DNA from: Fodinibius salsisoli
GTDB lineage: Bacteria; Bacteroidota; Rhodothermia; Balneolales; Balneolaceae
Length of the DNA: 64,000 nucleotides
NCBI RefSeq assembly: GCF_026229185.1
Contig: NZ_JAGGJA010000009.1
Location: 124,001-188,000, forward strand
Direction of reading: 5' to 3'
Notes under the pieces: generated by a model
Database searches by the model: none
What the model saw: the letters and a program-made list of their open reading frames with translations, nothing else
What the model was told of the DNA's origin: nothing
Translations under genes and position numbers: made by a program
In this document: piece by piece, positions 1 through 64,000 of the stretch
How the letters are laid out: each line of letters begins with the position of its first letter
How positions within the stretch are numbered: position 1 is the stretch's first letter

Positions 1-276
1 AGGGATGAGCGCTATTCGGAAGAGTCTTTCAAAAAATTAATCAATAAAGAGCAGCTCATGATTATGGATGAGCTGGAAGAGGAACAAAAGTATAGGCTCG
101 AACAGGCCATAGAGCAGCTCTCAAAGAGACAAAAAGAAGCTGTGTTTTTGAAATTTTATAATGGATTCACTTCTGATGAAATTGCTGAAATTATGGGAGT
201 GAATAAACAGAGCGTTTATAATTATATCTCCCGATCTATTGATACCCTCCGAGAACAGCTACTTGTGATGAGCTGA
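1..276 (+). CDS. ECF RNA polymerase sigma factor, C-terminal part (cut by window edge)
   Basis: The reading frame is open from the first base, so the gene starts before the window. The visible 91 residues contain sigma-70 region 4: a helix-turn-helix around L-S-K-R-Q-K-E-A-V-F-L-K-F, G-F-T-S-D-E-I-A-E-I-M-G-V and the recognition helix N-K-Q-S-V-Y-N-Y-I-S-R. That region contacts the -35 element. The FecR-like anti-sigma gene follows about 150 bp downstream, then SusC with an STN signalling domain, which is the standard order of a cell-surface signalling system in Bacteroidota. The inferred role is induction of the neighbouring glycan-uptake genes. Region 2 cannot be seen. Confidence 0.85.
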   Translation, partial: RDERYSEESFKKLINKEQLMIMDELEEEQKYRLEQAIEQLSKRQKEAVFLKFYNGFTSDEIAEIMGVNKQSVYNYISRSIDTLREQLLVMS

Positions 277-424
277 TTATAAATAATTCCTTTATGATTT
301 TGTTAAGGCCTTTCCTGTCCTGCGTACTTTTCTCAAAGTTTTATAAAATAAATTGAGTAGATCCTCGATTTGACTTCCTTTCTAAAAGTGAACGACTACC
401 ATAACCACTAAAAAAGGAAGTGAT

Positions 425-1474
425 TTGTCTGAACGAAATCCTGATATAGCCAAACTTTTAGATGATGATTCATTTGTCCGGTGGATCAATAATGAAGCAA
501 CACCGGAAGAACAGCAGCAATGGGAGTATTGGGAAAGCCAGGGAGAAGAATATCGGATGTTGAAAGAGCAGGCAAAGCTCTTGTATGAGCTTCCTATGGC
601 CGATGATGCAGGGGAAGATAGAAAGCAGCAACTGGCTCGTTTAAACCGTTCTATTGATCAAAGGGAGCATAATGTTTGGAGGTTACCATTTGTGCAAAAG
701 CGAAGTACAACGGCCTACTCTTATGCCGCTGCGACCATTGCACTCCTGATTGGAGTGCTGAGTATAATACTTTATTCAATTGAAGAAGGTCGTACTTCCA
801 GCCAAGTCGCCTATCGAACCGTATCTATTGATTATGGTATGCGGGGAACGATCGAGATAAGTGATGGCTCTCAAATTACACTCAATTCAAATACTAAACT
901 TCGGTATGCCCCGGAGCAGCTTAATGCAGATACGATAGAAGTGTGGCTGAATGGCGAGGGGTATTTCTCTATAACCCGCAATCCTCGGGGGCAACGCCGT
1001 TCTTTTATTGTCCATACCTCCGAAGGAAATGTTGAAGTGCTCGGAACAAGGTTTAATGTCAGTACGCGCGACCAGCAAACGAATGTTGTATTAGAAGAAG
1101 GAAAGGTAGGCCTGGAGCTGAAGGATTCAACACAGCAAGCCAGAGATAGCTATGTCATGAGACCCGGTGAGTTGGCTGTGCTCAGTAAAGACAATAAAGA
1201 AATTGGAGTTCAGGCTGTAGATCCGGCTTTATACACATCCTGGACGAACCACAAGATGATGTTTGACAGGACGGCTTTAGAGAAGATTGCCAAAGATATT
1301 GAACATACTTACGGAGTTGATATCCAGGTAGATGGGAGTAGCTTGAAAAGTGAAAAAATATCAGGATCAGTTAATAACCCTGACCTGCAAACTTTGCTCG
1401 ATGGCCTTTCAGAAGCATTGGATATTGAGATACGCCGAACGAACAATCATATCACTATTTCTCGCAATAAATAA
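425..1474 (+). CDS. FecR-family anti-sigma factor
   Basis: This 349-residue protein has an acidic cytoplasmic N-terminus (about 1-95), one membrane segment at about 99-118 (A-A-A-T-I-A-L-L-I-G-V-L-S-I-I-L-Y), a periplasmic FecR domain (about 130-235, with D-G-S-Q-I-T-L-N-S and V-L-G-T-R-F-N-V) and a C-terminal DUF4974-like domain (about 275-345). FecR proteins hold an ECF sigma factor until the partner TonB transporter signals through its STN domain. The start chosen is TTG at 425, 5 nt after an AAAGGAAG stretch; no better ATG lies nearby. Its partners are likely the sigma factor just upstream and the SusC 67 bp downstream. Confidence 0.88.
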   Translation: MSERNPDIAKLLDDDSFVRWINNEATPEEQQQWEYWESQGEEYRMLKEQAKLLYELPMADDAGEDRKQQLARLNRSIDQREHNVWRLPFVQKRSTTAYSYAAATIALLIGVLSIILYSIEEGRTSSQVAYRTVSIDYGMRGTIEISDGSQITLNSNTKLRYAPEQLNADTIEVWLNGEGYFSITRNPRGQRRSFIVHTSEGNVEVLGTRFNVSTRDQQTNVVLEEGKVGLELKDSTQQARDSYVMRPGELAVLSKDNKEIGVQAVDPALYTSWTNHKMMFDRTALEKIAKDIEHTYGVDIQVDGSSLKSEKISGSVNNPDLQTLLDGLSEALDIEIRRTNNHITISRNK

Positions 1475-1541
1475 CATTGATCACATTTTGATCAGCATCG
1501 CATCAGTAGTAGACAATTATAATCCAAAACCGAAGGGATCT

Positions 1542-4500
1542 ATGATAGGTAAATTTACAAAACTTGCAGCGATTGTTTTATTCATATTAGTGCAATCGTT
1601 GGCACAGGCACAAAAAATAGACAACAAGTGGGTGGTCCGAAGTACGCTGGACGAGCTCGACTTGGTGCAGGAAAAAGTAACACTCGAAAAAGAGCTTAGT
1701 CGTATTGAAAGGGCTTTCGAGATAGACTTTATGTACCCAAGTGAGCTGTTAAAAGGAAAATATGTCAGCCCTAAGGATCAGCTCTCCCAGAATTTAAGGA
1801 AGGAGCTAAAACGTTTATTAACTCCTAACAATTTAACCTTCAAGCGGATTAATAATCGTTCCTTTGTTTTATCGAAAGCAGATTCCGTTGAAGCAAGCGA
1901 AAAGACCAGGCAAGCATTAGAAGTTATTTCCGGGACGGTTACCGATGCCCAAACGGGCGGAACGCTACCTGGGGTTAATGTGATGGTTAAAGGAACAACA
2001 AATGGGACCTCAACGGGTACGGAGGGGACCTACGAGCTGAATGTTTCTTCCTTGCAAGATACGCTTCTGTTTTCTTTTGTAGGATATAAGACTCTTGAAT
2101 TACCTATCCAGGGCAGAACGCAAATTGACGTCGATCTACAGCCCCAAGCCATTGCTGGTGATGAAGTAGTTGTAGTGGGTTATGGAACGCAGGAAGAAGT
2201 GAATTTAACCGGTTCTGTGAGCCAGGTAACATCCGAATCTATAGAGAATAAACCGGTCGCTAACGTCGGGCAAGCTCTGCAGGGTACGATACCGAATTTA
2301 AATATCGATTTTGCCAATGGATCACCCAATACGGAGCCCTCATTCAATATTCGTGGGGCAACCTCTTTTACAATTGAGGATGATGGTGATCAGGTATTTA
2401 AGAAAGGTAGTCCTTTGATATTGGTCGATGGGGTGGAGCGAGATATCAATATGTTAAACCCAGAGGATATTGCAAGTGTATCGGTGTTAAAAGATGCCGC
2501 TTCGGCTGCTATTTATGGTGCGCGGGCATCCAATGGGGTTATTTTAGTAACTACCAAAGAAGGAAGCCAGTCCGGGGCTCCCCAGATTACCTTTAACGCT
2601 ACTACGCAATGGAATCGGCCATCCGGTAATCCAAATTTATTGGATGCCTACACTATCCAGGATGCGGCTATCAAAGCATATGGACTGAGAGATCAGTCGG
2701 CACCCAGCGATATGCTTGAAAAAAGAGACCGTATTAAGGCCTACATGAATAATCCACAGGAAAATCCCGTCTATTTTGAAAGTCCGGGAGGCCAGATTAT
2801 CTGGGTCGGTAACACCCAGGTTTATGATAGAGCCGTGCGGTCCTATAGTCCCATGCAGAAAAGTACTTTAAGTCTTCGCGGAGGCAATGAGCAGAATACC
2901 TACTATGTTTCCGTTGGATTTCAAAACCAAGAAGGGTTATACAGGATCAATACCGACCAGTTCAACCGTTACAACGGGTTATTGAATTTTAATTCAAAGG
3001 TTACAGATTGGTTAACGATGGATTATGGCGTTTCCTATAATACGTCGACCTATTCTGAGCCTGTAAGTCCGGCTGGTAAGGGAGGCTGGTGGTATGCCAT
3101 GTCGCAGGAGTATGGCAGAAATATTAACATGCCGCTTCAAACTCCGGCCGACTCGCCTGTGGGTACCATGTACACCGATAATATCCTGTCCTTCATGGAT
3201 TATGGATCCGAGAATAAGGAGGATGATCAGGAGCTGATGCTGGATGTTGCCCCGACTATTAATATATCGGAGAACTGGAGCATTAAGGGGTCGTTTTCCT
3301 ATCGGACAACGGCTTTTGAACGCAAGCAGACTGTTCCTGAATTGGAACGCATAGATAGTGATTGGAATAATCCAACGGCTGTTCATACCTCGCCTTCTTC
3401 TGTGCAGCGATGGGATGAAAATTCGGATAAATACACGCTAAATATTTATTCAGATTACTCCTTGGATCTTGATAATCACGCGATTGATCTTACCGGTGGT
3501 TTTAACCAGGAATGGTATAAGTATGAATATATCGGAGGCCGAGGCGAAGAGCTGCTGAGCCCCAATATTCCTGTAATTGGTCAAACCTTAGGAAACGAGT
3601 TTTCGTATGACAGTGAAAGCCACTGGGCCATCCGGGGTGCCTTTTACAGGGTTAAGTACAATTATGACGATCGCTATTTATTGGAGTCAAACGGGCGTTA
3701 TGACGGTACATCTCGTTTTCCAAAAGAAAATAGATTTCAATTTTTCCCCTCCGTATCGGCGGGCTGGCGTATAAGCAACGAGAAGTTTGCTGAATTCTTA
3801 AAGCCTGCGTTTAATGAGCTTAAAGTAAGAGCCTCATATGGTAGCCTGGGTAACCAGGATGTATCGAATTATCTATTCTATCCATCCTATGGTACCATTT
3901 CTCAAGTCAATCACCTCTTCAATGGTACAAGGCCAGTGGGTATTACGCCTCCGGGCTTGGTTGATGATAACCTGACCTGGGAGTCTACGACCACCATTAA
4001 TATTGGTGTGAATATGACCATGATCGACAGGCTGGATGTTTCCTTTGACTGGTACCGTCGCAGAACGTCTGATATTATCGTTCCCGGGGATAAGCTACCG
4101 GCCGTGCTGGGAGCCGCTGTGCCCGATAAGAATGCAGGGACCATGGAGAGTGTCGGATGGGAGTTTGAGGCGCGATGGAGAGATCAAATCCAGGATGAGC
4201 TCCGATATGATGTTGCGATCAACGTGTCTGATTACCAGAGCGAAATCATAAAGTTTGATGGAAATCCCAATAAATTGTTAAGCGGCTTGTATGAAGGCCA
4301 GAAGATGGGTGAAATATGGGGCTATGAAACGCAGGGCATATTCCAGGATCAGGCTGAAATTGATGCCGCCGCTGATCAATCAGATATCGATAGCGGCACC
4401 TGGTATCCGGGCGATGTTCGATATAAAGATCTGAACGGAGATGGCGAGATTACCAATGGTGCCAATACCCTTGAAGATCACGGCGACCTTAAAAAGATCG

Positions 4501-4979
4501 GTAACAGCACGCCCCGGTACCGGTTTGGGTTGGACTTCAATGCCTATTGGAAATCTTTTGACCTCAACCTCTTCTTCCAGGGGATCGGTAAACGAGATGT
4601 ATGGATTGGTGACAGCATTTTCTGGGGACGAATTGCCAATTCAAGCGCTCCGGGTACCTGGGAAGTCTATAACAATTCCTGGACACGGGATAGGACCAAT
4701 GCTTTTTACCCGGCTTACAAAGCAAAAGGAGCCAACATCCGGACTCAGACGCGATATTTACAGGATGCTTCATATATCCGCCTGAAAAATGTGGCTATCG
4801 GTTATACCTTGCCGAATGATATTGCTTCCAAACTTAACATGAAGAAGCTGCGGGTATCTGTTTCTGCTCACAACATTTGGGAAGCTACGGGAATACCGGA
4901 AACCTTCGACCCTGAGTTGTTGGATTTGGATTATCCAATGATTCGGTCAGCAGCTGTTGGATTACAGGTATCATTTTAA
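1542..4979 (+). CDS. SusC-like TonB-dependent outer-membrane transporter with STN signalling domain
   Basis: The ATG at 1542 gives a 1145-residue protein starting with a signal peptide (M-I-G-K-F-T-K-L-A-A-I-V-L-F-I-L, cleavage near A-Q-A-Q). A longer in-frame start at 1350 would lie inside the FecR gene and lack a signal. In order: an STN domain (about 45-115), a carboxypeptidase-D-like repeat (G-T-V-T-D-A-Q-T-G-G-T-L-P-G-V-N-V), a plug domain beginning near E-V-V-V-V-G-Y-G-T, and a long beta-barrel ending in the usual terminal Phe. With SusD it imports oligosaccharides or glycopeptides. The STN domain fits regulation by the upstream FecR/ECF pair. Confidence 0.93.
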   Translation: MIGKFTKLAAIVLFILVQSLAQAQKIDNKWVVRSTLDELDLVQEKVTLEKELSRIERAFEIDFMYPSELLKGKYVSPKDQLSQNLRKELKRLLTPNNLTFKRINNRSFVLSKADSVEASEKTRQALEVISGTVTDAQTGGTLPGVNVMVKGTTNGTSTGTEGTYELNVSSLQDTLLFSFVGYKTLELPIQGRTQIDVDLQPQAIAGDEVVVVGYGTQEEVNLTGSVSQVTSESIENKPVANVGQALQGTIPNLNIDFANGSPNTEPSFNIRGATSFTIEDDGDQVFKKGSPLILVDGVERDINMLNPEDIASVSVLKDAASAAIYGARASNGVILVTTKEGSQSGAPQITFNATTQWNRPSGNPNLLDAYTIQDAAIKAYGLRDQSAPSDMLEKRDRIKAYMNNPQENPVYFESPGGQIIWVGNTQVYDRAVRSYSPMQKSTLSLRGGNEQNTYYVSVGFQNQEGLYRINTDQFNRYNGLLNFNSKVTDWLTMDYGVSYNTSTYSEPVSPAGKGGWWYAMSQEYGRNINMPLQTPADSPVGTMYTDNILSFMDYGSENKEDDQELMLDVAPTINISENWSIKGSFSYRTTAFERKQTVPELERIDSDWNNPTAVHTSPSSVQRWDENSDKYTLNIYSDYSLDLDNHAIDLTGGFNQEWYKYEYIGGRGEELLSPNIPVIGQTLGNEFSYDSESHWAIRGAFYRVKYNYDDRYLLESNGRYDGTSRFPKENRFQFFPSVSAGWRISNEKFAEFLKPAFNELKVRASYGSLGNQDVSNYLFYPSYGTISQVNHLFNGTRPVGITPPGLVDDNLTWESTTTINIGVNMTMIDRLDVSFDWYRRRTSDIIVPGDKLPAVLGAAVPDKNAGTMESVGWEFEARWRDQIQDELRYDVAINVSDYQSEIIKFDGNPNKLLSGLYEGQKMGEIWGYETQGIFQDQAEIDAAADQSDIDSGTWYPGDVRYKDLNGDGEITNGANTLEDHGDLKKIGNSTPRYRFGLDFNAYWKSFDLNLFFQGIGKRDVWIGDSIFWGRIANSSAPGTWEVYNNSWTRDRTNAFYPAYKAKGANIRTQTRYLQDASYIRLKNVAIGYTLPNDIASKLNMKKLRVSVSAHNIWEATGIPETFDPELLDLDYPMIRSAAVGLQVSF

Positions 4980-5014
4980 AGCAATTCACTTTTAAATTTT
5001 AAAGATCTAATAAG

Positions 5015-6796
5015 ATGAAACGAATATATATAGTATCGGTCATTTTGCTGATGAGCATTTCCATCTTGAGCTGTAATGATGGGTTTATGACGCGAGCTCC
5101 CTTGGATGAGGTTTCCGATGAAAACTTTTGGAGAACAGCCCAGGATATGGAGCTCTACACAAACACCTTTTACCAAACCTATATACGGGGACATGGCTAC
5201 AGCTGGGCTGCCGGTCGGGTTCAGCCTTATGGCGTAAATGAAGGATTGGCTTACCGCGATGTCCTTTCGGATAATGCGGCCCCGGAATCATACTTAGGTA
5301 TTACAAATAATGAATATGATAGCTATAACAGCGGCAGTAGTGTGGGATGGAGCTGGGATGACATACGCAGCCTGAATTATTTCCTGGCAAATTATAAGCG
5401 AGGCAATGTGGATCCGGCAGATCGAAATATTTACCTCGGAGAAGTCTTATTTTTCAAGGCCTGGGCCTACTACAAAAAGGTCAAAATTTTTGGGGCGGTC
5501 CCCTGGCTTTCCAAACCCTTAAATGTAGACTCTCCTGAATTAATGGGAGAACGGGATCCTCGTGAAGCAGTGATGGATTCGGTACTGAATATATTGGATC
5601 AATCCATTGAATACCTTCCGGCTAAGGGTGAGGAGAAGGCCGGCCGAATTCATAAAGACGTAGCCTTGGCTCTAAAATCTCGAATTGGTCTTTTTGAGGG
5701 AACCTACCGCAAATATCATACAGATTTAGGTCTGGATGAAACCAAGTTTTTACAGGCCAGCGTAGAAGCTTCTGAACGATTAATGACCGAAGGGAGCTAT
5801 GCTATTTACTCCACAGGAGATACACAGAGCGATTACTATGATCTTTTTTCCACCTATTCCTACAGTGATAATCCGGAGATAATTTTCTGGAAGGATTACA
5901 GCACCGAATCAGGGCTTGGCCATGCTTTTGCCCGGTACTGGGCTCAAAACCTGCGGCACCGATTTGGAGCAACACGCTCGTTGGTTGAGACATATTTAGC
6001 CAGCGATGGGAAACCAATTTCAGTAAGTCCGGTGTTTGAAGGTAAAGATTCCATCCAGCAAGAAATGACCAATAGGGATCCAAGGCTAACACAAACTATT
6101 GCCAATTTCGGGGAATATAATTTGACAGAAGGGGCAATGGGCGCCAATAATGCTCCGGTCCCCAATATTCCTGGGCTAAGTGGTAACACCTGCCCAACAG
6201 GCTTTAGAGTTGCCAAATGGTATATGAATGATCCGGCTGAATGGGACCGGGTATATAACGGTATTCAAGCTGCCCCGGTTTTCAGATATGCCGAAGTGCT
6301 ATTGAATTATGCGGAGGCTAAATACGAGCTGGGTCAAATTACGCAAAGCGACATTGATCGCACCATTAATGCCATTAGAGATCGCGTAGATATGCCCCAC
6401 TTGATGATGGGGAATGTACCCGATGATCCCGCTCTCGATAGCCAATATAGCCAATATGTAGGTTATGTCCCCGATCCCTTATTACGAGAAATAAGGAGAG
6501 AGCGCCGAGTGGAATTAGCTTTTGAAGGGTTTCGATGGGATGATTTGATGCGCTGGAAAGCCGGAGGATTCTTGGAGAAACCGGTAGAGGGTATCAAATT
6601 TGTACAAGAGCAATTTCCTTCAGTAGTAACGGGTAGCGATGTATTCTTAAGCGAAGAAGGCTTCATTCGGCCTTATGCTGAAACATTGCCGAATGGACGC
6701 GAATTTGACGAGCGTCAATATCTCTTCCCACTGCCGACGGAGCAGCTGGTGTTAAATCCCAATTTAGATCAGAATCCGGGGTATGATTCTCCCTGA
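5015..6796 (+). CDS. SusD-like glycan-binding lipoprotein
   Basis: A 593-residue RagB/SusD-family surface lipoprotein with a lipobox (S-I-L-S-C, Cys about 20). Alpha-helical TPR-type segments are suggested by L-F-F-K-A-W-A-Y-Y-K-K-V and by the typical C-terminal R-R-E-R-R-V-E-L-A-F-E-G-F-R-W-D-D-L-M-R-W motif near residue 490. It starts 35 bp after SusC and should cap that barrel and capture its ligand. The ligand cannot be read from sequence. The neighbouring fucosidase and hexosaminidase suggest a host- or algal-type glycoconjugate. Confidence 0.92.
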   Translation: MKRIYIVSVILLMSISILSCNDGFMTRAPLDEVSDENFWRTAQDMELYTNTFYQTYIRGHGYSWAAGRVQPYGVNEGLAYRDVLSDNAAPESYLGITNNEYDSYNSGSSVGWSWDDIRSLNYFLANYKRGNVDPADRNIYLGEVLFFKAWAYYKKVKIFGAVPWLSKPLNVDSPELMGERDPREAVMDSVLNILDQSIEYLPAKGEEKAGRIHKDVALALKSRIGLFEGTYRKYHTDLGLDETKFLQASVEASERLMTEGSYAIYSTGDTQSDYYDLFSTYSYSDNPEIIFWKDYSTESGLGHAFARYWAQNLRHRFGATRSLVETYLASDGKPISVSPVFEGKDSIQQEMTNRDPRLTQTIANFGEYNLTEGAMGANNAPVPNIPGLSGNTCPTGFRVAKWYMNDPAEWDRVYNGIQAAPVFRYAEVLLNYAEAKYELGQITQSDIDRTINAIRDRVDMPHLMMGNVPDDPALDSQYSQYVGYVPDPLLREIRRERRVELAFEGFRWDDLMRWKAGGFLEKPVEGIKFVQEQFPSVVTGSDVFLSEEGFIRPYAETLPNGREFDERQYLFPLPTEQLVLNPNLDQNPGYDSP

Positions 6797-6805
6797 TCCA
6801 TCGAT

Positions 6806-6843
6806 ACTGGTAGGAGGAATCTGAATTGATTTCTCTTACCAGT
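6806..6843 (+). terminator. possible terminator after susD
   Basis: An inverted repeat, ACTGGTA at 6806-6812 and TACCAGT at 6837-6843, follows the susD stop codon by about 10 bp. No run of T follows, so it may be an mRNA 3' stabiliser rather than an intrinsic terminator. Confidence 0.4.
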
Positions 6844-6912
6844 TATCATTATTACGATTTTAGTTTCACTAACCAATAGTAACAATAACAAGCACAACTG
6901 TATCATCCAGAC

Positions 6913-6934
6913 ACTTCCTGTACTTCCGGGAAGT
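6913..6934. repeat. ACTTCC repeat/palindrome upstream of the metalloprotease gene
   Basis: ACTTCC at 6913-6918 is followed by a 13-bp palindrome at 6922-6934 (ACTTCC-G-GGAAGT). It lies about 80 bp before the metalloprotease start and could be an operator or a small hairpin. Function is not established. Confidence 0.3.
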
Positions 6935-7010
6935 ATTATTCAGCAGGATGCATTTAAAAAGGGGATTGTGCATCGTCTGGTAAACTCATAAAAACAATAC
7001 TCTATCTATC

Positions 7011-8459
7011 ATGAAGACTTCTCATTTGTTCACTAAGATATCACTGTTCATAACAACTTTGTTTTTGATCGTTTCTTGTACCGATTTGCAGATGCAGTCA
7101 GATTCCCATCCAACGAAAGCAAAAAAGCCCGATAAAGCTCGGTGCGCGGATCTCGGATTCGCAAATTATGGCGAATGTGTAAGCGCCTGGGCCCAGGAAA
7201 AGTTGGTCTCGGATTTTGTTACTCATCCCAAGAACCTAAACGTGGTTTATTTTGTGCCCAACGATAATCCTGAAGTGGAAAATTACAAACAGCGGCTGAG
7301 CGAGCTCCTGATTTATTTTCAAGATTACGTGAAGTCGGAGGTGGATCGGAATGGCTTTGGTGAAAAGACTTTTGGCTTACCCATAGATACGGTTAACCAC
7401 CAGGTAGATATTATCACTATACAAGGGCAACATGATCAAGCCACCTATGATTATGGAAGCGGATCTGACATTCTTGACGAAGTTAATGCTTATCGGGATG
7501 CACACCCGGAGGAGTTTAGCAGCCAACACAACCTGATTCTTTTGCCACAACGCACTGACGGGGGAAGTCAGCCATTTTATGGTTGGGGACGTCATTGTTT
7601 TGCAGTAGATAATGCCAATATAAAAGTAGAAGAAATTGAGATAACAGAATCGAACCTCATTGGAGGGATGTTGCATGAGCTGGGGCATGGACTCAACCTT
7701 CCCCATAATGGAGAGAAAAGCTCCCAGGAGGGAACATTGGGTACCGCTCTTATGGGGTCTGGAAATTATACCTGGGGACGTGAACCTACGTTTATAACTG
7801 AAGCACATGCCGCTATTTTGAACCGGAACCAGATTTTTCAGTCTACTCCGGTCCCCGATATTTATGAGTCGGCTAATACGACCATGAGTCCACAGATCAA
7901 TTATGATGCTGCCAGCAATAGCCTTGAGGTTGAAGGAACCTATACCAGCGACAAAGCTGTGAGTGATGTACTGTTCTACCTTGATCCCAAGACAAGTGAC
8001 AGTGATGGGGATTACAATTCGGCTACATGGAGACAAAATGCCAATGGAAGCAGCTTTAGTGCAACCTTATCTTTCGATGAAATACCTGCTCACGGCGATT
8101 ATCCATATGCGTTGCGCATAAAACTGCTGATGGAGAATGGAAGTGTAAGCAGTCACGGATATGCATTTGAGTTTGAAAATGGTGAGTTTCAACTCAATCC
8201 CGTAGGTGTGTACCAGCATTCCAGCTACAATGGCTGGGGCGTCGAACTGGAGGTTGGTTCTTATACTACAAGCGAGTTGGAAGCTTTGGGAGGCGTTAAC
8301 AATGATATAAGTTCAATCAGGGTGCCCCTGGGACAAACAGTTACCCTCTATTCCGAAGATAACTTTACGGGCGATTCCTATGAAGTAGGTCCCGGAAGTA
8401 TCTGGTTCTTATCAGGGTTTAATGATAAGACCTCATCCATTATCGTAAGCGAACAGTAA
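7011..8459 (+). CDS. secreted metzincin-like zinc metalloprotease lipoprotein with C-terminal beta/gamma-crystallin-like domain
   Basis: This 482-residue protein carries a lipoprotein signal (L-I-V-S-C, Cys about 23). It has an extended zinc-binding motif H-E-L-G-H-G-L-N-L-P-H at about 222-232, which fits the metzincin pattern HExxHxxN/GxxH. A possible Met-turn (A-L-M-G-S-G) lies about 25 residues later. The last 80 residues (V-G-V-Y-Q-H-S-S-Y-N-G-W-G and V-T-L-Y-S-E-D-N-F-T-G-D-S-Y-E-V) resemble a beta/gamma-crystallin Greek-key unit. Lying between SusCD and two exoglycosidases, it may cleave a glycoprotein to release glycopeptides. The exact peptidase family was not identified and the substrate is inference. 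Confidence 0.75.
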   Translation: MKTSHLFTKISLFITTLFLIVSCTDLQMQSDSHPTKAKKPDKARCADLGFANYGECVSAWAQEKLVSDFVTHPKNLNVVYFVPNDNPEVENYKQRLSELLIYFQDYVKSEVDRNGFGEKTFGLPIDTVNHQVDIITIQGQHDQATYDYGSGSDILDEVNAYRDAHPEEFSSQHNLILLPQRTDGGSQPFYGWGRHCFAVDNANIKVEEIEITESNLIGGMLHELGHGLNLPHNGEKSSQEGTLGTALMGSGNYTWGREPTFITEAHAAILNRNQIFQSTPVPDIYESANTTMSPQINYDAASNSLEVEGTYTSDKAVSDVLFYLDPKTSDSDGDYNSATWRQNANGSSFSATLSFDEIPAHGDYPYALRIKLLMENGSVSSHGYAFEFENGEFQLNPVGVYQHSSYNGWGVELEVGSYTTSELEALGGVNNDISSIRVPLGQTVTLYSEDNFTGDSYEVGPGSIWFLSGFNDKTSSIIVSEQ

Positions 8460-8465
8460 TTAATC

Positions 8466-8527
8466 TTGGCCGGGGTTGCAATGAGCAAAAGTACTTGCCA
8501 TTCAACGCTCCGGCCAATAGGTTTTTT
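8466..8527 (+). terminator. terminator after the metalloprotease gene
   Basis: TTGGCCGG at 8466-8473 pairs perfectly with CCGGCCAA at 8510-8517, followed by TAGG and six T. The loop is long (36 nt), so folding is less certain than for compact terminators. Confidence 0.5.
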
Positions 8528-8581
8528 GCCAATTGCTTCTTAAATAAATATAAATGTAATGATAAAATATAATCGGTGTTC

Positions 8582-10015
8582 ATGAACTATCGCTTTACAT
8601 TATTGCCTCTTCTCATTGCTGTTTTTGTCACTATTTCTACAGTACATGGGCAAGAGAATGAATCTTTGAAATATGGGTCTCAATATGAAGGCAAACGCCA
8701 GGATGAGGCCATGCAAAAGTTTAGAGAAAACAGGCTGGGACAATTTATCCATTGGGGGCTGTATGCCATTCCCGGCGGCAAGTGGGATGGCAAAATATAT
8801 CCCGGTGCTGCAGAATGGCTACAATCCTGGGCTGATGTGCCGCCTGAAGAATGGTCGAAATTGATCAATCAGTGGAATCCTGATGAATTTGATGCCCAAG
8901 AATGGGCTCATATGGCAAAAGAGGCCGGCTTCAAATATATGACAGTGACTACCAAACATCATGAAGGATTTTGTTTGTGGCCGAGTGAATACACCGACTT
9001 TGATGTAGCGTCGGCTCCTAATAAAACGGACATTATGGGAGAGCTAATCGATGCTTATACCAAGGTGGGAATCGACGTTTACTTTTATTACTCTATCTTG
9101 GACTGGCACCATCCGGACTGGCGGTACGATATTAAATCTGAAGAGGATGAGCAGGCCTTTGAACGCTATAAAACGTATGTGGATAACCAGCTGACGGAGC
9201 TGGTAGAACGATATCCGGAAGTAAAAGGGTTCTGGTTCGATGGAACTTGGGATAAGTCGGTTAAAAAGAATGGAAAATGGACACTGGAAATTCAGCAAAT
9301 GTTAAAGTCCCTGAAGCCCGGAATGATTGTGAATAGCAGGCTGCGGGCCGATGATCACGGCAGTCGCCATTTTGATTCCAACGATAAACTGATGGGCGAT
9401 TACGAATCAGGCTATGAGCGTCGATTACCTTCTTTCCGGGAAGATACGATTGTAACTACCCGCGACTGGGAAGCCGTTATGACTGTTCCCGAAAACCAGT
9501 GGGGCTACCATCAGGACTGGAGTGTGAGCCACGTAAAATCTACAAATGAGGTATTGGAATGGATTACTCATAGTGTAGCCATGGGAGGAAATATGCTGGT
9601 TAATATTGGTCCCAAGCCTGATGGCACCATCCGCCAGCAAGAAAAGACGTTAATGAAAGAGATCGAGCAATGGATGGACATCAATGGTGAAGCGATTTAT
9701 GCGGGAGATTATCTTGGATGGGAAAAGCAAGATTGGGGTTATTATATTGCCGATCAGAAGACGAATGAGGTTTATGCATTAGTTTTTAATGTGCCTGTAA
9801 CCCAGAAGATAACGGTTGCAACGCCCGAAGGCATTTCTATTGAAGAAGCACATCCGTTGAAGGATGAGTCTGAGTCATTAAAAATATCAGAAAAGGGGCC
9901 CAATGAAGTTTTTATCCATCTGCCCCAACCAATGTTTGAAGCTCCTTATGTCATTAAGCTGAAGGTAAGCGGGAAGGATGGTTCAAAAGGGACTTATCGT
10001 AAGGCAAAAACCTAG
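8582..10015 (+). CDS. alpha-L-fucosidase, glycoside hydrolase family 29
   Basis: A 477-residue secreted enzyme with a signal peptide (L-L-P-L-L-I-A-V-F-V, cleavage near V-H-G-Q). GH29 hallmarks are R-L-G-Q-F-I-H-W-G-L-Y near residue 50, T-T-K-H-H-E-G-F-C-L-W-P near 120, and G-F-W-F-D-G-T-W-D with the expected nucleophile Asp at about 220. It removes terminal alpha-linked L-fucose, retaining configuration. The ATG at 8582 is preferred over a GTG two codons upstream. The next gene is a GH20 hexosaminidase, so fucose and then HexNAc removal fits the order of enzymes. Confidence 0.93.
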   Translation: MNYRFTLLPLLIAVFVTISTVHGQENESLKYGSQYEGKRQDEAMQKFRENRLGQFIHWGLYAIPGGKWDGKIYPGAAEWLQSWADVPPEEWSKLINQWNPDEFDAQEWAHMAKEAGFKYMTVTTKHHEGFCLWPSEYTDFDVASAPNKTDIMGELIDAYTKVGIDVYFYYSILDWHHPDWRYDIKSEEDEQAFERYKTYVDNQLTELVERYPEVKGFWFDGTWDKSVKKNGKWTLEIQQMLKSLKPGMIVNSRLRADDHGSRHFDSNDKLMGDYESGYERRLPSFREDTIVTTRDWEAVMTVPENQWGYHQDWSVSHVKSTNEVLEWITHSVAMGGNMLVNIGPKPDGTIRQQEKTLMKEIEQWMDINGEAIYAGDYLGWEKQDWGYYIADQKTNEVYALVFNVPVTQKITVATPEGISIEEAHPLKDESESLKISEKGPNEVFIHLPQPMFEAPYVIKLKVSGKDGSKGTYRKAKT

Positions 10016-10114
10016 CTTATAGTGTTTCTTAAAAAAAGCTTATATATTATGCCGCTCGGTTTTTAGCATTATCGCCATAAATGCCTAACCTTTCTATAAT
10101 CTATAAATTTTTAT

Positions 10115-11722
10115 ATGAAAACGACTCTTTTTTTAAGGCTGTTTGTTATCGGTTTATTGCTGATCGGTGTGCCCAAAGTATATGGGCAACTTTCGATCAT
10201 TCCTGCTCCTCAGAAACAAACAATACAGGATGGGCAATTTACTTTTGATGGACGCATAGGTCTGCAAGCCGACGCTGAGCTGAAATCAGTCCCGGCCTAT
10301 CTTAGCCGGGAGTTCGAGGGTCGTTTCGGGATCTCACTGACTGAGGAAAGCAGTGTCGATCGCTCGATTGTGCTTCAGGTAGATGAGAGTCTCTTAGCTG
10401 ATGAAGCCTACCAGTTACAGGTAATGTCCGATGAGATTATAATTACCGGGGGCGCTGCCCATGGGGTGTTCAATGGAATCCAAAGCCTGATGCAACTAGT
10501 CTATACCGCATCGGAGGATAATCGTCCGCTGACGATCCGGTCCTGTACTATTGAGGATGCGCCAAGGTTCGAATGGCGAGGGTTTATGCTGGATGAATCT
10601 CGCCATTTTTTCGGCAAGGAAAAGGTAAAGCAGCTGCTTGATCTGATGGCTCTCCACAAAATTAACACCTTCCATTGGCATTTAACAGATGAGCCGGGTT
10701 GGCGTGTAGAAATTAAAGAATATCCGAAACTGACAACCATAGGGGGTAAGGGAACTTGGAGCAATCCTGATACACCTGCTCAGTTTTATACGCAAAAAGA
10801 TATTCGGGAGATTGTCAATTATGCAAAGAAACGATTTATTAAAGTGATTCCCGAGATTGACATGCCGGGTCATGCCTCTGCAGCCAATCGCGCATATCCA
10901 GAATTTTCGGGCGGTGGATCAGAAGATCATCCGGAATTTACTTTTCATCCGGGTAGAGAGTCTACTTATGACTACTTAACCAACATTTTACGTGAAATCG
11001 CGACTTTGTTTCCTTCCAGTTATGTACACATCGGTGGTGATGAAGTGCATTATGGTAATCAGGAGTGGGCCGCTGATGAGGAGATACAGCAGCTTATGCA
11101 TGAGCAAAATTTGGAGGATCTGAAGACTGTAGAGTCGTACTTTATCCGCCGAATGGCCGATTCAGTTAAAGCCATGGGAAGCAAAGTCGTTGGATGGGAT
11201 GAGGTTGCAAGCGCTGGTGTGTCCAAAGATAGCAGTGTCGTCATGTGGTGGCATCATGATAAACCCGAAATATTAGACGAGGTGCTGCAGCAGGGATATA
11301 CCACCGTTTTGTGCCCACGTATTCCCATGTATTTTGATTTCGTACAGCACGATTCGCACCAGTCTGGTCGCCGATGGAATGGATTTTCGGACTTGCGGAG
11401 TGTGTATGGGTTTCCTTCAAAGTTGAGTATCAATGATGAAGTATTTGGTGATCAAATTCTGGGTATTCAGGCTAATCTGTGGACCGAAAGAGTTCAAAAT
11501 GAAGAGCGCCTTGATTTTATGGTCTGGCCCCGCCTGTCGGCTATGGCTGAGGCCGCATGGACCCCGGCAGATAGCAAATCTTATGAAGGGTTTCAGCAAC
11601 GCTTAAAGGGTATGCTTGAGATATTGGATAAATATCAGATCTCATATTTCAATCCTTTTGATATAAAAAGCACGCCCGAACCTAAGGGGACTAATACACC
11701 GAGGTGGCAAGAAAATTTTTGA
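10115..11722 (+). CDS. beta-N-acetylhexosaminidase, glycoside hydrolase family 20
   Basis: A 535-residue periplasmic or secreted enzyme with a signal peptide ending near V-Y-G-Q. A GH20 N-terminal domain (about 25-150) precedes the catalytic barrel, which shows F-H-W-H-L-T-D-E-P-G-W-R at about 187 and H-I-G-G-D-E-V-H-Y-G with the Asp-Glu pair at about 309-310. Those two residues run substrate-assisted catalysis through the acetamido group. It removes terminal GlcNAc or GalNAc. Length is typical of bacterial family members. Confidence 0.94.
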   Translation: MKTTLFLRLFVIGLLLIGVPKVYGQLSIIPAPQKQTIQDGQFTFDGRIGLQADAELKSVPAYLSREFEGRFGISLTEESSVDRSIVLQVDESLLADEAYQLQVMSDEIIITGGAAHGVFNGIQSLMQLVYTASEDNRPLTIRSCTIEDAPRFEWRGFMLDESRHFFGKEKVKQLLDLMALHKINTFHWHLTDEPGWRVEIKEYPKLTTIGGKGTWSNPDTPAQFYTQKDIREIVNYAKKRFIKVIPEIDMPGHASAANRAYPEFSGGGSEDHPEFTFHPGRESTYDYLTNILREIATLFPSSYVHIGGDEVHYGNQEWAADEEIQQLMHEQNLEDLKTVESYFIRRMADSVKAMGSKVVGWDEVASAGVSKDSSVVMWWHHDKPEILDEVLQQGYTTVLCPRIPMYFDFVQHDSHQSGRRWNGFSDLRSVYGFPSKLSINDEVFGDQILGIQANLWTERVQNEERLDFMVWPRLSAMAEAAWTPADSKSYEGFQQRLKGMLEILDKYQISYFNPFDIKSTPEPKGTNTPRWQENF

Positions 11723-12157
11723 AACTCCAACTACCAGAACGTTATATAAAATATTGTTGATGGATTTAAATTAACGACATTTTATTCAACATCATCAGGG
11801 GCAATTTAGTAAGGTATCAGGAGTGAGCTTGGTGTCTGAGATCAAAGGCACAGAGCTTGAGTTATGCTCTTCTTTCATTATAGATCGTTGGAAAATTGCA
11901 ATTCTTCACTATTTGTTTGGTGGTATATCTATGGTCTTCTAAGACCGTATATGAGCCATAACTGGATGTGCTTCTCTTTTATACTCATTATCTATTTTCG
12001 AACATAGACGAAATAAAACAAAAGTATAAGGGCGTGTAAGTAAATAAAAAATACATGTTGTGTTTCGTTAAATTTTTATTTATCTAAAAAGTGTTGTGAA
12101 AGACAAGTGTTATCTTTCATTAACCTTTCATTAGGGCCATAACTTTAATCATAGCTT
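11723..12157. other. 435-bp gap before the second SusC, no gene seen
   Basis: No credible coding frame on either strand. The sequence is AT-rich and likely holds the promoter of the second susC/susD unit. No clear operator or terminator was recognised. Confidence 0.5.
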
Positions 12158-15082
12158 ATGAAGTATAAAAAGATACGGAAAGTTCTTTGTGTGTGTTTTG
12201 CTTTGTTATTCTCTTCCTCGGTCGTAAAGGCTCAGGATATGACAATAACTGGCAAAGTTATAAATACGACTAATCAACAGCCTTTGCCGGGAGTTAATAT
12301 AACGGTGAAGGGAACAAGCAGCGGTACAACTACTAATACGAATGGGGCATTTGAAATCACAGCTCCCGACGATGCCACGCTTGTATTTTCATTTATTGGT
12401 TTTGAAACAAAAGAAGTACCGGTAAATGGGCAATCCTCCTTAAGTGTAAGTCTTACAGAATCTACTGAAGCTTTAGAAGAGGTATTGGTACTGGGATATA
12501 CCACACAGTCTAAAGAGGAAAGCACGAGTTCGGTCGTTCAGGTTTCAGGTGAAGATTTAAATGATGTGACGACCTCATCAGCAACAGAAGCCCTGCAGGG
12601 AAAGGCAGCTGGGGTATTTGTTACCAGTGCTTCCGGTCAGCCCGGGCCCGAATCAGATACCAAAGTTCGTATACGGGGAACGGGATCTATTTCGGCAGGC
12701 GCTGAGCCGTTGTACGTAGTGGATGGTGTTATTGGCGGAACTTTCGATCCCAATGATGTGGCATCGATAAATGTACTTAAAGATGCTTCTGCTACTTCTT
12801 TATATGGCTCCCGCGCGGCCAATGGGGTTGTTGTAGTACAAACAAAGTCCGGAAGTGCCGGAGAAACACAGCTTAACGTGAGTAGCACAGTTGGCTGGAA
12901 TCAGCGTTCGAACGGTAACTTTGAGGTCATGAATGGCCAGCAGTTGTATAGTTACCATGAGCGGTTTGAGAGTCCGATTCTTGAATCCGATTACCAAAAT
13001 AGAAATACCAATTGGCAGGATTTGGCCTTCCGTACCGGCTTAACCAATAAATACGAAGCCTCGGCCTCTGGTGGGGATGAGCAAACAACATTTTATATTT
13101 CGGGGAATTATTACGATGAAGAAGGGACACTGGTTTCAACAGGATATGAACGATTTGGCGGCCGGGTAAATGTGGACCACCAGTTTACCGATAATTTTAA
13201 CGTAAGCGCCAAAATTGCCGGCCGGTATGCCAACGAAGTAAATAATCCGGCAGGAGCGTTATACCAGTCATATATCAACATGCCGTGGGACCGCCCGTTT
13301 GGTGAGAATGGAGAAATACGGACCGGTAAAGAAAGCAACTGGATAGGACGTGACCAGTCAAACTTCTTGTACCCGATGCAGTATAATTTCAACAAGAAAA
13401 ACTCCAAAAGGTTAACGGCAAATGTACGGGGCGAGTATGATTTTGCCGATTGGTTATATTTTACTTCTACCAATAGGATAACATATAGTAATTCCAGGAA
13501 CGAAAGCTTTTCTGACTCTCGCACGGCTGCCGGAAGTACCAATAATGGTGAACTCTATAATTATTATGCCCAGTCAAGCTCTTTCCTGTCGTCTAATCTT
13601 CTAAATTTTGAGCATAATTTTGGTCCCCATACAGTAAGTGGAGTACTCGGTTTTGAATATGAAACCAACTACGCTGATGGGACCGGAGGCACCGGAACCG
13701 GGATCTTCTCCGGACTGGAAATTTTGGACGTAACGGCAGAAGCTTTTTCACTGGGAGGCTATAAATCCGAAAGCAAATTTATATCGGGCCTTTCCCAGGT
13801 ATCCTATGACTATGAGAATACCTATTTTGCCAAGCTTTCCTTCCGGCGCGATGGTTCTTCCCGGTTTGGGCGCAATAATCGGTATGGGAACTTTTACTCC
13901 GTAGGCGGTTCCTGGATTATCAGTAATGAAGAGTTCCTGGAATCTGCGTCTCAGGTAACCAACCTGAAGCTGCGTGCCAGTTACGGAACTACCGGTAATG
14001 CAGATATTAGCAATTATTTGGCAAGCGGACTTTATGCCTATTCGGTGCAATATGCAGGTGAAGCAGCCAGTCAGCCGGAACGCATCGAAAATCCGGATCT
14101 AACCTGGGAGGTAGCTGAAATGGCAAATATCGGAGTGGATTTCGGGTTGTTTGATCGGGTCGATTTGTCGGTAGATCTCTATCAGAAGACCAACGACGAC
14201 TTGCTACAAAACGTGATTCTTCCGGGCACCAGTGGGTTTGATAATATCACCCGAAATATTGGGTCTGTTCGGAACCGGGGAGTTGAGTTGGGGATCTCAT
14301 CCACCAACATACAAGGGGCCCTAAACTGGACCACCAATTTTAATATTGCCTTCAACAATAATGAAGTGCTGTCGCTAAATAATGGCGAAGATATCCCCAA
14401 TGGCAATCAGCGTATTATGGAAGGAAAAGATCTGCGGACCTGGTACATGCGCAAATGGGCCGGCGTAGATCCGGAAAATGGAAACCCGCTGTGGGTAAAG
14501 CAGGAAAAAGATGAAAATGGGAATGTTGTTTCCGAAACAACCACCAGCAATTACAGCGAAGCTTCCCTCATGTCCGTTGGATCAGCATCTCCTGACTTTA
14601 GTGGAGGGTTTGGAAACACCCTGGAATACAAAGGATGGAAGTTGAATGCCTTCTTTAATTTTGTGTATGGAAACAAAATTTACCACAGCGCCCGAGAGTT
14701 GTTCGATTCTGATGGTGCTTACGCAACCTACAATGCCATGGTGTTGATGGATGACTGGAACCGATGGCAAGAGTCTGGTGACCAGGCAACGCATCCCAAG
14801 CCGGTGTATGGCGGCAACAATAATTCCAATAAACCCTCTTCGCGTTATTTAGAAGATGGATCCTATATTCGTCTCCAGAATATTTCTTTGTCTTACAACT
14901 TACCAGGCAGCTGGATTTCTGAGTTAGGTATTCGTTCTGCGCGAATATTTGCCAGTGGAGATAACCTTCTGACAATCACCTCTTTTTCAGGGATGGATCC
15001 TGAAGTTGATTTGGATGGGATTGCAGGCACTAAATATCCAATCAGCAAAAAATATTTGCTGGGCATAGAATTAGGATTTTAA
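12158..15082 (+). CDS. SusC-like TonB-dependent transporter (second copy, no STN domain)
   Basis: A 974-residue protein: signal peptide (to V-K-A-Q), carboxypeptidase-D-like repeat (G-K-V-I-N-T-T-N-Q-Q-P-L-P-G-V-N), plug domain starting near E-V-L-V-L-G-Y-T-T with I-R-G-T-G-S-I, and barrel ending Y-L-L-G-I-E-L-G-F. Unlike the first SusC it lacks an N-terminal STN domain, so it is probably not itself a sigma/anti-sigma sensor. It pairs with the SusD 42 bp downstream and a sulfatase, suggesting uptake of a sulfated sugar. Confidence 0.93.
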   Translation: MKYKKIRKVLCVCFALLFSSSVVKAQDMTITGKVINTTNQQPLPGVNITVKGTSSGTTTNTNGAFEITAPDDATLVFSFIGFETKEVPVNGQSSLSVSLTESTEALEEVLVLGYTTQSKEESTSSVVQVSGEDLNDVTTSSATEALQGKAAGVFVTSASGQPGPESDTKVRIRGTGSISAGAEPLYVVDGVIGGTFDPNDVASINVLKDASATSLYGSRAANGVVVVQTKSGSAGETQLNVSSTVGWNQRSNGNFEVMNGQQLYSYHERFESPILESDYQNRNTNWQDLAFRTGLTNKYEASASGGDEQTTFYISGNYYDEEGTLVSTGYERFGGRVNVDHQFTDNFNVSAKIAGRYANEVNNPAGALYQSYINMPWDRPFGENGEIRTGKESNWIGRDQSNFLYPMQYNFNKKNSKRLTANVRGEYDFADWLYFTSTNRITYSNSRNESFSDSRTAAGSTNNGELYNYYAQSSSFLSSNLLNFEHNFGPHTVSGVLGFEYETNYADGTGGTGTGIFSGLEILDVTAEAFSLGGYKSESKFISGLSQVSYDYENTYFAKLSFRRDGSSRFGRNNRYGNFYSVGGSWIISNEEFLESASQVTNLKLRASYGTTGNADISNYLASGLYAYSVQYAGEAASQPERIENPDLTWEVAEMANIGVDFGLFDRVDLSVDLYQKTNDDLLQNVILPGTSGFDNITRNIGSVRNRGVELGISSTNIQGALNWTTNFNIAFNNNEVLSLNNGEDIPNGNQRIMEGKDLRTWYMRKWAGVDPENGNPLWVKQEKDENGNVVSETTTSNYSEASLMSVGSASPDFSGGFGNTLEYKGWKLNAFFNFVYGNKIYHSARELFDSDGAYATYNAMVLMDDWNRWQESGDQATHPKPVYGGNNNSNKPSSRYLEDGSYIRLQNISLSYNLPGSWISELGIRSARIFASGDNLLTITSFSGMDPEVDLDGIAGTKYPISKKYLLGIELGF

Positions 15083-15124
15083 TCATCCAGAATATTTGAA
15101 CACCAATTTAAAACGACAAAAGCA

Positions 15125-16630
15125 ATGACTTTTTTAGATAGAAAACCGATTGCAGTATTTGGACTTTTGTTGATGCTCCTTGCAGGGTGTGATATTAGCA
15201 CGACCCCCTATGATGGAAAATCAAATGAAGAAGCGTTAGAAACCGTACAGGGACTGGAAGCAGCCACACGTGGAAATTATCAAATCTTTGTAGGTGGATC
15301 TGGCTACTATTATTATACCAAGCACCTATTTTATATGAATGAGTTCCCGGGCGATAATGTCTCGCTCAGTGGTACGACCACCGATCCCTTGTTCTATGCC
15401 TATAACTATGGACATAGCCCAAATATGGGCAATGTTGAAACGCTCTGGCGCGATGGTTATGCGATTATACAGGGTGCCAATAGGGTGATCGAAGCCATTG
15501 GAGAGGAATCTTCGGATAAGCTGGACCAAATTAAGGGAGAAAACCTCTTTCTGCGCGCTTTGGTCCACTTCCAGTTGGTCAATAATTTTGGGCGCCCGTA
15601 TACTCAAAATCCAGAACAAAACCTGGGCATTCCCATCGTTGACTTTACCGACATCCAAGAGCGCCCCGGACGTGCCACCGTTGCAGAAGTGTATGACTTT
15701 ATTGTTAAAGATTTGGAGCAAGCTGCCAGTCTGATGAATGAGGACAAAAATAGTAGTTATGCTTCAACCGAGGTAGCTTACGCGTTGCTATCCCGAGTGC
15801 ACTTGTATATGGAAAATAACGAGCAGGCAATTGAGTATGCGAACAGAGTCATTAACTCCGGCCGTTATGAACTGGTGGACACGCAAACCTATCGGGAATA
15901 TTTTACCCTTCCGAATGAAAACAACCCGGAAACCATTTTTGCCATCAAGCATACTAAGGAAAATGACCACGGGTTTGGTAATATTGGATCTATGTATCTA
16001 CGGTCGGACGATGGCGTAGGTTGGGGCGAAATGTATGCATCAAAATCTTACCGGGATGTATTAGGTCGGTATGAAGAAGACGCACGCCACGCCTTTATAG
16101 AACCGCAATATGTACGCAATGAAGACGGGAGCATCCAAAAAGATGAGAATGGAGATCCGGTGCTCGAAGAGCGAAATGGTTATCCAAAATATTACGTCAA
16201 TAAATTTTCCTACCAGGAGGGTATTGTATCGCTGAGTTCTCCGGTCATATTACGCCTTGCAGAGATGTATCTTAACAGGGCCGAAGCGAATGCCAAGCTG
16301 GGTAACGATCAACAAGCCATCGATGATGTAAATACCATCCGCAAACGGGCAGGATTATCAGGTAATCAGCTTTATTCGGTTGGCGATCTAAAAAACCATG
16401 ATTCCATTATGGATGTAGTTATGGAAGAACGTCGACTGGAATTTGCTTTTGAAGGACAACGAAAGTTTGATGTATTCAGAAATGGTCGTACCATGCAACG
16501 GGATTATCCGGGGACACATCTCTCAACCGGAGAGGCTGCGCAAGTTATCCAACCGGATGAGCCTCGCGTCGTTTTTTATATTCCGGAAAATGAAATTGAG
16601 TTAAACGGCAGCTTAGAGCAGAACCCTTAA
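15125..16630 (+). CDS. SusD-like lipoprotein (second copy)
   Basis: A 501-residue RagB/SusD-family lipoprotein with lipobox L-L-A-G-C (Cys about 22), the central K-G-E-N-L-F-L-R-A-L-V-H-F-Q-L-V segment and C-terminal E-E-R-R-L-E-F-A-F-E-G-Q-R-K-F-D. It lies 42 bp after its SusC and 15 bp before the sulfatase, so the three are probably co-transcribed. Ligand unknown. Confidence 0.92.
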   Translation: MTFLDRKPIAVFGLLLMLLAGCDISTTPYDGKSNEEALETVQGLEAATRGNYQIFVGGSGYYYYTKHLFYMNEFPGDNVSLSGTTTDPLFYAYNYGHSPNMGNVETLWRDGYAIIQGANRVIEAIGEESSDKLDQIKGENLFLRALVHFQLVNNFGRPYTQNPEQNLGIPIVDFTDIQERPGRATVAEVYDFIVKDLEQAASLMNEDKNSSYASTEVAYALLSRVHLYMENNEQAIEYANRVINSGRYELVDTQTYREYFTLPNENNPETIFAIKHTKENDHGFGNIGSMYLRSDDGVGWGEMYASKSYRDVLGRYEEDARHAFIEPQYVRNEDGSIQKDENGDPVLEERNGYPKYYVNKFSYQEGIVSLSSPVILRLAEMYLNRAEANAKLGNDQQAIDDVNTIRKRAGLSGNQLYSVGDLKNHDSIMDVVMEERRLEFAFEGQRKFDVFRNGRTMQRDYPGTHLSTGEAAQVIQPDEPRVVFYIPENEIELNGSLEQNP

Positions 16631-16645
16631 AGTTTCAGCTTTGAG

Positions 16646-18196
16646 ATGAAGAACATTTATATATTTGTAGTCATTTTGATAGCAGTATGTGTAGCTTGCG
16701 ATTCATCTCAACAAGAAAGAAATTCTCCGCCCAATATCGTCTATATTTTAGCAGACGATTTGGGCTATGGAGAGCTTGGGGCCTATGGGCAACAAAAAAT
16801 AGAAACGCCCAATATCGACCAATTAGCTCAAAATGGGATGCTATTTAGCCAACACTATGCCGGCTCTCCGGTTTGTGCGCCCTCCCGCTATATGCTCATG
16901 ACGGGTAAGCATCCGGGGCATGCTTATATTCGTGGTAATGATGAGTGGGGCGAACGCGGTGATGTGTGGAGCATACAGGCCATGCGTGATGATCCTGAGC
17001 TGGAAGGCCAGCGACCTATCCCGGATTCAACCGTTACCGTTGCAGAGGTTTTAAAAAAGGGAGGATACCAAACGGCAGCCATAGGCAAATGGGGATTGGG
17101 AGCCCCCAAAACCGAGGGACATCCCAATGAGCAGGGGTTCGATTTCTTTTATGGATATATCGGTCAACGCCAGGCGCATAATTATTATCCGGATCACCTC
17201 TGGAGAAATCACGAGCGTATTTTTCTTGATAATATTGTTCAGACGCCCCATGCCACACTCCCGGATAGCCTGGACCCCAGAGATACCAACAGTTATGCCA
17301 AATACCACGATCAGCCTGACTATGCGCCTGACCTTATGCAGGAAGAAGTACTTTCATTTGTAGATCGATCTGCACAAAAAGACCAACCCTTTTTTCTCTA
17401 CTATGCTACTCCTATTCCACACGCCGCCTTACAGGCACCTCAGCGTTGGATAGAGTACTACCATGAAAAATTTGGTGACGAAGAACCCTATCTGGGTGGG
17501 GCAGGATATCTGCCGGTTCGTTACCCTAAAGCAACCTATGCCGCCATGATCTCATACCTGGATGAGCAAGTAGGACAGTTGGTTCAAAAGCTTAAAGAGA
17601 AGAATGAGTATGATGATACGCTTATTATTTTTACCAGCGATAATGGTCCCACCTATAATGGTGGAACCTATTCCGAGTTTTTTAACAGCGCCGGTCCTTT
17701 TCAAGAAAAATATGGCCGAGGCAAAGGGTTTGTATACGAGGGCGGTATTCGGGTACCGATGATTGCCAGCTGGCCCGATGTTGTTAAGCCCGGAAGTAAA
17801 ACCAATCATCTCTCGGCCTTTTGGGATGTCCTGCCTACACTAAGTGAAATTGCAGGTCAAGATGTACCAGCCTCTATCGATGGAATAAGTTTTGCTCCAA
17901 CCCTGAAGGGACTACCGGAGAAACAGGAGGTACACAACCATTTATATTGGGAGTTCCCGGCCTACGGCGGACAGCAGGCGGTACGCATGGGTAAATGGAA
18001 AGCAGTCAGGAGAGATATAAAGAAAGAAAAGAATTTAGATATTGAGTTGTATAATCTCGAAGAGGACCCCACAGAAGAGCAGGATATTGCCAACCAGTAT
18101 CCGGATGTGGTTGAAACGATAAGGCAGATAATGGAAGAGGAGCATACCTCTCCAAAGTTGAAGACATTCGGGATGAAAGCGTTGGGAGATGAATAA
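16646..18196 (+). CDS. formylglycine-dependent sulfatase (arylsulfatase-type lipoprotein)
   Basis: A 516-residue alkaline-phosphatase-superfamily sulfatase with a lipobox (C-V-A-C, Cys about 18). The signature V-C-A-P-S-R-Y-M-L-M-T-G contains Cys at about 77, which a maturase must convert to formylglycine. Metal-binding N-I-V-Y-I-L-A-D-D-L-G-Y-G lies near 30, and T-S-D-N-G-P-T near 330. It should desulfate the glycan handled by this locus. No maturase gene is present in the window. The SulfAtlas subfamily cannot be assigned by eye. Confidence 0.92.
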   Translation: MKNIYIFVVILIAVCVACDSSQQERNSPPNIVYILADDLGYGELGAYGQQKIETPNIDQLAQNGMLFSQHYAGSPVCAPSRYMLMTGKHPGHAYIRGNDEWGERGDVWSIQAMRDDPELEGQRPIPDSTVTVAEVLKKGGYQTAAIGKWGLGAPKTEGHPNEQGFDFFYGYIGQRQAHNYYPDHLWRNHERIFLDNIVQTPHATLPDSLDPRDTNSYAKYHDQPDYAPDLMQEEVLSFVDRSAQKDQPFFLYYATPIPHAALQAPQRWIEYYHEKFGDEEPYLGGAGYLPVRYPKATYAAMISYLDEQVGQLVQKLKEKNEYDDTLIIFTSDNGPTYNGGTYSEFFNSAGPFQEKYGRGKGFVYEGGIRVPMIASWPDVVKPGSKTNHLSAFWDVLPTLSEIAGQDVPASIDGISFAPTLKGLPEKQEVHNHLYWEFPAYGGQQAVRMGKWKAVRRDIKKEKNLDIELYNLEEDPTEEQDIANQYPDVVETIRQIMEEEHTSPKLKTFGMKALGDE

Positions 18197-18360
18197 TTAT
18201 TATAATGTCTTTAGGAGTTAAATGTGTTAGATACCGTAATTATTACCTCGGAACTGCTCCTCTTCCTTCGACAGAGTCGGACTCATTGGGATGACACAAG
18301 GAAATAACGTGGGGGTTAACTCCACAACGCCTTACTATAATAAATACCTACTCTTGGCAT

Positions 18361-18816
18361 ATGGAAAATCAAAAATATATTGATCAGGCAGTTACATTAG
18401 CTTTACAAAATGTGGAGGATGGGGGTAAGCCGTTTGGAGCAGTCATTGTGAAAGGAGGCAAAGTTGTTGCAACTGGTGTAAATAAGGCCGCCCAGACAGG
18501 CGATCTCACATCTCATGCTGAAATGGAGGCGATCAGAAAGGCAACGCAAAAAAGGGGCGAGGGAAGTTTAAAAGGGGCTACTTTGTACGCCAGCGGACAT
18601 CCTTGTCCTATGTGCTTATCGGCTATTTATCTGGCTGGCATATCTGAAGTATATTTTTCATCTGATCTCGATGCCGCTGCAGAAGCAGGTTTGGGTGTCT
18701 CAGATATTTATAAGGAGCTGAAAAGAGATCCTGAAGATCGGGAAATTGCCCTGCGAAAGGTTAAACCATCCATATTGAAGAGCCCTTTACAGATTTGGAG
18801 TAATAAAGAGCAGTAA
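18361..18816 (+). CDS. nucleoside deaminase, probable guanine deaminase
   Basis: A 151-residue cytidine-deaminase-fold zinc enzyme with H-A-E at about 52-54 and P-C-P-M-C at about 81-85 (ligands His52, Cys82, Cys85; proton shuttle Glu54). The C-terminal region (D-I-Y-K-E-L and following) and the K-P-F-G-A motif resemble bacterial GuaD rather than the tRNA deaminase TadA. It would convert guanine to xanthine in purine salvage. The TadA alternative is less likely but not excluded. Confidence 0.75.
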   Translation: MENQKYIDQAVTLALQNVEDGGKPFGAVIVKGGKVVATGVNKAAQTGDLTSHAEMEAIRKATQKRGEGSLKGATLYASGHPCPMCLSAIYLAGISEVYFSSDLDAAAEAGLGVSDIYKELKRDPEDREIALRKVKPSILKSPLQIWSNKEQ

Positions 18817-18818
18817 AA

Positions 18819-18847
18819 AGCCTATTCCGAGATGAACGGAATAGGCT
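18819..18847 (-). terminator. terminator of the cold-shock gene, between convergent genes
   Basis: A perfect 11-bp inverted repeat, AGCCTATTCCG at 18819-18829 and CGGAATAGGCT at 18837-18847, with a 7-nt loop. On the minus strand it is followed by a T run, so it is a good intrinsic terminator for the cold-shock gene. It may also act on the deaminase transcript. Confidence 0.85.
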
Positions 18848-18872
18848 ATAGCTTTACCAAAAAGGCTACTAT

Positions 18873-19091
18873 TTATTTATAATCGAGGCTCTGTACTTCA
18901 ACGGCACTTAACCCTTTAGGGGTTTCTTCAACGTCGAATTCTACATTCTCTCCGTCTTCGAGGCCTTGATTATAGTCTAAATTTTCTACGTTATTTCTGT
19001 GGACGAATACGTCTTTTCCGCCGTCCTCTGGTTTGATGAATCCAAATCCTTTTTCTACGTCAAACCATTTTACTGTTCCTTGCTGTCTCAT
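18873..19091 (-). CDS. CspA-family cold-shock protein
   Basis: A 72-residue single OB-fold protein. RNP1 (K-G-F-G-F-I) and RNP2 (D-V-F-V-H-R) are intact and the start V-K-W-F-D is typical. It binds single-stranded RNA or DNA and acts as an RNA chaperone. Length matches the family. It is monocistronic, with its own terminator downstream. Confidence 0.95.
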   Translation of the reverse strand: MRQQGTVKWFDVEKGFGFIKPEDGGKDVFVHRNNVENLDYNQGLEDGENVEFDVEETPKGLSAVEVQSLDYK

Positions 19092-19418
19092 GTATACTAA
19101 TAAGTGTTTTAAGCACCTTAGATGTCATCCATATAGAAGTGTTGGGTTTATGCAGCGCTCCTGCAGGACTATACCAAAGGTGGGAATTAATTATAACTCT
19201 TAAAGATAAAGGTAACCAAGCGGAATGTCCATATTTTTTTCAGGCTTACGGAAGCTGGGTGGTGCATTTATTTTTTTAAAAAAGGGAATAAAATCATAGC
19301 TAACACTGTTATAAACGCATGTGAGATAAGGTTGTCTTTGGATTAAGATAATGTATATCTTACCCCTTAAACCTTAAAACTCATTTAACTAAATAACATT
19401 ATATAAAGATAAGCTACT
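19092..19418. other. 327-bp divergent intergenic region
   Basis: No gene seen. It must hold the promoters and 5' leaders of the cold-shock gene (minus) and the outer-membrane protein gene (plus). A long 5' leader is common for cold-shock mRNAs, but no specific structure was established. Confidence 0.45.
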
Positions 19419-19988
19419 ATGGATATTAAAAAATTATTACTCGGTTTTGCTACCCTCGCTTTATTAGTAAGTGCTGTTCCCCAAAAAAGTGTTGCGCAGT
19501 GGAGTTTAGGTGCATCCTATGAAATTCGGGACGAAGAGCCTAAAAATGGTTTTGGAGTCCGTCTGGAACGCGATATACTCCAAAAGTTACCGATAGTTAA
19601 TTTGGGGTTACGTGCTCATTTCAGCTATTTCAATGATGAAAACCAGCTTACAAGAGATAGTCAAAGTATCTCTACTGAGATAACAAGTTACGATTATGGA
19701 CTCGCAGCGGTTGGTGGTGTCTCGGTAGGTCTTGTGGCTCCTTATGTAGGGCTTGGGCTTGGTTCTGAAACAGCAGATCTGGACTATCAGGAAGAATCAT
19801 TACCCGGAGAATCCGACAGCAATCTTTATTGGAACGGATTTGTGGGTGCAGAAATAAGCCCTATACCAGCTATAAAGCCGTTTGTAGAGTATCGGGTTAA
19901 GTCTAATAAGGAGTTCAAAGATTTAAGTACTGATGACTTTGATACCAGTACCGGTCGATTTATCGTAGGGGTTTCTCTTTCTTTCTAA
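19419..19988 (+). CDS. predicted small outer-membrane beta-barrel protein
   Basis: A 189-residue protein with a signal peptide (L-G-F-A-T-L-A-L-L-V-S-A, cleavage near V-A-Q-W). Alternating hydrophobic strands end in G-R-F-I-V-G-V-S-L-S-F, whose C-terminal Phe suits BAM-dependent insertion. The pattern resembles outer-membrane beta-barrel domain proteins of the OmpX/OprF N-domain type. Function unknown. It stands alone with its own terminator. Confidence 0.65.
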   Translation: MDIKKLLLGFATLALLVSAVPQKSVAQWSLGASYEIRDEEPKNGFGVRLERDILQKLPIVNLGLRAHFSYFNDENQLTRDSQSISTEITSYDYGLAAVGGVSVGLVAPYVGLGLGSETADLDYQEESLPGESDSNLYWNGFVGAEISPIPAIKPFVEYRVKSNKEFKDLSTDDFDTSTGRFIVGVSLSF

Positions 19989-20005
19989 ATAATTACGTTA
20001 TTTTG

Positions 20006-20035
20006 GGCGGATGTTTGAATGCATCCGCCTTTTTT
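20006..20035 (+). terminator. intrinsic terminator
   Basis: GGCGGATG at 20006-20013 pairs with CATCCGCC at 20022-20029, followed directly by six T. Confidence 0.9.
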
Positions 20036-20140
20036 ATTGCAATTAGTAAAATAAGTTGCCAGTTGTTTTATTTGAATGTCACAGTTAAAGATGTTGTTTA
20101 AGGAAGCAACATTATACGGGGAGCTAAATAGCGATTATGT

Positions 20141-22393
20141 ATGGCTGAAGCGAAAACGAAATATAACATAGATTTAGATACACATGAGCTTGATCCTGCC
20201 CAACAGGAGGATCTTAAGCGACTGTTGGACGTCTGCCGTCGAGATCTCGATGAAGTGGATGAGCAGATGGTAGCACGGGCGTTTAAGTTGTGTTACCTAT
20301 CGCACGAGGGGGTAGCACGGGCCTCAGGCGAGCCTTTTTATCTGCATCCGGTGTCGGTGGCCGAAATTGTAGCTTCAGAAATCAATATTGATGACGTTTC
20401 GGTAGTGGCCGCCCTGCTGCACGATACCGTGGAAGATACTGGTGTGACACTCGATGATATCGAAGAAAAGTTTGGCGAGACGGTAGCCCACCTGATTGAC
20501 GGAGTGACAAAAATTTCGGGCGTCTTTAAAAGCCGGGATACCAAGCAGGCCGAAACATTTATGAAGCTGCTGCTATCCATGGCCGAAGATATTCGGGTCG
20601 TGCTGATTAAATTTGCCGACCGTCTGCATAATATGCGTACCATTCAGCACCTGCCGCGCGAAAAGCAGCTTCAGAAAGCTACCGAAACGATGGAGCTCTA
20701 TGCCCCGTTGGCCCACCGCTTTGGTCTGTTTAATATGAAGAGTGAACTTGAGGATCTTTGCTTCAAAGTTATTGATCCCAACTCATATAAATTTATTTCG
20801 CGAAAGCTGCGTGAAAAGCGGGAGGCTCGGGAAAATTTTATTGAAGAGTTTATGCAGCCCATTCGCGATGAGCTGGAGAATCAGGGGTTCACTTTTGAGA
20901 TCAAAGGTCGTCCCAAGCATATTTATTCGATCTTCCGGAAGATGCAGCGCCAGCAGAAGCCATTTGAAGAGATTTACGATCTTTTTGCAATCCGTATAAT
21001 TCTGGAAGATCCGCATTCCAAAGAAGACTGCTGGAGGGTATATTCCATCATCACGGATTGGTATACCCCCATTCCCAAGCGGTTTCGTGATTTTATCTCA
21101 GTACCCAAAGCCAATGGCTATCAGTCGCTGCATACCACGGTGATTACCAAGCAGGGCCGCAAGGTAGAGGTACAGATTCGAACGCGTCAGATGGACGATA
21201 TCGCTGAAAAAGGACTCGCTGCCCATTGGAAATACAAAGAGGGTAAACGCGGTTCGGAAACACTGGATAAATTCGTTCACTGGGTGCGCGACGTGTTGGA
21301 TAATCCGCGTCCGGATGCTGCCACTGAGTTCGTAAAAGATTTCCAGCTAAATCTCTATCAGGATGAGATTTATGTATTTACGCCCCAGGGCGAGCTGCGT
21401 ACCCTGCCCCAGGGAGCAACACCCATCGATTTTGCTTTTGATATTCACAGCGAAATTGGAGAGCGGGCGATGGCAGCCAAAGTTAACGGTAAGATGGCCC
21501 CTCTGCGCCAGAAGTTGGAAATTGGCGATCAGGTAGAGATTATTACAGGCAATGATATAAACCTGAATCCTGACTGGATAAACGACGTGGTTACGCATAA
21601 AGCGAAGTCACGTATCCGGCAGTATATGAAACAGAAAGAGCGCCAGGTTGTAACCGAGGGGCAGGAGCTGTGGGAAAAAAGAGCTCAGCGGGGCAATGTC
21701 GAGATTTCAGATCAGGATTTGATGCAGATCGCTCACAAGCTAAAGTTTGAGTCTACACAAGAGTTGTTCTATGAAATTGGCCAGGGCAATTTTGATGTAA
21801 ATAAACTTTTTAAGGCCGTTAAACAATTTACCGGCACGGGCCGGATTACTGAGGATGAAGGAGACGGTACCCGGCGACCCCGAAGCCGGAGTGAGGAAGA
21901 ACTTCAGCAGTCCTATATTGACACCGCCCGATCTATTGGAGATGAAAAAGCCTTGGTTATTGATGATGAGATCTCCAATATTAAGTATAGCTATGCCAAT
22001 TGCTGCAATCCTATTCCCGGTGATGATGTTATTGGTTTCATCAGTCGCACGGGAGATGTGAAAGTCCATCGCTCTAATTGTAAAAATATCCGTCATTTAA
22101 TTAAGACGGATGGTGAGCGCATCATTGATGTATCGTGGGCCAAGCATATCGAGTCAAAGTTCCTGGGTGCTGTAAAAGTGATTGGCGAAGACCGCGTGGG
22201 TATGATCAACGATATTACCGATATCCTGTCTAAATCGATGGAGACCAACATGAAGAGTATTAACGTCAACAGCGACAGCGGTATGTTTGAAGGGCTTTTA
22301 ACGGTATATGTAGATGATATTGAGCATTTGGATCGGGTGATTACCAAGATTCAAAAGGTTGACGGGATCAAAAGCGTGTTCAGGTACGAATAG
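20141..22393 (+). CDS. rel: bifunctional (p)ppGpp synthetase/hydrolase, RelA/SpoT family
   Basis: A 750-residue long RSH protein. In order: an HD hydrolase domain (about 40-200, H-D-T-V-E-D-T intact, so hydrolase activity is expected), a synthetase domain (about 250-370, R-F-R-D-F-I-S-V-P-K-A-N-G-Y-Q-S-L-H), a TGS domain (about 400-465) and a C-terminal ACT domain (about 670-750). Synthetase and hydrolase motifs both look complete. It controls the stringent response to amino-acid starvation, which is relevant given the many amino-acid-responsive leaders later in the window. Confidence 0.95.
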   Translation: MAEAKTKYNIDLDTHELDPAQQEDLKRLLDVCRRDLDEVDEQMVARAFKLCYLSHEGVARASGEPFYLHPVSVAEIVASEINIDDVSVVAALLHDTVEDTGVTLDDIEEKFGETVAHLIDGVTKISGVFKSRDTKQAETFMKLLLSMAEDIRVVLIKFADRLHNMRTIQHLPREKQLQKATETMELYAPLAHRFGLFNMKSELEDLCFKVIDPNSYKFISRKLREKREARENFIEEFMQPIRDELENQGFTFEIKGRPKHIYSIFRKMQRQQKPFEEIYDLFAIRIILEDPHSKEDCWRVYSIITDWYTPIPKRFRDFISVPKANGYQSLHTTVITKQGRKVEVQIRTRQMDDIAEKGLAAHWKYKEGKRGSETLDKFVHWVRDVLDNPRPDAATEFVKDFQLNLYQDEIYVFTPQGELRTLPQGATPIDFAFDIHSEIGERAMAAKVNGKMAPLRQKLEIGDQVEIITGNDINLNPDWINDVVTHKAKSRIRQYMKQKERQVVTEGQELWEKRAQRGNVEISDQDLMQIAHKLKFESTQELFYEIGQGNFDVNKLFKAVKQFTGTGRITEDEGDGTRRPRSRSEEELQQSYIDTARSIGDEKALVIDDEISNIKYSYANCCNPIPGDDVIGFISRTGDVKVHRSNCKNIRHLIKTDGERIIDVSWAKHIESKFLGAVKVIGEDRVGMINDITDILSKSMETNMKSINVNSDSGMFEGLLTVYVDDIEHLDRVITKIQKVDGIKSVFRYE

Positions 22394-22547
22394 TGGATAC
22401 CACTCGTTGCATATAGAGTCATTATTTTTATATCCGTAATAAAAGTAATATCATCTATTATATTTTACGGTAAGACATCAGAGGTCAATCTTTATATATT
22501 CATACAATTATCACATTAGAGCAATAATTTAATATCATATACAGACG

Positions 22548-22880
22548 ATGATTACCTATACCAAAAGAGACTTAGTGCGCCGTGTTGCCGACCAGCTGGA
22601 TGAGCCTATGGTTCAGTCCGAACCCTGGGTAGAGGCGGTACTGGTCGCTATGCGAGAAACCATGATGGATGCCGATCCGACGTGTCGGATTGAATTACGC
22701 GATTTTGGTGTTTTTGAAGTTAAGAAGACCAAAGCGAAGCCGCGGGCCCGAAATCCACGTACAAATGAGGAAATCTATGTGCCTGCGCATCGCAAAACAC
22801 ATTTTAAACCCAGTAAACTTTTAAAAGAATTTCTAAAACAACCTCTGGATGAGGAAGAATTAGAAGAAATGGATGACTAA
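22548..22880 (+). CDS. HU/IHF-family DNA-binding protein
   Basis: A 110-residue histone-like protein. The arm region R-D-F-G-V-F-E-V-K-K-T-K-A-K-P-R-A-R-N-P-R-T-N-E-E matches the HU/IHF signature. Compared with a 90-residue HU it has an acidic C-terminal tail (E-E-E-L-E-E-M-D-D) and a Cys in the body. The stop is 2 nt before the GTG of ruvX, so it heads a tight cluster HU-ruvX-def-fmt. Confidence 0.9.
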   Translation: MITYTKRDLVRRVADQLDEPMVQSEPWVEAVLVAMRETMMDADPTCRIELRDFGVFEVKKTKAKPRARNPRTNEEIYVPAHRKTHFKPSKLLKEFLKQPLDEEELEEMDD

Positions 22881-22882
22881 TA

Positions 22883-23338
22883 GTGGCAAAATATGGCAGA
22901 CTTATAGGAATTGATGTTGGCACCAAGTGGATTGGAGTAGCACGCTCTGATCTGTTGCGAACCGTAGCAAACCCGGTAGGAACTTACCATACCAGTGAAA
23001 TTATGGAAGGTCTGAAGGAACTTGTTGAGAATGAACAGGTAGAAAAGTTCGTTGTCGGCTGGCCATTAACCCCCGAGGGGGAAGAAGGCAGGGCTATTAA
23101 AATGGTTCGCAAATTTCTTACCCGCTTGGATGAACACTTCCCGGATATGGAAGTAGAAAAGGTGGATGAACGTTATACATCCAAAGAAGCTGTTCGGGCA
23201 ATGGTGGAAGCGGGAGTCCCCAAGATGAAACGCCGGGAGTCTGACCGTGTTAATCAAGCTGCTGCAGCCATCATTCTTCAGAAATATATAGAAATGCAAA
23301 ACACAGATAATGTCCGTATTACCGATCGTTACGTATGA
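22883..23338 (+). CDS. ruvX: YqgF/RuvX Holliday-junction resolvase-like protein
   Basis: A 151-residue RNase H-fold protein with the G-I-D-V-G-T-K-W-I-G-V-A start motif, V-V-G-W-P-L near 55, and D-E-R-Y-T-S-K-E-A near 95. The family is a putative resolvase also linked to 16S rRNA 5' processing. The start is GTG (22883), 2 nt after the HU stop. Its last 29 bp overlap the start of def in another frame. Confidence 0.92.
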   Translation: MAKYGRLIGIDVGTKWIGVARSDLLRTVANPVGTYHTSEIMEGLKELVENEQVEKFVVGWPLTPEGEEGRAIKMVRKFLTRLDEHFPDMEVEKVDERYTSKEAVRAMVEAGVPKMKRRESDRVNQAAAAIILQKYIEMQNTDNVRITDRYV

Positions 23339-23876
23339 TGATGATCTTCTCCGCCAGAAGGCAGAGAAGGTTAAAGAAAATTCAGAGTCGTTCCAGCAGC
23401 TTATCGACGATATGTTCGATACCATGTATAACTCTGATGGTGTAGGTTTGGCTGGACCCCAAGTGGGAAAGCTTAAGCGCCTGTTTGTTATGGATGCCGA
23501 CCCCATGGCAAAAGAGTTTGATGAACCCAAGCAAGGGCCCCTTGTTATGATTAATCCTGAGATTATAGAGGCAGGAGAGCAAGAGATACAGCTCGATGAA
23601 GGTTGCCTGAGTATCCCGGATGTCAATGCCCCGGTTAAGCGTCCTGAAGATATTGTCGTAGAATACCTGGATCGGGATTTTAACAAACAACGTTTGGAGG
23701 CCAGTGGCTGGTTATCGCGCGTTATTCAACACGAGAATGATCATCTGGATGGCATTCTCTTTTTAGATTACCTTTCGGTCTTTAAGCGTAAACTTTTTGG
23801 CTCTAAGCTGAAGAGCATTGCTTCCGGAGACAAAGAAATCGATTACCCCACCGTACCCAAAAAAGCCCAAGTTTAA
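23310..23876 (+). CDS. def: peptide deformylase
   Basis: A 188-residue metalloenzyme that removes the N-formyl group from nascent proteins. Motifs: G-V-G-L-A-G-P-Q (44-51), E-G-C-L-S-I-P with metal ligand Cys99, and Q-H-E-N-D-H with ligands His141 and His145. The ATG inside ruvX gives the typical start L-P-I-V-T-Y-D, so the 29-bp overlap seems real and suggests translational coupling. The functional partner fmt follows 12 bp later. Confidence 0.96.
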   Translation: MSVLPIVTYDDDLLRQKAEKVKENSESFQQLIDDMFDTMYNSDGVGLAGPQVGKLKRLFVMDADPMAKEFDEPKQGPLVMINPEIIEAGEQEIQLDEGCLSIPDVNAPVKRPEDIVVEYLDRDFNKQRLEASGWLSRVIQHENDHLDGILFLDYLSVFKRKLFGSKLKSIASGDKEIDYPTVPKKAQV

Positions 23877-23888
23877 ATAACAAGTCGT

Positions 23889-24803
23889 ATGCGTATTGTC
23901 TTTATGGGATCGCCGGACTTTGCTATCCCAAGTCTGGAAAAACTTCATCAATCCGACCATGAAATTATCTCCGTTGTCAGTAATATCGATAAGCGAAGGG
24001 GGCGGCGCGCCAAGCCTTCGCCTACTCCATTGAAGGCCAAAGCCCTGGAACTGGGACTTCCGGTTATAGGAGTAGAAGATCTTGGAGCTGATGATTTTTA
24101 TGAAGAGCTAAAAGCTCTGGAAGCGGATCTTTTTGTTGTCGTAGCTTTCCGGATCTTGCCCCCCCGATTGTTAGAACTACCCTCCAAAGGGTCGGTTAAT
24201 CTACATGCCTCATTGTTGCCGAAGTATCGCGGTGCTGCACCTATCCACTGGGCGGTAATAGAGGGAGAAAAGCAGACCGGTTGTTCAATATTCTTTCTTG
24301 ATGAAAAGGTGGATACCGGGAATATCATCAAACAACAGACGACCCCCATTGGTAGAAATGAAACAACAGGAGAGGTGTATAATCGTCTCAAAAAAATGGG
24401 GAGCGACCTTTTAGTAGAAGCAGTAGAAGAAATTGATCAGGATAGCTATACAACCACTCCGCAGAACCATGAAGAGGCTACACCGGCTCCTAAGTTATTT
24501 AAAGAAGATTGTAAAATAGATTTTGACCATCCGGCGGAGCAGATTCATAATAAAATCCGGGGTCTGAGTCCTTTTCCGACAGCTTGGGCTACCCTTGATG
24601 GCCAAAAATTTAACATCTACCGTTCCCAATTAGGGCCTGATAAATCAGTGGAAGTGGGGAAATTGGTAATGGAGGGAGAGCATCTGCTGGTGGGGTGTAA
24701 GCGGGGAACCGTCATCCTAAAAAAAGTGCAACTGCAGGGAAAAAAGCGTATGAGTGGCAAAGATTTTATGAACGGATACCATGGCCAAGGAAAATTAGAG
24801 TAA
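23889..24803 (+). CDS. fmt: methionyl-tRNA formyltransferase
   Basis: A 304-residue enzyme that formylates initiator Met-tRNA. The N-terminal formyltransferase domain carries the motif S-L-L-P-K-Y-R-G-A-A-P-I-H-W-A near residue 108, with the catalytic N-L-H just before it. The C-terminal OB-type domain starts near 210. It is adjacent to def, the classical gene pair. Confidence 0.96.
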   Translation: MRIVFMGSPDFAIPSLEKLHQSDHEIISVVSNIDKRRGRRAKPSPTPLKAKALELGLPVIGVEDLGADDFYEELKALEADLFVVVAFRILPPRLLELPSKGSVNLHASLLPKYRGAAPIHWAVIEGEKQTGCSIFFLDEKVDTGNIIKQQTTPIGRNETTGEVYNRLKKMGSDLLVEAVEEIDQDSYTTTPQNHEEATPAPKLFKEDCKIDFDHPAEQIHNKIRGLSPFPTAWATLDGQKFNIYRSQLGPDKSVEVGKLVMEGEHLLVGCKRGTVILKKVQLQGKKRMSGKDFMNGYHGQGKLE

Positions 24804-24809
24804 AAATAT

Positions 24810-24829
24810 TAATTATCAGTTGATAATTA
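24810..24829. repeat. palindrome after fmt
   Basis: TAATTATCA at 24810-24818 and TGATAATTA at 24821-24829 form a 9-bp inverted repeat with a 2-nt centre. It could be an operator for the ankyrin gene 60 bp downstream or a weak terminator of fmt. Confidence 0.35.
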
Positions 24830-24889
24830 GCTTCATAATGATGATATACTTTTCAAACCTGTAAATATTCCTAATTGAATGCATTTATT

Positions 24890-25561
24890 ATGAAGACGTC
24901 CCCTTTGCTTAAAGCTGCGCAGGAAGGAGCACTTGATGATATAAAAGAATTGGTTAATGAAGGATCGGATATAAATAGTACCGCTAAAAACGGATCCTCT
25001 CCCCTCATCATTGCTGCTCAACATAATCATTCTGATATTGTGGACTACCTCCTGAAGCAAGGTGCAGACCCCAATAGAGCCACATCTATGGGGGGGACTG
25101 CTTTAAACCGTGCTGCAGAAAATAATAATATCGTTATGATGCAGCAGCTGTTGGATCATGGAGCAGAAATTGGAGAGCTGGCTCTTATCGCAGCGGCAAG
25201 GGAATCCAGTTTGGAAGCCGTAACGTTTTTATGCGAACACGGAGCCGATATCAATGCCACCCAGCGATGGCAACAGACCGCATTAATGCTTGCCGCACGG
25301 GATGGCCATGTGGAGATTGTAGAGTATTTAATTGGGCAGGGGGCTAGTGTGGGCAAGCGTGATAAAAATGGAAATACGGCTTTAACCATGGCTCGTGATA
25401 ATGATAACAGTGAAGTGGCAAATCTACTGAGAAAAGCCGGTGCTAAAGAAGGTCCGAATGCTGAGGCCACAGATGATGAAGAGGAAGAAGATTTTATGGA
25501 CGAACTACCGCTTGATGAAGAAATTCCCGAAGATATTAATCTGGATGAAGATGGGCACTGA
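24890..25561 (+). CDS. ankyrin-repeat protein
   Basis: A 223-residue cytoplasmic protein made of about five ankyrin repeats (for example G-S-S-P-L-I-I-A-A-Q-H-N-H-S-D-I-V-D-Y-L-L and Q-T-A-L-M-L-A-A-R-D-G-H-V-E-I-V-E-Y) followed by a strongly acidic tail (D-D-E-E-E-E-D and D-E-E-I-P-E-D). The ATG at 24890 is preferred; an in-frame TTG lies 5 codons upstream. Ankyrin repeats mediate protein binding; the partner is unknown. Confidence 0.85.
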   Translation: MKTSPLLKAAQEGALDDIKELVNEGSDINSTAKNGSSPLIIAAQHNHSDIVDYLLKQGADPNRATSMGGTALNRAAENNNIVMMQQLLDHGAEIGELALIAAARESSLEAVTFLCEHGADINATQRWQQTALMLAARDGHVEIVEYLIGQGASVGKRDKNGNTALTMARDNDNSEVANLLRKAGAKEGPNAEATDDEEEEDFMDELPLDEEIPEDINLDEDGH

Positions 25562-25700
25562 AAAATTTGTATAGGAGTTTAGAAAAAACGGATATACTGT
25601 TATTTTAAGAGGCTTTAATAGAATTTGAGGTATTTTGAACGCCTAAGATTAAAACAAAAAAATCACACTCAAAACGAGTTAACACAAACGAACAACTTTT

Positions 25701-26702
25701 ATGGCTAAAATTAATGTAGGTATTAACGGATTTGGACGAATCGGCCGATTGGTAACGCGATCGATATTGGCTTATCATGAAGATGAGATCAATATTGTGG
25801 GTATTAATGATCTTATGGATGCCGATACCCTGGCTTATCTATTTAAGCGCGATTCCGTTCATGGAACGTACCCGGGCGAGGTAAGTGCGACGGAAAACAG
25901 TATCACAATTGACGGTAAAGAAATTGGTGTTTCTTCTGAGCGCGACCCGGCTAATTTGAACTGGGATGAGCGTGGTGCTGATATTATCGTAGAATCTACA
26001 GGCTTTTTCCGTACTCGGGATGGTGCAGCGAAGCACCTGGAAGCAGGAGCAGAGAAAGTGATTATTTCCGCTCCCGCCAAGAGTGATGGAGTTAAGACGA
26101 TCGTTCTTGGAGTAAATGATGATCAGATTGATGATGAAACACAGATCTACTCTAACGCCAGCTGTACGACGAACTGCCTGGCTCCGATGGTTAAGGTATT
26201 AGACGATACGTTTGGGCTGACAAAGGCATTTATGACTACTATTCACGCCTATACGAGCAGCCAGCAGATTTTGGATGGCCCTCATTCGGATGTCCGCAGA
26301 GGCCGTACCGCTGCTCATAACATCGTTCCGACGACAACAGGTGCAGCTCAGGCCGTCGGTCTTGTCCTGCCTCACTTAGACGGTAAGTTGGATGGTAGCG
26401 CAGTTCGCGTACCGGTCCCAGACGGATCACTTACAGATGTAACCGCTGTGCTTGACAAAGAAGTTAGCGCAGAAGATGTGCATAAAGCCTTTGAAGAGGC
26501 CGCCAATGGTCCGCTTAAAGGAGTTCTGCAATATACAGAAGAGGAAATCGTATCTACCGATATCTTGACGAATCCTCATTCCTGCATTTATGATCACGGC
26601 TTTACCAAGGCAGACGGTAAGTTGGTCAAATTGTTAGGATGGTATGATAACGAAGCTGGATATTCGGCGCGTACCGCTGACCTGATTACCAAAATTGCGT
26701 AA
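25701..26702 (+). CDS. gap: glyceraldehyde-3-phosphate dehydrogenase (type I)
   Basis: A 333-residue glycolytic enzyme. The Rossmann start G-I-N-G-F-G-R-I-G-R and catalytic S-C-T-T-N-C-L-A-P (nucleophile Cys155) are intact. Full family length. Monocistronic, with a strong terminator downstream. Confidence 0.97.
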   Translation: MAKINVGINGFGRIGRLVTRSILAYHEDEINIVGINDLMDADTLAYLFKRDSVHGTYPGEVSATENSITIDGKEIGVSSERDPANLNWDERGADIIVESTGFFRTRDGAAKHLEAGAEKVIISAPAKSDGVKTIVLGVNDDQIDDETQIYSNASCTTNCLAPMVKVLDDTFGLTKAFMTTIHAYTSSQQILDGPHSDVRRGRTAAHNIVPTTTGAAQAVGLVLPHLDGKLDGSAVRVPVPDGSLTDVTAVLDKEVSAEDVHKAFEEAANGPLKGVLQYTEEEIVSTDILTNPHSCIYDHGFTKADGKLVKLLGWYDNEAGYSARTADLITKIA

Positions 26703-26721
26703 TCATTGTTGTATTTTTATT

Positions 26722-26757
26722 AAAAGCCAGGTGCTTAATAGGTGCCTGGCTTTTTTT
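26722..26757 (+). terminator. intrinsic terminator of gap
   Basis: AAAGCCAGG and CCTGGCTTT arms flank a short loop, followed by a T7 run (26751-26757). Confidence 0.9.
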
Positions 26758-26896
26758 ATATTTTGATGACTCTCCTAAACAGTAGTGGCAATTCAATAAT
26801 ATCTGGGAAATAGCTCTATCGGCTGTTTTAAATAGTCACGAAATGATTTAACTTATCGACAGAGCAATGATACTTCGGATTTGAATTTATTGACCC

Positions 26897-27349
26897 ATGA
26901 TTAACTGGCAAAAAGTACAAGAATATGCTCAAAACGGAACTCCGGAACCTCCCCAAAGAATAGAGAAATCAGAGGACGAATGGCAAAAGGAGTTGACCGA
27001 AGAACAGTTTCAGATTACCCGGATGCATGGTACAGAGCAACCACATTCCGGTGAATATTGCGAGGCTCACCAACCGGGGTTGTATGCGTGTGTCTGCTGT
27101 GGAACCCAGTTGTTTGATTCGGGCGAAAAGTTTGAATCCGGATCCGGCTGGCCCAGCTTTTCCGAACCGGTACAAAAGAATGTAATTCGCTATAAAACGG
27201 ACAATAGCTTCGGGATGAGGCGCATTGAAGTGCTCTGCAATATTTGTGATGCTCATTTAGGGCACGTTTTCCCCGACGGACCAGAACCGACCGGTTTGCG
27301 ATATTGTATTAACTCGGCTTCGTTAAAATTACTAGAAGGGGAATCGTAG
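26897..27349 (+). CDS. msrB: peptide-methionine (R)-S-oxide reductase
   Basis: A 150-residue MsrB. Zinc-binding C-V-C-C-G and C-N-I-C-D pairs are present, G-S-G-W-P-S-F lies in the middle, and the catalytic Cys137 sits in R-Y-C-I-N-S-A-S. It repairs oxidised methionine. No signal peptide, so cytoplasmic. Confidence 0.95.
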
Positions 27350-27503
27350 AAAGCATCAATGTTCAGGTTTTAAAAAAATGGTACTTATAGAGTTGCTATA
27401 TTAATTGTCAGTTTTGATATTCTTTTATATTTAGGTCATCATTGAATTGATGGTCTTCCTATTACATCTACAAGGTTCATTACCTCATTATTGATAAAAC
27501 AAA

Positions 27504-27590
27504 AGATAGTGGTTGTGAATACTGTAAGTTGATTCTGAACATAGTTTCCTGAAAAGAAGCCCACTATCTGAGAAGGTGGTGGGTTTTGCT
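27504..27590 (+). promoter_or_regulatory. transcription attenuator (antiterminator/terminator) before the first rhodanese gene
   Basis: A 10-bp hairpin, CCCACTATCT at 27560-27569 and AGGTGGTGGG at 27574-27583 with a GAGA tetraloop and two G-U pairs, is followed by TTTT. Its left arm is also fully complementary to AGATAGTGG at 27504-27512 (9 bp), so the two helices exclude each other. This is the standard attenuator design and mirrors the one at 32129-32213 before the paralogous gene. No Cys-rich leader peptide was found; a 14-residue ORF at 27450-27494 ends 9 nt before the first arm but is only a guess. The rest of 27350-27665 holds no gene. Confidence 0.7.
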
Positions 27591-27665
27591 ATTTTAATAT
27601 CCTCTGCCTTTCCCCAGACAAGATTTGTCCATGAAGTACAAATCATAATCTAAAATCAAAATACT

Positions 27666-28508
27666 ATGTCTAATATCATATCAAATCATCATGTGTTGGT
27701 TACCACCGATTGGGCCGAAGACCATTTAGATGATGAAGATGTCCGGTTTGTGGAAGTAGATGTTAATACGGATGCCTACGACTCGAACCACATTCCCGGG
27801 GCAGTAGGATGGAACTGGAAGACCCAGCTGCAGGATCAGCTCCGGCGAACCATCGCTTCCAAAGAGAATTTTGAAAAGCTTCTTCAGCATTCCGGCATCA
27901 CCAACGATACAACTATCGTGCTCTATGGTGATAATAACAACTGGTTTGCCGCCTGGGCCTATTGGTTATTAAAATATTACGGTCATGAGGATGTAAGAAT
28001 ACTGGATGGCGGCCGCAAGAAATGGGAAACAGAGAATCGCGAGTTGACGACCGATGTCGTTGATTACGATACTGCCGATTACACCATCTCAGGTGAAAAT
28101 AAAAAATATCGGGCCTTCCGAGATGATATTGAACCTAAACTTAATAGTTCTGACTTTGGTCTCGTGGATGTTCGGTCGCCTGACGAATTTACGGGTAAGA
28201 TTCTGGCCCCTCCGGGATTGAATGAACTTTCGCAGCGCCCCGGCCATATTCCGGGAGCTTCCAACATACCGTGGTCTAAGGCAGTCAATGACGATGGCAC
28301 ATTCAAAAGCGAAGAGGAGTTAAAAAAGCTCTATGAAGGGGAAGGGATCACCCCGGATAAGGAGATCATTGCCTATTGTCGCATTGGTGAACGTTCCGCT
28401 CATTCTTGGTTTGTCCTCAATGAGCTGTTGGAATACCCGAATGTGCGCAATTATGATGGTTCATGGACCGAATGGGGCAACCTGATCGATGCACCCATAG
28501 AGCGATAA
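27666..28508 (+). CDS. thiosulfate/3-mercaptopyruvate-type sulfurtransferase (tandem rhodanese)
   Basis: A 280-residue protein of two rhodanese domains; the N-terminal one (about 10-135) lacks an active Cys and the C-terminal one (about 155-275) has the persulfide-forming Cys238 in C-R-I-G-E-R-S-A-H. It moves sulfane sulfur from thiosulfate or mercaptopyruvate to a thiol acceptor. It is closely similar along its whole length to the protein at 32306-33148, so a recent duplication is likely. The neighbouring sulfur-carrier genes suggest it supplies sulfur to that system. Confidence 0.92.
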   Translation: MSNIISNHHVLVTTDWAEDHLDDEDVRFVEVDVNTDAYDSNHIPGAVGWNWKTQLQDQLRRTIASKENFEKLLQHSGITNDTTIVLYGDNNNWFAAWAYWLLKYYGHEDVRILDGGRKKWETENRELTTDVVDYDTADYTISGENKKYRAFRDDIEPKLNSSDFGLVDVRSPDEFTGKILAPPGLNELSQRPGHIPGASNIPWSKAVNDDGTFKSEEELKKLYEGEGITPDKEIIAYCRIGERSAHSWFVLNELLEYPNVRNYDGSWTEWGNLIDAPIER

Positions 28509-28576
28509 GAGTCGATAACTCTTTATAAGCTATCAAACATTTAACTCATATGTTTTGGGATGGCTTTCTTATATGT

Positions 28577-28609
28577 ACCCATCGGACGATTTTAATTCGT
28601 CCGACGGGT
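28577..28609. terminator. hairpin between convergent genes
   Basis: A 13-nt inverted repeat with one mismatch (arms 28577-28589 and 28597-28609, CGGACGA core) lies between the rhodanese and moeZ-like stops. No strong T run, so it may be a weak bidirectional terminator. Confidence 0.55.
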
Positions 28610-28622
28610 AAAGTAAGTAATG

Positions 28623-29807
28623 CTAATACTGTGGTATGCTTTCATCAATCTGTTCTGACCACGCCAGGATACCGCCCTTCAGGTTATACAGGTTATCAAA
28701 GCCGTGTTTTTCCTGCAGTTGCTTAATGGCATCAGCACTGCGGGCCCCGCTGCGGCAGTGAACCACCACCTTTTTATTTCGGCTGATATCATCAGCATGA
28801 TCGAGGACCGTTTTGAGTGGGATAAGATCACCGCCTATTTCAGCTATTTCGGCTTCATAAGGCTCCCGTACGTCAATTAGCTGTACATCTTCTCCGGTAT
28901 CTAACCAGGATTTATATTCCGTGACGCTAACCTCAGGTACTTCCGATGCTTCCTCTTCTTCGGCTTCCCCATTGGAAGGAATACCACAGAACGCCTCATA
29001 GTCTATCAGCTCTGTAATAGAAGGATTTTTGCCGGTCAGTGGATTATCTTCATTCTTGGTGATTTTAACTTTCCGGGTGCTGAAATCCTGTGCATCAAAA
29101 AGAAACAGTTGGCCGGCGAGTGGATCGCCTATGCCGGTAATAATTTTAATGACTTCACTGGCCTGCAGGGAGCCAATTATTCCGGGAAGAACGCCTAATA
29201 CTCCCGCTTCGGCACAGCTCGGAACCAATCCGGGTGGGGGAGGTTCAGGAAACAGATCGCGATAGTTGGGGCCACGATTCCCTTCTTCATCCTCGTAATT
29301 AAATACCGAAATTTGTCCCTCAAACTGGAAAATAGAGCCGTGTACATTCGGCTTGTCAAGCATGACACAGGCATCATTGATCAGGTAGCGGGTTGGAAAA
29401 TTGTCCGTGCCATCCGCCACAACATCATAATCTTTGATAATATCCAGAGCATTTTCGCTGGTAAGACGAACCTCGTGCACATTGATGTTGATATAAGGGT
29501 TGTTTTGTAAGAGTCGTTCTTTGGCGACCTCAACTTTAGGCCGGCCCACATCAGAGTCACCAAACAGCACTTGACGGTGGAGGTTGCTTGCTTCCACTTT
29601 ATCAAAATCAACAATGCCAATAGTACCAACTCCTGCAGCGGCCAAATACTGCAGCATGGGCGCACCGAGTCCACCGGTACCAACAGCTAATACTTTAGCT
29701 GCCTTCAGTTTTTTTTGCCCTTCCATTCCAAATTCCGGGATCGAAAGGTGCCGGCTGTAGTGCCCCAGCTCTTTACTTGAAAATTCTATATCGTTCCAAT
29801 TACTCAT
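28623..29807 (-). CDS. moeZ: MoeB/ThiF-type adenylyltransferase fused to a rhodanese domain (MoeZ-like)
   Basis: A 394-residue E1-like enzyme. The ATP-binding G-T-G-G-L-G is at 43-48, the catalytic-loop S-C-A-E-A-G-V-L-G-V-L-P-G lies near 195, and a C-terminal rhodanese domain (about 290-390) has the active Cys in H-C-R-S-G-A-R-S-A. It should adenylate the C-terminal Gly of the sulfur carrier encoded next and transfer sulfur to make the thiocarboxylate. The two CxxC zinc pairs of E. coli MoeB are missing (N-Y-R-D and N-P-L-T-G stand in their places), as in MoeZ-type proteins. It is the last gene of the cysM-mec-cysO-moeZ operon. Confidence 0.92.
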   Translation of the reverse strand: MSNWNDIEFSSKELGHYSRHLSIPEFGMEGQKKLKAAKVLAVGTGGLGAPMLQYLAAAGVGTIGIVDFDKVEASNLHRQVLFGDSDVGRPKVEVAKERLLQNNPYININVHEVRLTSENALDIIKDYDVVADGTDNFPTRYLINDACVMLDKPNVHGSIFQFEGQISVFNYEDEEGNRGPNYRDLFPEPPPPGLVPSCAEAGVLGVLPGIIGSLQASEVIKIITGIGDPLAGQLFLFDAQDFSTRKVKITKNEDNPLTGKNPSITELIDYEAFCGIPSNGEAEEEEASEVPEVSVTEYKSWLDTGEDVQLIDVREPYEAEIAEIGGDLIPLKTVLDHADDISRNKKVVVHCRSGARSADAIKQLQEKHGFDNLYNLKGGILAWSEQIDESIPQY

Positions 29808-29871
29808 AGTGTTATACGGTTACAAAAGTTATCTGTTGAGAATGTATTGAAAAGGTCGGTATTTCTGTACC

Positions 29872-30147
29872 TCAACAACCGCCGGCAATAGCGGGTACAA
29901 TGCTAACTTCCGTATCTTCTTTCAGCTCAATTGAGCCATTTTCAGCAGGACTTACTTCCTCATTGCCGATGTACAGTTTGATGTACGAACGAATGTTGCC
30001 ATTGTCGTCCAGTAAATTTTGCTTTACATCCGGATACTTCTCAATAAACTGCTCTATTGCAGCTGACAGGGTATCCTGCTGAGTCTCAAACTGTCTGTTT
30101 TGATCCGTGTACTTACGCAACGGAGTGGGTATAATTATTCGTGCCAT
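29872..30147 (-). CDS. cysO: MoaD/ThiS-family sulfur-carrier protein, CysO-like, ending in Gly-Gly-Cys
   Basis: A 91-residue ubiquitin-fold carrier. It ends ...I-A-G-G-C, so one extra Cys follows the Gly-Gly that must be exposed before adenylation. Family precedent (QbsE, which ends G-G-C-F and is trimmed by a JAMM peptidase) suggests the neighbouring Mec-type protease removes it. The thiocarboxylated carrier then donates sulfide to a CysM-type synthase, and the same protease frees the cysteine. All four partners are adjacent here. Confidence 0.9.
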   Translation of the reverse strand: MARIIIPTPLRKYTDQNRQFETQQDTLSAAIEQFIEKYPDVKQNLLDDNGNIRSYIKLYIGNEEVSPAENGSIELKEDTEVSIVPAIAGGC

Positions 30148-30170
30148 TTTGGGTCGTTATCGTATTTGGG

Positions 30171-30608
30171 TTAAACTTCGGGTGTAAATTCGTGTGTTTC
30201 TATTGGTTCTTCATCAAATTGTTGGCTTTCATTGAGTCGCCAGGAGCGCACGGTGACCGCCTTCCCGTCTTGCACAGAAACAATGATATAGGAGAAATAG
30301 GGCATAGCCACTTTACGATCATGTTCAGATGGTTTAGCCGGATGATCCGGATGTGAGTGGTACACTCCTAAAAGATCCAGATCGTTGTCAATGGCATACT
30401 TTTCTGCTTTTTGATAGTCTTGAGGATCAATCTGGAAGCGCCTGCGTTGGTCGCCCTCCTTCGCATTTTTCACCTTCTGTATAACACGAACCTGACGCTG
30501 ACCACCATCGGCAAGGCCGTAAAAAAATCCGCAGCATTCATTGGGATAATCCGCTTCGGCGTGTTCATTTATGATTGATAAAGCCTCTTTACTAATCGTA
30601 AGCGCCAT
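30171..30608 (-). CDS. mec: JAMM/MPN+ zinc metalloprotease, Mec-type
   Basis: A 145-residue protein using the ATG at 30608, 4 nt after the cysM stop; a longer in-frame start would overlap cysM and has no homologous-looking N-terminus. The JAMM centre is complete: Glu24 (N-E-C-C-G-F-F-Y-G), His84-x-His86, Ser94 and Asp97 (H-S-H-P-D-H-P-A-K-P-S-E-H-D). Mec enzymes hydrolyse the CysO-cysteine isopeptide to release Cys. Here it may also trim the carrier's terminal Cys. Confidence 0.92.
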   Translation of the reverse strand: MALTISKEALSIINEHAEADYPNECCGFFYGLADGGQRQVRVIQKVKNAKEGDQRRRFQIDPQDYQKAEKYAIDNDLDLLGVYHSHPDHPAKPSEHDRKVAMPYFSYIIVSVQDGKAVTVRSWRLNESQQFDEEPIETHEFTPEV

Positions 30609-30612
30609 AGTG

Positions 30613-31560
30613 TTATTTAAACAGTTGGTTAGTAACTTCGCCGTATTTGCTGCTATCATCAGGGAAGAGCGTGACAATAGTTCCTTCTTCCAGCTGACGG
30701 GCCAATCTCAATGCTCCAGCCAGGTTAGCAGCCGAAGAGGGGCTGATGAGCAATCCTTCCTTTTGAGCTGCCAATTTCATTGTCTCATGGGCTTCTTCGG
30801 TGCTCACGGTTTGCATGACATCCGCTACAGAATCATCAAAAATAGCCGGGGTATGAGCCGTTTCAAGGTGTTTCCAGCCTTCAAGCCCGTGCATCGCAAT
30901 GTCGGGCTGTAAGGCGATAAGCTCTATTTCTTGTTTATATGTTTTCAAAAATCGTCCGGTGCCGGTAAAGGTTCCCGTTGTACCCAGGCCGGCAATAAAA
31001 TGAGTGACATCATAATTGGTCTGATCCAATATTTCAGGCCCTGTTGTGTCGTAATGAGCCTTCCAGTTACTTGGATTGCTGTACTGATCAGCATAGTAGT
31101 ATTGGCTCGGATTTTGCTCATAAATTTCCTTCGCTACTTCCTGGGCTTCATCCGTACCGCCGGCGCGTGAGGTCAGTTTCAAGTTGACGTCGAGCGAGCG
31201 TAGAATTTGTTTTCGCTCTTCCGAAGCATTTTCCGGGAGGCATAGCGTTACTGGGATTCCGAGTGCCGCTCCGATGTGTGCATATGCAATGCCCGTATTG
31301 CCACTACTGGCATCCAGCAGATGTTTTCCTTCCGTAAGCTCTCCTCTTTCAATAGCATCCTGGATAATCCGATAAGCAGCTCGTGTCTTAACACTTCCAC
31401 CAAATTGTTGCCATTCCAGCTTGGCAAACACTTTTACATCTTCTTTAATGTCCAGGTTCTGAATGGGATACAGGGGGGTATTCCCGACAAAGGAGTCCAG
31501 TTTAGTGCTTTTTTTAGTAAGCGGTGATTCTGGTTGTGAAATGATATCGAGCGTTTTCAT
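30613..31560 (-). CDS. cysM: PLP-dependent cysteine synthase, CysM-like
   Basis: A 315-residue fold-type II PLP enzyme. The PLP lysine is Lys58 in G-G-S-V-K-T-R; the substrate loop S-S-G-N-T-G is near 85 and the phosphate-binding G-L-G-T-T-G-T-F-T-G near 190. The gene neighbours (mec, cysO, moeZ) indicate it uses a thiocarboxylated carrier protein as sulfur donor. The acceptor, O-acetylserine or O-phosphoserine, cannot be decided by eye. It is first in its operon, preceded by the poly-Cys leader ORF at 31681-31788. Confidence 0.9.
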   Translation of the reverse strand: MKTLDIISQPESPLTKKSTKLDSFVGNTPLYPIQNLDIKEDVKVFAKLEWQQFGGSVKTRAAYRIIQDAIERGELTEGKHLLDASSGNTGIAYAHIGAALGIPVTLCLPENASEERKQILRSLDVNLKLTSRAGGTDEAQEVAKEIYEQNPSQYYYADQYSNPSNWKAHYDTTGPEILDQTNYDVTHFIAGLGTTGTFTGTGRFLKTYKQEIELIALQPDIAMHGLEGWKHLETAHTPAIFDDSVADVMQTVSTEEAHETMKLAAQKEGLLISPSSAANLAGALRLARQLEEGTIVTLFPDDSSKYGEVTNQLFK

Positions 31561-31599
31561 AATAATTTAGTAATAGCAAGAGTTTAAGAAGGATAGATG

Positions 31600-31633
31600 A
31601 AAAACAGACGAACAGAGCAGTAAACTCACGTTC
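31600..31633 (-). terminator. possible weak attenuator terminator before cysM
   Basis: On the minus strand GAACG-U-GAG (31633-31625) can pair with CUC-U-GUUC (31617-31610), with one bulge, one G-U pair and a 7-nt loop. A five-U run at 31604-31600 follows after 5 nt. The gap before the U run makes it weak. Confidence 0.35.
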
Positions 31634-31638
31634 AAACT

Positions 31639-31680
31639 GTTACCGGTAAGAAATGAATGTAAAAGTTAAAGTCCGGTAAC
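31639..31680 (-). promoter_or_regulatory. hairpin abutting the poly-Cys leader stop codon
   Basis: A perfect 8-bp inverted repeat: GTTACCGG (31680-31673 on minus) begins directly after the leader stop codon and pairs with CCGGTAAC (31646-31639). A ribosome ending the leader would cover the first arm; one stalled early in the Cys run would not. This suits a leader-peptide switch. The downstream alternative helix is less clear than on the plus side. Confidence 0.6.
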
Positions 31681-31788
31681 TTAGCTACAACAACAGCAAC
31701 AACACGTACAAGAGGTGTACTTGCACAGAAGGGAGAGCGATATGTTAAATGCTGTTGTCAAATTACTTGAAATTGTGTTGCGATACAT
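31681..31788 (-). CDS. poly-cysteine leader peptide of the cysM-mec-cysO-moeZ operon
   Basis: A 35-residue ORF read on the minus strand from ATG at 31788. It ends L-L-C-K-Y-T-S-C-T-C-C-C-C-C-C-S, that is eight Cys in the last 14 residues, six of them consecutive, just before the stop. Such a run has no plausible structural role but would stall ribosomes when Cys-tRNA is scarce. It lies 120 nt upstream of cysM, with a hairpin starting at its stop codon. No strong Shine-Dalgarno is visible, as for most genes here. Too short for standard gene callers. Confidence 0.78.
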   Translation of the reverse strand: MYRNTISSNLTTAFNISLSLLCKYTSCTCCCCCCS

Positions 31789-31840
31789 CAGGGGTATCGG
31801 ATAATTGATTTAAAAGTTAAGGAAAATTTTGATAAATCCA

Positions 31841-31846
31841 ATTATA
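31841..31846 (-). promoter_or_regulatory. possible -10 box for the cysM operon
   Basis: TATAAT on the minus strand (31846-31841) lies about 52 nt upstream of the leader ORF. The -35 region is a poor match, so this rests mainly on the perfect hexamer and its position. Confidence 0.4.
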
Positions 31847-31961
31847 AAATCTTTCTTTTCCATTTGATCTGATTATGTAATGAAAAAAGCTCCAAAAGCG
31901 TTCCCGGAAAATGGGTTTCTGAACAGCCCAAAAAGAAAAAAATATTTTTTTGAAATTTTAG

Positions 31962-31991
31962 TTGACTTCCATGCGATTAATTTATTATTGT
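31962..31991 (+). promoter_or_regulatory. possible promoter of the plus-strand sulfur operon
   Basis: TTGACT at 31962-31967 and TATTGT at 31986-31991 with an 18-bp spacer lie about 50 nt upstream of the Cys/Met leader ORF. A tract rich in A/T precedes it. Moderate match to the sigma-70 consensus. Confidence 0.4.
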
Positions 31992-32039
31992 ATAAGCGCT
32001 GATGACGAACGGTCATTTAATCAACAAAAATTTAGTGTA

Positions 32040-32156
32040 ATGAATTTTCATAATCAGATCCATAACTTCCTTGTCATGCCAGTTGCCATGTGCTGTATGT
32101 GTATGTGTTGTTGTATGCATATGCCGGGAGGTAGTGGAACTGATATGAGAAAATAA
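32040..32156 (+). CDS. Cys/Met-rich leader peptide of the sulfite-reduction operon
   Basis: A 38-residue ORF whose centre reads M-C-C-M-C-M-C-C-C-M-H-M (Cys codons at 32091-32114). It ends 19 nt before a strong terminator. Codons 30-33 (G-G-S-G) contain the antiterminator arm at 32129-32137. A ribosome stalled on the last Cys codon would cover to about 32127, leaving that arm free; one proceeding to the stop would disrupt it. A longer in-frame ATG at 31962 overlaps the putative promoter, so 32040 is preferred. Products downstream make sulfide for cysteine synthesis. Confidence 0.82.
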   Translation: MNFHNQIHNFLVMPVAMCCMCMCCCMHMPGGSGTDMRK

Positions 32157-32190
32157 GTTTTAAAAACTTGATCATAAAAGCCCGCTGCCT
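32129..32190 (+). promoter_or_regulatory. antiterminator helix of the Cys attenuator
   Basis: AGGTAGTGG at 32129-32137, inside the leader ORF, pairs over all 9 positions (two G-U) with CCGCTGCCT at 32182-32190. The second segment is most of the left arm of the terminator at 32176-32213. The same 9-bp design (AGATAGTGG with CCACTATCT) precedes the paralogous rhodanese at 27666. Confidence 0.72.
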
Positions 32191-32213
32191 GTTACAGGAA
32201 GCGGGCTTTTTTT
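32176..32213 (+). terminator. attenuator terminator before the sulfite-reduction operon
   Basis: AAAAGCCCGCT at 32176-32186 pairs with AGCGGGCTTTT at 32200-32210. An inner CCTG/CAGG helix closes a 3-nt loop and a T7 run ends at 32213. It lies between the leader ORF and the first structural gene, so it would block the operon unless relieved. Confidence 0.92.
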
Positions 32214-32231
32214 GTTGATAATGCCTGCCAA

Positions 32232-32252
32232 CCTGTGTCAGGAAGCGGCTTT
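32232..32252 (+). repeat. imperfect second copy of the terminator right arm
   Basis: CCTGTGTCAGGAAGCGGCTTT closely repeats the loop and right arm of the terminator 44 bp upstream, with small changes and no T run. It could compete for the same left arm or be a decayed duplicate. Confidence 0.5.
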
Positions 32253-32305
32253 GTGAGAATTATTCAAATAATCTAATCTAAACACAAAGCAAAACAAATA
32301 GAATA

Positions 32306-33148
32306 ATGCCTGACGTAATAACAAATAAAAAAGTACTTGTAACCACTGATTGGGCTGCCAATCATCTCGAAGATGAAGCAGTGCGGTTTGTAGAAGTAGA
32401 TGTTGATACCGAATCGTATGACTCGGGACATATTCCGGGATCTATAGGATGGAACTGGAAAACCCAGCTGCAGGATCAACTGCGAAGAACGATTTCAACT
32501 AAAGAAGATTTTGAAACCCTACTGCAGGAATCCGGCGTAAGTGAAGATACCACTATTGTGCTCTACGGAGATAACAATAATTGGTTTGCCGCCTGGGCGT
32601 ATTGGCTGTTGAAGTATTATGGCCACGAAGATGTTAAAATTCTGGATGGTGGACGTAAAAAATGGATCGCTGAAGATCGTGAATTGACCACCGATGCGGC
32701 CGACTATGGCACCACTGATTATACCATTTCCGGTGAGAAGAAAGAGTACAGAGCTTTCCGATCCGATATTTCTGATCGTCTGAATGATGAAGACTTTGGC
32801 TTGGTAGATGTACGATCTCCGGATGAATTTACGGGTAAGATTTTGGCCCCTCCAGGACTGAATGAACTTTCACAACGACCAGGTCACATCCCCGGTGCTT
32901 CAAACATTCCGTGGTCTAAGACGGTGAATGAAGACGGTACCTTTAAGACTGAAGAAGAAATAAAGGCTATTTATGAGGCTGAAGGAATAACTCCTGATAA
33001 AGACATTGTCTCGTACTGCCGAATTGGTGAACGTTCTGCTCACTCTTGGTTCGTCTTAAATGAACTGCTTGAATTCCCAAGCGTACGCAATTACGACGGC
33101 TCCTGGACAGAGTGGGGTAACCTGATCGACGCTCCAATTGAAAAGTAA
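32306..33148 (+). CDS. thiosulfate/3-mercaptopyruvate-type sulfurtransferase (tandem rhodanese), second copy
   Basis: A 280-residue two-domain rhodanese with active Cys238 in C-R-I-G-E-R-S-A-H. It matches the protein at 27666-28508 with the same length and most residues identical. It is the first structural gene of the operon and precedes sulfite reductase by 31 bp. It probably supplies or detoxifies sulfane sulfur during assimilation. Transcription seems to be controlled by the Cys-leader attenuator just upstream. Confidence 0.92.
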   Translation: MPDVITNKKVLVTTDWAANHLEDEAVRFVEVDVDTESYDSGHIPGSIGWNWKTQLQDQLRRTISTKEDFETLLQESGVSEDTTIVLYGDNNNWFAAWAYWLLKYYGHEDVKILDGGRKKWIAEDRELTTDAADYGTTDYTISGEKKEYRAFRSDISDRLNDEDFGLVDVRSPDEFTGKILAPPGLNELSQRPGHIPGASNIPWSKTVNEDGTFKTEEEIKAIYEAEGITPDKDIVSYCRIGERSAHSWFVLNELLEFPSVRNYDGSWTEWGNLIDAPIEK

Positions 33149-33179
33149 TTTACAATATAACGTAATCTAAATATCCTTT

Positions 33180-34862
33180 ATGGGTTCTCGAAGAAAACGA
33201 ACAAAAAGTAAAATTGAAGTCATAAAGGAGAACAGCGATAATCTTCGCGGGCCCCTTGCTGATGAAGTGGGAAATGACGAGTCCCACTTCAGCAAGGACG
33301 CCATCCAGGTGCTCAAATTCCATGGCACCTACCAGCAAGATGATCGTGATCTCCGAGAAGGTCGTAACCGACATTATATGTTCATGATCCGCGGGCGCAT
33401 TCCTGCCGGGAAGATGACCACCGATCAATATTTAGCAATAGATGATATTGCCGATGAATACGCTGACGGAACGTTGCGTGTAACTACACGACAGGCCTTT
33501 CAGCTGCACGGCATAATCAAAGATGAGCTAAAAACAACACTACAGGAAATTAATAATTCGCTGATTACGACACTTGGAGCATGTGGTGATATTGTCCGAA
33601 ATGTAATGGCAACGCCAGCCCCTGATATCGATGGGCGGCAGTCCAAAGTGCAAGACTTCGCCGATGACCTTTCAGATATCTTATTGCCGGCCAGTAAAGC
33701 CTATCACGAAATTTGGCTCAATGGCGACAAGGTGTATTCCGGCAAGGAGGAGGTCAAAGAAAAAGAGCCATTATATGGGCACAGCTATCTGCCACGAAAA
33801 TTTAAGGTGGGCATTGCCTTGCCTAAAGATAACAGCGTAGATCTCTACACCCAGGATATCGGCCTCGTAGCACTCTTTGATGATGAGAATGAAATCAGAG
33901 GCTTTAATGTAGTGGTCGGTGGCGGCATGGGTATGAACCATCGCAAAGAAAGTACCTTTCCCCGTTTGGGCGATCATCTGGGCTATGTTTCCAAAGATAA
34001 AGTCGTGGATGTAGTCAAGAGTATTATTGGTATTCAGCGCGACCATGGCGAACGAGTAAATCGTAAGCAGGCGCGGATGAAATATCTAATTCATGATTGG
34101 GGACTCGAAAAGTTTGAGAAAGAGTTGATTAGTCGTCTAGGCTTTGAACTCGAGCCTTATGAAGAGCTCCCTGATTTTGATCTGGATCTGTACCTGGGCT
34201 GGAATCAGCAGTCCGATGGCAACTGGTTTTTAGGACTTTCTATCGAAAACGGTCGAATTCAGGATAACCAGGAATTTCAGCTCAAGACGGCACTCCGCGA
34301 AGTAGTTTCCAAGTTTGGAACAGGCGTTCGTTTGACGGCCAATCACAATGTGTTACTTACTAATGTAGCTGAAGAAGACAAAGAAAAGATTGAAGCCATT
34401 TTTGATAAGTATGGTGTGCTCCTGGATGATGAATTATCCAATGCCATAAAATACTCTATGGCTTGCCCGGCGCTGCCCACCTGTGGTCTCGCTATTACCG
34501 AATCGGAGCGGGCTCTACCAGATATTGTCCGTGATCTCGACGGCGTGCTCAATGAGCTGGGTTTGGAAGATGAAAAGCTGTCGATCCGAATGACCGGCTG
34601 CCCCAACGGCTGTACGCGACCCTACGTGGCCGATATCGGTTTCGTTGGTCGTTCGCTGGATAAATATACCATCTTTATCGGTGGTGATGCTGCCGGTACC
34701 CGGTTAAACTCCAAATACAAGGATCTGGTTGAACGTAAGGACTTGGTGGAAGAAGTACGTCCACTGTTAGAGCAGTACAAAAGTGACCGAAGCAACAGCG
34801 AATCATTCAGCGATTATTGGAATCGTGTAGGCCTTGAAGAACCAGAAGCAGTCTCTGCATAA
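33180..34862 (+). CDS. assimilatory sulfite reductase, siroheme/4Fe-4S (ferredoxin-dependent type likely)
   Basis: A 560-residue duplicated nitrite/sulfite-reductase fold. The siroheme-[4Fe-4S] ligands are Cys429 and Cys435 (A-C-P-A-L-P-T-C-G) and Cys474 and Cys478 (G-C-P-N-G-C), the classical spacing. It reduces sulfite to sulfide. The operon lacks a CysJ flavoprotein but ends with a ferredoxin, so ferredoxin is the likely electron donor. Genes for siroheme synthesis lie just downstream, which favours sulfite or nitrite reduction; APS reductase in the same operon favours sulfite. Confidence 0.9.
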   Translation: MGSRRKRTKSKIEVIKENSDNLRGPLADEVGNDESHFSKDAIQVLKFHGTYQQDDRDLREGRNRHYMFMIRGRIPAGKMTTDQYLAIDDIADEYADGTLRVTTRQAFQLHGIIKDELKTTLQEINNSLITTLGACGDIVRNVMATPAPDIDGRQSKVQDFADDLSDILLPASKAYHEIWLNGDKVYSGKEEVKEKEPLYGHSYLPRKFKVGIALPKDNSVDLYTQDIGLVALFDDENEIRGFNVVVGGGMGMNHRKESTFPRLGDHLGYVSKDKVVDVVKSIIGIQRDHGERVNRKQARMKYLIHDWGLEKFEKELISRLGFELEPYEELPDFDLDLYLGWNQQSDGNWFLGLSIENGRIQDNQEFQLKTALREVVSKFGTGVRLTANHNVLLTNVAEEDKEKIEAIFDKYGVLLDDELSNAIKYSMACPALPTCGLAITESERALPDIVRDLDGVLNELGLEDEKLSIRMTGCPNGCTRPYVADIGFVGRSLDKYTIFIGGDAAGTRLNSKYKDLVERKDLVEEVRPLLEQYKSDRSNSESFSDYWNRVGLEEPEAVSA

Positions 34863-34880
34863 CTACTATTGAATCATATT

Positions 34881-35693
34881 ATGAGTGTCGAAGCATACCA
34901 TAACTATGGCAAAGTTTACCTCGTGGGCGCAGGCCCCGGCGACCCCGAATTAATTACGGTGAAGGGAGCCCGAATCCTTAGTGAGGCAGATACTATCGTC
35001 TATGATCGCCTGGCTAACCCGGAGCTGTTGTCAATGACTTCCGAAAAATCGGAGCATATTTACGTTGGCAAACGTCCGGATAAGCCTTCGGTCTCGCAAG
35101 AACAAATCAATCATATTCTTGTCACCAAAGCCGGTGAGGGGAAAACGATAGCCCGCCTTAAAGGTGGGGATCCGTTTGTCTTTGGCCGTGGGGGCGAAGA
35201 GTGCGAAGTACTTCGGTCTAAAGAGATACCGTATGAAGTAGTGCCCGGCATCAGCAGCTCGTTAGCAGCACCTGCTTATGCCGGCATTCCGGTAACCCAT
35301 CGAAAGGTTGCACGTTCATTTACGGTGGTAACCGGCCATACCATCAAAAATACGGAAACATTTACCAACTGGGAGCACTTAGTCCATTCGGACACCTTAG
35401 TTGTATTAATGGGAACACGAAGTCTCCCCCAAATTACTGAAAAGTTAATCAAGCATGGAAAAGATCCGCAGACACCGGTTGGAATTGTAGAAAAGGCCAG
35501 CTACTCATCACAAAGAACAACGCTTGGAACGTTGGGAACGATTGTTGATGAAGCTACGGATATATCTTCGCCGGGAACTATTGTGATTGGTGAATTGGCT
35601 GCTAAAAGCCATGAGTTGGCTTGGTTCCAGACGGAGGATGCTAAAGAAACTACGGTATCAAATTCGAGATTAAGGACGCAATTTGTCGGCTAA
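34881..35693 (+). CDS. cobA: uroporphyrinogen-III C-methyltransferase (SUMT)
   Basis: A 270-residue SAM-dependent methyltransferase with V-Y-L-V-G-A-G-P-G-D-P-E-L-I-T near the start, V-Y-D-R-L-A near 38, L-K-G-G-D-P-F-V-F-G-R-G-G-E-E near 90 and P-V-T-H-R near 133. It makes precorrin-2, the first step to siroheme. ATG at 34881 is preferred to the TTG four codons upstream. It supplies the cofactor for the adjacent reductase together with the dehydrogenase at 36478. Confidence 0.94.
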   Translation: MSVEAYHNYGKVYLVGAGPGDPELITVKGARILSEADTIVYDRLANPELLSMTSEKSEHIYVGKRPDKPSVSQEQINHILVTKAGEGKTIARLKGGDPFVFGRGGEECEVLRSKEIPYEVVPGISSSLAAPAYAGIPVTHRKVARSFTVVTGHTIKNTETFTNWEHLVHSDTLVVLMGTRSLPQITEKLIKHGKDPQTPVGIVEKASYSSQRTTLGTLGTIVDEATDISSPGTIVIGELAAKSHELAWFQTEDAKETTVSNSRLRTQFVG

Positions 35694-35705
35694 ATAACCA
35701 GAAGA

Positions 35706-36455
35706 ATGCAGAAGCTTAAAGACGAAATCATTCCAAATCAGAAACTTTCCAAGGAACTGCTAGATAACCTCAACAAGCAGTTCGAAGTGGCCGGACCTGA
35801 TCAGGTACTCCTGTGGGGATTCCGTACGTTCGGAACCGACATGGTACTTGGTACAGGTTTTGGTCCTTCGGGAATGTTCTTGATTTATCGTCTTTGGGAG
35901 CTGGGGCTTGAGATTCCTATCTTCTATCTGGATACGCTTCTTCTGTTTGAGGAAACCTATGAATTACGCGACCGGATTGAAGAACGATTCGATATTGACA
36001 TCACTCGTGTAAGCTCAGATCTTTCGTTAGAAGACCAGGCCGAAAAGTTTGGCGATAAACTCTGGGAAACCAACCCCAATCGATGCTGCCATTTACGCAA
36101 GGTTTTACCGCTGCGAAACTATCTTTCGGATAAAAAGGCTTGGATAACAGGGGTGCGACGGAGCCAGTCAGAACGGCGTCGGGATACTGATTTTGTAGAA
36201 TGGGATCCTGAAAATGAGGTAATTAAGATTAATCCATTAGCCAATTGGACCGGTGACCAGGTGTGGGGTTATATCCGTGGAAAAGGATTGCCCTACAATC
36301 CACTGCATGATGAAGGTTACCCAAGTATTGGCTGTATACCCTGTACACAGCCCGTAGATAGCGAGGAACCTGAAGATGAACGATTAGGACGCTGGCAAGG
36401 GTTGGAGAAGACGGAGTGTGGAATTCATCTTTCAACCCAGAAAAACGGGAGTTAA
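35706..36455 (+). CDS. cysH: adenylyl-sulfate (APS) reductase, CysH family
   Basis: A 249-residue PP-loop reductase. Paired Cys127-Cys128 and C-x2-C at 210-213 are the [4Fe-4S] ligands that mark APS-reducing enzymes rather than the PAPS-only E. coli type. The catalytic Cys238 is in E-C-G-I-H. It reduces APS to sulfite with thioredoxin. No ATP sulfurylase gene is in the window, so sulfate activation is encoded elsewhere. Confidence 0.93.
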   Translation: MQKLKDEIIPNQKLSKELLDNLNKQFEVAGPDQVLLWGFRTFGTDMVLGTGFGPSGMFLIYRLWELGLEIPIFYLDTLLLFEETYELRDRIEERFDIDITRVSSDLSLEDQAEKFGDKLWETNPNRCCHLRKVLPLRNYLSDKKAWITGVRRSQSERRRDTDFVEWDPENEVIKINPLANWTGDQVWGYIRGKGLPYNPLHDEGYPSIGCIPCTQPVDSEEPEDERLGRWQGLEKTECGIHLSTQKNGS

Positions 36456-36477
36456 TACGACAAACAGTTTTAAGAAA

Positions 36478-37164
36478 ATGAGTAATACCATGGAAATGTT
36501 TCCAATCTATTTACGCCGACTTGATGAGCGTAAAACGGTTTTGGTAGGCGGTGATGATGAAGCCGAGGAGAAGGTAGAGCAGCTGTTAGAACGAAATGCT
36601 AACCTAACAGTCATTAGTCCACATCTAACAGAAAAGATGTGGCGTTGGGTTCGGGAGAGCCGCTTTAAGTGGATCCCGCGGAATTATAAACAAGGGGACC
36701 TGGAAGGAGCTTTTATGGCTATTGTGGCCGAGTATGAAGGCGACATTAATAAAAAGGTGTACCAGGAAGCCAAAGAGCGGAATATCCTCGTCAATGTGAT
36801 GGATGATCTGCCAAACGCTAATTTTGCATTTGGTTCTATCGTACGGCGTGGCCCCCTGACTATTTCTATTTCAACCAGTGGAGCAGCTCCTGCTCTTTCC
36901 GTTCGGTTACGTGAACGGTTCGAAGAAGAATTTGGCCCGGAATACGGCCAGTTCCTGGAGTTTATGCAGAAGCTCAGAAAACCAATGGCAAAATATCATG
37001 AAAAATTTTCTGACCGTAAAGATCTTTGGTACAAGTTGATTGACTCTGAAGTACTAAGTTTCTTTCGGCAGGGAAAAATAAAGGAAGCGTACCACAAAAC
37101 AGCTGAAATTGTAGGTGAAAAGGTGGTTGGAGATGCCTTGCCTACCGAACAAGTAACCGCATAG
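36478..37164 (+). CDS. precorrin-2 dehydrogenase/sirohydrochlorin ferrochelatase-like (Met8/CysG-N type)
   Basis: A 228-residue protein, starting at ATG 36478; a longer start overlaps cysH and is unlikely. The NAD-binding start V-L-V-G-G-D-D-E-A-E-E-K is followed by A-N-F-A-F-G-S-I-V-R-R-G-P-L-T-I-S-I-S-T-S-G-A-A-P-A-L, typical of the family. The usual G-G-G is here G-G-D. It completes siroheme synthesis from precorrin-2. Confidence 0.9.
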   Translation: MSNTMEMFPIYLRRLDERKTVLVGGDDEAEEKVEQLLERNANLTVISPHLTEKMWRWVRESRFKWIPRNYKQGDLEGAFMAIVAEYEGDINKKVYQEAKERNILVNVMDDLPNANFAFGSIVRRGPLTISISTSGAAPALSVRLRERFEEEFGPEYGQFLEFMQKLRKPMAKYHEKFSDRKDLWYKLIDSEVLSFFRQGKIKEAYHKTAEIVGEKVVGDALPTEQVTA

Positions 37165-37207
37165 CTGTTATATTCCTCCGCATTTTATTGTACTTTAAAG
37201 CGATTTT

Positions 37208-37235
37208 TTGACACACATAAAACAAAGTTTAATAC
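37208..37235 (+). promoter_or_regulatory. possible internal promoter before ferredoxin
   Basis: TTGACA at 37208-37213 and TAATAC at 37230-37235 with a 16-bp spacer lie in the 96-bp gap before the ferredoxin gene. The -35 is perfect and the -10 partial. Confidence 0.4.
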
Positions 37236-37260
37236 TAACACAGATTATTAGAGTTTTACG

Positions 37261-37599
37261 ATGGCATACGTAGTTGCTGAACCATGCATTAACTGTAAAT
37301 ATACCCATTGCGCCTCCGTTTGTCCGGTAGATGCATTTCGTGAGGGTCCAAACTTTTTAGCGATTGATCCTTTTGAATGCATCGATTGTGATGCCTGCGT
37401 GCCGGAGTGTCCGGTAGAGGCCATTTATCCGGATGATGAACTTCCGCTGGAGTGGGAGCATTATATAGATTTAAATGATCGGCTTTCCGAGCAGTGGATG
37501 GACCACCACGTTAGAGAAACAACAGAAGCGATGGAAGACGCTGACGAGTGGGCCGAAAAGGAAGATAAAGATGAGCTTTTAGTAGAAAGCTGGAATTAA
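37261..37599 (+). CDS. 7Fe/8Fe-type bacterial ferredoxin
   Basis: A 112-residue FdxA-like protein with Cys motifs C-I-N-C-K-Y-T-H-C-A-S-V-C-P and C-I-D-C-D-A-C-V-P-E-C-P in the first 60 residues, then an acidic C-terminal extension. The first motif's longer spacing suggests one 3Fe-4S plus one 4Fe-4S cluster. It is the likely electron donor for the sulfite reductase in the same cluster, though FdxA also serves other pathways. Confidence 0.92.
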   Translation: MAYVVAEPCINCKYTHCASVCPVDAFREGPNFLAIDPFECIDCDACVPECPVEAIYPDDELPLEWEHYIDLNDRLSEQWMDHHVRETTEAMEDADEWAEKEDKDELLVESWN

Positions 37600-37626
37600 A
37601 TTACAGCATTAAGTTATTACAAAGAG

Positions 37627-37664
37627 CTCCACTTCTGTTTATAACATCAGGAGTGGAGTTTTTT
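37627..37664 (+). terminator. intrinsic terminator of the sulfur operon
   Basis: CTCCACTTCTG at 37627-37637 and CAGGAGTGGAG at 37648-37658 form an 11-bp stem with one G-U pair, followed by six T. Confidence 0.9.
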
Positions 37665-37998
37665 ATTTGCTGGATTTAGAAATAAAAACTCCCCTGCCTG
37701 AACTGAATCTCAATGATCTTTAGCTGCCTTTATAAATAGGAATTCGTCTAACTTCGCCATACACCTTGCATTAACAAGGGTTTTCCCCTTCGTACGATAC
37801 AATGATGAACAGACCTTCTGACTACCCATTTTGTCGTATAGGTGCCGGTTATGTCAAGTATCGGTCGCCAGCTATAGGCTTGAACCGAGGATTTATAGAA
37901 ATGAAATACTAAAATGCAGGTGGAGAGGGCCTGCTCCGTCCGACGGGGTCTGCTTGACTTTTTCCTTTTTAAAGGGGTTAGGCAGCAAAAAATCTTCA
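37665..37998. other. gene-free stretch with possible cassette-array remnants
   Basis: No credible gene. On the minus strand GCCTAAC (37983-37977) follows the SnoaL-gene stop by about 15 nt, as an attC left core site would, and GTTAGAC (37752-37746) fits the right-core pattern GTTRRRY. The 238-nt distance is too long for one attC and the inner boxes do not pair, so this is at best a rearranged or decayed site. A CCGTC/GACGG hairpin lies near 37940. Confidence 0.35.
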
Positions 37999-38469
37999 CT
38001 ATTGAGTATTACTGTTACTAATTAGTCGCGCAATTCTCCACTGACAGTCAGGTTCTCGAGTATAAATGACAATTTGCTTTACATCTACAGTAACAACCTC
38101 TTTTGAATCAAAGACATTGACTTCACCAGTTACTTTCGTGCGTGCAAATGCCCAATCGCCATTACCATTAATTTCTATAGGCTCAATCGAAATTGAAGCT
38201 TGGTGTTTAAAACCTGCCTTAGCTGTTTCTATTAATTCCTTTCGTGTAGTAACAGCGGGTGAACCAGGTGGCATATAAACTGCGTCATCAGCAAATAAGT
38301 TTACCCATTTGTCAACGTCGCTAGCATTGTTATAAGTTTCCGTTTGTTGAATAAGCTTTTTGATTGCAGTTTTATCCTCTTCAGAGAAATTTTGCTGCTG
38401 ACCGTGTAAGGCTAGTGGATTACTGATTAGAAGTAGAATAGAAAAGAGCTGTAAACAAATAGTTTTCAT
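37999..38469 (-). CDS. secreted SnoaL/DUF4440-like protein, probable integron cassette gene
   Basis: A 156-residue protein with a signal peptide (L-F-S-I-L-L-L-I-S-N-P-L-A-L, cleavage near L-H-G-Q) and one NTF2-like domain (I-K-K-L-I-Q-Q-T-E-T-Y-N-N-A-S-D-V-D-K-W-V, F-A-D-D-A-V-Y-M-P-P-G). Activity unknown. The ATG at 38469 is preceded by a near-perfect Shine-Dalgarno (AAAGGAGGTTAC), unlike most genes here. A cassette boundary (GTTAGGC) lies just upstream and a core-site match just downstream, so it appears to be a mobile cassette. Confidence 0.78.
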   Translation of the reverse strand: MKTICLQLFSILLLISNPLALHGQQQNFSEEDKTAIKKLIQQTETYNNASDVDKWVNLFADDAVYMPPGSPAVTTRKELIETAKAGFKHQASISIEPIEINGNGDWAFARTKVTGEVNVFDSKEVVTVDVKQIVIYTREPDCQWRIARLISNSNTQ

Positions 38470-38495
38470 AGTAACCTCCTTTTTAGTTGTTTGCA

Positions 38496-38625
38496 GCCTA
38501 ACGACATTGCGCATAAGCTGCACGCGAATGAATGCTGATTTGATAAATAATGAACGAGAAGCTAAAAAGCCAGAAAGTGGCAAGTTCTGGCGAGGCGTGT
38601 CCGCTTAATGCGCGGTTAGGTGGCT
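38496..38625 (-). mobile_element. integron attC recombination site
   Basis: Read on minus, the site begins with A-G-C-C-ACCTAAC (fits RYYYAAC) and ends with GTTAGGC (fits GTTRRRY). Inside, GCGCATTAAGC pairs with GCTTATGCGC leaving one extra-helical base, CACGC pairs with GCGTG, and GCCAGAA/TTCTGGC forms an inner hairpin. These are the defining features of an attC. It overlaps the stop of the DoxX-like gene and leads into the SnoaL gene. Confidence 0.82.
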
Positions 38626-39286
38626 AGTTAGTTAGAACATATTTTGAACGAAATTTAACGAGCAAGTAACTTGAAACAGTTAAAGAACCTACAGCAAGCA
38701 AAATTGGATAGAGGATGCTACTATTGTTAAAAATACCAAATGCTGTAAAGATAAGCCCCAATGCGAATAAACCTGAAAGACCACTAGCAATGGTGGTTTT
38801 TAAAAAGCTTAAATGCTTGGTTCCAATTTCTGGATTGGAATTTTCAAATCCTGGAATCAAAGCTTGCCACTTATCAAATTCCCAACAAAGAAGATAAATA
38901 TTTGCCAAAAGCATCAGCCAAGCGATGAGCCATGTTCCTTTAAAACTTAGGGCCACAGTTATAAAACATATGTTTACAATGATTGGTAAGTAAAGCACTG
39001 TTCCAAGAGCAGTAGTGGCTGGAAACAGGAGAAGAATACCAGCTATCACTTGTGCAACTCCCACAAAGATATAAAACTCTGTTGCTTGAAAGAATGCATC
39101 AAAGAAATAGCCAATAGGTTCTGACGTAGGTATTCCTGCTGCGAAGGGGACATTTGCAACTTTCTTCAATCCTGGAATGATAAAACCAATGGCCAACCAA
39201 CCTCTTACAATTGCCGTAAACAGTTTTAACCAAGCATTGGAGACAACTTTTGAATGAACTTTTTCAAGTGAAGACTGTAAACTCAT
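38624..39286 (-). CDS. DoxX-like integral membrane protein, integron cassette gene
   Basis: A 220-residue membrane protein with about six hydrophobic helices (for example F-Y-I-F-V-G-V-A-Q-V-I-A-G-I-L-L-L-F and V-L-Y-L-P-I-I-V-N-I-C-F-I-T-V-A-L). The pattern resembles DoxX/SURF4-type proteins, whose functions are poorly known. Its stop overlaps the attC at 38496-38625, and the sequence before its start (GTTAGGTGGCT on minus, 39321-39311) is exactly complementary to the outer arm of that attC, as expected for one complete cassette. Confidence 0.75.
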   Translation of the reverse strand: MSLQSSLEKVHSKVVSNAWLKLFTAIVRGWLAIGFIIPGLKKVANVPFAAGIPTSEPIGYFFDAFFQATEFYIFVGVAQVIAGILLLFPATTALGTVLYLPIIVNICFITVALSFKGTWLIAWLMLLANIYLLCWEFDKWQALIPGFENSNPEIGTKHLSFLKTTIASGLSGLFALGLIFTAFGIFNNSSILYPILLAVGSLTVSSYLLVKFRSKYVLTN

Positions 39287-39310
39287 TAAATTTTGATTGA
39301 TGAATTATTT

Positions 39311-39321
39311 AGCCACCTAAC
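39311..39321 (-). mobile_element. cassette boundary (core site) at the 5' end of the DoxX-like cassette
   Basis: GTTAGGTGGCT on minus matches GTTRRRY and is an 11-of-11 complement of the outer arm (AGCCACCTAAC) of the attC at the cassette's other end. Sequence further upstream does not look like an attC, so it may be the insertion point or an attI-like site. Confidence 0.65.
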
Positions 39322-39663
39322 CTAATCTTATTCATTTAATATCTATGGTACACTTTGAATGGATAACATTCAAGAAGTGGGCCTATGGGAAGTAACAGCA
39401 AGAAATGATCATATTATCTGTATTCAATAGATATCGCCAATGCAGATAATGTCGATGGATAATATATTTTATCTGTATCGAAACTCGGGTAATTTCTTAC
39501 CTGATATCATTGCATGTATCCCAATTGAGGTATACCCCCCAATCGGTACGCTTTTCCGGATTCCAAAACGGGGTTTGCGGGCTGTTATTTCGGTTCTGAA
39601 TACAATGCCCTGATTCTGGTACATCTATAGTAGGATCTATATTTTTATAGAAGGAGGGAGGGA
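39322..39663. other. 342-bp stretch without a gene
   Basis: No credible coding frame on either strand. It lies between the cassette boundary and the leuB terminator. No integrase remnant was recognised. Confidence 0.5.
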
Positions 39664-39709
39664 ATAAAAAAAGCAGTAATCCACTATCAATTCCAGTAGA
39701 TTACTGCTG
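39664..39709 (-). terminator. intrinsic terminator of the ilv-leu operon
   Basis: On minus, AGCAGTAATC at 39708-39699 pairs with GATTACTGCT at 39681-39672, with further inner pairing, followed by a T7 run. It ends the operon after leuB. Confidence 0.9.
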
Positions 39710-39731
39710 TATGAGGTAATAAACCCGAAAT

Positions 39732-40838
39732 TTACAGGAAAGTGCCTGGCTGTAAGTCGGGATTCAAATGCTTTAAGACCGCACTTCCCATCTCCGTCGT
39801 ACTCACGAGATACTCATCGGGATCACCGGAAGCAATATCGCCGGTGCGGAAACCATCTTGTAACGTTGTCTCGATGGCTTCTTCGATTTCCTGGGCCGCA
39901 TCGGGCATGTCGAGCGAATGGCGACACATCAGTGCTACTGAAGCGATAGTCGCTAATGGATTGGCTTTATTTTGACCAGCAATATCAGGTGCAGAGCCGT
40001 GAACGGGCTCGTACATAGCATACTCCTTGCCAATGCTGGCAGAAGGTAACATGCCGATGGAGCCGGTAATCATAGAAGCTTCATCACTTAAAATATCGCC
40101 AAACATGTTACCGGTAAGGATGACATCAAACTGGCTGGGATCACGCACCAGCTGCATAGCACAGTTGTCAACCAGCATATGGTTGAGTTCAATTTCAGGC
40201 CATTGGCTGGCAGATTCAATAACGACCTGTCGCCAGAGGCGGGAAGCATCCAGTACATTGGATTTATCCACAGAAGTAACTCTGCGGTTGCGTTTGGCAG
40301 CGGTTTCAAAAGCGGTATGAGTTACCCGTTCTATCTCCTCAGTCGTATAAACTTTGGTATCTACGCCGCGCTCGCCGGTCTCCGTTTTCTCAATAAGTCT
40401 CGGACGTCCAAAGTAAATGCCGCCCGTCAACTCGCGAACGATCATGATATCTACACCGCTGACAATCTCTGGTTTTAGCGGGGAGGCATGAATGAGCGAA
40501 TCGTAGGTTTTGATAGGGCGGAGGTTCGCATAAAGGTCGAGTTCTTTTCGAATACCCAACAGAGCTGCTTCCGGACGTTTGTCTTTCGGCTCATTATTCC
40601 ACTGTTCACCACCTACGGCACCAAGAAGAACCGCTGATGCATCTTTGCAGGCATCAATAGTCTCTTGGGTTAAGGGGCGGCCAAACTGGTCAATACTGGC
40701 TCCGCCAAAGGCATAGCTTTTGGTTTTTAGCTGGTGGCCGTGTCGTTTACATACGGTCTCTAAAATATTGAGGGCTTCTTTGGTAACTTCGGGCCCGATA
40801 CCATCTCCGGGTAGTACAACTATTTCTTTTACTGACAT
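39732..40838 (-). CDS. leuB: 3-isopropylmalate dehydrogenase
   Basis: A 368-residue NAD-dependent decarboxylating dehydrogenase: L-P-G-D-G-I-G-P-E-V at the start, R-E-L-T-G-G-I-Y-F-G near 137, D-K-S-N-V-L-D-A-S-R-L-W near 190 and E-P-V-H-G-S-A-P-D-I-A-G near 278. It converts 3-isopropylmalate to 2-oxoisocaproate and, in the citramalate route, 3-methylmalate to 2-oxobutanoate. Its first 10 bp overlap leuD. Confidence 0.96.
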   Translation of the reverse strand: MSVKEIVVLPGDGIGPEVTKEALNILETVCKRHGHQLKTKSYAFGGASIDQFGRPLTQETIDACKDASAVLLGAVGGEQWNNEPKDKRPEAALLGIRKELDLYANLRPIKTYDSLIHASPLKPEIVSGVDIMIVRELTGGIYFGRPRLIEKTETGERGVDTKVYTTEEIERVTHTAFETAAKRNRRVTSVDKSNVLDASRLWRQVVIESASQWPEIELNHMLVDNCAMQLVRDPSQFDVILTGNMFGDILSDEASMITGSIGMLPSASIGKEYAMYEPVHGSAPDIAGQNKANPLATIASVALMCRHSLDMPDAAQEIEEAIETTLQDGFRTGDIASGDPDEYLVSTTEMGSAVLKHLNPDLQPGTFL

Positions 40839-41404
40839 GAGATCATTCCTTCTTTTCGTGCAAATTCAAAAATACCACCGGCGTTAACAATATCTGCAAC
40901 GCTGCCCAGTGGACGGATTTCATACGTTTTATCTTGCGTTATATTTTTCACTACTCGCTCTTCGGGATTGATTTCAATTTCATCCCCGGTATGGATTTCC
41001 TTGCTTAAGTTTTCAAGGCTCTCATAGGGAACCACAAAGCCGCCATCCACCGAGTTACGGTAAAAAATACGCGCAAATGTCGGTGCAATAATCGCATCTA
41101 CCCCAGCGATGTCGAGGGAAGCGGGAGCATGCTCACGAGAAGATCCACAGCCAAAGTTAGGCCCTCCGATAATGATATTAAAATCGCTTTCGAACTCATC
41201 TTCTTCTACTAACGGAATATTGCCTTCCGGCAGTCCTGATTCGGCATCCGGTACGCCGGAGAGGGCGTAACGTCCATAAAATTTACGTTCCTCCGGGTCG
41301 TCTAAACTATAGACGAGATGCTCGGCAGGAATAATTTGGTCGGTATCAATGTTTTTACCGAGCACAAATGCTTTTCCTGTAATTTTCTTATGCTTAGTTG
41401 CCAT
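40829..41404 (-). CDS. leuD: 3-isopropylmalate dehydratase small subunit
   Basis: A 191-residue swivel-domain subunit with G-K-N-I-D-T-D-Q-I-I-P near 18 and G-G-P-N-F-G-C-G-S-S-R-E-H-A near 80. It pairs with LeuC, 27 bp upstream, to isomerise isopropylmalate (and citramalate). Confidence 0.94.
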   Translation of the reverse strand: MATKHKKITGKAFVLGKNIDTDQIIPAEHLVYSLDDPEERKFYGRYALSGVPDAESGLPEGNIPLVEEDEFESDFNIIIGGPNFGCGSSREHAPASLDIAGVDAIIAPTFARIFYRNSVDGGFVVPYESLENLSKEIHTGDEIEINPEERVVKNITQDKTYEIRPLGSVADIVNAGGIFEFARKEGMISCQ

Positions 41405-41431
41405 AATATTTTGTCGTACGAGTTGGTAGTT

Positions 41432-42745
41432 TTAAATAACAGTTTGCTGAATGAAAACGCGGGGATCGGTAATTTTACCGGTCACTGCTGATGCAGCAAC
41501 GGTGTAGGGCGAAGCCAGGTAGACTTGCGACTCTTTGGATCCCATTCGTCCGGGGTAATTCCGGTTGGTCGTGGAGATGCAGACTTCCTGGTTGTTCAGA
41601 CGACCAAAGGTATCGGACGGACCACCCAGGCAGGCAGCGCATGAAGCTTGTCCAATGTTGCACCCCGCATCCCGGAAAATCTGGATGAGTGGCTTACCGT
41701 TTAAGGTGCGTGTTTCCAGACCTTTGGCAATTTCAGTGGTGGCCGGTACAATATAAGTATCCAACTTCAGATCATGACCGTCAATGATTTCGGCAGCAGC
41801 CTCAAAGTCTGACAATTTACCGCCGGTACAGGATCCAATATAAGCCCGGTCAAGGTCGGTGCCCTCAAGCTCAATAGCGGTGGCCTTGTTATCCGGACTG
41901 TGAGGCTTGGCTACCATAGGTACCATATCTTCCAGATTGTAATGGTACTTGCTGTGATACTTAGCATCGGGATCGCTGTAAACAAGATCAAACTCTTTGT
42001 CGGTACGTTCGCGGACATAGGCTTCTGTCTTGGCATCAGGTTCAACGACCCCATTTTTACCACCAGCCTCGATGACCATATTGGTGAGTGTCATACGGTC
42101 TTCCATCGTCATAGCACTAATGCCCGTTCCACCAAACTCCATCGTTCGGTAGGTGGCACCATCAACGCCGATATCACCAATTATCTGCAGGATGAGGTCC
42201 TTAGCCATGATATAGGGGGGCATAGAAGTCCCTTCAAATTCAAAACGCATGGTTTCGGGTACCTTTACCCACAGCTGGCCGGTGCCCATGATAAAGGCCG
42301 CATCGGTATTCCCGATACCGGTGGCAAACTGACCGAAAGCTCCGGCCGTACAGGTGTGAGAGTCGGTTCCAAAAAGTACTTCGCCCGGCCGGGTAAAGCC
42401 TTCTTCGGGGAGGGCAATATGGCAGACGCCTTTATAGTCGTCAGAGCCTACGTCGTAAAAATACGGCAGATCCTGATCCGCTGCAAAGCCCCGAAGGATA
42501 TCTACGTTACGATTGGCATATTTATCTTCTGTAAAAATGTAATGGTCGGGTATGATAACCAGTTTTTCTTTATCCCAGACCCGGGCATCTTCTCCAAACT
42601 CATTTTTAAAAATACCGATGGATGGGGGACCACAAACATCGTGGGTCATCAGTACATCAACATCCACCCAGACACTTTCTCCCGGTTCTACGGAGGAAGA
42701 GCCGCTGTTTTTAGCTAAGATTTTTTCAGTGAGAGTCATTCCCAT
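41432..42745 (-). CDS. leuC: 3-isopropylmalate dehydratase large subunit
   Basis: A 437-residue aconitase-family subunit with cluster ligands in G-S-C-T-G-G-K near 307 and A-S-C-A-A-C-L near 370 (C-x2-C). The length of about 430 and the M-T-L-T-E-K-I-L-A start place it with the shorter, archaeal-type LeuC enzymes, some of which also act on citramalate or homoaconitate. An alternative ATG lies two codons in. Confidence 0.93.
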   Translation of the reverse strand: MGMTLTEKILAKNSGSSSVEPGESVWVDVDVLMTHDVCGPPSIGIFKNEFGEDARVWDKEKLVIIPDHYIFTEDKYANRNVDILRGFAADQDLPYFYDVGSDDYKGVCHIALPEEGFTRPGEVLFGTDSHTCTAGAFGQFATGIGNTDAAFIMGTGQLWVKVPETMRFEFEGTSMPPYIMAKDLILQIIGDIGVDGATYRTMEFGGTGISAMTMEDRMTLTNMVIEAGGKNGVVEPDAKTEAYVRERTDKEFDLVYSDPDAKYHSKYHYNLEDMVPMVAKPHSPDNKATAIELEGTDLDRAYIGSCTGGKLSDFEAAAEIIDGHDLKLDTYIVPATTEIAKGLETRTLNGKPLIQIFRDAGCNIGQASCAACLGGPSDTFGRLNNQEVCISTTNRNYPGRMGSKESQVYLASPYTVAASAVTGKITDPRVFIQQTVI

Positions 42746-42813
42746 AATTCTAAACGTTTTCGAAATTAGTAGTATTAATTTATCAGTAAAATGTGCTTTT
42801 TAGCTTGTCAAAT

Positions 42814-42846
42814 GTCCGCTCGGACTCTTATGGGAGCACAACTCCC
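42814..42846 (-). promoter_or_regulatory. two small hairpins in the leuA-leuC gap
   Basis: GTCCG/CGGAC (42814-42825) and GGGAG/CTCCC (42832-42846) lie side by side in the 126-bp gap between leuA and leuC. They may be RNA processing or partial-termination sites setting expression between operon halves. Confidence 0.3.
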
Positions 42847-42871
42847 CCTGAAGCCAATGATTTTAGCTTGA

Positions 42872-44062
42872 TTATCCGGCGACGGTCGTATCCCCCGACA
42901 TTTCTTCCTGTGGCAATGTTTTACTTATCAAGGCAACCAGTTCTTTTTCTTCGACCGATTTTTTCTCGTCGGCCAGATTCGTAAATTGCAGATATACTTG
43001 GTTTAATTCTTTCTTGCCCAGTGAATAACCCAATTCCTGTAACTTTTTATTGAGTGCAAATCGTCCGGAGTGTTTACCCAATACAATTTTATTCCCGGTT
43101 AAACCCACCGACTTGGGGGTCATAATTTCATACGTCATTGGATTATTCAAGACCCCATGCTGGTGGATACCCGCTTCATGAGCAAAGGCATTTTCGCCAA
43201 CAATCGCTTTATTGGGCTGTACCTGGTTGCCGGTAATTTCGGTGAGGAGCTTACTGGCCGGTACCAGTTCTTCGGTAACAATATTCGTTTTCTTCGCCAT
43301 ATTATTGTTGCGGGTAGCAATAGCCATCGCAATCTCTTCCAGAGAAGCATTTCCTGCGCGTTCGCCGATACCATTGATCGTACATTCGATCTGTTCAGCT
43401 CCATTTCGGATAGCCATCAGCGAGTTTGCCACGGCCAGCCCAAGATCGTTATGGCAGTGCACGCTTATCGTTGCCTGATCGATGTTAGAAATGTTTTTGC
43501 GGATATTGCCAATCAGTTCGCCGTATTCCCAGGGCAGGGCATAGCCTACGGTATCGGGCACATTAATGACCTGGGCACCGGCTTCGATGACGGCGGTAAA
43601 GATTTCATAAAGAAATTCGGGATCACTTCGGGAGGCGTCTTCAGCTGAGAATTCGATTTCGTCGCAAAATTTCTTGGCGTGCTCAACGGCTTTGACAGCT
43701 GACTCAAGCACCTCTTCGCGACTTTTCTTCAGCTTATACTTCATATGGATGTCGGAAGTAGCAATAAAGGTATGAATACGTGGATGGGCAGCTGGTTCCA
43801 GTGATTCAGCTGCGCGGTCGATATCTTTGAGTGTAGTACGGCATAACGCCGCCACAGTGCTTTCCTTAATGTGCTTGCTTATTTCGTGTACGGTGTTAAA
43901 GTCACCTTCAGAAGCTATAGGAAAACCGGCTTCAATAACATCCGCCTTCAGACGTTCGAGTTGGAGAGCAAGCCGGAGTTTCTCATCCTGGTTCATGCTA
44001 AATCCGGGGGATTGTTCCCCATCTCGAAGAGTCGTGTCAAAAATTTTAATTTGGTCTTCCAT
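42872..44062 (-). CDS. leuA: 2-isopropylmalate synthase without the C-terminal regulatory domain
   Basis: A 396-residue HMGL-like TIM-barrel synthase: [12 protein letters not shown] at the start, H-C-H-N-D-L-G-L-A near 201 and N-G-I-G-E-R-A-G-N near 231. Leucine-sensitive LeuA enzymes run to about 510 residues with an allosteric domain; this one stops after the subdomain near 390. Homocitrate synthase (NifV-type) is an alternative, but the operon argues for LeuA. Confidence 0.85.
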
Positions 44063-44194
44063 AATGATAGAGTTAAAGGTATTGTAAGTTATTTTGTAAT
44101 TATGCTATAGTTTTATCTGTTCAGATATTAAGATGTATGATCGCAGTTACAAACTGCGTAGATAATGGGTTTGATGATATTGAATAAGCATAAT

Positions 44195-45787
44195 CTATAT
44201 CGCTTCTTTTTGGTGAACTTCTTTTTGCTGCCGGGCCAGGTAGTAACTAAAGCTATCGGTCAGGGCTTGCCAGCTGGCATCAATGATGTTGTGAGAAACA
44301 CCGACGGTGCCCCAGCTTTTACCATGTTCAGCTGAGTCGATAAGTACGCGTACATCGGCCCCCGTCCCGTCCTTTTCGTTTAACACTCGCACTTTATAGT
44401 CATTGAGATGCATATCATTAATTTCCGGATAGAATTTGTGCAAGGCTTTACGCAACGCCTTGTCCAGCGCATGTACCGGACCATTCCCTTCGGCAGCACA
44501 GTGTTCCAATTGATCATTAACCTTTAAGCGAAGTGAAGCTTCCGTACGGCAACTTCCGGACACATTCTTCTCCACAATGATGCGGAATCCTTCCAGGGTA
44601 AAAAACTCTTCCCAGTCCCCGGTCATCTTCTTTACCAAGAGCTCAAAGGATCCTTCGGCTGCTTCAAACTGGTAGCCTTTATTTTCGAGCTGCTTCAGCT
44701 TTTGGACAATCTCTTTGGCATGTTCGCCATATTGATCTAACTCCAGTCCGAGCTGTTCGGCTTTATAATTGATGTTGCTCTTACCGGAAAGGTCTGATAC
44801 CAAGACTCGTCGCTGGTTGCCAACCGCATGCGGACGAATATGCTCATAAGTTTCTTCATTTTTCATAACGGCACTCACATGGATGCCGCCTTTGTGAGCA
44901 AAAGCACTGCGACCCACATAAGGCTGTCGTATATCCGGATTAAGGTTTGCCACTTCGCTTACAAAGCGGGAAAGGGCCGTCAGCTGTTCCATATTTTCAT
45001 CCGGAATGCAGCGAAAATCCTGCTTAAGCTGAAGGTTCGGGATTAACGAACAGAGGTTCGTGTTGCCACACCGCTCGCCATAGCCGTTGACCGTACCCTG
45101 AACATGCACACAACCATTTTGGACGGCAACAATAGCATTAGCCACCCCCAGTTCGCAGTCGTTATGAGCGTGAATTCCTATGGGGGTATCAATTTTCTCT
45201 TGGACATCCATAACAATTTCCGCGACCTCATGCGGCAACGTTCCACCATTCGTATCGCATAAAGCGATGGTATCGGCACCGGCTGATGCGGCTGCCTCAA
45301 TAGTGGCAAGCGTATATTCCGGATTGGCTTTATAGCCGTCAAAGAAGTGCTCAGCATCATAGATAACCTCTTTTCCGTGTTCCTTTAAGAAACGGATAGA
45401 ATCTCGAATGATGCCAAGGTTTTCTTCGGCGGATATTTGAAGGGCCTTTTCGACATGCAGGAGCCAGCTTTTTCCAAAAATGGCAACCGCTGGCGTGTCT
45501 GCTTCAACCAACAAGTTCAGGTTCCGATCATCCTCGGGGGCTGATCCCGCCCGGCAGGTACTGCCAAAGGCAACGATCTTGGCATGGTTGAAGGTAGCCT
45601 CGCTCGCCAGCTCGAAGAACTCCATATCACGGGGATTGGAGCCGGGCCATCCGCCCTCGATGTAATCGATTCCGAAGGCATCGAGCTGTTGAGCTATACG
45701 CAGTTTATCCTCTGCGGAAAAGGCAACCTTTTCGCCCTGGGTGCCATCCCGGAGCGTGGTATCAAATATTTGGATGGAAGTGTCCAT
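44195..45787 (-). CDS. cimA: (R)-citramalate synthase
   Basis: A 530-residue HMGL-like synthase with D-T-T-L-R-D-G-T-Q-G-E near 10, H-A-H-N-D-C-E-L-G near 205 and a C-terminal LeuA allosteric domain (about 375-525). The sequence G-T-Q-G-E in place of LeuA's G-E-Q-S-P marks the citramalate synthase branch. It condenses pyruvate with acetyl-CoA, giving 2-oxobutanoate for isoleucine without threonine deaminase; no ilvA is seen here. The start overlaps the ilvC stop by 1 nt (TAATG), so translation is coupled. Confidence 0.92.
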   Translation of the reverse strand: MDTSIQIFDTTLRDGTQGEKVAFSAEDKLRIAQQLDAFGIDYIEGGWPGSNPRDMEFFELASEATFNHAKIVAFGSTCRAGSAPEDDRNLNLLVEADTPAVAIFGKSWLLHVEKALQISAEENLGIIRDSIRFLKEHGKEVIYDAEHFFDGYKANPEYTLATIEAAASAGADTIALCDTNGGTLPHEVAEIVMDVQEKIDTPIGIHAHNDCELGVANAIVAVQNGCVHVQGTVNGYGERCGNTNLCSLIPNLQLKQDFRCIPDENMEQLTALSRFVSEVANLNPDIRQPYVGRSAFAHKGGIHVSAVMKNEETYEHIRPHAVGNQRRVLVSDLSGKSNINYKAEQLGLELDQYGEHAKEIVQKLKQLENKGYQFEAAEGSFELLVKKMTGDWEEFFTLEGFRIIVEKNVSGSCRTEASLRLKVNDQLEHCAAEGNGPVHALDKALRKALHKFYPEINDMHLNDYKVRVLNEKDGTGADVRVLIDSAEHGKSWGTVGVSHNIIDASWQALTDSFSYYLARQQKEVHQKEAI

Positions 45788-46812
45788 TATTCAGCAGCTT
45801 CTACAACTTCATCTTCGTCTTTTTCAATCCAGTCCATCATGGAGCGGAGTTGTTTACCCACTTTTTCAATTTTGTGTTCACCTAAGTCGTTTCGCAAGGA
45901 CTTCAGATTGGGTATTCCGTCTTTATTTTCCTGGATCCATTCATCAGCAAAAGTCTGATCCTGAACCTGCTTAAGTACTTCTTTCATGCGCTCTTTCGTG
46001 GAGGCATCAACGACCTTTGGTCCGCGCGTCAATCCACCGTACTCGGCGGTATCACTTACAGAGTAGTACATCCGCTCAATGCCACCTTCGTACATAAGGT
46101 CAACAATCAGTTTGAGCTCGTGGAGGCATTCGAAGTATGCAATTTCAGGCTGATATCCAGCTTCAACGAGCACTTCGAACCCTTGTTTCACGAGCTCGGA
46201 AGCGCCGCCGCATAATACAGCTTGCTCGCCGAAAAGATCCGTTTCTGTTTCTTCTTCAAAGGTCGTTTCAAGCACACCGGCACGTGTTCCACCTAAAGCT
46301 TTAGTGTAAGCGAGGGCGGTGTCTTTGGCCGTTCCGGTATAGTCCTGCTCAATAGCAATCAGGCAGGGAACGCCAGATCCTTTGGTGTAGACTCGTCGTA
46401 CAAGGTGGCCGGGACTTTTGGGCGCAACCATAAAGACATCCACATCTTCTTCCGGCTGTATTTGTCCAAAGTGGATATTAAATCCATGAGCAAAGGCCAA
46501 TACGTTGCCTTCTTCCAGGTTAGGTTTGATACTTTCCTCGTACACCTGGGCTTGGTACTGATCGGGAATCAAGATCATCACAATATCGCCTTCTTTGGCA
46601 GCTGCTGCTGTATCCACAACTTTTAATCCGGCCTTTTCTGCTTCTTCTTGCGATGAGCTTCCTTCACGAAGTCCTACAACGACATCGATGCCACTTTCCT
46701 TAAGATTCAGGGCATGGGCATGACCTTGACTTCCATAGCCGATAATAGCAACGGTTTTGTCGCTTAGATACTTGAGGTCGGCATCGTCGTTATAATACGT
46801 TTGTGCATTCAT
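45787..46812 (-). CDS. ilvC: ketol-acid reductoisomerase (class I)
   Basis: A 341-residue enzyme with the Rossmann motif [12 protein letters not shown] near 23, G-L-R-E-G-S-S-S near 47 (an NADP-type loop) and the knotted C-terminal domain from about 185 with [10 protein letters not shown]. The length is class I. It converts acetolactate and acetohydroxybutyrate to the dihydroxy acids used by IlvD. Confidence 0.97.
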
Positions 46813-46848
46813 GTCTATGTTGTTTAATGATTTATGAGTTATTCTTTG

Positions 46849-47391
46849 TTATACAGTTCCTTCAAATTCGCGTTTTAGTGCAACGCTGCCCGTCCGGGCT
46901 ATTTCATCAATTCCAAAGGGATCGAGCATGCCGATAAAGGCATTAACTTTATCACGGTTACCGGTTACTTCGATAGCGAGCTTTTGAGGGCTGATATCAA
47001 TAACCTTGGCCCGGAATACCTGCGCAATTTGCATTATTTCAGACCGACTGGATCGCGTAGCATTAACTTTGATTAAAGCTAATTCTCTTTCTACAAAACT
47101 ATCGTAGGTCAAGTCATTAACCTTCACCACATCAATAATTTTATGCAGCTGTTTGGTGATTTGCTCAATAATCTGCTCATCACCATGGGTTGTTATGGTA
47201 ATGCGAGCCAGGTTTGATTCCTTTCCCGATCCGAAACTGATACTGTCAATTTCGAACCCCTTTCCGCTAAAGATGCCTATGATACGTAAGAGGGCATTCA
47301 AGTTATAACTTACAAGAACTGAAAGGGTATGCTTATCGTTGGTGCTTTTCGCCGTTCCGTTTTTAGATATTTTCATTGTGTTATTCTTCAC
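46849..47391 (-). CDS. ilvN: acetolactate synthase small (regulatory) subunit
   Basis: A 180-residue protein with an N-terminal ACT domain (about 20-95; L-S-V-L-V-S-Y-N-L-N-A-L-L-R-I-I-G-I-F) and the ALS small-subunit C-terminal domain. It binds valine-type feedback effectors and activates IlvB. It overlaps ilvB by 11 bp. A second ATG five codons in is also possible. Confidence 0.94.
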   Translation of the reverse strand: MKNNTMKISKNGTAKSTNDKHTLSVLVSYNLNALLRIIGIFSGKGFEIDSISFGSGKESNLARITITTHGDEQIIEQITKQLHKIIDVVKVNDLTYDSFVERELALIKVNATRSSRSEIMQIAQVFRAKVIDISPQKLAIEVTGNRDKVNAFIGMLDPFGIDEIARTGSVALKREFEGTV

Positions 47392-49132
47392 CTTCTACCA
47401 TTTCATTTAATGCCGCTCCCGAGGGGACCATCGGATAGCAGTTCTCGAATTCTTCAACAACAAAATCCATCACCACTGGTCGATCATTGATCTCCATGGC
47501 CTGTTCCAGGACAGAATCCATCTCCTTCGGGTTTGAGGCCCGAAAACCAGCTGCTCCATAGCTTTCAGCCAGTTTCACAAAGTCCGGATTGCCTTTCTTC
47601 AGGATCGAGTGGCTATATCGTTTGTTGTAAAACAACTCCTGCCACTGCCGAACCATCCCGAGACAATTATTGTTCATAATCGCAATCTTGATCGGGATTT
47701 CATATTCAACGGCTGTTGCTAATTCATAAATGGTCATTTGGAAACCGCCATCACCGGTAATACAGACAACCGGACGGTCCGGACACCCCAGGGCTGCCCC
47801 CATTGCTGCGGGGAAACCGTAACCCATGGTTCCAAGTCCACCGGAAGAAAGGAATGATTGTGGATGATTGAAAGTATAATGTTGAGCGGCCCACATTTGG
47901 TGCTGCCCGACATCCGTAACGACAATAGCTTCGCCATTAGTTACTTCTGAAATCCGTTGGACCATCAGTTGTGGTTTAATAGTGTCCGAAGATTCAGGAA
48001 TAATCAATGGGTGCTCTTTCTTCCAGGTGTTGATGGTATCCCACCAATCATCGATAGCTGGTTTCTGAGCCTGCCGATCAATAGCTGGCAACACTTTCTT
48101 AACATCGCCCACGATAGGAACATCAACCGGGACATTCTTACCAATATTCGAGGGATCGATGTCGATATGAATTTTCTTGGAATTCGGTGAAAAGCCATCC
48201 AGACGGCCCGTTACGCGGTCGTCAAAGCGAGCGCCGACGGCTAACAAAACATCACATTCGGTCGTAGCCATGTTGGCGTAATAGGTTCCGTGCATTCCCA
48301 GCATCCCCAGTGATTGAGGTTTGCCTTCGGGAAACCCACCTAACCCCATAAGGGTTGTGGTTACCGGAATGTTCAATCGCTCGGCCATGTCCGTGAGTTC
48401 TTTCCAGGCTTCTCCCAGAACCACGCCTCCACCGGCATAAATGAGCGGCTTTTTAGCGTTACTCAGGAGATGGGCAGCTTTTGAAATCTGTGTTGAGTGC
48501 CCTTCCCTTGTGGGTTTATAACTGGGGATGGAAACTTCCTTTTGGCCACTGTATTGACACTTATTCTGAATCATATCCTTGGGCAGATCTACCAATACCG
48601 GGCCGGGGCGTCCACTGGTAGCTACGTGGAAAGCCTCCCGAATCACCCGTTCCAGGTTGTTTACATCCTTCACCAGGTAGTTCTGTTTGGTGATCGGACG
48701 GGTAATACCTACAATATCCGCTTCCTGGAAGGCATCATTCCCAATCATATTCGTAGGAACCTGGCCGGTAAATACAACCATAGGAATGGAGTCCATGGCT
48801 GCGGTTGCAATGCCGGTTACCGTATTTGTACCACCAGGTCCTGAGGTTACCAGTACCACTCCGGGCTTTCCGGTAGCACGGGCATAGCCGTCAGCGGCGT
48901 GGCTGCCAGCTTGTTCGTGTCGAATTAATACATGGTTAAGGTCATGAACATCAAATAGTTCATCATACACCGGTAACACCGCCCCTCCCGGATATCCAAA
49001 AATGGTATCCACGTTGATATCTTTAAGGGTGCGGATCAAAATTTCTGCGCCATTCAAAAAAGCGGTCTCAGATGACGGCGTGGCGTCATCCGTTTCTGCA
49101 CTATCGATTGATTTCATTTTTGTTTGTGCCAT
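47381..49132 (-). CDS. ilvB: acetolactate synthase large (catalytic) subunit
   Basis: A 583-residue ThDP enzyme: catalytic Glu in I-F-G-Y-P-G-G-A-V-L-P-V-Y-D-E near 50 with the following R-H-E-Q-A-G-S-H-A-A-D-G-Y-A-R, and the ThDP motif G-D-G-G-F-Q-M near 458 ending with N-N-N. It is the first enzyme of the branched-chain pathway and first structural gene of an eight-gene operon. Its start codon lies 4 nt after a hairpin that may control translation. Confidence 0.96.
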   Translation of the reverse strand: MAQTKMKSIDSAETDDATPSSETAFLNGAEILIRTLKDINVDTIFGYPGGAVLPVYDELFDVHDLNHVLIRHEQAGSHAADGYARATGKPGVVLVTSGPGGTNTVTGIATAAMDSIPMVVFTGQVPTNMIGNDAFQEADIVGITRPITKQNYLVKDVNNLERVIREAFHVATSGRPGPVLVDLPKDMIQNKCQYSGQKEVSIPSYKPTREGHSTQISKAAHLLSNAKKPLIYAGGGVVLGEAWKELTDMAERLNIPVTTTLMGLGGFPEGKPQSLGMLGMHGTYYANMATTECDVLLAVGARFDDRVTGRLDGFSPNSKKIHIDIDPSNIGKNVPVDVPIVGDVKKVLPAIDRQAQKPAIDDWWDTINTWKKEHPLIIPESSDTIKPQLMVQRISEVTNGEAIVVTDVGQHQMWAAQHYTFNHPQSFLSSGGLGTMGYGFPAAMGAALGCPDRPVVCITGDGGFQMTIYELATAVEYEIPIKIAIMNNNCLGMVRQWQELFYNKRYSHSILKKGNPDFVKLAESYGAAGFRASNPKEMDSVLEQAMEINDRPVVMDFVVEEFENCYPMVPSGAALNEMVEGEE

Positions 49133-49136
49133 ATGG

Positions 49137-49209
49137 CTGGTAGATATACTTTTCCTACCAGAGGTCAGAAAGAAGTTGATCGTTTTAAGACTTTGGCTCT
49201 AACCTCTGG
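49137..49209 (-). promoter_or_regulatory. two mutually exclusive hairpins between the ILV leader and ilvB
   Basis: On minus, CCAGAGGT (49209-49202) pairs with ACCTCTGG (49165-49158). The second arm overlaps CTGGTAG (49161-49155), which pairs with CTACCAG (49143-49137), ending 4 nt before the ilvB ATG. Only one helix can form. A ribosome at the leader stop would cover the first arm and allow the start-proximal hairpin; a ribosome stalled in the Ile/Leu codons would leave it free and open the ilvB start. No T run follows, so control of translation is more likely than of termination. Confidence 0.65.
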
Positions 49210-49218
49210 CTGTTATGG

Positions 49219-49434
49219 TTAGCGGATAATTAGAATTAGATTAATAATGCCAGAAATTAGAATAGGTAGACCAATTAGGACACTAATTAGACCTACCACA
49301 GGTGAGATAGAAACAGCAACTATGATTAAAAAAGATATAACGAACAGCAATGACATGTCAGCAGTGTTTCGCTTATTGAAAAAAGCTTCCACTTGCTGAG
49401 CTGTTATTACTGTATGTGTTGTTCGATTAAACAA
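49219..49434 (-). CDS. Ile/Leu/Val-rich leader peptide of the ilv-leu operon
   Basis: A 71-residue ORF, or 45 residues from an internal ATG at 49356. From that internal Met, 28 of 45 residues are Ile, Leu or Val, and it ends G-I-I-N-L-I-L-I-I-R directly before the stop. It starts about 24 nt after the predicted transcription start and lies 86 bp before ilvB, with alternative hairpins in between. Those features fit an attenuation leader sensing branched-chain aminoacyl-tRNAs. A small membrane protein is the main alternative, since the sequence is also membrane-like. Confidence 0.65.
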   Translation of the reverse strand: MFNRTTHTVITAQQVEAFFNKRNTADMSLLFVISFLIIVAVSISPVVGLISVLIGLPILISGIINLILIIR

Positions 49435-49464
49435 GGTTGTCTGTTTCTTTAATAAAGTATTGTC

Positions 49465-49493
49465 ATTATAGAGATAGATAACTTCCTTGTCAA
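49465..49493 (-). promoter_or_regulatory. perfect sigma-70-type promoter of the ilv-leu operon
   Basis: On minus, TTGACA (49493-49488), a 17-bp spacer and TATAAT (49470-49465) match the consensus in all 12 positions and in spacing. Transcription should start near 49458, about 24 nt before the leader ORF. A perfect consensus implies strong constitutive initiation, leaving regulation to the leader. Confidence 0.82.
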
Positions 49494-49635
49494 ATTAAAT
49501 GTGCTTTTTTTTGAATAGTTAATTTTGCTTGCTTAATTCTTTTATTCTTTTAGTTTTTAGGCATCAAATTTTACCATTGTTAAACCGTCTTCGCAGTGGT
49601 ATTTTCTAACTTGGATGAAGGATTAAAACGCTTTT

Positions 49636-51345
49636 ATGGCTCACAAACTGAATAAATACAGCTCTCGATTAACACAACAGGAATCACAAGTCGGATCACG
49701 AGCCATGCTTTATGGGGCCGGATTAACCGACGAAGATATGGACAAAGCCCAGGTCGGGATTGCCAGTACCGGTTGGCAGGGTAATCCATGCAATATGCAT
49801 TTAAATGAACTGGCTGAGCATGTCTCTGAGAGTACTTGGCAAGCCGGAATGGTGGGACTTGTATTCCATAGTATTGGGGTAAGCGATGGAATTTCTATGG
49901 GTACGGAAGGCATGAAATATTCTTTGCAATCGCGCGAAGTAATCGCTGATTCTATTGAAACCGTGATGCGGGCCCAGTGGTACGACGCTAATATCTCTGT
50001 CGTGGGGTGCGATAAAAACATGCCGGGTTCTATCATCGCAATGGCCCGGTTTAACCGCCCTTCCATTATGGTTTACGGAGGAACGATTAGTCCCGGTAAA
50101 CTCAATGGACAAGATTTAAACCTTGTTTCTGCTTTTGAATCATACGGGGAATATTTATCCGACGAGATTGATGAGGAAGAACTAAATGATGTCATTCGTC
50201 ACTCTTGTCCGGGCGCGGGGGCATGCGGAGGAATGTACACGGCCAATACGATGGCTTCTGCGATTGAAACGATGGGAATGAGTTTGCCTTTCAGTTCATC
50301 GATCCCCGCTACACATAAACAGAAAATAGAAGAGTGCGAGAAAGCGGGGCAGGCTATTCTGAATCTGCTGGAAAAAGATCTTAAACCCCGGGATATCATT
50401 AGCCGGAAGGCGCTGGAAAATGCAGTGACGATAACCGTAGTACTGGGTGGATCAACGAATGCTGTGATGCACCTGCTGGCTATTGCCCGATCTGCTGAAG
50501 TCCCTTTTACTATTGATGACTTCCAGGAGATAAGTAGCCGTACGCCTTACCTGGCGGATCTGAAGCCCAGTGGAAAATACATGATGGAAGATCTTTATAA
50601 TGTAGGAGGCGTGCCTGCAGTACAAAAATTACTCTTGGAGGAAGGATATTTGCACGGAGATTGCATAACGGTTACTGGTAATACACTGGAAGAAAATATT
50701 GCGGATGTTCCGGGGCTGTTTGAAGAACAAAAGATTATAGCCCCGCTGAGTGAACCGATTAAAGAGACCGGACACCTGCAGATTCTGTATGGAAACCTGG
50801 CTTCGGAAGGGTCAGTTGCTAAGATTACTGGAAAAGAAGGAACGCAGTTTACCGGCACCGCTAAGGTGTTTAATTCCGAGGAAGAAAGCTTGAAAGCTAT
50901 TCAGAATGGTGAAGTTAGCAAAGGAGATGTCGTAGTTATTCGGTATGAAGGTCCGAAAGGAGGGCCCGGCATGCGCGAAATGCTTTCTATCACTGCGGCA
51001 ATTATGGGCGCGGGTCTTGGCAAAGAGGTGGCCCTCATCACCGATGGACGTTTTTCGGGTGGAAGCCATGGATTCGTAATTGGCCATGTTACACCGGAAG
51101 CACAGGTTGGTGGAACTATTGCTCTCATTGAAGATGGCGATATGATCAGTATCGATGCCGATGAGCGGACGCTGGAGGTCGATCTTTCGGATGAAGAGCT
51201 GGAAGAGCGTCGCAAGACTTGGGAAGCACCTCCTCTGCAAGTGACTACGGGATCACTCTACAAATACGCCTGTTTGGTATCCTCAGCTTCAGAAGGGTGT
51301 GTTACCGATCAGCTACCCTATAAAAAAGTGGACCCCACAGAATAG
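49636..51345 (+). CDS. ilvD: dihydroxy-acid dehydratase
   Basis: A 569-residue Fe-S dehydratase of the IlvD/Edd family: N-P-C-N-M-H-L near 53, G-C-D-K-N-M-P-G near 124, [15 protein letters not shown] near 196 and G-R-F-S-G-G-S-H-G near 473. It makes the 2-oxo acids for Val, Ile and Leu. It is transcribed divergently from the ilv-leu operon with a 201-bp shared promoter region; no leader ORF was seen on its side. Confidence 0.96.
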
Positions 51346-51415
51346 TTTTTATCTGACAGAGGTTTTAGTAAAACTTGGCTTTGAAACTCTTTTAAAAATT
51401 GAAAGCTACTTTCAC

Positions 51416-51444
51416 TTCCCCGGCACTTTGGAAGTGCCAGGGAA
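51416..51444. terminator. strong hairpin between convergent ilvD and metZ
   Basis: TTCCC-C-GGCACTT pairs with AAGTGCC-A-GGGAA, 12 bp with one C-A mismatch and a 3-nt loop. No clear T run on either strand. The rest of the 269-bp gap holds no gene. Confidence 0.55.
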
Positions 51445-51614
51445 ATATACCTTCTCAATATCCCGTAGTGAATAGTGCGCAACGGGAGTAGAACTCCCTC
51501 AGAGCTTGAGAGTTTTTGGAGGTTAGAAGCTGGAAGTCAGAGATTTGAAATTAGAAAAATTTGTATAGGATCTGATTTTTAGCCGCTAATTTCAACCCTC
51601 CAGCTTTCCGAATG

Positions 51615-52781
51615 TTAGTTCAGTGCTTGATCAATATCTTTCTGAAGGTCTTCGACTGATTCCAGTCCAACGGCGATACGCATCATGCCTGGCGTAATAT
51701 TGACAGCCGCCCGTTCATCATCCGTCAGTTTAGAATGGGTTGTAGAAGCTGGATGGGTAGCAATAGTGCGGGTGTCGCCGAGGTTAGCTGATAAAGAGAT
51801 GGTATCAAGCTTATCCAAAAATGATTTAGCGGCCTCATACCCACCGCTAATGTTAAAAGCGACGACGCCTCCACCTTGTTTCATCTGTTTTTTGGCCAGC
51901 TTGTACTGCGGGTGGCTGGGAAGGAAAGGATATTTAACCCATTCTACATTTTGCTGGTCCTCTAAAAATTCTGCCAGTGCCAGTGCATTGCTGCAGTGAC
52001 GATCCATGCGTGCAGGTAGGGTTTCCAGGCTTTTAGAAAACATCCAGGCATTGAAAGGTGAAAGGGCGGGACCGGAGTGTCGACAAAAGAAATTAATTTC
52101 TTCAATATATCGCTCGTGTCCTACAATGACCCCACCAATACCACGTCCCTGTCCGTCAATAAATTTGGTAGCCGAATGCAGAACCACATCTGCACCTGAA
52201 TTCATTGGTTTTTGTAAATAGGGCGTGGCAAAACAGTTATCAACAATCAGAACCAGGTTATGTGCATCGGCCAGTTGCCCCGCCCACTCCAGGTCGATCA
52301 GATCAAGACCAGGGTTTGAGGGTGTTTCCAGAAACAGCACGCGGGTGTTATCCTGGATGAGCTCCTCCCAACTTTCGGGATCGTCAATATCACCATAGGA
52401 AAAATCGATACCCCACTTCGGGAGGATGCCGTTGAGAATTTGATGCGAAGATCCGAACAGTGAGCGACAGGCCAACACATGGTCACCCTGTTCAAGAAGC
52501 GCCGCCAGGCTTGAAAATATAGCCGACATCCCCGAAGCCGTCGCCACACCTGCCTGGGCTTCTTCCAGCCTACACATTTTAGCCACAAACTCATCCGTAT
52601 TGGGATTGGAATAACGGCTATACACATTGCCCTCTATTTCGTTTGCAAAAAGTGCGCGGGCATGTTCGGCAGAATCAAAAACAAAGCTTGATGTCATGAA
52701 AAGCGGAGTCGAGTGTTCGCGCTGTTCCGACCGCTCTGTTTGCGTACGTATCGATTTCGTTTCAGGGTTTTGCTTGCTCAT
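51615..52781 (-). CDS. metZ: O-succinylhomoserine sulfhydrylase / cystathionine-gamma-synthase-family PLP enzyme
   Basis: A 388-residue Cys/Met-metabolism PLP enzyme. S-R-Y-S-N-P-N lies near 55 and the PLP lysine is in H-S-A-T-K-F-I-D-G-Q-G-R near 207. The D-G-Q-G-R stretch is typical of MetZ, which makes homocysteine directly from O-succinylhomoserine and sulfide, linking the sulfur island to methionine. Methionine gamma-lyase is a possible alternative. Confidence 0.85.
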   Translation of the reverse strand: MSKQNPETKSIRTQTERSEQREHSTPLFMTSSFVFDSAEHARALFANEIEGNVYSRYSNPNTDEFVAKMCRLEEAQAGVATASGMSAIFSSLAALLEQGDHVLACRSLFGSSHQILNGILPKWGIDFSYGDIDDPESWEELIQDNTRVLFLETPSNPGLDLIDLEWAGQLADAHNLVLIVDNCFATPYLQKPMNSGADVVLHSATKFIDGQGRGIGGVIVGHERYIEEINFFCRHSGPALSPFNAWMFSKSLETLPARMDRHCSNALALAEFLEDQQNVEWVKYPFLPSHPQYKLAKKQMKQGGGVVAFNISGGYEAAKSFLDKLDTISLSANLGDTRTIATHPASTTHSKLTDDERAAVNITPGMMRIAVGLESVEDLQKDIDQALN

Positions 52782-52790
52782 GAGAGAGTG

Positions 52791-53207
52791 TTATGCAGAT
52801 TTGATTTCGTAACTGTGGGTAATCTCAGAAGTCTTTCCCAGTGTTTTGGTAACGGAGCAATACTTATCCAGTGACAAGTTGATGGCTCGTTCTACTTTGG
52901 CTTCATCCAACTCGCCGGTGAAAATATAGTGCAGGTGGATGGTAGTAAACTCTGAATACGTATCTTTTTTCTGGCGATCGCCTTCAATCTCTACCTTGAG
53001 GTCCTGTAAATCTTGTTTTTGCTTCTCGAGGATATTCATAATGTCGATTGAGCTACAGCCACCGGCACCGGCCAGCAACAATTGCATGGGACTAAAGCCG
53101 CCTTCGAGGCCCCCAATACTGGTGGAGCCATCCATTCGGGTCAGCCCCCCTTCTTCATTTGCGGCTTCCATGTGTCTGTCTTTAAGATGGTCAATCGTAA
53201 TTTTCAT
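52791..53207 (-). CDS. OsmC-family protein
   Basis: A 138-residue protein starting at ATG 53207; a longer in-frame start adds 38 unlikely residues. OsmC features are G-G-F-S-P-M-Q-L-L-L-A-G-A-G-G-C-S-S-I-D near 35-54 and a second conserved Cys in L-D-K-Y-C-S-V-T near 115. OsmC enzymes reduce organic hydroperoxides through these two Cys. It lies 9 bp upstream of metZ, so a role linked to thiols is possible. Confidence 0.88.
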   Translation of the reverse strand: MKITIDHLKDRHMEAANEEGGLTRMDGSTSIGGLEGGFSPMQLLLAGAGGCSSIDIMNILEKQKQDLQDLKVEIEGDRQKKDTYSEFTTIHLHYIFTGELDEAKVERAINLSLDKYCSVTKTLGKTSEITHSYEIKSA

Positions 53208-53536
53208 GGATAAATATTCAGAATTAAATAACAATTTTAGAAAGCTGAACTTACATAAATAGGGGGAGGGAATAAAGGTTTGGTATGGAAAATATCCTGT
53301 GATGAAGAGTTGTTTATCCATTACAGGAATTTAGCCAGATAGCCCCAGGAAAGTAACCTTATATTCGTAGCTCATCACCTTTATTTGTGAGAACTGTGTT
53401 TAAATTATTAGAATAATTCAAATTGGAATACTACATAATGATAACAGATGAATAGAGAAACCTGTTAGGGGCATGAAGATATAGTGGTCATCAGTTGATT
53501 TGGCACAAGCGAGACGCTTGCGCCAGTAGAGAAAGC
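53208..53536. other. 329-bp gap with one 29-bp repeat copy
   Basis: No gene seen. Contains the repeat copy at 53502-53530 and presumably the OsmC-metZ promoter. No SAM riboswitch was recognised. Confidence 0.45.
53502..53530. repeat. 29-bp palindromic repeat, copy 1
   Basis: Identical over 29 bp to 54078-54106. The core GGC-A-CAAGCG-AGA-CGCTTG-C-GCC is a near-perfect palindrome, typical of REP-like intergenic elements. It sits 6 bp after the stop of the lipoprotein gene. Confidence 0.85.
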
Positions 53537-53953
53537 TTAATCTTTTACTTCGACTGTACGACTTAGTACCGATTCATCCGGTTGCTGGATATTGATTTCA
53601 AAGGATCCTTCCAGCGGAGGCGGTACCTTAAAAACCGTATCCAATTGAACAATTGCATCAAAGCAACCGATATCATCTCCCTCGGTCAATTCACCAACCA
53701 ATTTTAAATCAAGGGAGGAAGACGTTCTCGATGACTCAAATCGTTCAAATGAGTAGCAGCCGTTGGGTCCGACCGTTCCGAAAGGGCGAACAGTGAGCGT
53801 GTCGTCCGAGGCCACTTCAGATGGAACGTTGATGCTATCAACCTTTATGGTAAATGTGCTTGATTGGGTATCGCCATTGATCACAGAACATCCTGCTCCT
53901 ATAACAAGTGCGAAAAGCAGAATAAGTAGATAATAAACTCTTGATTTTAACAT
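53537..53953 (-). CDS. small lipoprotein of unknown function
   Basis: A 138-residue protein with a lipobox (V-I-G-A-G-C, Cys about 22) and a beta-rich remainder with two Cys pairs' worth of residues (G-C-Y-S-F, G-C-F-D-A). No family recognised. Identical 29-bp repeats flank it on both sides. Confidence 0.7.
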   Translation of the reverse strand: MLKSRVYYLLILLFALVIGAGCSVINGDTQSSTFTIKVDSINVPSEVASDDTLTVRPFGTVGPNGCYSFERFESSRTSSSLDLKLVGELTEGDDIGCFDAIVQLDTVFKVPPPLEGSFEINIQQPDESVLSRTVEVKD

Positions 53954-54077
53954 AGCTCACCTTTTTCTATATAAGATCCATGGTTTATTATGTTAATAGA
54001 TAACAAAAGCTAAATCAAATGAGATATGGGATATTGGGCAGTCTGCCTAGCTTAGAAATATAATAACTGGTGGTTTG

Positions 54078-54106
54078 GGCACAAGCGAGACGCTTGCGCC
54101 AGTAGA
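54078..54106. repeat. 29-bp palindromic repeat, copy 2
   Basis: Identical to 53502-53530, same orientation, lying 125 bp upstream of the lipoprotein start. Confidence 0.85.
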
Positions 54107-54210
54107 AAGTAATCTCCAATTAGAAGTTGTAAAAGGAGATTGCTGCACTGCGTTCGAGATGACAGTTAAGTTTTGCAAAGTCTCCCATTTTTTGGCCGAA
54201 TGAAAAGAGT

Positions 54211-54825
54211 TTATTTATGTCGTTCTTCAAGGCGCTCAATGATTTGTGCCAGCGGTAACTCTTTTTCAGTTAAAAGAACCAGCAAATGATACAGGAGGTC
54301 TGACACTTCATCTTTGAAGTCATCCGGATTATCATTTTTGGCCTCGATAATGGTTTCGACGGCCTCTTCGCCCACCTTCTGGGCAATTTCATCGATACCA
54401 TCCTGAAAAAGCGAAGTGGTGTAGGAGCCTTCGGGAAGTTCCTGCTTTCGGCTTTGGATCAGTGTTTCCAACTTTGCCAGGAACCGGAGATTATCTTTAG
54501 GGGTAAAATCTTTTTGAAAGAAACAAGACTGATGGCCCGTGTGGCAGGTCGGTCCTTGTGGATGCGCCAGCACCAGCAGCGTATCATCATCACAATCCTG
54601 CTGGAGATCCACCAGTTCCAAGTAGTTTTCGGAGGTTTCGCCTTTGGTCCACAGGCGTTGCTTACTGCGACTATAAAAGGTAACCCGCCCTTTGCTGAGC
54701 GTCATTTCAACTGCTTCTTTATTCATATAGCCAAGCATCAGTACCTGGAAGTTATCCGCATCCTGAATGATAGCGGGAATGAGTCCATCGCCTTTAGAAA
54801 AGTCTAAACTGTCAATGTCGATCAT
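54211..54825 (-). CDS. hisIE: bifunctional phosphoribosyl-AMP cyclohydrolase / phosphoribosyl-ATP pyrophosphatase
   Basis: A 204-residue fusion. HisI part (about 1-110): V-L-M-L-G-Y-M-N, C-D-D-D and H-T-G-H-Q-S-C-F-F. HisE part (about 115-204): E-E-A-V-E-T-I-I-E-A and D-L-L-Y-H-L-L-V-L-L. It performs the second and third steps of histidine synthesis. hisF lies 72 bp upstream in the same direction; the other his genes are not in the window. Confidence 0.95.
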   Translation of the reverse strand: MIDIDSLDFSKGDGLIPAIIQDADNFQVLMLGYMNKEAVEMTLSKGRVTFYSRSKQRLWTKGETSENYLELVDLQQDCDDDTLLVLAHPQGPTCHTGHQSCFFQKDFTPKDNLRFLAKLETLIQSRKQELPEGSYTTSLFQDGIDEIAQKVGEEAVETIIEAKNDNPDDFKDEVSDLLYHLLVLLTEKELPLAQIIERLEERHK

Positions 54826-54897
54826 AATGAAAATATTGCGTGTTTCGTGCTGCGTATTTGGTTAAGCAGAGATACGCAATGCGCAGTACGAATTATT

Positions 54898-55659
54898 CTA
54901 AGTTGTTTGCCGCACCGGAATGTTGGCTTTGTTAAGTTCTTGCTTTAGCGTTTCAATCTCTATCTCGCTAAAATGAAAGATGCTGGCAGCAAGTACGGCA
55001 TCGGCGTGGCCCTGCTCAATAGCATCGATACAGTGTTGGATGGTGCCGGCTCCACCGCTGGCAATTACCGGGATAGAGATGATGTCATTAACGGCAGCAA
55101 GAAGATCCAGATCGAAGCCAGATTTGGTGCCGTCGCGATCCATGCTGGTAAGTAAAATTTCGCCGGCTCCTCGTTCTTCGACTTCTTCAATCCACCTCAA
55201 GGCATCTTTCCCGGTATTCTTGGATCCCCCGGAAATAAAGACAGTCCACTCATCGCCGGTATGCTTCGCATCCACAGCCGCTACAATACACTGAGAGCCA
55301 AACTGTTGTGAAGCTTCATTGATGAGATCGGGATTTCGAACGATAGCGCTGTTTAGGGATACTTTGTCAGCTCCGGCGTGCAGCAGGTCGGCTATTTCAT
55401 CCACGCTTCCAATGCCGCCACCCACGGTGAAGGGGATATCAATGTGGCGTGAAATTTTTTCAACCAGCTCAATAAGCGTTTTTCGTTTTTCTTTGGTAGC
55501 GGTGATATCCAGAAATACCAGTTCGTCGGCGCCTTCTTCAGCGTACCGCTGGGCCAGCTCTACCGGGTCTCCGGCATCACGTAGCCCTACAAAATTGACG
55601 CCCTTGACCGTACGGCCATCTTTAATGTCTAAACACGGGATGATCCGTTTTGCCAGCAT
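54898..55659 (-). CDS. hisF: imidazole glycerol phosphate synthase cyclase subunit
   Basis: A 253-residue (beta/alpha)8 barrel. Catalytic aspartates are in I-P-C-L-D-I-K-D-G near 11 and T-S-M-D-R-D-G-T near 130. Phosphate-binding G-G-G-I and A-S-G-G-A-G are present. It works with HisH, which is absent here, to make the imidazole ring. Confidence 0.96.
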
Positions 55660-55753
55660 ATTCGTTCGCTTTAACTGTTTTTAATATATTGGTTTGAATG
55701 AAAGGCCAAAGTTAACAGTTACAGGTCCGTAAATCATTATTAATTTTAGGTAA

Positions 55754-56275
55754 ATGTTCCGAATTCTTAAGCAACTTATTTTATTCATCATTGAGTGGTG
55801 TTCAAAAGTAGCGGCTCCGCTTGCGGCCTTTATCAGTATGGGCGTTCAGGGTGGATTGCTCTATAAAATTTTGGCGGGCTTTCAATCCTTGCCTGAAGCT
55901 ATCCAAGAGATCATATGGTGGGTTAAAAGTATTCCCCAAGTTGGAAGCATTGTGGATGATTATAATACGTTGACGGCCGCTGACTTCAATCAAAAATATG
56001 GGGCAGGAGCTGTTAATTATGTGATGGACTATTTGAATGACGGGTTGGCCTATCTTCAGCAGGTGTATCAAAACCTGGTTAAGCAGCCAATAAGTACGCT
56101 TTTAGCGGCTACCATTGTATTTTTGATATTTTATCTGTTAGCGCGCATAGTTCGCTTTATCCGACAAGAGGGACAGGGGTCGTTTATAACAAAGTTTGAG
56201 CGCCGCACGGGCGAGCGAATTTTTAAAGCAAAGAATACAGGCACAGGGGATCCTGAAAACAGTACTTGGATGTAG
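55754..56275 (+). CDS. small membrane protein of unknown function
   Basis: A 173-residue protein with a hydrophobic N-terminal segment (about 5-35) and a clear membrane helix near 113-132 (L-L-A-A-T-I-V-F-L-I-F-Y-L-L-A-R). Between them is an amphipathic segment. No recognised family. It is transcribed divergently from hisF. Confidence 0.65.
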   Translation: MFRILKQLILFIIEWCSKVAAPLAAFISMGVQGGLLYKILAGFQSLPEAIQEIIWWVKSIPQVGSIVDDYNTLTAADFNQKYGAGAVNYVMDYLNDGLAYLQQVYQNLVKQPISTLLAATIVFLIFYLLARIVRFIRQEGQGSFITKFERRTGERIFKAKNTGTGDPENSTWM

Positions 56276-56417
56276 AGGACTGATGATTTTGTGTTGAGTG
56301 GGAGTTTAAGTTTTATTTGAATCGTGTATAAATTGCCTCTACAGCTGTTTTAGGAGCGAATTTTATGGTAAACTGTCAGTGTAGAAAACATTAATAACTA
56401 ATTCAGAGGTGATAGTT

Positions 56418-56516
56418 ATGGCAAAAGGAAGCGAATGTCCCAAGTGTGGAGCAACAGCAGTTGAACCATGCCACCAAGAACCAAAGGTGGATTGTGTTCG
56501 AGACGATGAAAAGTAA
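56418..56516 (+). CDS. 32-residue CPxCG-type mini-protein
   Basis: M-A-K-G-S-E-C-P-K-C-G-A-T, then E-P-C-H and D-C-V: four Cys and one His, with one CxxC knuckle, so it may bind zinc. An AGAGGTGAT ribosome-binding site precedes the ATG at 56418, and an intrinsic terminator lies 25 bp after the stop, making a compact one-gene unit. It is too short for most gene callers. Function unknown. Confidence 0.68.
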   Translation: MAKGSECPKCGATAVEPCHQEPKVDCVRDDEK

Positions 56517-56541
56517 TTAGTAATAGTATTTAGACAGAAAA

Positions 56542-56571
56542 GCCGTCCTGTTAATTCAGGGCGGCTTTTTT
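56542..56571 (+). terminator. intrinsic terminator of the mini-protein gene
   Basis: GCCGTCCTG at 56542-56550 and CAGGGCGGC at 56557-56565 with a 6-nt loop, followed by six T. Confidence 0.9.
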
Positions 56572-56663
56572 CTTTTTAGGGTAGTTATTGATAATAAGGA
56601 ATGTGTAATACATATGGATGGAGGGTTAATGTCGCTATAAAATTTTAAGCCATATTACGACAC

Positions 56664-57896
56664 ATGAAGAAAGAAGCCTTAGCGCTATTTATTATCGTTT
56701 TTTGTTTAGCCGGTTGCTCATCACTGTTTAGCGACGAGAAGCAAGCAGATAAGAAAAAAGAATTGCCCAGGGAGCTCACCACGCATGAAAAGCAAATCGT
56801 TTCATCAGGGAATGCGTTCAGCTTCAATATTTTTAGAAAGGTAGTTGCTGATGAAACAGATAAAAACATTTTTATTTCACCACTAAGCATTTCCATGGCC
56901 CTGGGGATGACGCTTAACGGGGCCGCCGGTTCTACCAGGGCAGGGATGAAGGAAACACTGGATATGAGTGAAATGGAGCTACAGGAAATCAACCAATCCT
57001 ACCAAACCCTCATATCGTTGTTGCTGGGGGCCGATCCCAAGGTGAAGATGCGTATCGGAAATTCCTTATGGGGACGCAAGGGATTTGATATTAGCCAATC
57101 TTTCAAAGATACGCTTAAAACTTATTTTGGTGCACGGGTAGATTCACTTGATTTCAGTAATCCCTCTTCCGTAGACACCATTAATGGCTGGGTGGAAGAG
57201 CAGACGAACGGACGCATTGAGCAGATTATTGAAGAAATTCCACCTAATATGGTACTCTACCTTATTAACGCCATCTATTTTAAAGCAGACTGGCTGTACC
57301 AATTTGATTCGGAGGATACCCAGCCGGAAGACTTCCACCTGGAAGATGGTTCGACGGTACAGGTGGATATGATGAATAAGAAGATACCGGTAGCGACCTA
57401 TACCTCAGAGAAGGTAGCGATGGCTGACCTCGCTTATAGCGACAGCCTCTTTACCATGACGATCCTTATGTCCGGCGATTCAGAGACGTCGATTGAGGAT
57501 TTTGTGCAGGAGTCGCTGACTGCCTCGAATGTTACCAGCTGGATTGGTCAGCTGAAATCCAGACATATAATGACGGGGGTTCCTAAGTTTGAATCGGACT
57601 ACAAAAAGAAGCTGAATGACATCCTCATTGCCATGGGGATGGATGAGGCGTTTGACGGACGAGCTGATTTTTCAAAGATTAATCCCCATGCCGCGCTGCG
57701 CATCAGCGAAGTGATGCACAAGGCCAACATCATCGTCAATGAAGAGGGAAGTGAAGCTGCTGCGGTTACCTCCGTGGGCATAGTTGAGACGGCTTCGTCT
57801 TCATTTATTGTAAACCGCCCGTTTGTATACCTGATCCGAGAACGAACCAGTGGCACTATTTTATTTATGGGAATGATGAAGGATCCATCTCAATAG
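56664..57896 (+). CDS. serpin-family protease inhibitor lipoprotein
   Basis: A 410-residue serpin with a lipobox (L-A-G-C, Cys about 15). Core motifs: I-S-P-L-S-I-S-M-A-L near 72, N-A-I-Y-F-K-A-D-W near 206 and N-R-P-F-V-Y-L-I-R-E near 385. The reactive-loop hinge E-E-G-S-E-A-A-A-V-T-S-V has the small residues required for loop insertion, so it should be inhibitory. The scissile bond falls near V-E-T-A, which does not point to a trypsin-like target. Surface location suggests defence against external proteases. Confidence 0.92.
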   Translation: MKKEALALFIIVFCLAGCSSLFSDEKQADKKKELPRELTTHEKQIVSSGNAFSFNIFRKVVADETDKNIFISPLSISMALGMTLNGAAGSTRAGMKETLDMSEMELQEINQSYQTLISLLLGADPKVKMRIGNSLWGRKGFDISQSFKDTLKTYFGARVDSLDFSNPSSVDTINGWVEEQTNGRIEQIIEEIPPNMVLYLINAIYFKADWLYQFDSEDTQPEDFHLEDGSTVQVDMMNKKIPVATYTSEKVAMADLAYSDSLFTMTILMSGDSETSIEDFVQESLTASNVTSWIGQLKSRHIMTGVPKFESDYKKKLNDILIAMGMDEAFDGRADFSKINPHAALRISEVMHKANIIVNEEGSEAAAVTSVGIVETASSSFIVNRPFVYLIRERTSGTILFMGMMKDPSQ

Positions 57897-57918
57897 TTAA
57901 AATTGAAAAAGGATAATT

Positions 57919-58440
57919 ATGCAAATTATAGCTCGATATCAGTCACCTGTTTTTATTAGCTGCTTCTTACTGGTTTCTGTCTGCATTTCAGGATGTGGTT
58001 TATTGTCCGGTGGGGATGGAGAAAAGGAGGAAAATAGGGATCAATATAAATTTGAAGTTCAAATTAAAGAAGAGAAATGGAGTGGGTATTCACACGGAGA
58101 ACTATCTGATGGTAACCTTAGAATTAATGGTATTAAAGAAAACAGCGAATGTTGGGTGAGGAGTGTTTATTTTACCATTCCTGAATTTAATGGCGCTGGC
58201 TCTTATCCAATATTTGACAGTTCTTATGCTCAAATAATCGGTTGTGATGGACATAAATCATTGGGAAGTAACCCCGACACTACGGGCACGGCAACGATTA
58301 CCAGTTATGATGAGGCTTCAAATTTGGTTGTGGGAACGTTTGAGTTTGAGCTCAGGGCGTATTATAGCTTAGACAATGTGCCGGCTGGAGAAAAATATCA
58401 TCTCACGGGTAGTTTTGAAGTGAAACTGGAAGATAAATAA
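57919..58440 (+). CDS. lipoprotein of unknown function
   Basis: A 173-residue protein with a lipobox (C-I-S-G-C, Cys about 26), a low-complexity charged linker (G-G-D-G-E-K-E-E-N-R) and a beta-rich domain with two further Cys. No family recognised. It starts 22 bp after the serpin and may be co-transcribed. Confidence 0.65.
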   Translation: MQIIARYQSPVFISCFLLVSVCISGCGLLSGGDGEKEENRDQYKFEVQIKEEKWSGYSHGELSDGNLRINGIKENSECWVRSVYFTIPEFNGAGSYPIFDSSYAQIIGCDGHKSLGSNPDTTGTATITSYDEASNLVVGTFEFELRAYYSLDNVPAGEKYHLTGSFEVKLEDK

Positions 58441-58485
58441 CGAACAAATTCTAAGGTACAACAGGTTATAAACATAGAATCTACT

Positions 58486-58914
58486 ATGAATCGATATCCA
58501 GCAAACATAATAGCTTTTATTGGAATCTTAACGTTTTTAACAAGCTGTTCACTGTTTAATGATGACGATCCGGAACGGACCTATCCCCGGGCATTTGACT
58601 TTGAAGTCACCAGCTTGCAGAATTTGGTTGAGACTCAGCCAACCGACTCTCTGAATGTAGAAGTATATGTCACTGACATTATGCTTGAACGTGATTGTTC
58701 AAATGCCCCGTATGCCTTGTGTTTCGGAGATGGCATCTTTGTATCAGATACGAAAAATCCTGGTGAAGAAAATATTAACTATCCCATTGGTGTCGATAAT
58801 CCCCGGCAATTTCAGCAGGGACAACGGTACAGAATGTCATTCAGTATTGAATATACAGGCACCGACGACCAATACACTTCCCGTCGGTTTATGGGGTATA
58901 GCAAAATTGATTAA
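58486..58914 (+). CDS. lipoprotein of unknown function, paralog of the next gene
   Basis: A 142-residue lipoprotein (lipobox L-T-S-C, Cys about 21). The body shares with the next gene the order R-T-Y-P-x-A-x-x-F-E, a P-x-D-S-L-x-V-x-x-Y-V-T stretch, D-G-I-x-x-S-D and Q-R-Y-R-M-S, then a closing G-Y-S. These mark a tandem duplication. Function unknown. Confidence 0.68.
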   Translation: MNRYPANIIAFIGILTFLTSCSLFNDDDPERTYPRAFDFEVTSLQNLVETQPTDSLNVEVYVTDIMLERDCSNAPYALCFGDGIFVSDTKNPGEENINYPIGVDNPRQFQQGQRYRMSFSIEYTGTDDQYTSRRFMGYSKID

Positions 58915-58944
58915 AACACTGGATTAGAACTTTAGCTATGATGT

Positions 58945-59391
58945 ATGATGAATAGCCTATATTCAGGAAAAAGAATCGTTGTAACCATTATTAGTTTAAT
59001 GATGCTGATAAGTTGTTCGTTATTAGAAAACAATAACGGCAATGATGAGACCAGGCGCACCTACCCGGAGGCTTATGGTTTTGAACTATCAACTGTTTAT
59101 AAAATGAAAACCGAGGTAGAACCGCCCGACTCCCTGGATGTCAATGCTTATGTAACGGCTGTCTTTAAATGTCCTGATAATGCTGCGTGTTTTGTACCTG
59201 ACGGTATTATGATATCTGATTCGTTGAATGCCCAATCGTTGGAGTCCCAAATACATCTTACGGTAGAAAAACCGCTGCAATTTACCGAAGATCAACGCTA
59301 TCGCATGTCGCTGGATCTCTCACCCTGGCCGGGTAATGGAGAAAAACGGTTTAGATTGTTGGGGTACAGTGTGTTTAACAACAAAAACTAA
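58945..59391 (+). CDS. lipoprotein of unknown function, paralog of the previous gene
   Basis: A 148-residue lipoprotein (lipobox L-I-S-C, Cys about 24) carrying the same conserved blocks as the protein encoded 31 bp upstream (R-T-Y-P-E-A, D-S-L-D-V-N-A-Y-V-T, D-G-I-M-I-S-D, Q-R-Y-R-M-S, L-G-Y-S). Function unknown. Confidence 0.68.
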   Translation: MMNSLYSGKRIVVTIISLMMLISCSLLENNNGNDETRRTYPEAYGFELSTVYKMKTEVEPPDSLDVNAYVTAVFKCPDNAACFVPDGIMISDSLNAQSLESQIHLTVEKPLQFTEDQRYRMSLDLSPWPGNGEKRFRLLGYSVFNNKN

Positions 59392-59409
59392 ACAACTACA
59401 TTATTGATT

Positions 59410-59769
59410 ATGAAATATCTTTTACCGCTAACACTATTCGTACTCGCTGGTTTTATGATCAGCTGTTCCGATAATCCGGCAGATGTAAAACCGGGAGACA
59501 TCCAAATAGAAGCCACTGAAACAGCTTTAAAGGTATTGAATGGAGGCGAAAGCGCTATTTACTATTTTGCTGTAGAACGAAATTTAGCTGCAAGAATTAA
59601 TTGGGCCCCAATTTCAGAAAAAGAAAATGAAATAAAAGTGGGTCAGTCTAAGCAAATTTCACTTGAAGATCTTAAAATGAAACAAGGTGACCAGGGTTTA
59701 TTCTATTACTGGACAGCTAAAGAACCGAAGCCTGGAGATATACGACATATCATTGTAGAGACTGAATAA
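59410..59769 (+). CDS. small lipoprotein of unknown function
   Basis: A 119-residue protein with lipobox M-I-S-C (Cys about 19) and one beta-rich domain. The ATG at 59410 is preferred to an in-frame TTG two codons earlier. It is the last of four consecutive lipoprotein genes after the serpin. No family recognised. Confidence 0.62.
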   Translation: MKYLLPLTLFVLAGFMISCSDNPADVKPGDIQIEATETALKVLNGGESAIYYFAVERNLAARINWAPISEKENEIKVGQSKQISLEDLKMKQGDQGLFYYWTAKEPKPGDIRHIIVETE

Positions 59770-59954
59770 TGCTATATATTACTTTTGCTGCCAGTACTGT
59801 AAATAGTGGAATGCCAAGAATTACTATAGACTAATTTAGTAGTTGAGAATGGCCACGTGGCTAAGTCTGTATTTGAGATTTATGGCAAAAGAGTAAAAGG
59901 GCCGGCCTGAAATAGTTTATATTCTGACCCGTTCGCCTTCCTGATCTTTATGAA

Positions 59955-60290
59955 TCATTGTTTAAGCAGCAATTTTGCCAGCTTTTCGGCCTGAACACGG
60001 ATGTCAGGTACAGCTAATACCTCTCATAATAGCCCTTTCATAATTGGGCCCAGTGTGTAGAGCATGCCAGAATTTTTTTTCTGACTAATAACAGCACCGT
60101 TTGGAAGCGAATCTATACCAAGGTGCGTGGTCCCCGGACAAATCAAACCGCGCTTCAGCAGGTTTCTCACCATAGGATGATCGATTTTTCGGTAATCGGA
60201 CTCCGGGCCGATGCAATTTATGACCCGATTCCTGGTCACAGTCTTCCCGACAATCCTCCTCGGGTAGTTATGATTCTATTCATCTCTCCC
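59955..60290 (-). pseudogene. C-terminal remnant of an FAD/NAD(P)-binding protein gene
   Basis: Read on minus, the frame gives R-V-I-N-C-I-G-P-E-S-D-Y-R and then a segment with M-V-R-N-L-L-K-R-G-L, G-I-D-S-L-P-N-G-A-V and L-Y-T-L-G-P-I-M-K-G-L-L. This is the conserved C-terminus of FAD/NAD(P)-binding proteins of the NAD_binding_9 type. A TGA at 60026-60024 stands where Trp is usual, and the frame continues as E-V-L-A-V-P-D-I-R-V-Q-A-E-K-L to the real end at 59955. The N-terminal three quarters are missing. The upstream limit is approximate. Confidence 0.7.
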
Positions 60291-60365
60291 TTATCCTTTT
60301 CAGGAATTTGTCGAAAATAGTCTGCTGAACAACCGACGGCTTGTGCCGGAGTAGATCCTCATAGA

Positions 60366-60959
60366 TTATTGAGTCATGGTTGTTGGGTTGTGTTTCGGCA
60401 TTGGTGCCATAATATGAACATAGGGAGTGTCGCGCCACATTACCCAGGGGCCACCACTATCAGGAGTTTCAGGCAATCCCTCCAGCATCTCCGGATCGGG
60501 TACTATGATCATCAGATGAGGAACGGGATCCGTCATCCATTCGTTGTCTTCCGTCGGCCCTTCGGCGTATGGATCTGTATTGCTTTCAGGGGTTCCGCCC
60601 TGCAACATATAGCCAAAGCCTATTTGAGTTATATTGACATCCTCTTTATTCATCCATGCTTCAGCCCATTGCATCCACGGCTCATCCAGGCACATCGGAT
60701 CATTCCCCGGAGTATCGGGCATATTTGGAAGGCAGGTAAACTCGTTGGAACCTTCTTTGAGTAAAGGCATCTCTTCACCGGGATTAGCCGGCCAATCACG
60801 GATAGTTGCATCTTGAGCTATTGAAAGGGGAGCAGCGCTCATCGCACTTTCAATTTTTGCATCCTTATCCATATCCATGTGTGACATCTGTTCTTGAGCT
60901 TGTACTGGAACCGCAAAAAGTAATATTGCAATTCCCACTTTTAGTCCGTGTTTCATCAC
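60366..60959 (-). CDS. secreted protein of unknown function
   Basis: A 197-residue protein with a signal peptide (V-G-I-A-I-L-L-F-A-V-P-V-Q-A-Q) and a mature part rich in Met, Pro, Asp and Trp (H-M-D-M-D-K-D near the N-terminus, P-H-L-M-I-I-V-P-D-P near 150). Met/His-rich stretches could bind metal, but no family was recognised. It precedes the cupin gene's 3' side by about 295 bp. Confidence 0.65.
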   Translation of the reverse strand: MMKHGLKVGIAILLFAVPVQAQEQMSHMDMDKDAKIESAMSAAPLSIAQDATIRDWPANPGEEMPLLKEGSNEFTCLPNMPDTPGNDPMCLDEPWMQWAEAWMNKEDVNITQIGFGYMLQGGTPESNTDPYAEGPTEDNEWMTDPVPHLMIIVPDPEMLEGLPETPDSGGPWVMWRDTPYVHIMAPMPKHNPTTMTQ

Positions 60960-61254
60960 TATCCTCCATTTTGAATAACATTAAGAGGGGCAACCGGATT
61001 TGGAGATGATAGTCTTGGATCCCAAAAAGCACTCAATTATTAATTAACAAAAATATTTGTTAAAAAGCTATCCTAAGCAACCCATAGAAAAGAAATATCG
61101 ATGCTATTTCTCTTATTTGGAGAATCTATGTTGAGCACACCTTTGTTCTAAATCATTCATATGCCCGGTGGGGGAATGAAAATATCACCAATGCATGGGT
61201 TTTGAACTCATCCGTTTATATTCATAATTATCTTCGGATTACACGTTGGAAACG

Positions 61255-61644
61255 TCAATGATGATGTCTCAATGAGAATATCAACAGCTCGGCTTGCTGC
61301 TGATCATGGGTATTCCGTGAAATTAGATGAACTGTTCCCCGGGGCTCCCACCACATTTCTCCTGCCTCAAATATTTTGACCTTTTCTCCTTTAAGTTGGT
61401 TTTCAATGGTTCCCTTCAATACATAAACAAATGTTGCGTAGTCATGCATGTGTCTTGGCGCTTCTGCACCGGGAGGGAATTGAATTTTAGATACTTTCAC
61501 GTTCTTATAATCGATATCGGGGGTTTTTTGAAGGAAAATATCCTGTATCACTAAATTATGATCGTCGTTATCCTGTGCTTGAGCACTCATCGGCAAAACA
61601 GCCTGGAACAGAATAAATAATAGAATAGAAATTTTAGACTTCAT
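61255..61644 (-). CDS. secreted cupin-domain protein
   Basis: A 129-residue protein with a signal peptide (L-F-I-L-F-Q-A-V-L-P-M-S-A-Q-A-Q) and one cupin barrel. Motif 1 is P-R-H-M-H-D-Y-A-T-F-V-Y-V-L-K-G near 62 and motif 2 is G-E-M-W-W-E-P-R-G-T-V-H near 95. Metal binding by these His residues is likely. It ends H-H-H. It lies in a minus-strand group with a DoxX protein and a GbsR-like regulator. Confidence 0.85.
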   Translation of the reverse strand: MKSKISILLFILFQAVLPMSAQAQDNDDHNLVIQDIFLQKTPDIDYKNVKVSKIQFPPGAEAPRHMHDYATFVYVLKGTIENQLKGEKVKIFEAGEMWWEPRGTVHLISRNTHDQQQAELLIFSLRHHH

Positions 61645-61675
61645 GATGGTTTCAAATGTAGGTAAAGTTACATTT

Positions 61676-62128
61676 TTATTGATTGGCCGTATTATTGGTT
61701 TTTATTCCTTCCGTATGCCACAAAGCAAGCATAAAAGCCCCTGCTGAGGCGGTAAAAACGGAATAGTCTAATGCTCCTTTGATACTATTCGAAAGGGTGA
61801 TTCCCAATATGAAAGTGAACAGCAAAAATCCACTTAAAAGAGCAGCCCATCGTGTGCGAAATCCGAAAATGAGAGCCAAGCCAAGGCCAATTTCGCCTGC
61901 TGTAACAAACCACCCGAGAAGAGGGATTAAATCAGTAGGCAGGTAAGGGTTAAGGGTCGCAGTATAACTCAAAAAGTTTTGGAAATTTCCCCAAGCTACA
62001 TTTGCAGTCCCGGGGGGACCCCACAAGCCGAAACGGTCGGCAACGGCTGAGAGGAAGGTGAATCCCAAAGCAAGTCGTAGATAAATGGGGACGTATTTTT
62101 TAAAATTGTTGAGTGCATTGACCATCAT
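61676..62128 (-). CDS. DoxX-family membrane protein
   Basis: A 150-residue protein with four hydrophobic helices (including L-I-P-L-L-G-W-F-V-T-A-G-E-I-G-L-G-L-A-L-I-F-G in separated segments), typical of small DoxX/DoxD-like proteins, some of which act in redox homeostasis. It starts 12 bp after the regulator gene and is followed 31 bp later by the cupin, so the three are likely one operon. Confidence 0.85.
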   Translation of the reverse strand: MMVNALNNFKKYVPIYLRLALGFTFLSAVADRFGLWGPPGTANVAWGNFQNFLSYTATLNPYLPTDLIPLLGWFVTAGEIGLGLALIFGFRTRWAALLSGFLLFTFILGITLSNSIKGALDYSVFTASAGAFMLALWHTEGIKTNNTANQ

Positions 62129-62140
62129 TTTCTTGATTAA

Positions 62141-62683
62141 TTATTTACCATTAGCAATTTCCAGTATCTTTTGAATCTTTGTGCCCAAGTTAGCAAGCTT
62201 CTGGACTGAGCTGGGGGAGAGGTTCCGAATTTGGTTATGCCATGATACTACTGCTTCCAGAAATTCAAGCATATCGGATAAGCGTTCCTCCATGTAAAGC
62301 TCATTATCACCTTTTCCCTCACCTTCGAGCGATTCCAGGCTTTCGTGCAAATTATCGAGAGTAGGCTCAAATTCCCGTCGCCTTCGTTCAGCAGCAATAT
62401 TCTGGAACGTCTCCCATACATCTTCCAGAGCCTTAAAATGATCCCTGGAGTCTCCCAATTTCTGAGTAACAGTGACGATGCCCCAGTTTTGAAGTTCTCG
62501 CAGACTCGTACTGACATTAGATCTTGACAGTGATAACGTTTCTGTTATCTCATCTGCCGGTAGCGGATCGGGATGGAAGAACAGGAGGGCATAAATCTGG
62601 GCGACGGATCTATTGATTCCCCACCTGGTACCCATTTTTCCCCAGTGAAGAACAAGATTTTCCAGCGCTGGTGATAATTGCAT
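62141..62683 (-). CDS. GbsR/MarR-family transcriptional regulator
   Basis: A 180-residue winged-helix protein. The HTH lies at about 38-75 (P-A-D-E-I-T-E-T-L-S-L-S-R-S-N-V-S-T-S-L-R-E-L) with a wing to about 95, followed by a helical dimerisation region. The G-x-x-R-S-V-A-Q-I-Y-A-L-L-F start of the domain is typical of the GbsR group. It probably controls its own operon through the inverted repeat at 62701-62718. Confidence 0.88.
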   Translation of the reverse strand: MQLSPALENLVLHWGKMGTRWGINRSVAQIYALLFFHPDPLPADEITETLSLSRSNVSTSLRELQNWGIVTVTQKLGDSRDHFKALEDVWETFQNIAAERRRREFEPTLDNLHESLESLEGEGKGDNELYMEERLSDMLEFLEAVVSWHNQIRNLSPSSVQKLANLGTKIQKILEIANGK

Positions 62684-62700
62684 AAAGAGTATTTCTTTTA

Positions 62701-62718
62701 TTTCAGTATTGACTGAAA
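62701..62718. promoter_or_regulatory. candidate operator for the GbsR-like regulator
   Basis: TTTCAGT at 62701-62707 and ACTGAAA at 62712-62718 form a perfect 7-bp inverted repeat 18 bp upstream of the regulator start. A further half-site, ACTGAA, follows at 62721-62726. Its size and position suit a MarR-type autoregulatory site. Confidence 0.6.
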
Positions 62719-62925
62719 TTACTGAATATATAGAATATTGGCAAAAAAGTTTTGCGTATAGGTCACTGTGGGTAAATCTGTAATGTCTAACTGAGGGTTT
62801 TGAAAAACATCAGACAGCTCATTATGTCGTCCGATGGATCCTTTTAGAACTTATTAACCCGCCTGACTGCAAAATAAGCGTTGGGATGGGGTAGTATTGC
62901 AAAGTCGCCAAATTTGCTTTTAGAC

Positions 62926-63606
62926 TTATTGATGGGCAAGGGCGGAAGGAGTCTGGCAGCCTACGATGGCCGGCGCTTTTTGGATGAGCTCATCGTTTTC
63001 CAAAGCTTCAACCATAAAAAGAGCGAAGTCTATGCGTCGGGTCAGGTTACTTTCAAGAATGGGATCTCCAACATGTTCACTCCATACCGGCAGGCCCTGG
63101 CTTTCGCCTTCTTCAAGATCGCTGCCCCGTACGACGGTCCATTTAGTGTCGCTGGCAAATATTCGATCACAGGCTTCCACCTGATCATCCAGGTCTACAT
63201 AACCAACCTTCTTGGCTATCCAGCCGGCAATATTAACCAGGAACTTAATTTTCCATGAGTACACATCTTTCCCATCTCTGCTGATATGCCAGCCGCAAGA
63301 AAAGATGAGCCGGGCATGGGGCTCCGCAAAATCAAGCACGGCCTGTGCGGTTCCGGATGAATAATTATCCGTACCCCAGGGTACCAATACGGTAAGCACG
63401 CCATCACAACCCGATACGGCCTTTTCAACGATTGACCTGTCGTTTGTCCTTCCCGGGACAATGGTCATTTGATCTATAAATGGGTCCAGCTTTTCGACAC
63501 TCTGCTCCCGGCAAACGCCTACAACTTCATAGCCTTTATCCAGGGCATGTTGAACCATATATTTTCCGAGCTTTCCGGAGGCACCGATAATGCAGACTTT
63601 TTGCAT
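62926..63606 (-). CDS. NAD(P)-binding oxidoreductase, NmrA/SDR-like
   Basis: A 226-residue single Rossmann-fold protein: nucleotide-binding G-A-S-G-K-L-G-K-Y near 8-16, V-L-T-V-L-V-P-W-G near 70 and W-T-V-V-R-G-S-D-L near 155. There is no clear Y-x-x-x-K catalytic pair, so it may be an atypical SDR such as an NAD(P)H-quinone oxidoreductase or a redox-sensing NmrA-like protein. It faces the GbsR regulator's upstream region. Confidence 0.82.
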   Translation of the reverse strand: MQKVCIIGASGKLGKYMVQHALDKGYEVVGVCREQSVEKLDPFIDQMTIVPGRTNDRSIVEKAVSGCDGVLTVLVPWGTDNYSSGTAQAVLDFAEPHARLIFSCGWHISRDGKDVYSWKIKFLVNIAGWIAKKVGYVDLDDQVEACDRIFASDTKWTVVRGSDLEEGESQGLPVWSEHVGDPILESNLTRRIDFALFMVEALENDELIQKAPAIVGCQTPSALAHQ

Positions 63607-64000
63607 TGTCTTCTTAAAGAGTTAAAGGTTATTTGCTTTATGAACTTTAGCATCAAGTAATGACAAGAAAATTGAGGTATAAGAGGACTTTGAATAATGT
63701 AATATAAAATATTTGACTTCATTCATTCGATGTAAAATCGGCTTCATTGCGCTCAGGCTGATGTCAGGTTGAGCGCAGAAAAACAAAGTGGAGCGTAGTT
63801 GAAAATATCACCCAGCAAAAACGGCTGAGAAAAATGCCTGATTTTTTCAAAGGGACCTTTGTAAAACTAAGCTTGTCATCCTGAATTTAGTTCAGGATCT
63901 CCTTTGAAAAGCTGCCAAAAGTATATAAGATTCTGAAACAAAGCCTGTCCCGACTGCCGTCGGAGGCCAGAATGACGAGATGTGAGGGGGTTCGCAAAGG
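63607..64000. other. 394-bp end region without a gene, containing a palindromic repeat
   Basis: No credible coding frame. ATCCTGAA and TTCAGGAT form an inverted repeat near 63879-63900, in the TCATCCTGAA...TTCAGGATCT style of a common dispersed intergenic repeat. A second phrase (CCAGAATGACGAGAT) near 63968 is of the same kind. Confidence 0.45.

Follow-up and report, generated by a model that had tools for sequence, protein, structure and literature searches.

The question raised by this locus is what a short, cysteine-rich reading frame followed by a transcription terminator is doing in front of genes that lead from sulfate to sulfide. In the window, which is the whole stretch of 64,000 nucleotides of Fodinibius salsisoli DNA that was analysed, a leader ORF of 38 codons and a stop can be read directly (MNFHNQIHNFLVMPVAMCCMCMCCCMHMPGGSGTDMRK, 32040-32156, forward strand), with a counterpart in 17 of 17 aligned loci. 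It contains a run of Cys and Met codons (M C C M C M C C C M H M, 32088-32123, forward strand), the proposed sensor, and its six Cys codons all fall inside 32091-32114. Further along the same strand lies segment 2, the putative antiterminator arm (AGGTAGTGG, 32129-32137), which pairs at all nine positions, two of them as G-U, with segment 3 (CCGCTGCCT, 32182-32190), the left arm of an intrinsic terminator consisting of a stem and a T7 tract (32176-32213). The left arm of this terminator begins 19 nt past the end of the leader stop at 32156, the T7 tract occupies 32207-32213, and 4 of the 13 consensus pairs show compensatory changes among the aligned loci. The preliminary description had reported the ORF, the Cys/Met run, the T7 terminator 19 nt past the stop and the 9-nt pairing, and it is correct at every coordinate; it had also placed the leader before a sulfite-reduction operon, and the gene directly 3' is indeed the first gene of that operon, encoding a rhodanese-like sulfurtransferase (32306-33148). 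It is followed, all on the forward strand, by genes for an assimilatory sulfite reductase hemoprotein (33180-34862, NF010029 above cut-off), uroporphyrinogen-III C-methyltransferase (CobA, 34869-35693), phosphoadenylyl-sulfate reductase (CysH, 35706-36455), a siroheme synthase N-terminal domain of the CysG-N type (36418-37164, an ORF whose start may be further in) and a ferredoxin (37261-37599).

The trp, his and leu attenuators of Proteobacteria are built from a leader ORF with control codons and from two competing helices, an antiterminator (2:3) and a terminator (3:4). With high confidence, the stretch 32040-32213 can be considered a classical ribosome-mediated transcription attenuator of the same general kind, governing the rhodanese/sulfite reductase/CobA/CysH/CysG/ferredoxin operon. 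It resembles the systems named above in having control codons in the leader, the 2:3 versus 3:4 alternative and an intrinsic terminator before the operon, and differs in that the Balneolales leader uses Cys plus Met codons and that segment 1 does not seem to be general. As the Cys/Met leader and the terminator stand before genes that carry sulfate to sulfide, the translation speed of those codons very probably sets the operon on or off. In the proposed sequence of events, RNA polymerase would start near 32000 and a ribosome would translate the leader. With ample charged Cys-tRNA (and, presumably, Met-tRNA) the ribosome would cross the Cys/Met run and segment 2 to reach the stop codon, whereupon the terminator (3:4) would fold and transcription would end near 32213. 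If charged tRNA were short, the ribosome would stall in the run with its 3' edge just before segment 2, and the freed segment 2 could pair with segment 3 ahead of the synthesis of segment 4, allowing read-through into the sulfide-producing genes. What has been observed for the attenuator is its anatomy, its conservation, a few compensatory changes, the fact that it occurs together with the operon, and how it folds in models; from the sequence we infer that the leader is translated, that ribosomes stall on it, that transcription reads through, and which tRNAs are sensed.

Some parts of the leader transcript can be placed with varying precision. A sigma-70-like promoter is predicted at 31962-31991 on the forward strand (TTGACT-18-TATTGT, 9 of 12 consensus matches), a level of match at which the region holds four promoter-like sites against 3.0 expected in shuffles; the best predicted pairs in the 17 loci, taken as best of a scan without a control at 16-18 nt spacing, lie 27-78 nt 5' of the leader ATG with 8-10 of 12 matches each. 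No Shine-Dalgarno sequence was seen by eye upstream of the leader ATG. Between the terminator and the rhodanese gene, just 5' of the start codon, there is a possible stem (GCTTTGTG...CACAAAGC, 32248-32290, forward strand), and exact GCTTTGTG and CACAAAG are both present in 9 of the 17 loci. The predicted fold of the 181-nt leader has an energy of -64.1 kcal/mol (z -6.57), which none of 200 shuffles reached, and an Rfam search of the whole window at gathering score returned no match.

The distribution of the leader was followed through its neighbouring gene. Used as the query, the rhodanese protein had matches in 57 of 97 related genomes. From 30 loci that were retrieved, 25 upstream regions were examined (those of L106-L110 being left out). 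The leader stands directly upstream in 17 of the 25, namely in all 16 at 74% identity or more and in L098, from another family, at 49%; it was not found in the roughly 250 nt or more read upstream of the other eight (L097, L099-L105). The 17 loci come from two families of the order, and include Gracilimonas mengyeensis DSM 21985 (L002/L086). In every one there is an ORF, 30-39 codons long, in which 4-7 codons are for Cys and 2-7, not counting the start, for Met, together with a segment 2 that reads GGTAGTGG or a variant and is complementary to segment 3, and a terminator. The gap between the last Cys codon before segment 2 and segment 2 itself is 9-18 nt in 17 of 17 loci, every one of the 87 Cys codons upstream of segment 2 is at least 9 nt away from it, and the distance from segment 2 to the stop codon is 7-22 nt (16 nt in 11 loci).

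This conservation bears on whether it is the peptide or the RNA that matters. One might suppose that the product of the ORF is a small Cys/Met peptide that binds metal or has a regulatory role, and that the terminator merely ends its gene; clusters of Cys and Met can bind soft metals, and the composition is conserved among the leaders. However, the positions of the Cys codons differ from leader to leader, and the linked genes that could be named are mostly sulfur genes. Moreover, the peptide encoded by segment 2 is Gly-Ser-Gly or nearly so in 14 of the 17 loci and Val-Val in L085, L086 and L089, because segment 2 is read in another frame there; as the RNA of segment 2 stays constant across two reading frames, it is the RNA and not the peptide that is conserved. 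A metal-binding or regulatory peptide is accordingly given a very low probability. Much the same low standing applies to the suggestion that the ribosome is halted by arrest of the nascent chain and not by tRNA shortage: leader peptides that act in this manner exist in other bacteria, but no fixed residue pattern past composition could be seen by eye in 34 sulfur-assimilation leaders.

The proposed attenuator relies on the pairing of segment 2 with segment 3. In alignment A1, where the segment 2 letters of L090, L091, L095 and L096 were picked after reading the sequences, not blindly, and segment 3 of L090 was set by hand, 95.4% of 153 cells hold standard pairs, against 27.5-61.2% when one arm is slid by 1-3 columns. 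In three of the nine pairs, both partners have changed in at least one sequence (L091, GATAGCGG/CCGCTATC; L096, GGCAGTGG/CCGCTGCC), four are invariant, the ninth is broken in 5 of 17 loci, and L090 and L095 have one further mismatch each. Among 500 letter shuffles, 25 to 129 reached the observed values of the count measures, 44 reached the percentage paired and 28 the covariation score. The covariation is modest, suggestive and short of strong against letter shuffles, as might be expected because segment 3 must also pair with segment 4. The alignment across relatives that the preliminary description had proposed came out in its favour, as Cys codons, terminator and 2:3 pairing are all kept.

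Folding models, which use a ribosome footprint of generally known size, provide a second view of the switch. To model the stall, the 3' edge of the ribosome was set 9 nt beyond the last Cys codon, and the transcript was cut short ahead of segment 4; the probability of the 2:3 helix was then 1.00 for the window leader and 0.96 on average over the 17 loci, against 0.00 and 0.41, respectively, with no ribosome. In its ribosome-free fold the window leader holds segment 2 upstream at 0.86, with segment 1 (32060-32071, forward strand, from the fold models) as the partner. A ribosome placed on the stop codon allows the terminator to form (0.98 mean over 17 loci), and in many loci such a ribosome should cover segment 2 only partly. 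Shuffling the RNA between the ribosome and segment 3 lowered the upstream pairing of segment 3 from 0.98 to 0.49. The antiterminator is exclusive with the terminator, and its 5' arm comes right after the control codons. In 16 of 17 loci the terminator is favoured at equilibrium once segment 4 is present, even with a stalled ribosome, and the switch must therefore be kinetic. The preliminary description had held that a stall at the last Cys codon would leave the antiterminator arm just exposed, a geometry to which both the spacing in all 17 loci and the modelled stalled and ribosome-free folds lend support. A general segment-1 helix was not supported: the duplex outdoes its shuffles in no more than 4 of the 17 loci (L082, L086, L093, L094), the window leader not among them, and in three of these (L086, L093, L094), as also in L083, L087 and L092, the 2:3 helix still dominates without a ribosome.

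A covariance model built from the 17 leaders (R1) permitted a wider search. R1 matched 21 of 92 genomes of the family at E <1e-16, 16 of them in the model and 5 new, and a full-length sulfite reductase (E <1e-200) was found in 20 family genomes, every one of which has an R1 match at this level (15 in the model, 5 outside it). The remaining one of the 21, G009, has the leader and rhodanese and no match to sulfite reductase, and in G022, also of the family, an R1 match of 5.2e-12 precedes cobA and no full-length sulfite reductase was matched. The reductase is also present in four genomes of family f3, each with an R1 match (E 2.6e-7 to 1.3e-6) about 95-233 nt 5' of the matched frame; all four leaders, when read, have 2-3 Cys codons with Met, followed by GGTGGTGG or a GGTGGTGG-like RNA and a terminator, and are therefore poorer in Cys. 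At 1e-3, R1 matched 91 of 244 genomes of the class, 6 of the 91 being outside the order, where the best match (2.2e-5) spans the terminator part only; because at E values up to 1e-3 R1 also picks up ordinary terminators and their antisense copies, the matches counted are those that are strong or that were read one by one. In one locus (L161, G108:C247), the leader and terminator are kept, most of the rhodanese gene that would come next appears to be lost, and sulfite reductase follows.

These results also address the notion that the terminator simply belongs to some unrelated transcript and lies by accident beside a Cys-rich ORF. Taken as a single sequence, the leader exceeds chance only modestly in this respect: when 31561-32305 was shuffled 1000 times with its dinucleotides preserved, short ORFs (65 codons or fewer, either strand, ATG, GTG or TTG starts) with at least six Cys codons arose in 30 of the shuffles, and with at least eight, the count in a second, divergent leader discussed below, in none. 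The conservation across 17 loci is decisive for the reality of the leader arrangement, and together with the invariable co-occurrence with the operon in the family it leaves an accidental juxtaposition hardly credible.

With R1 and a second model, R2, more Cys/Met leaders were found before terminators. Reading of 42 R1-matched loci yielded 25 Cys/Met leaders (two of them repeats of counted loci), 11 of trp type, including L165, which was so placed by its downstream gene as its leader is cut off, and 6 that were neither. Named from translations and not from family searches, as were the trpE-like and L292 genes mentioned below, the genes in other genomes that have Cys/Met leaders include sulfate-permease-like (SLC13) genes (L172-L175, L177, L178, L187), cobA (L162, L176, L188, L189) and a cysH-like gene (L166); such leaders also precede sulfite reductase in L190 and the f3 loci. 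In L196 the leader stands before a gene for the dimethylsulfone monooxygenase SfnG (TIGR04021 over cut-off), with a like gene behind L292, and in L179, L181, L182, L185 and L285 before genes for SusC/TonB receptors. L179 (G000:C11:467399-467549, also L259 and L281) comes from the same genome as the window; its leader has many Met codons, only 2 Cys and a terminator, and is followed by SusC, a SusD-like gene and two M14 carboxypeptidases. In L284 (G011:C44), a Cys/Met leader and terminator precede a gene of about 243 codons to which no name was assigned. Trp-codon leaders occur before trpE-like genes (L163, L168-L170, L183, L184, L186, L192-L194), most with a GGCAGTGG-like segment; since R1 also finds these leaders of like build, a single style of attenuator serves several amino acids in this group. 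A search of the genome for Cys/Met-run patterns gave seven matches, two in the known leader and none of the other five leader-like before a terminator; a search for TGYTGYTGYTGY gave 39 places, 3 of them inside the leader of cysM.

The latter is the second, divergent leader of the window. On the reverse strand, the gene for a cysM-type cysteine synthase (30613-31560) is preceded by a poly-Cys leader, (M)TTAFNISLSLLCKYTSCTCCCCCCS, at 31681-31761 if a TTG start is assumed (an ATG further up would give 31681-31788), which ends CCCCCCS. A poly-Cys leader, with nine consecutive Cys in L243, stands before 15 of 15 cysM orthologues that have at least 58% identity, and two more distant synthases (L245, L246) are without one; in G008, the poly-Cys leader is present and there is no match to sulfite reductase. 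Directly 3' of the stop is a hairpin (GTTACCGG...CCGGTAAC, 31639-31680, reverse strand). A post-stop hairpin appears in 10 of 14 single folds, with a C-rich, G-poor spacer, and RNAalifold found no pairs and no consensus structure in 12 cysM-type leaders, so the evidence for a hairpin there comes only from the single folds. No T-tract terminator was seen in the 14 post-stop stretches. With its Cys run near the stop codon and no intrinsic terminator in sight, the cysM leader fits the poly-Cys leaders of the Actinobacterial type, and we tentatively favour Rho-dependent or translation-level control for it. The Cys-plus-Met leader and the Cys-only leader thus form a divergent pair in one intergenic region, their starts about 250-280 nt apart.

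Divergent to the operon there are, beside the cysM-type gene, genes for a JAB protease, a ThiS/MoaD-like carrier (29872-30147, reverse strand) and a MoeZ-like protein, a set that we take to resemble the CysO-CysM-Mec route of Actinobacteria. The carrier, encoded between the JAB protease and the MoeZ-like gene, ends in GGC. Carriers of the ThiS/MoaD type usually end in GG, one residue shorter, and the JAB protease may trim the GGC end. Elsewhere in the window, on the forward strand, a decayed copy of the attenuator (27470-27604, R1 E 1.2e-7) lies 5' of a paralogous rhodanese gene (27666-28508); as read by eye, GATAGTGG/CCACTATC and a terminator-like hairpin are kept, and the Cys run and an in-frame ATG are missing, which makes it a natural loss-of-sensor copy.

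Which amino acids are sensed can be approached through codon content. The start codons, which are excluded from the counts, were picked after reading the sequences, not blindly, and L166 and three f3 leaders were left out. On this basis, and with the residues of related leaders not being independent in Fisher tests, the 17 model leaders, with 597 residues in all, contain 16.2% Cys and 15.2% Met; for 4 SusC leaders (155 residues) the values are 14.2% and 21.3%, for 14 cysM leaders (377 residues) 27.3% and 1.3%, and for 9 trp leaders (197 residues) 0.5% and 2.5%. The corresponding values are 16.8% and 14.6% of 536 residues in 17 further leaders, which are not wholly independent for Met content because R1 was built from Cys- and Met-bearing leaders. 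That the leader is a sensor of Cys supply is likely. It is conceivable, if rather doubtful, that Cys is all that it senses and that the Met codons amount to unstructured U/G-rich RNA or to fast spacers between Cys codons; Cys is the best-known end product of the operon, and the published Cys leaders are, in the excerpted text of the two sources, described by Cys codons alone (PMC1262725, PMC8632094). Against this stands the Met content of both sets of sulfur leaders, 15% versus 1.3% in cysM-type and 2.5% in trp leaders, which strengthens the suggestion, made in the preliminary description, that Met-tRNA may also be read. In addition, 73 of the 86 Met codons upstream of segment 2 lie at a distance of 9-45 nt, at which a stalled ribosome would not cover it. 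The genome also carries the O-acetylhomoserine sulfhydrylase gene metY (over cut-off) and an adjacent metX-like gene (below cut-off), and sulfide should therefore feed Met directly, a further point against sensing of Cys alone; a Met leader was sought 5' of metY, and an Rfam SAM riboswitch about 650 nt upstream was found instead. Joint sensing of Met by the leader of the sulfide operon, whose product goes into both amino acids, is therefore probable, the compositions suggesting that the sulfide operon responds to Cys and Met and cysM to Cys alone.

On balance, we lean towards a ribosome-sensed sulfur regulon in the Balneolales. In such a regulon, Cys-plus-Met attenuators would control sulfate/sulfite assimilation, SfnG and the SusC/SusD-plus-carboxypeptidase loci, the operon of the cysM-CysO type would respond to Cys only, and the choice of codons would encode the product supplied. 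A shortage of either sulfur amino acid would then act through separate Cys-plus-Met attenuators to turn on sulfate/sulfite assimilation, dimethylsulfone cleavage and peptide scavenging.

The polycysteine leaderless short ORFs of mycobacteria, ascribed to Canestrari 2020, reportedly provide each Cys operon with its own poly-Cys leader and a joint response; the mechanism is said to be the release of a sequestered ribosome-binding site, with Cys only. By this account, that system is like the present one in that several Cys operons each have a leader of their own, and unlike it in that the Balneolales leader has an intrinsic terminator and Met codons besides Cys. Short ORFs with runs of Cys codons have been described before cys operons of Mycobacterium and P. 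acnes and before cbs of B. longum; conserved terminator hairpins were lacking there and Rho was suggested (PMC1262725). The sulfite-reduction leader of the Balneolales differs from these in its intrinsic terminator and antiterminator, and the cysM leader, with poly-Cys at the stop and no T-tract terminator seen, comes nearer to them. The uORFC-8-2 motif before cysS of Rhodobacterales combines a Cys uORF with an intrinsic terminator, and attenuation was proposed; it has two tandem Cys codons, belongs to cysS and to alphaproteobacteria, and is described there with no mention of Met (PMC8632094). The MetL leader before metBA of Campylobacter jejuni, with 3 Met codons and a short terminated RNA, is, as described, devoted to Met only and to methionine biosynthesis, and comes from another phylum (PMC3847290). 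Within the Bacteroidota, leader-peptide attenuation has been proposed in Flavobacterium (PMC9723704), and leader-like sORFs have been reported in Bacteroides (PMC7366714). Among the papers listed in the literature search, no Balneolota attenuator and no mixed Cys/Met control codons were recognised. The statement in the preliminary description that Cys leaders are known from Actinobacteria hence stands, and has to be widened to cysS of Rhodobacterales (PMC1262725, PMC8632094), while for its other half, the want of a described case in this group, the matches listed gave no Balneolota example.

Cys-leader attenuation is thus known elsewhere, and what is new is the probable existence of a sulfur regulon sensed by the ribosome in the Balneolales. 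The divergent pair formed by a Cys-plus-Met and a Cys-only leader offers a clean test of whether leader codons set the specificity of an operon. If the proposal is true, the ribosome itself would sense the sulfur supply in this group, with one leader reading two amino acids, and a single shared signal would tie together sulfate reduction, sulfone use and peptide scavenging. Such leaders would then also mark genes for the acquisition of sulfur, for example SusC/SusD loci of unknown substrate.
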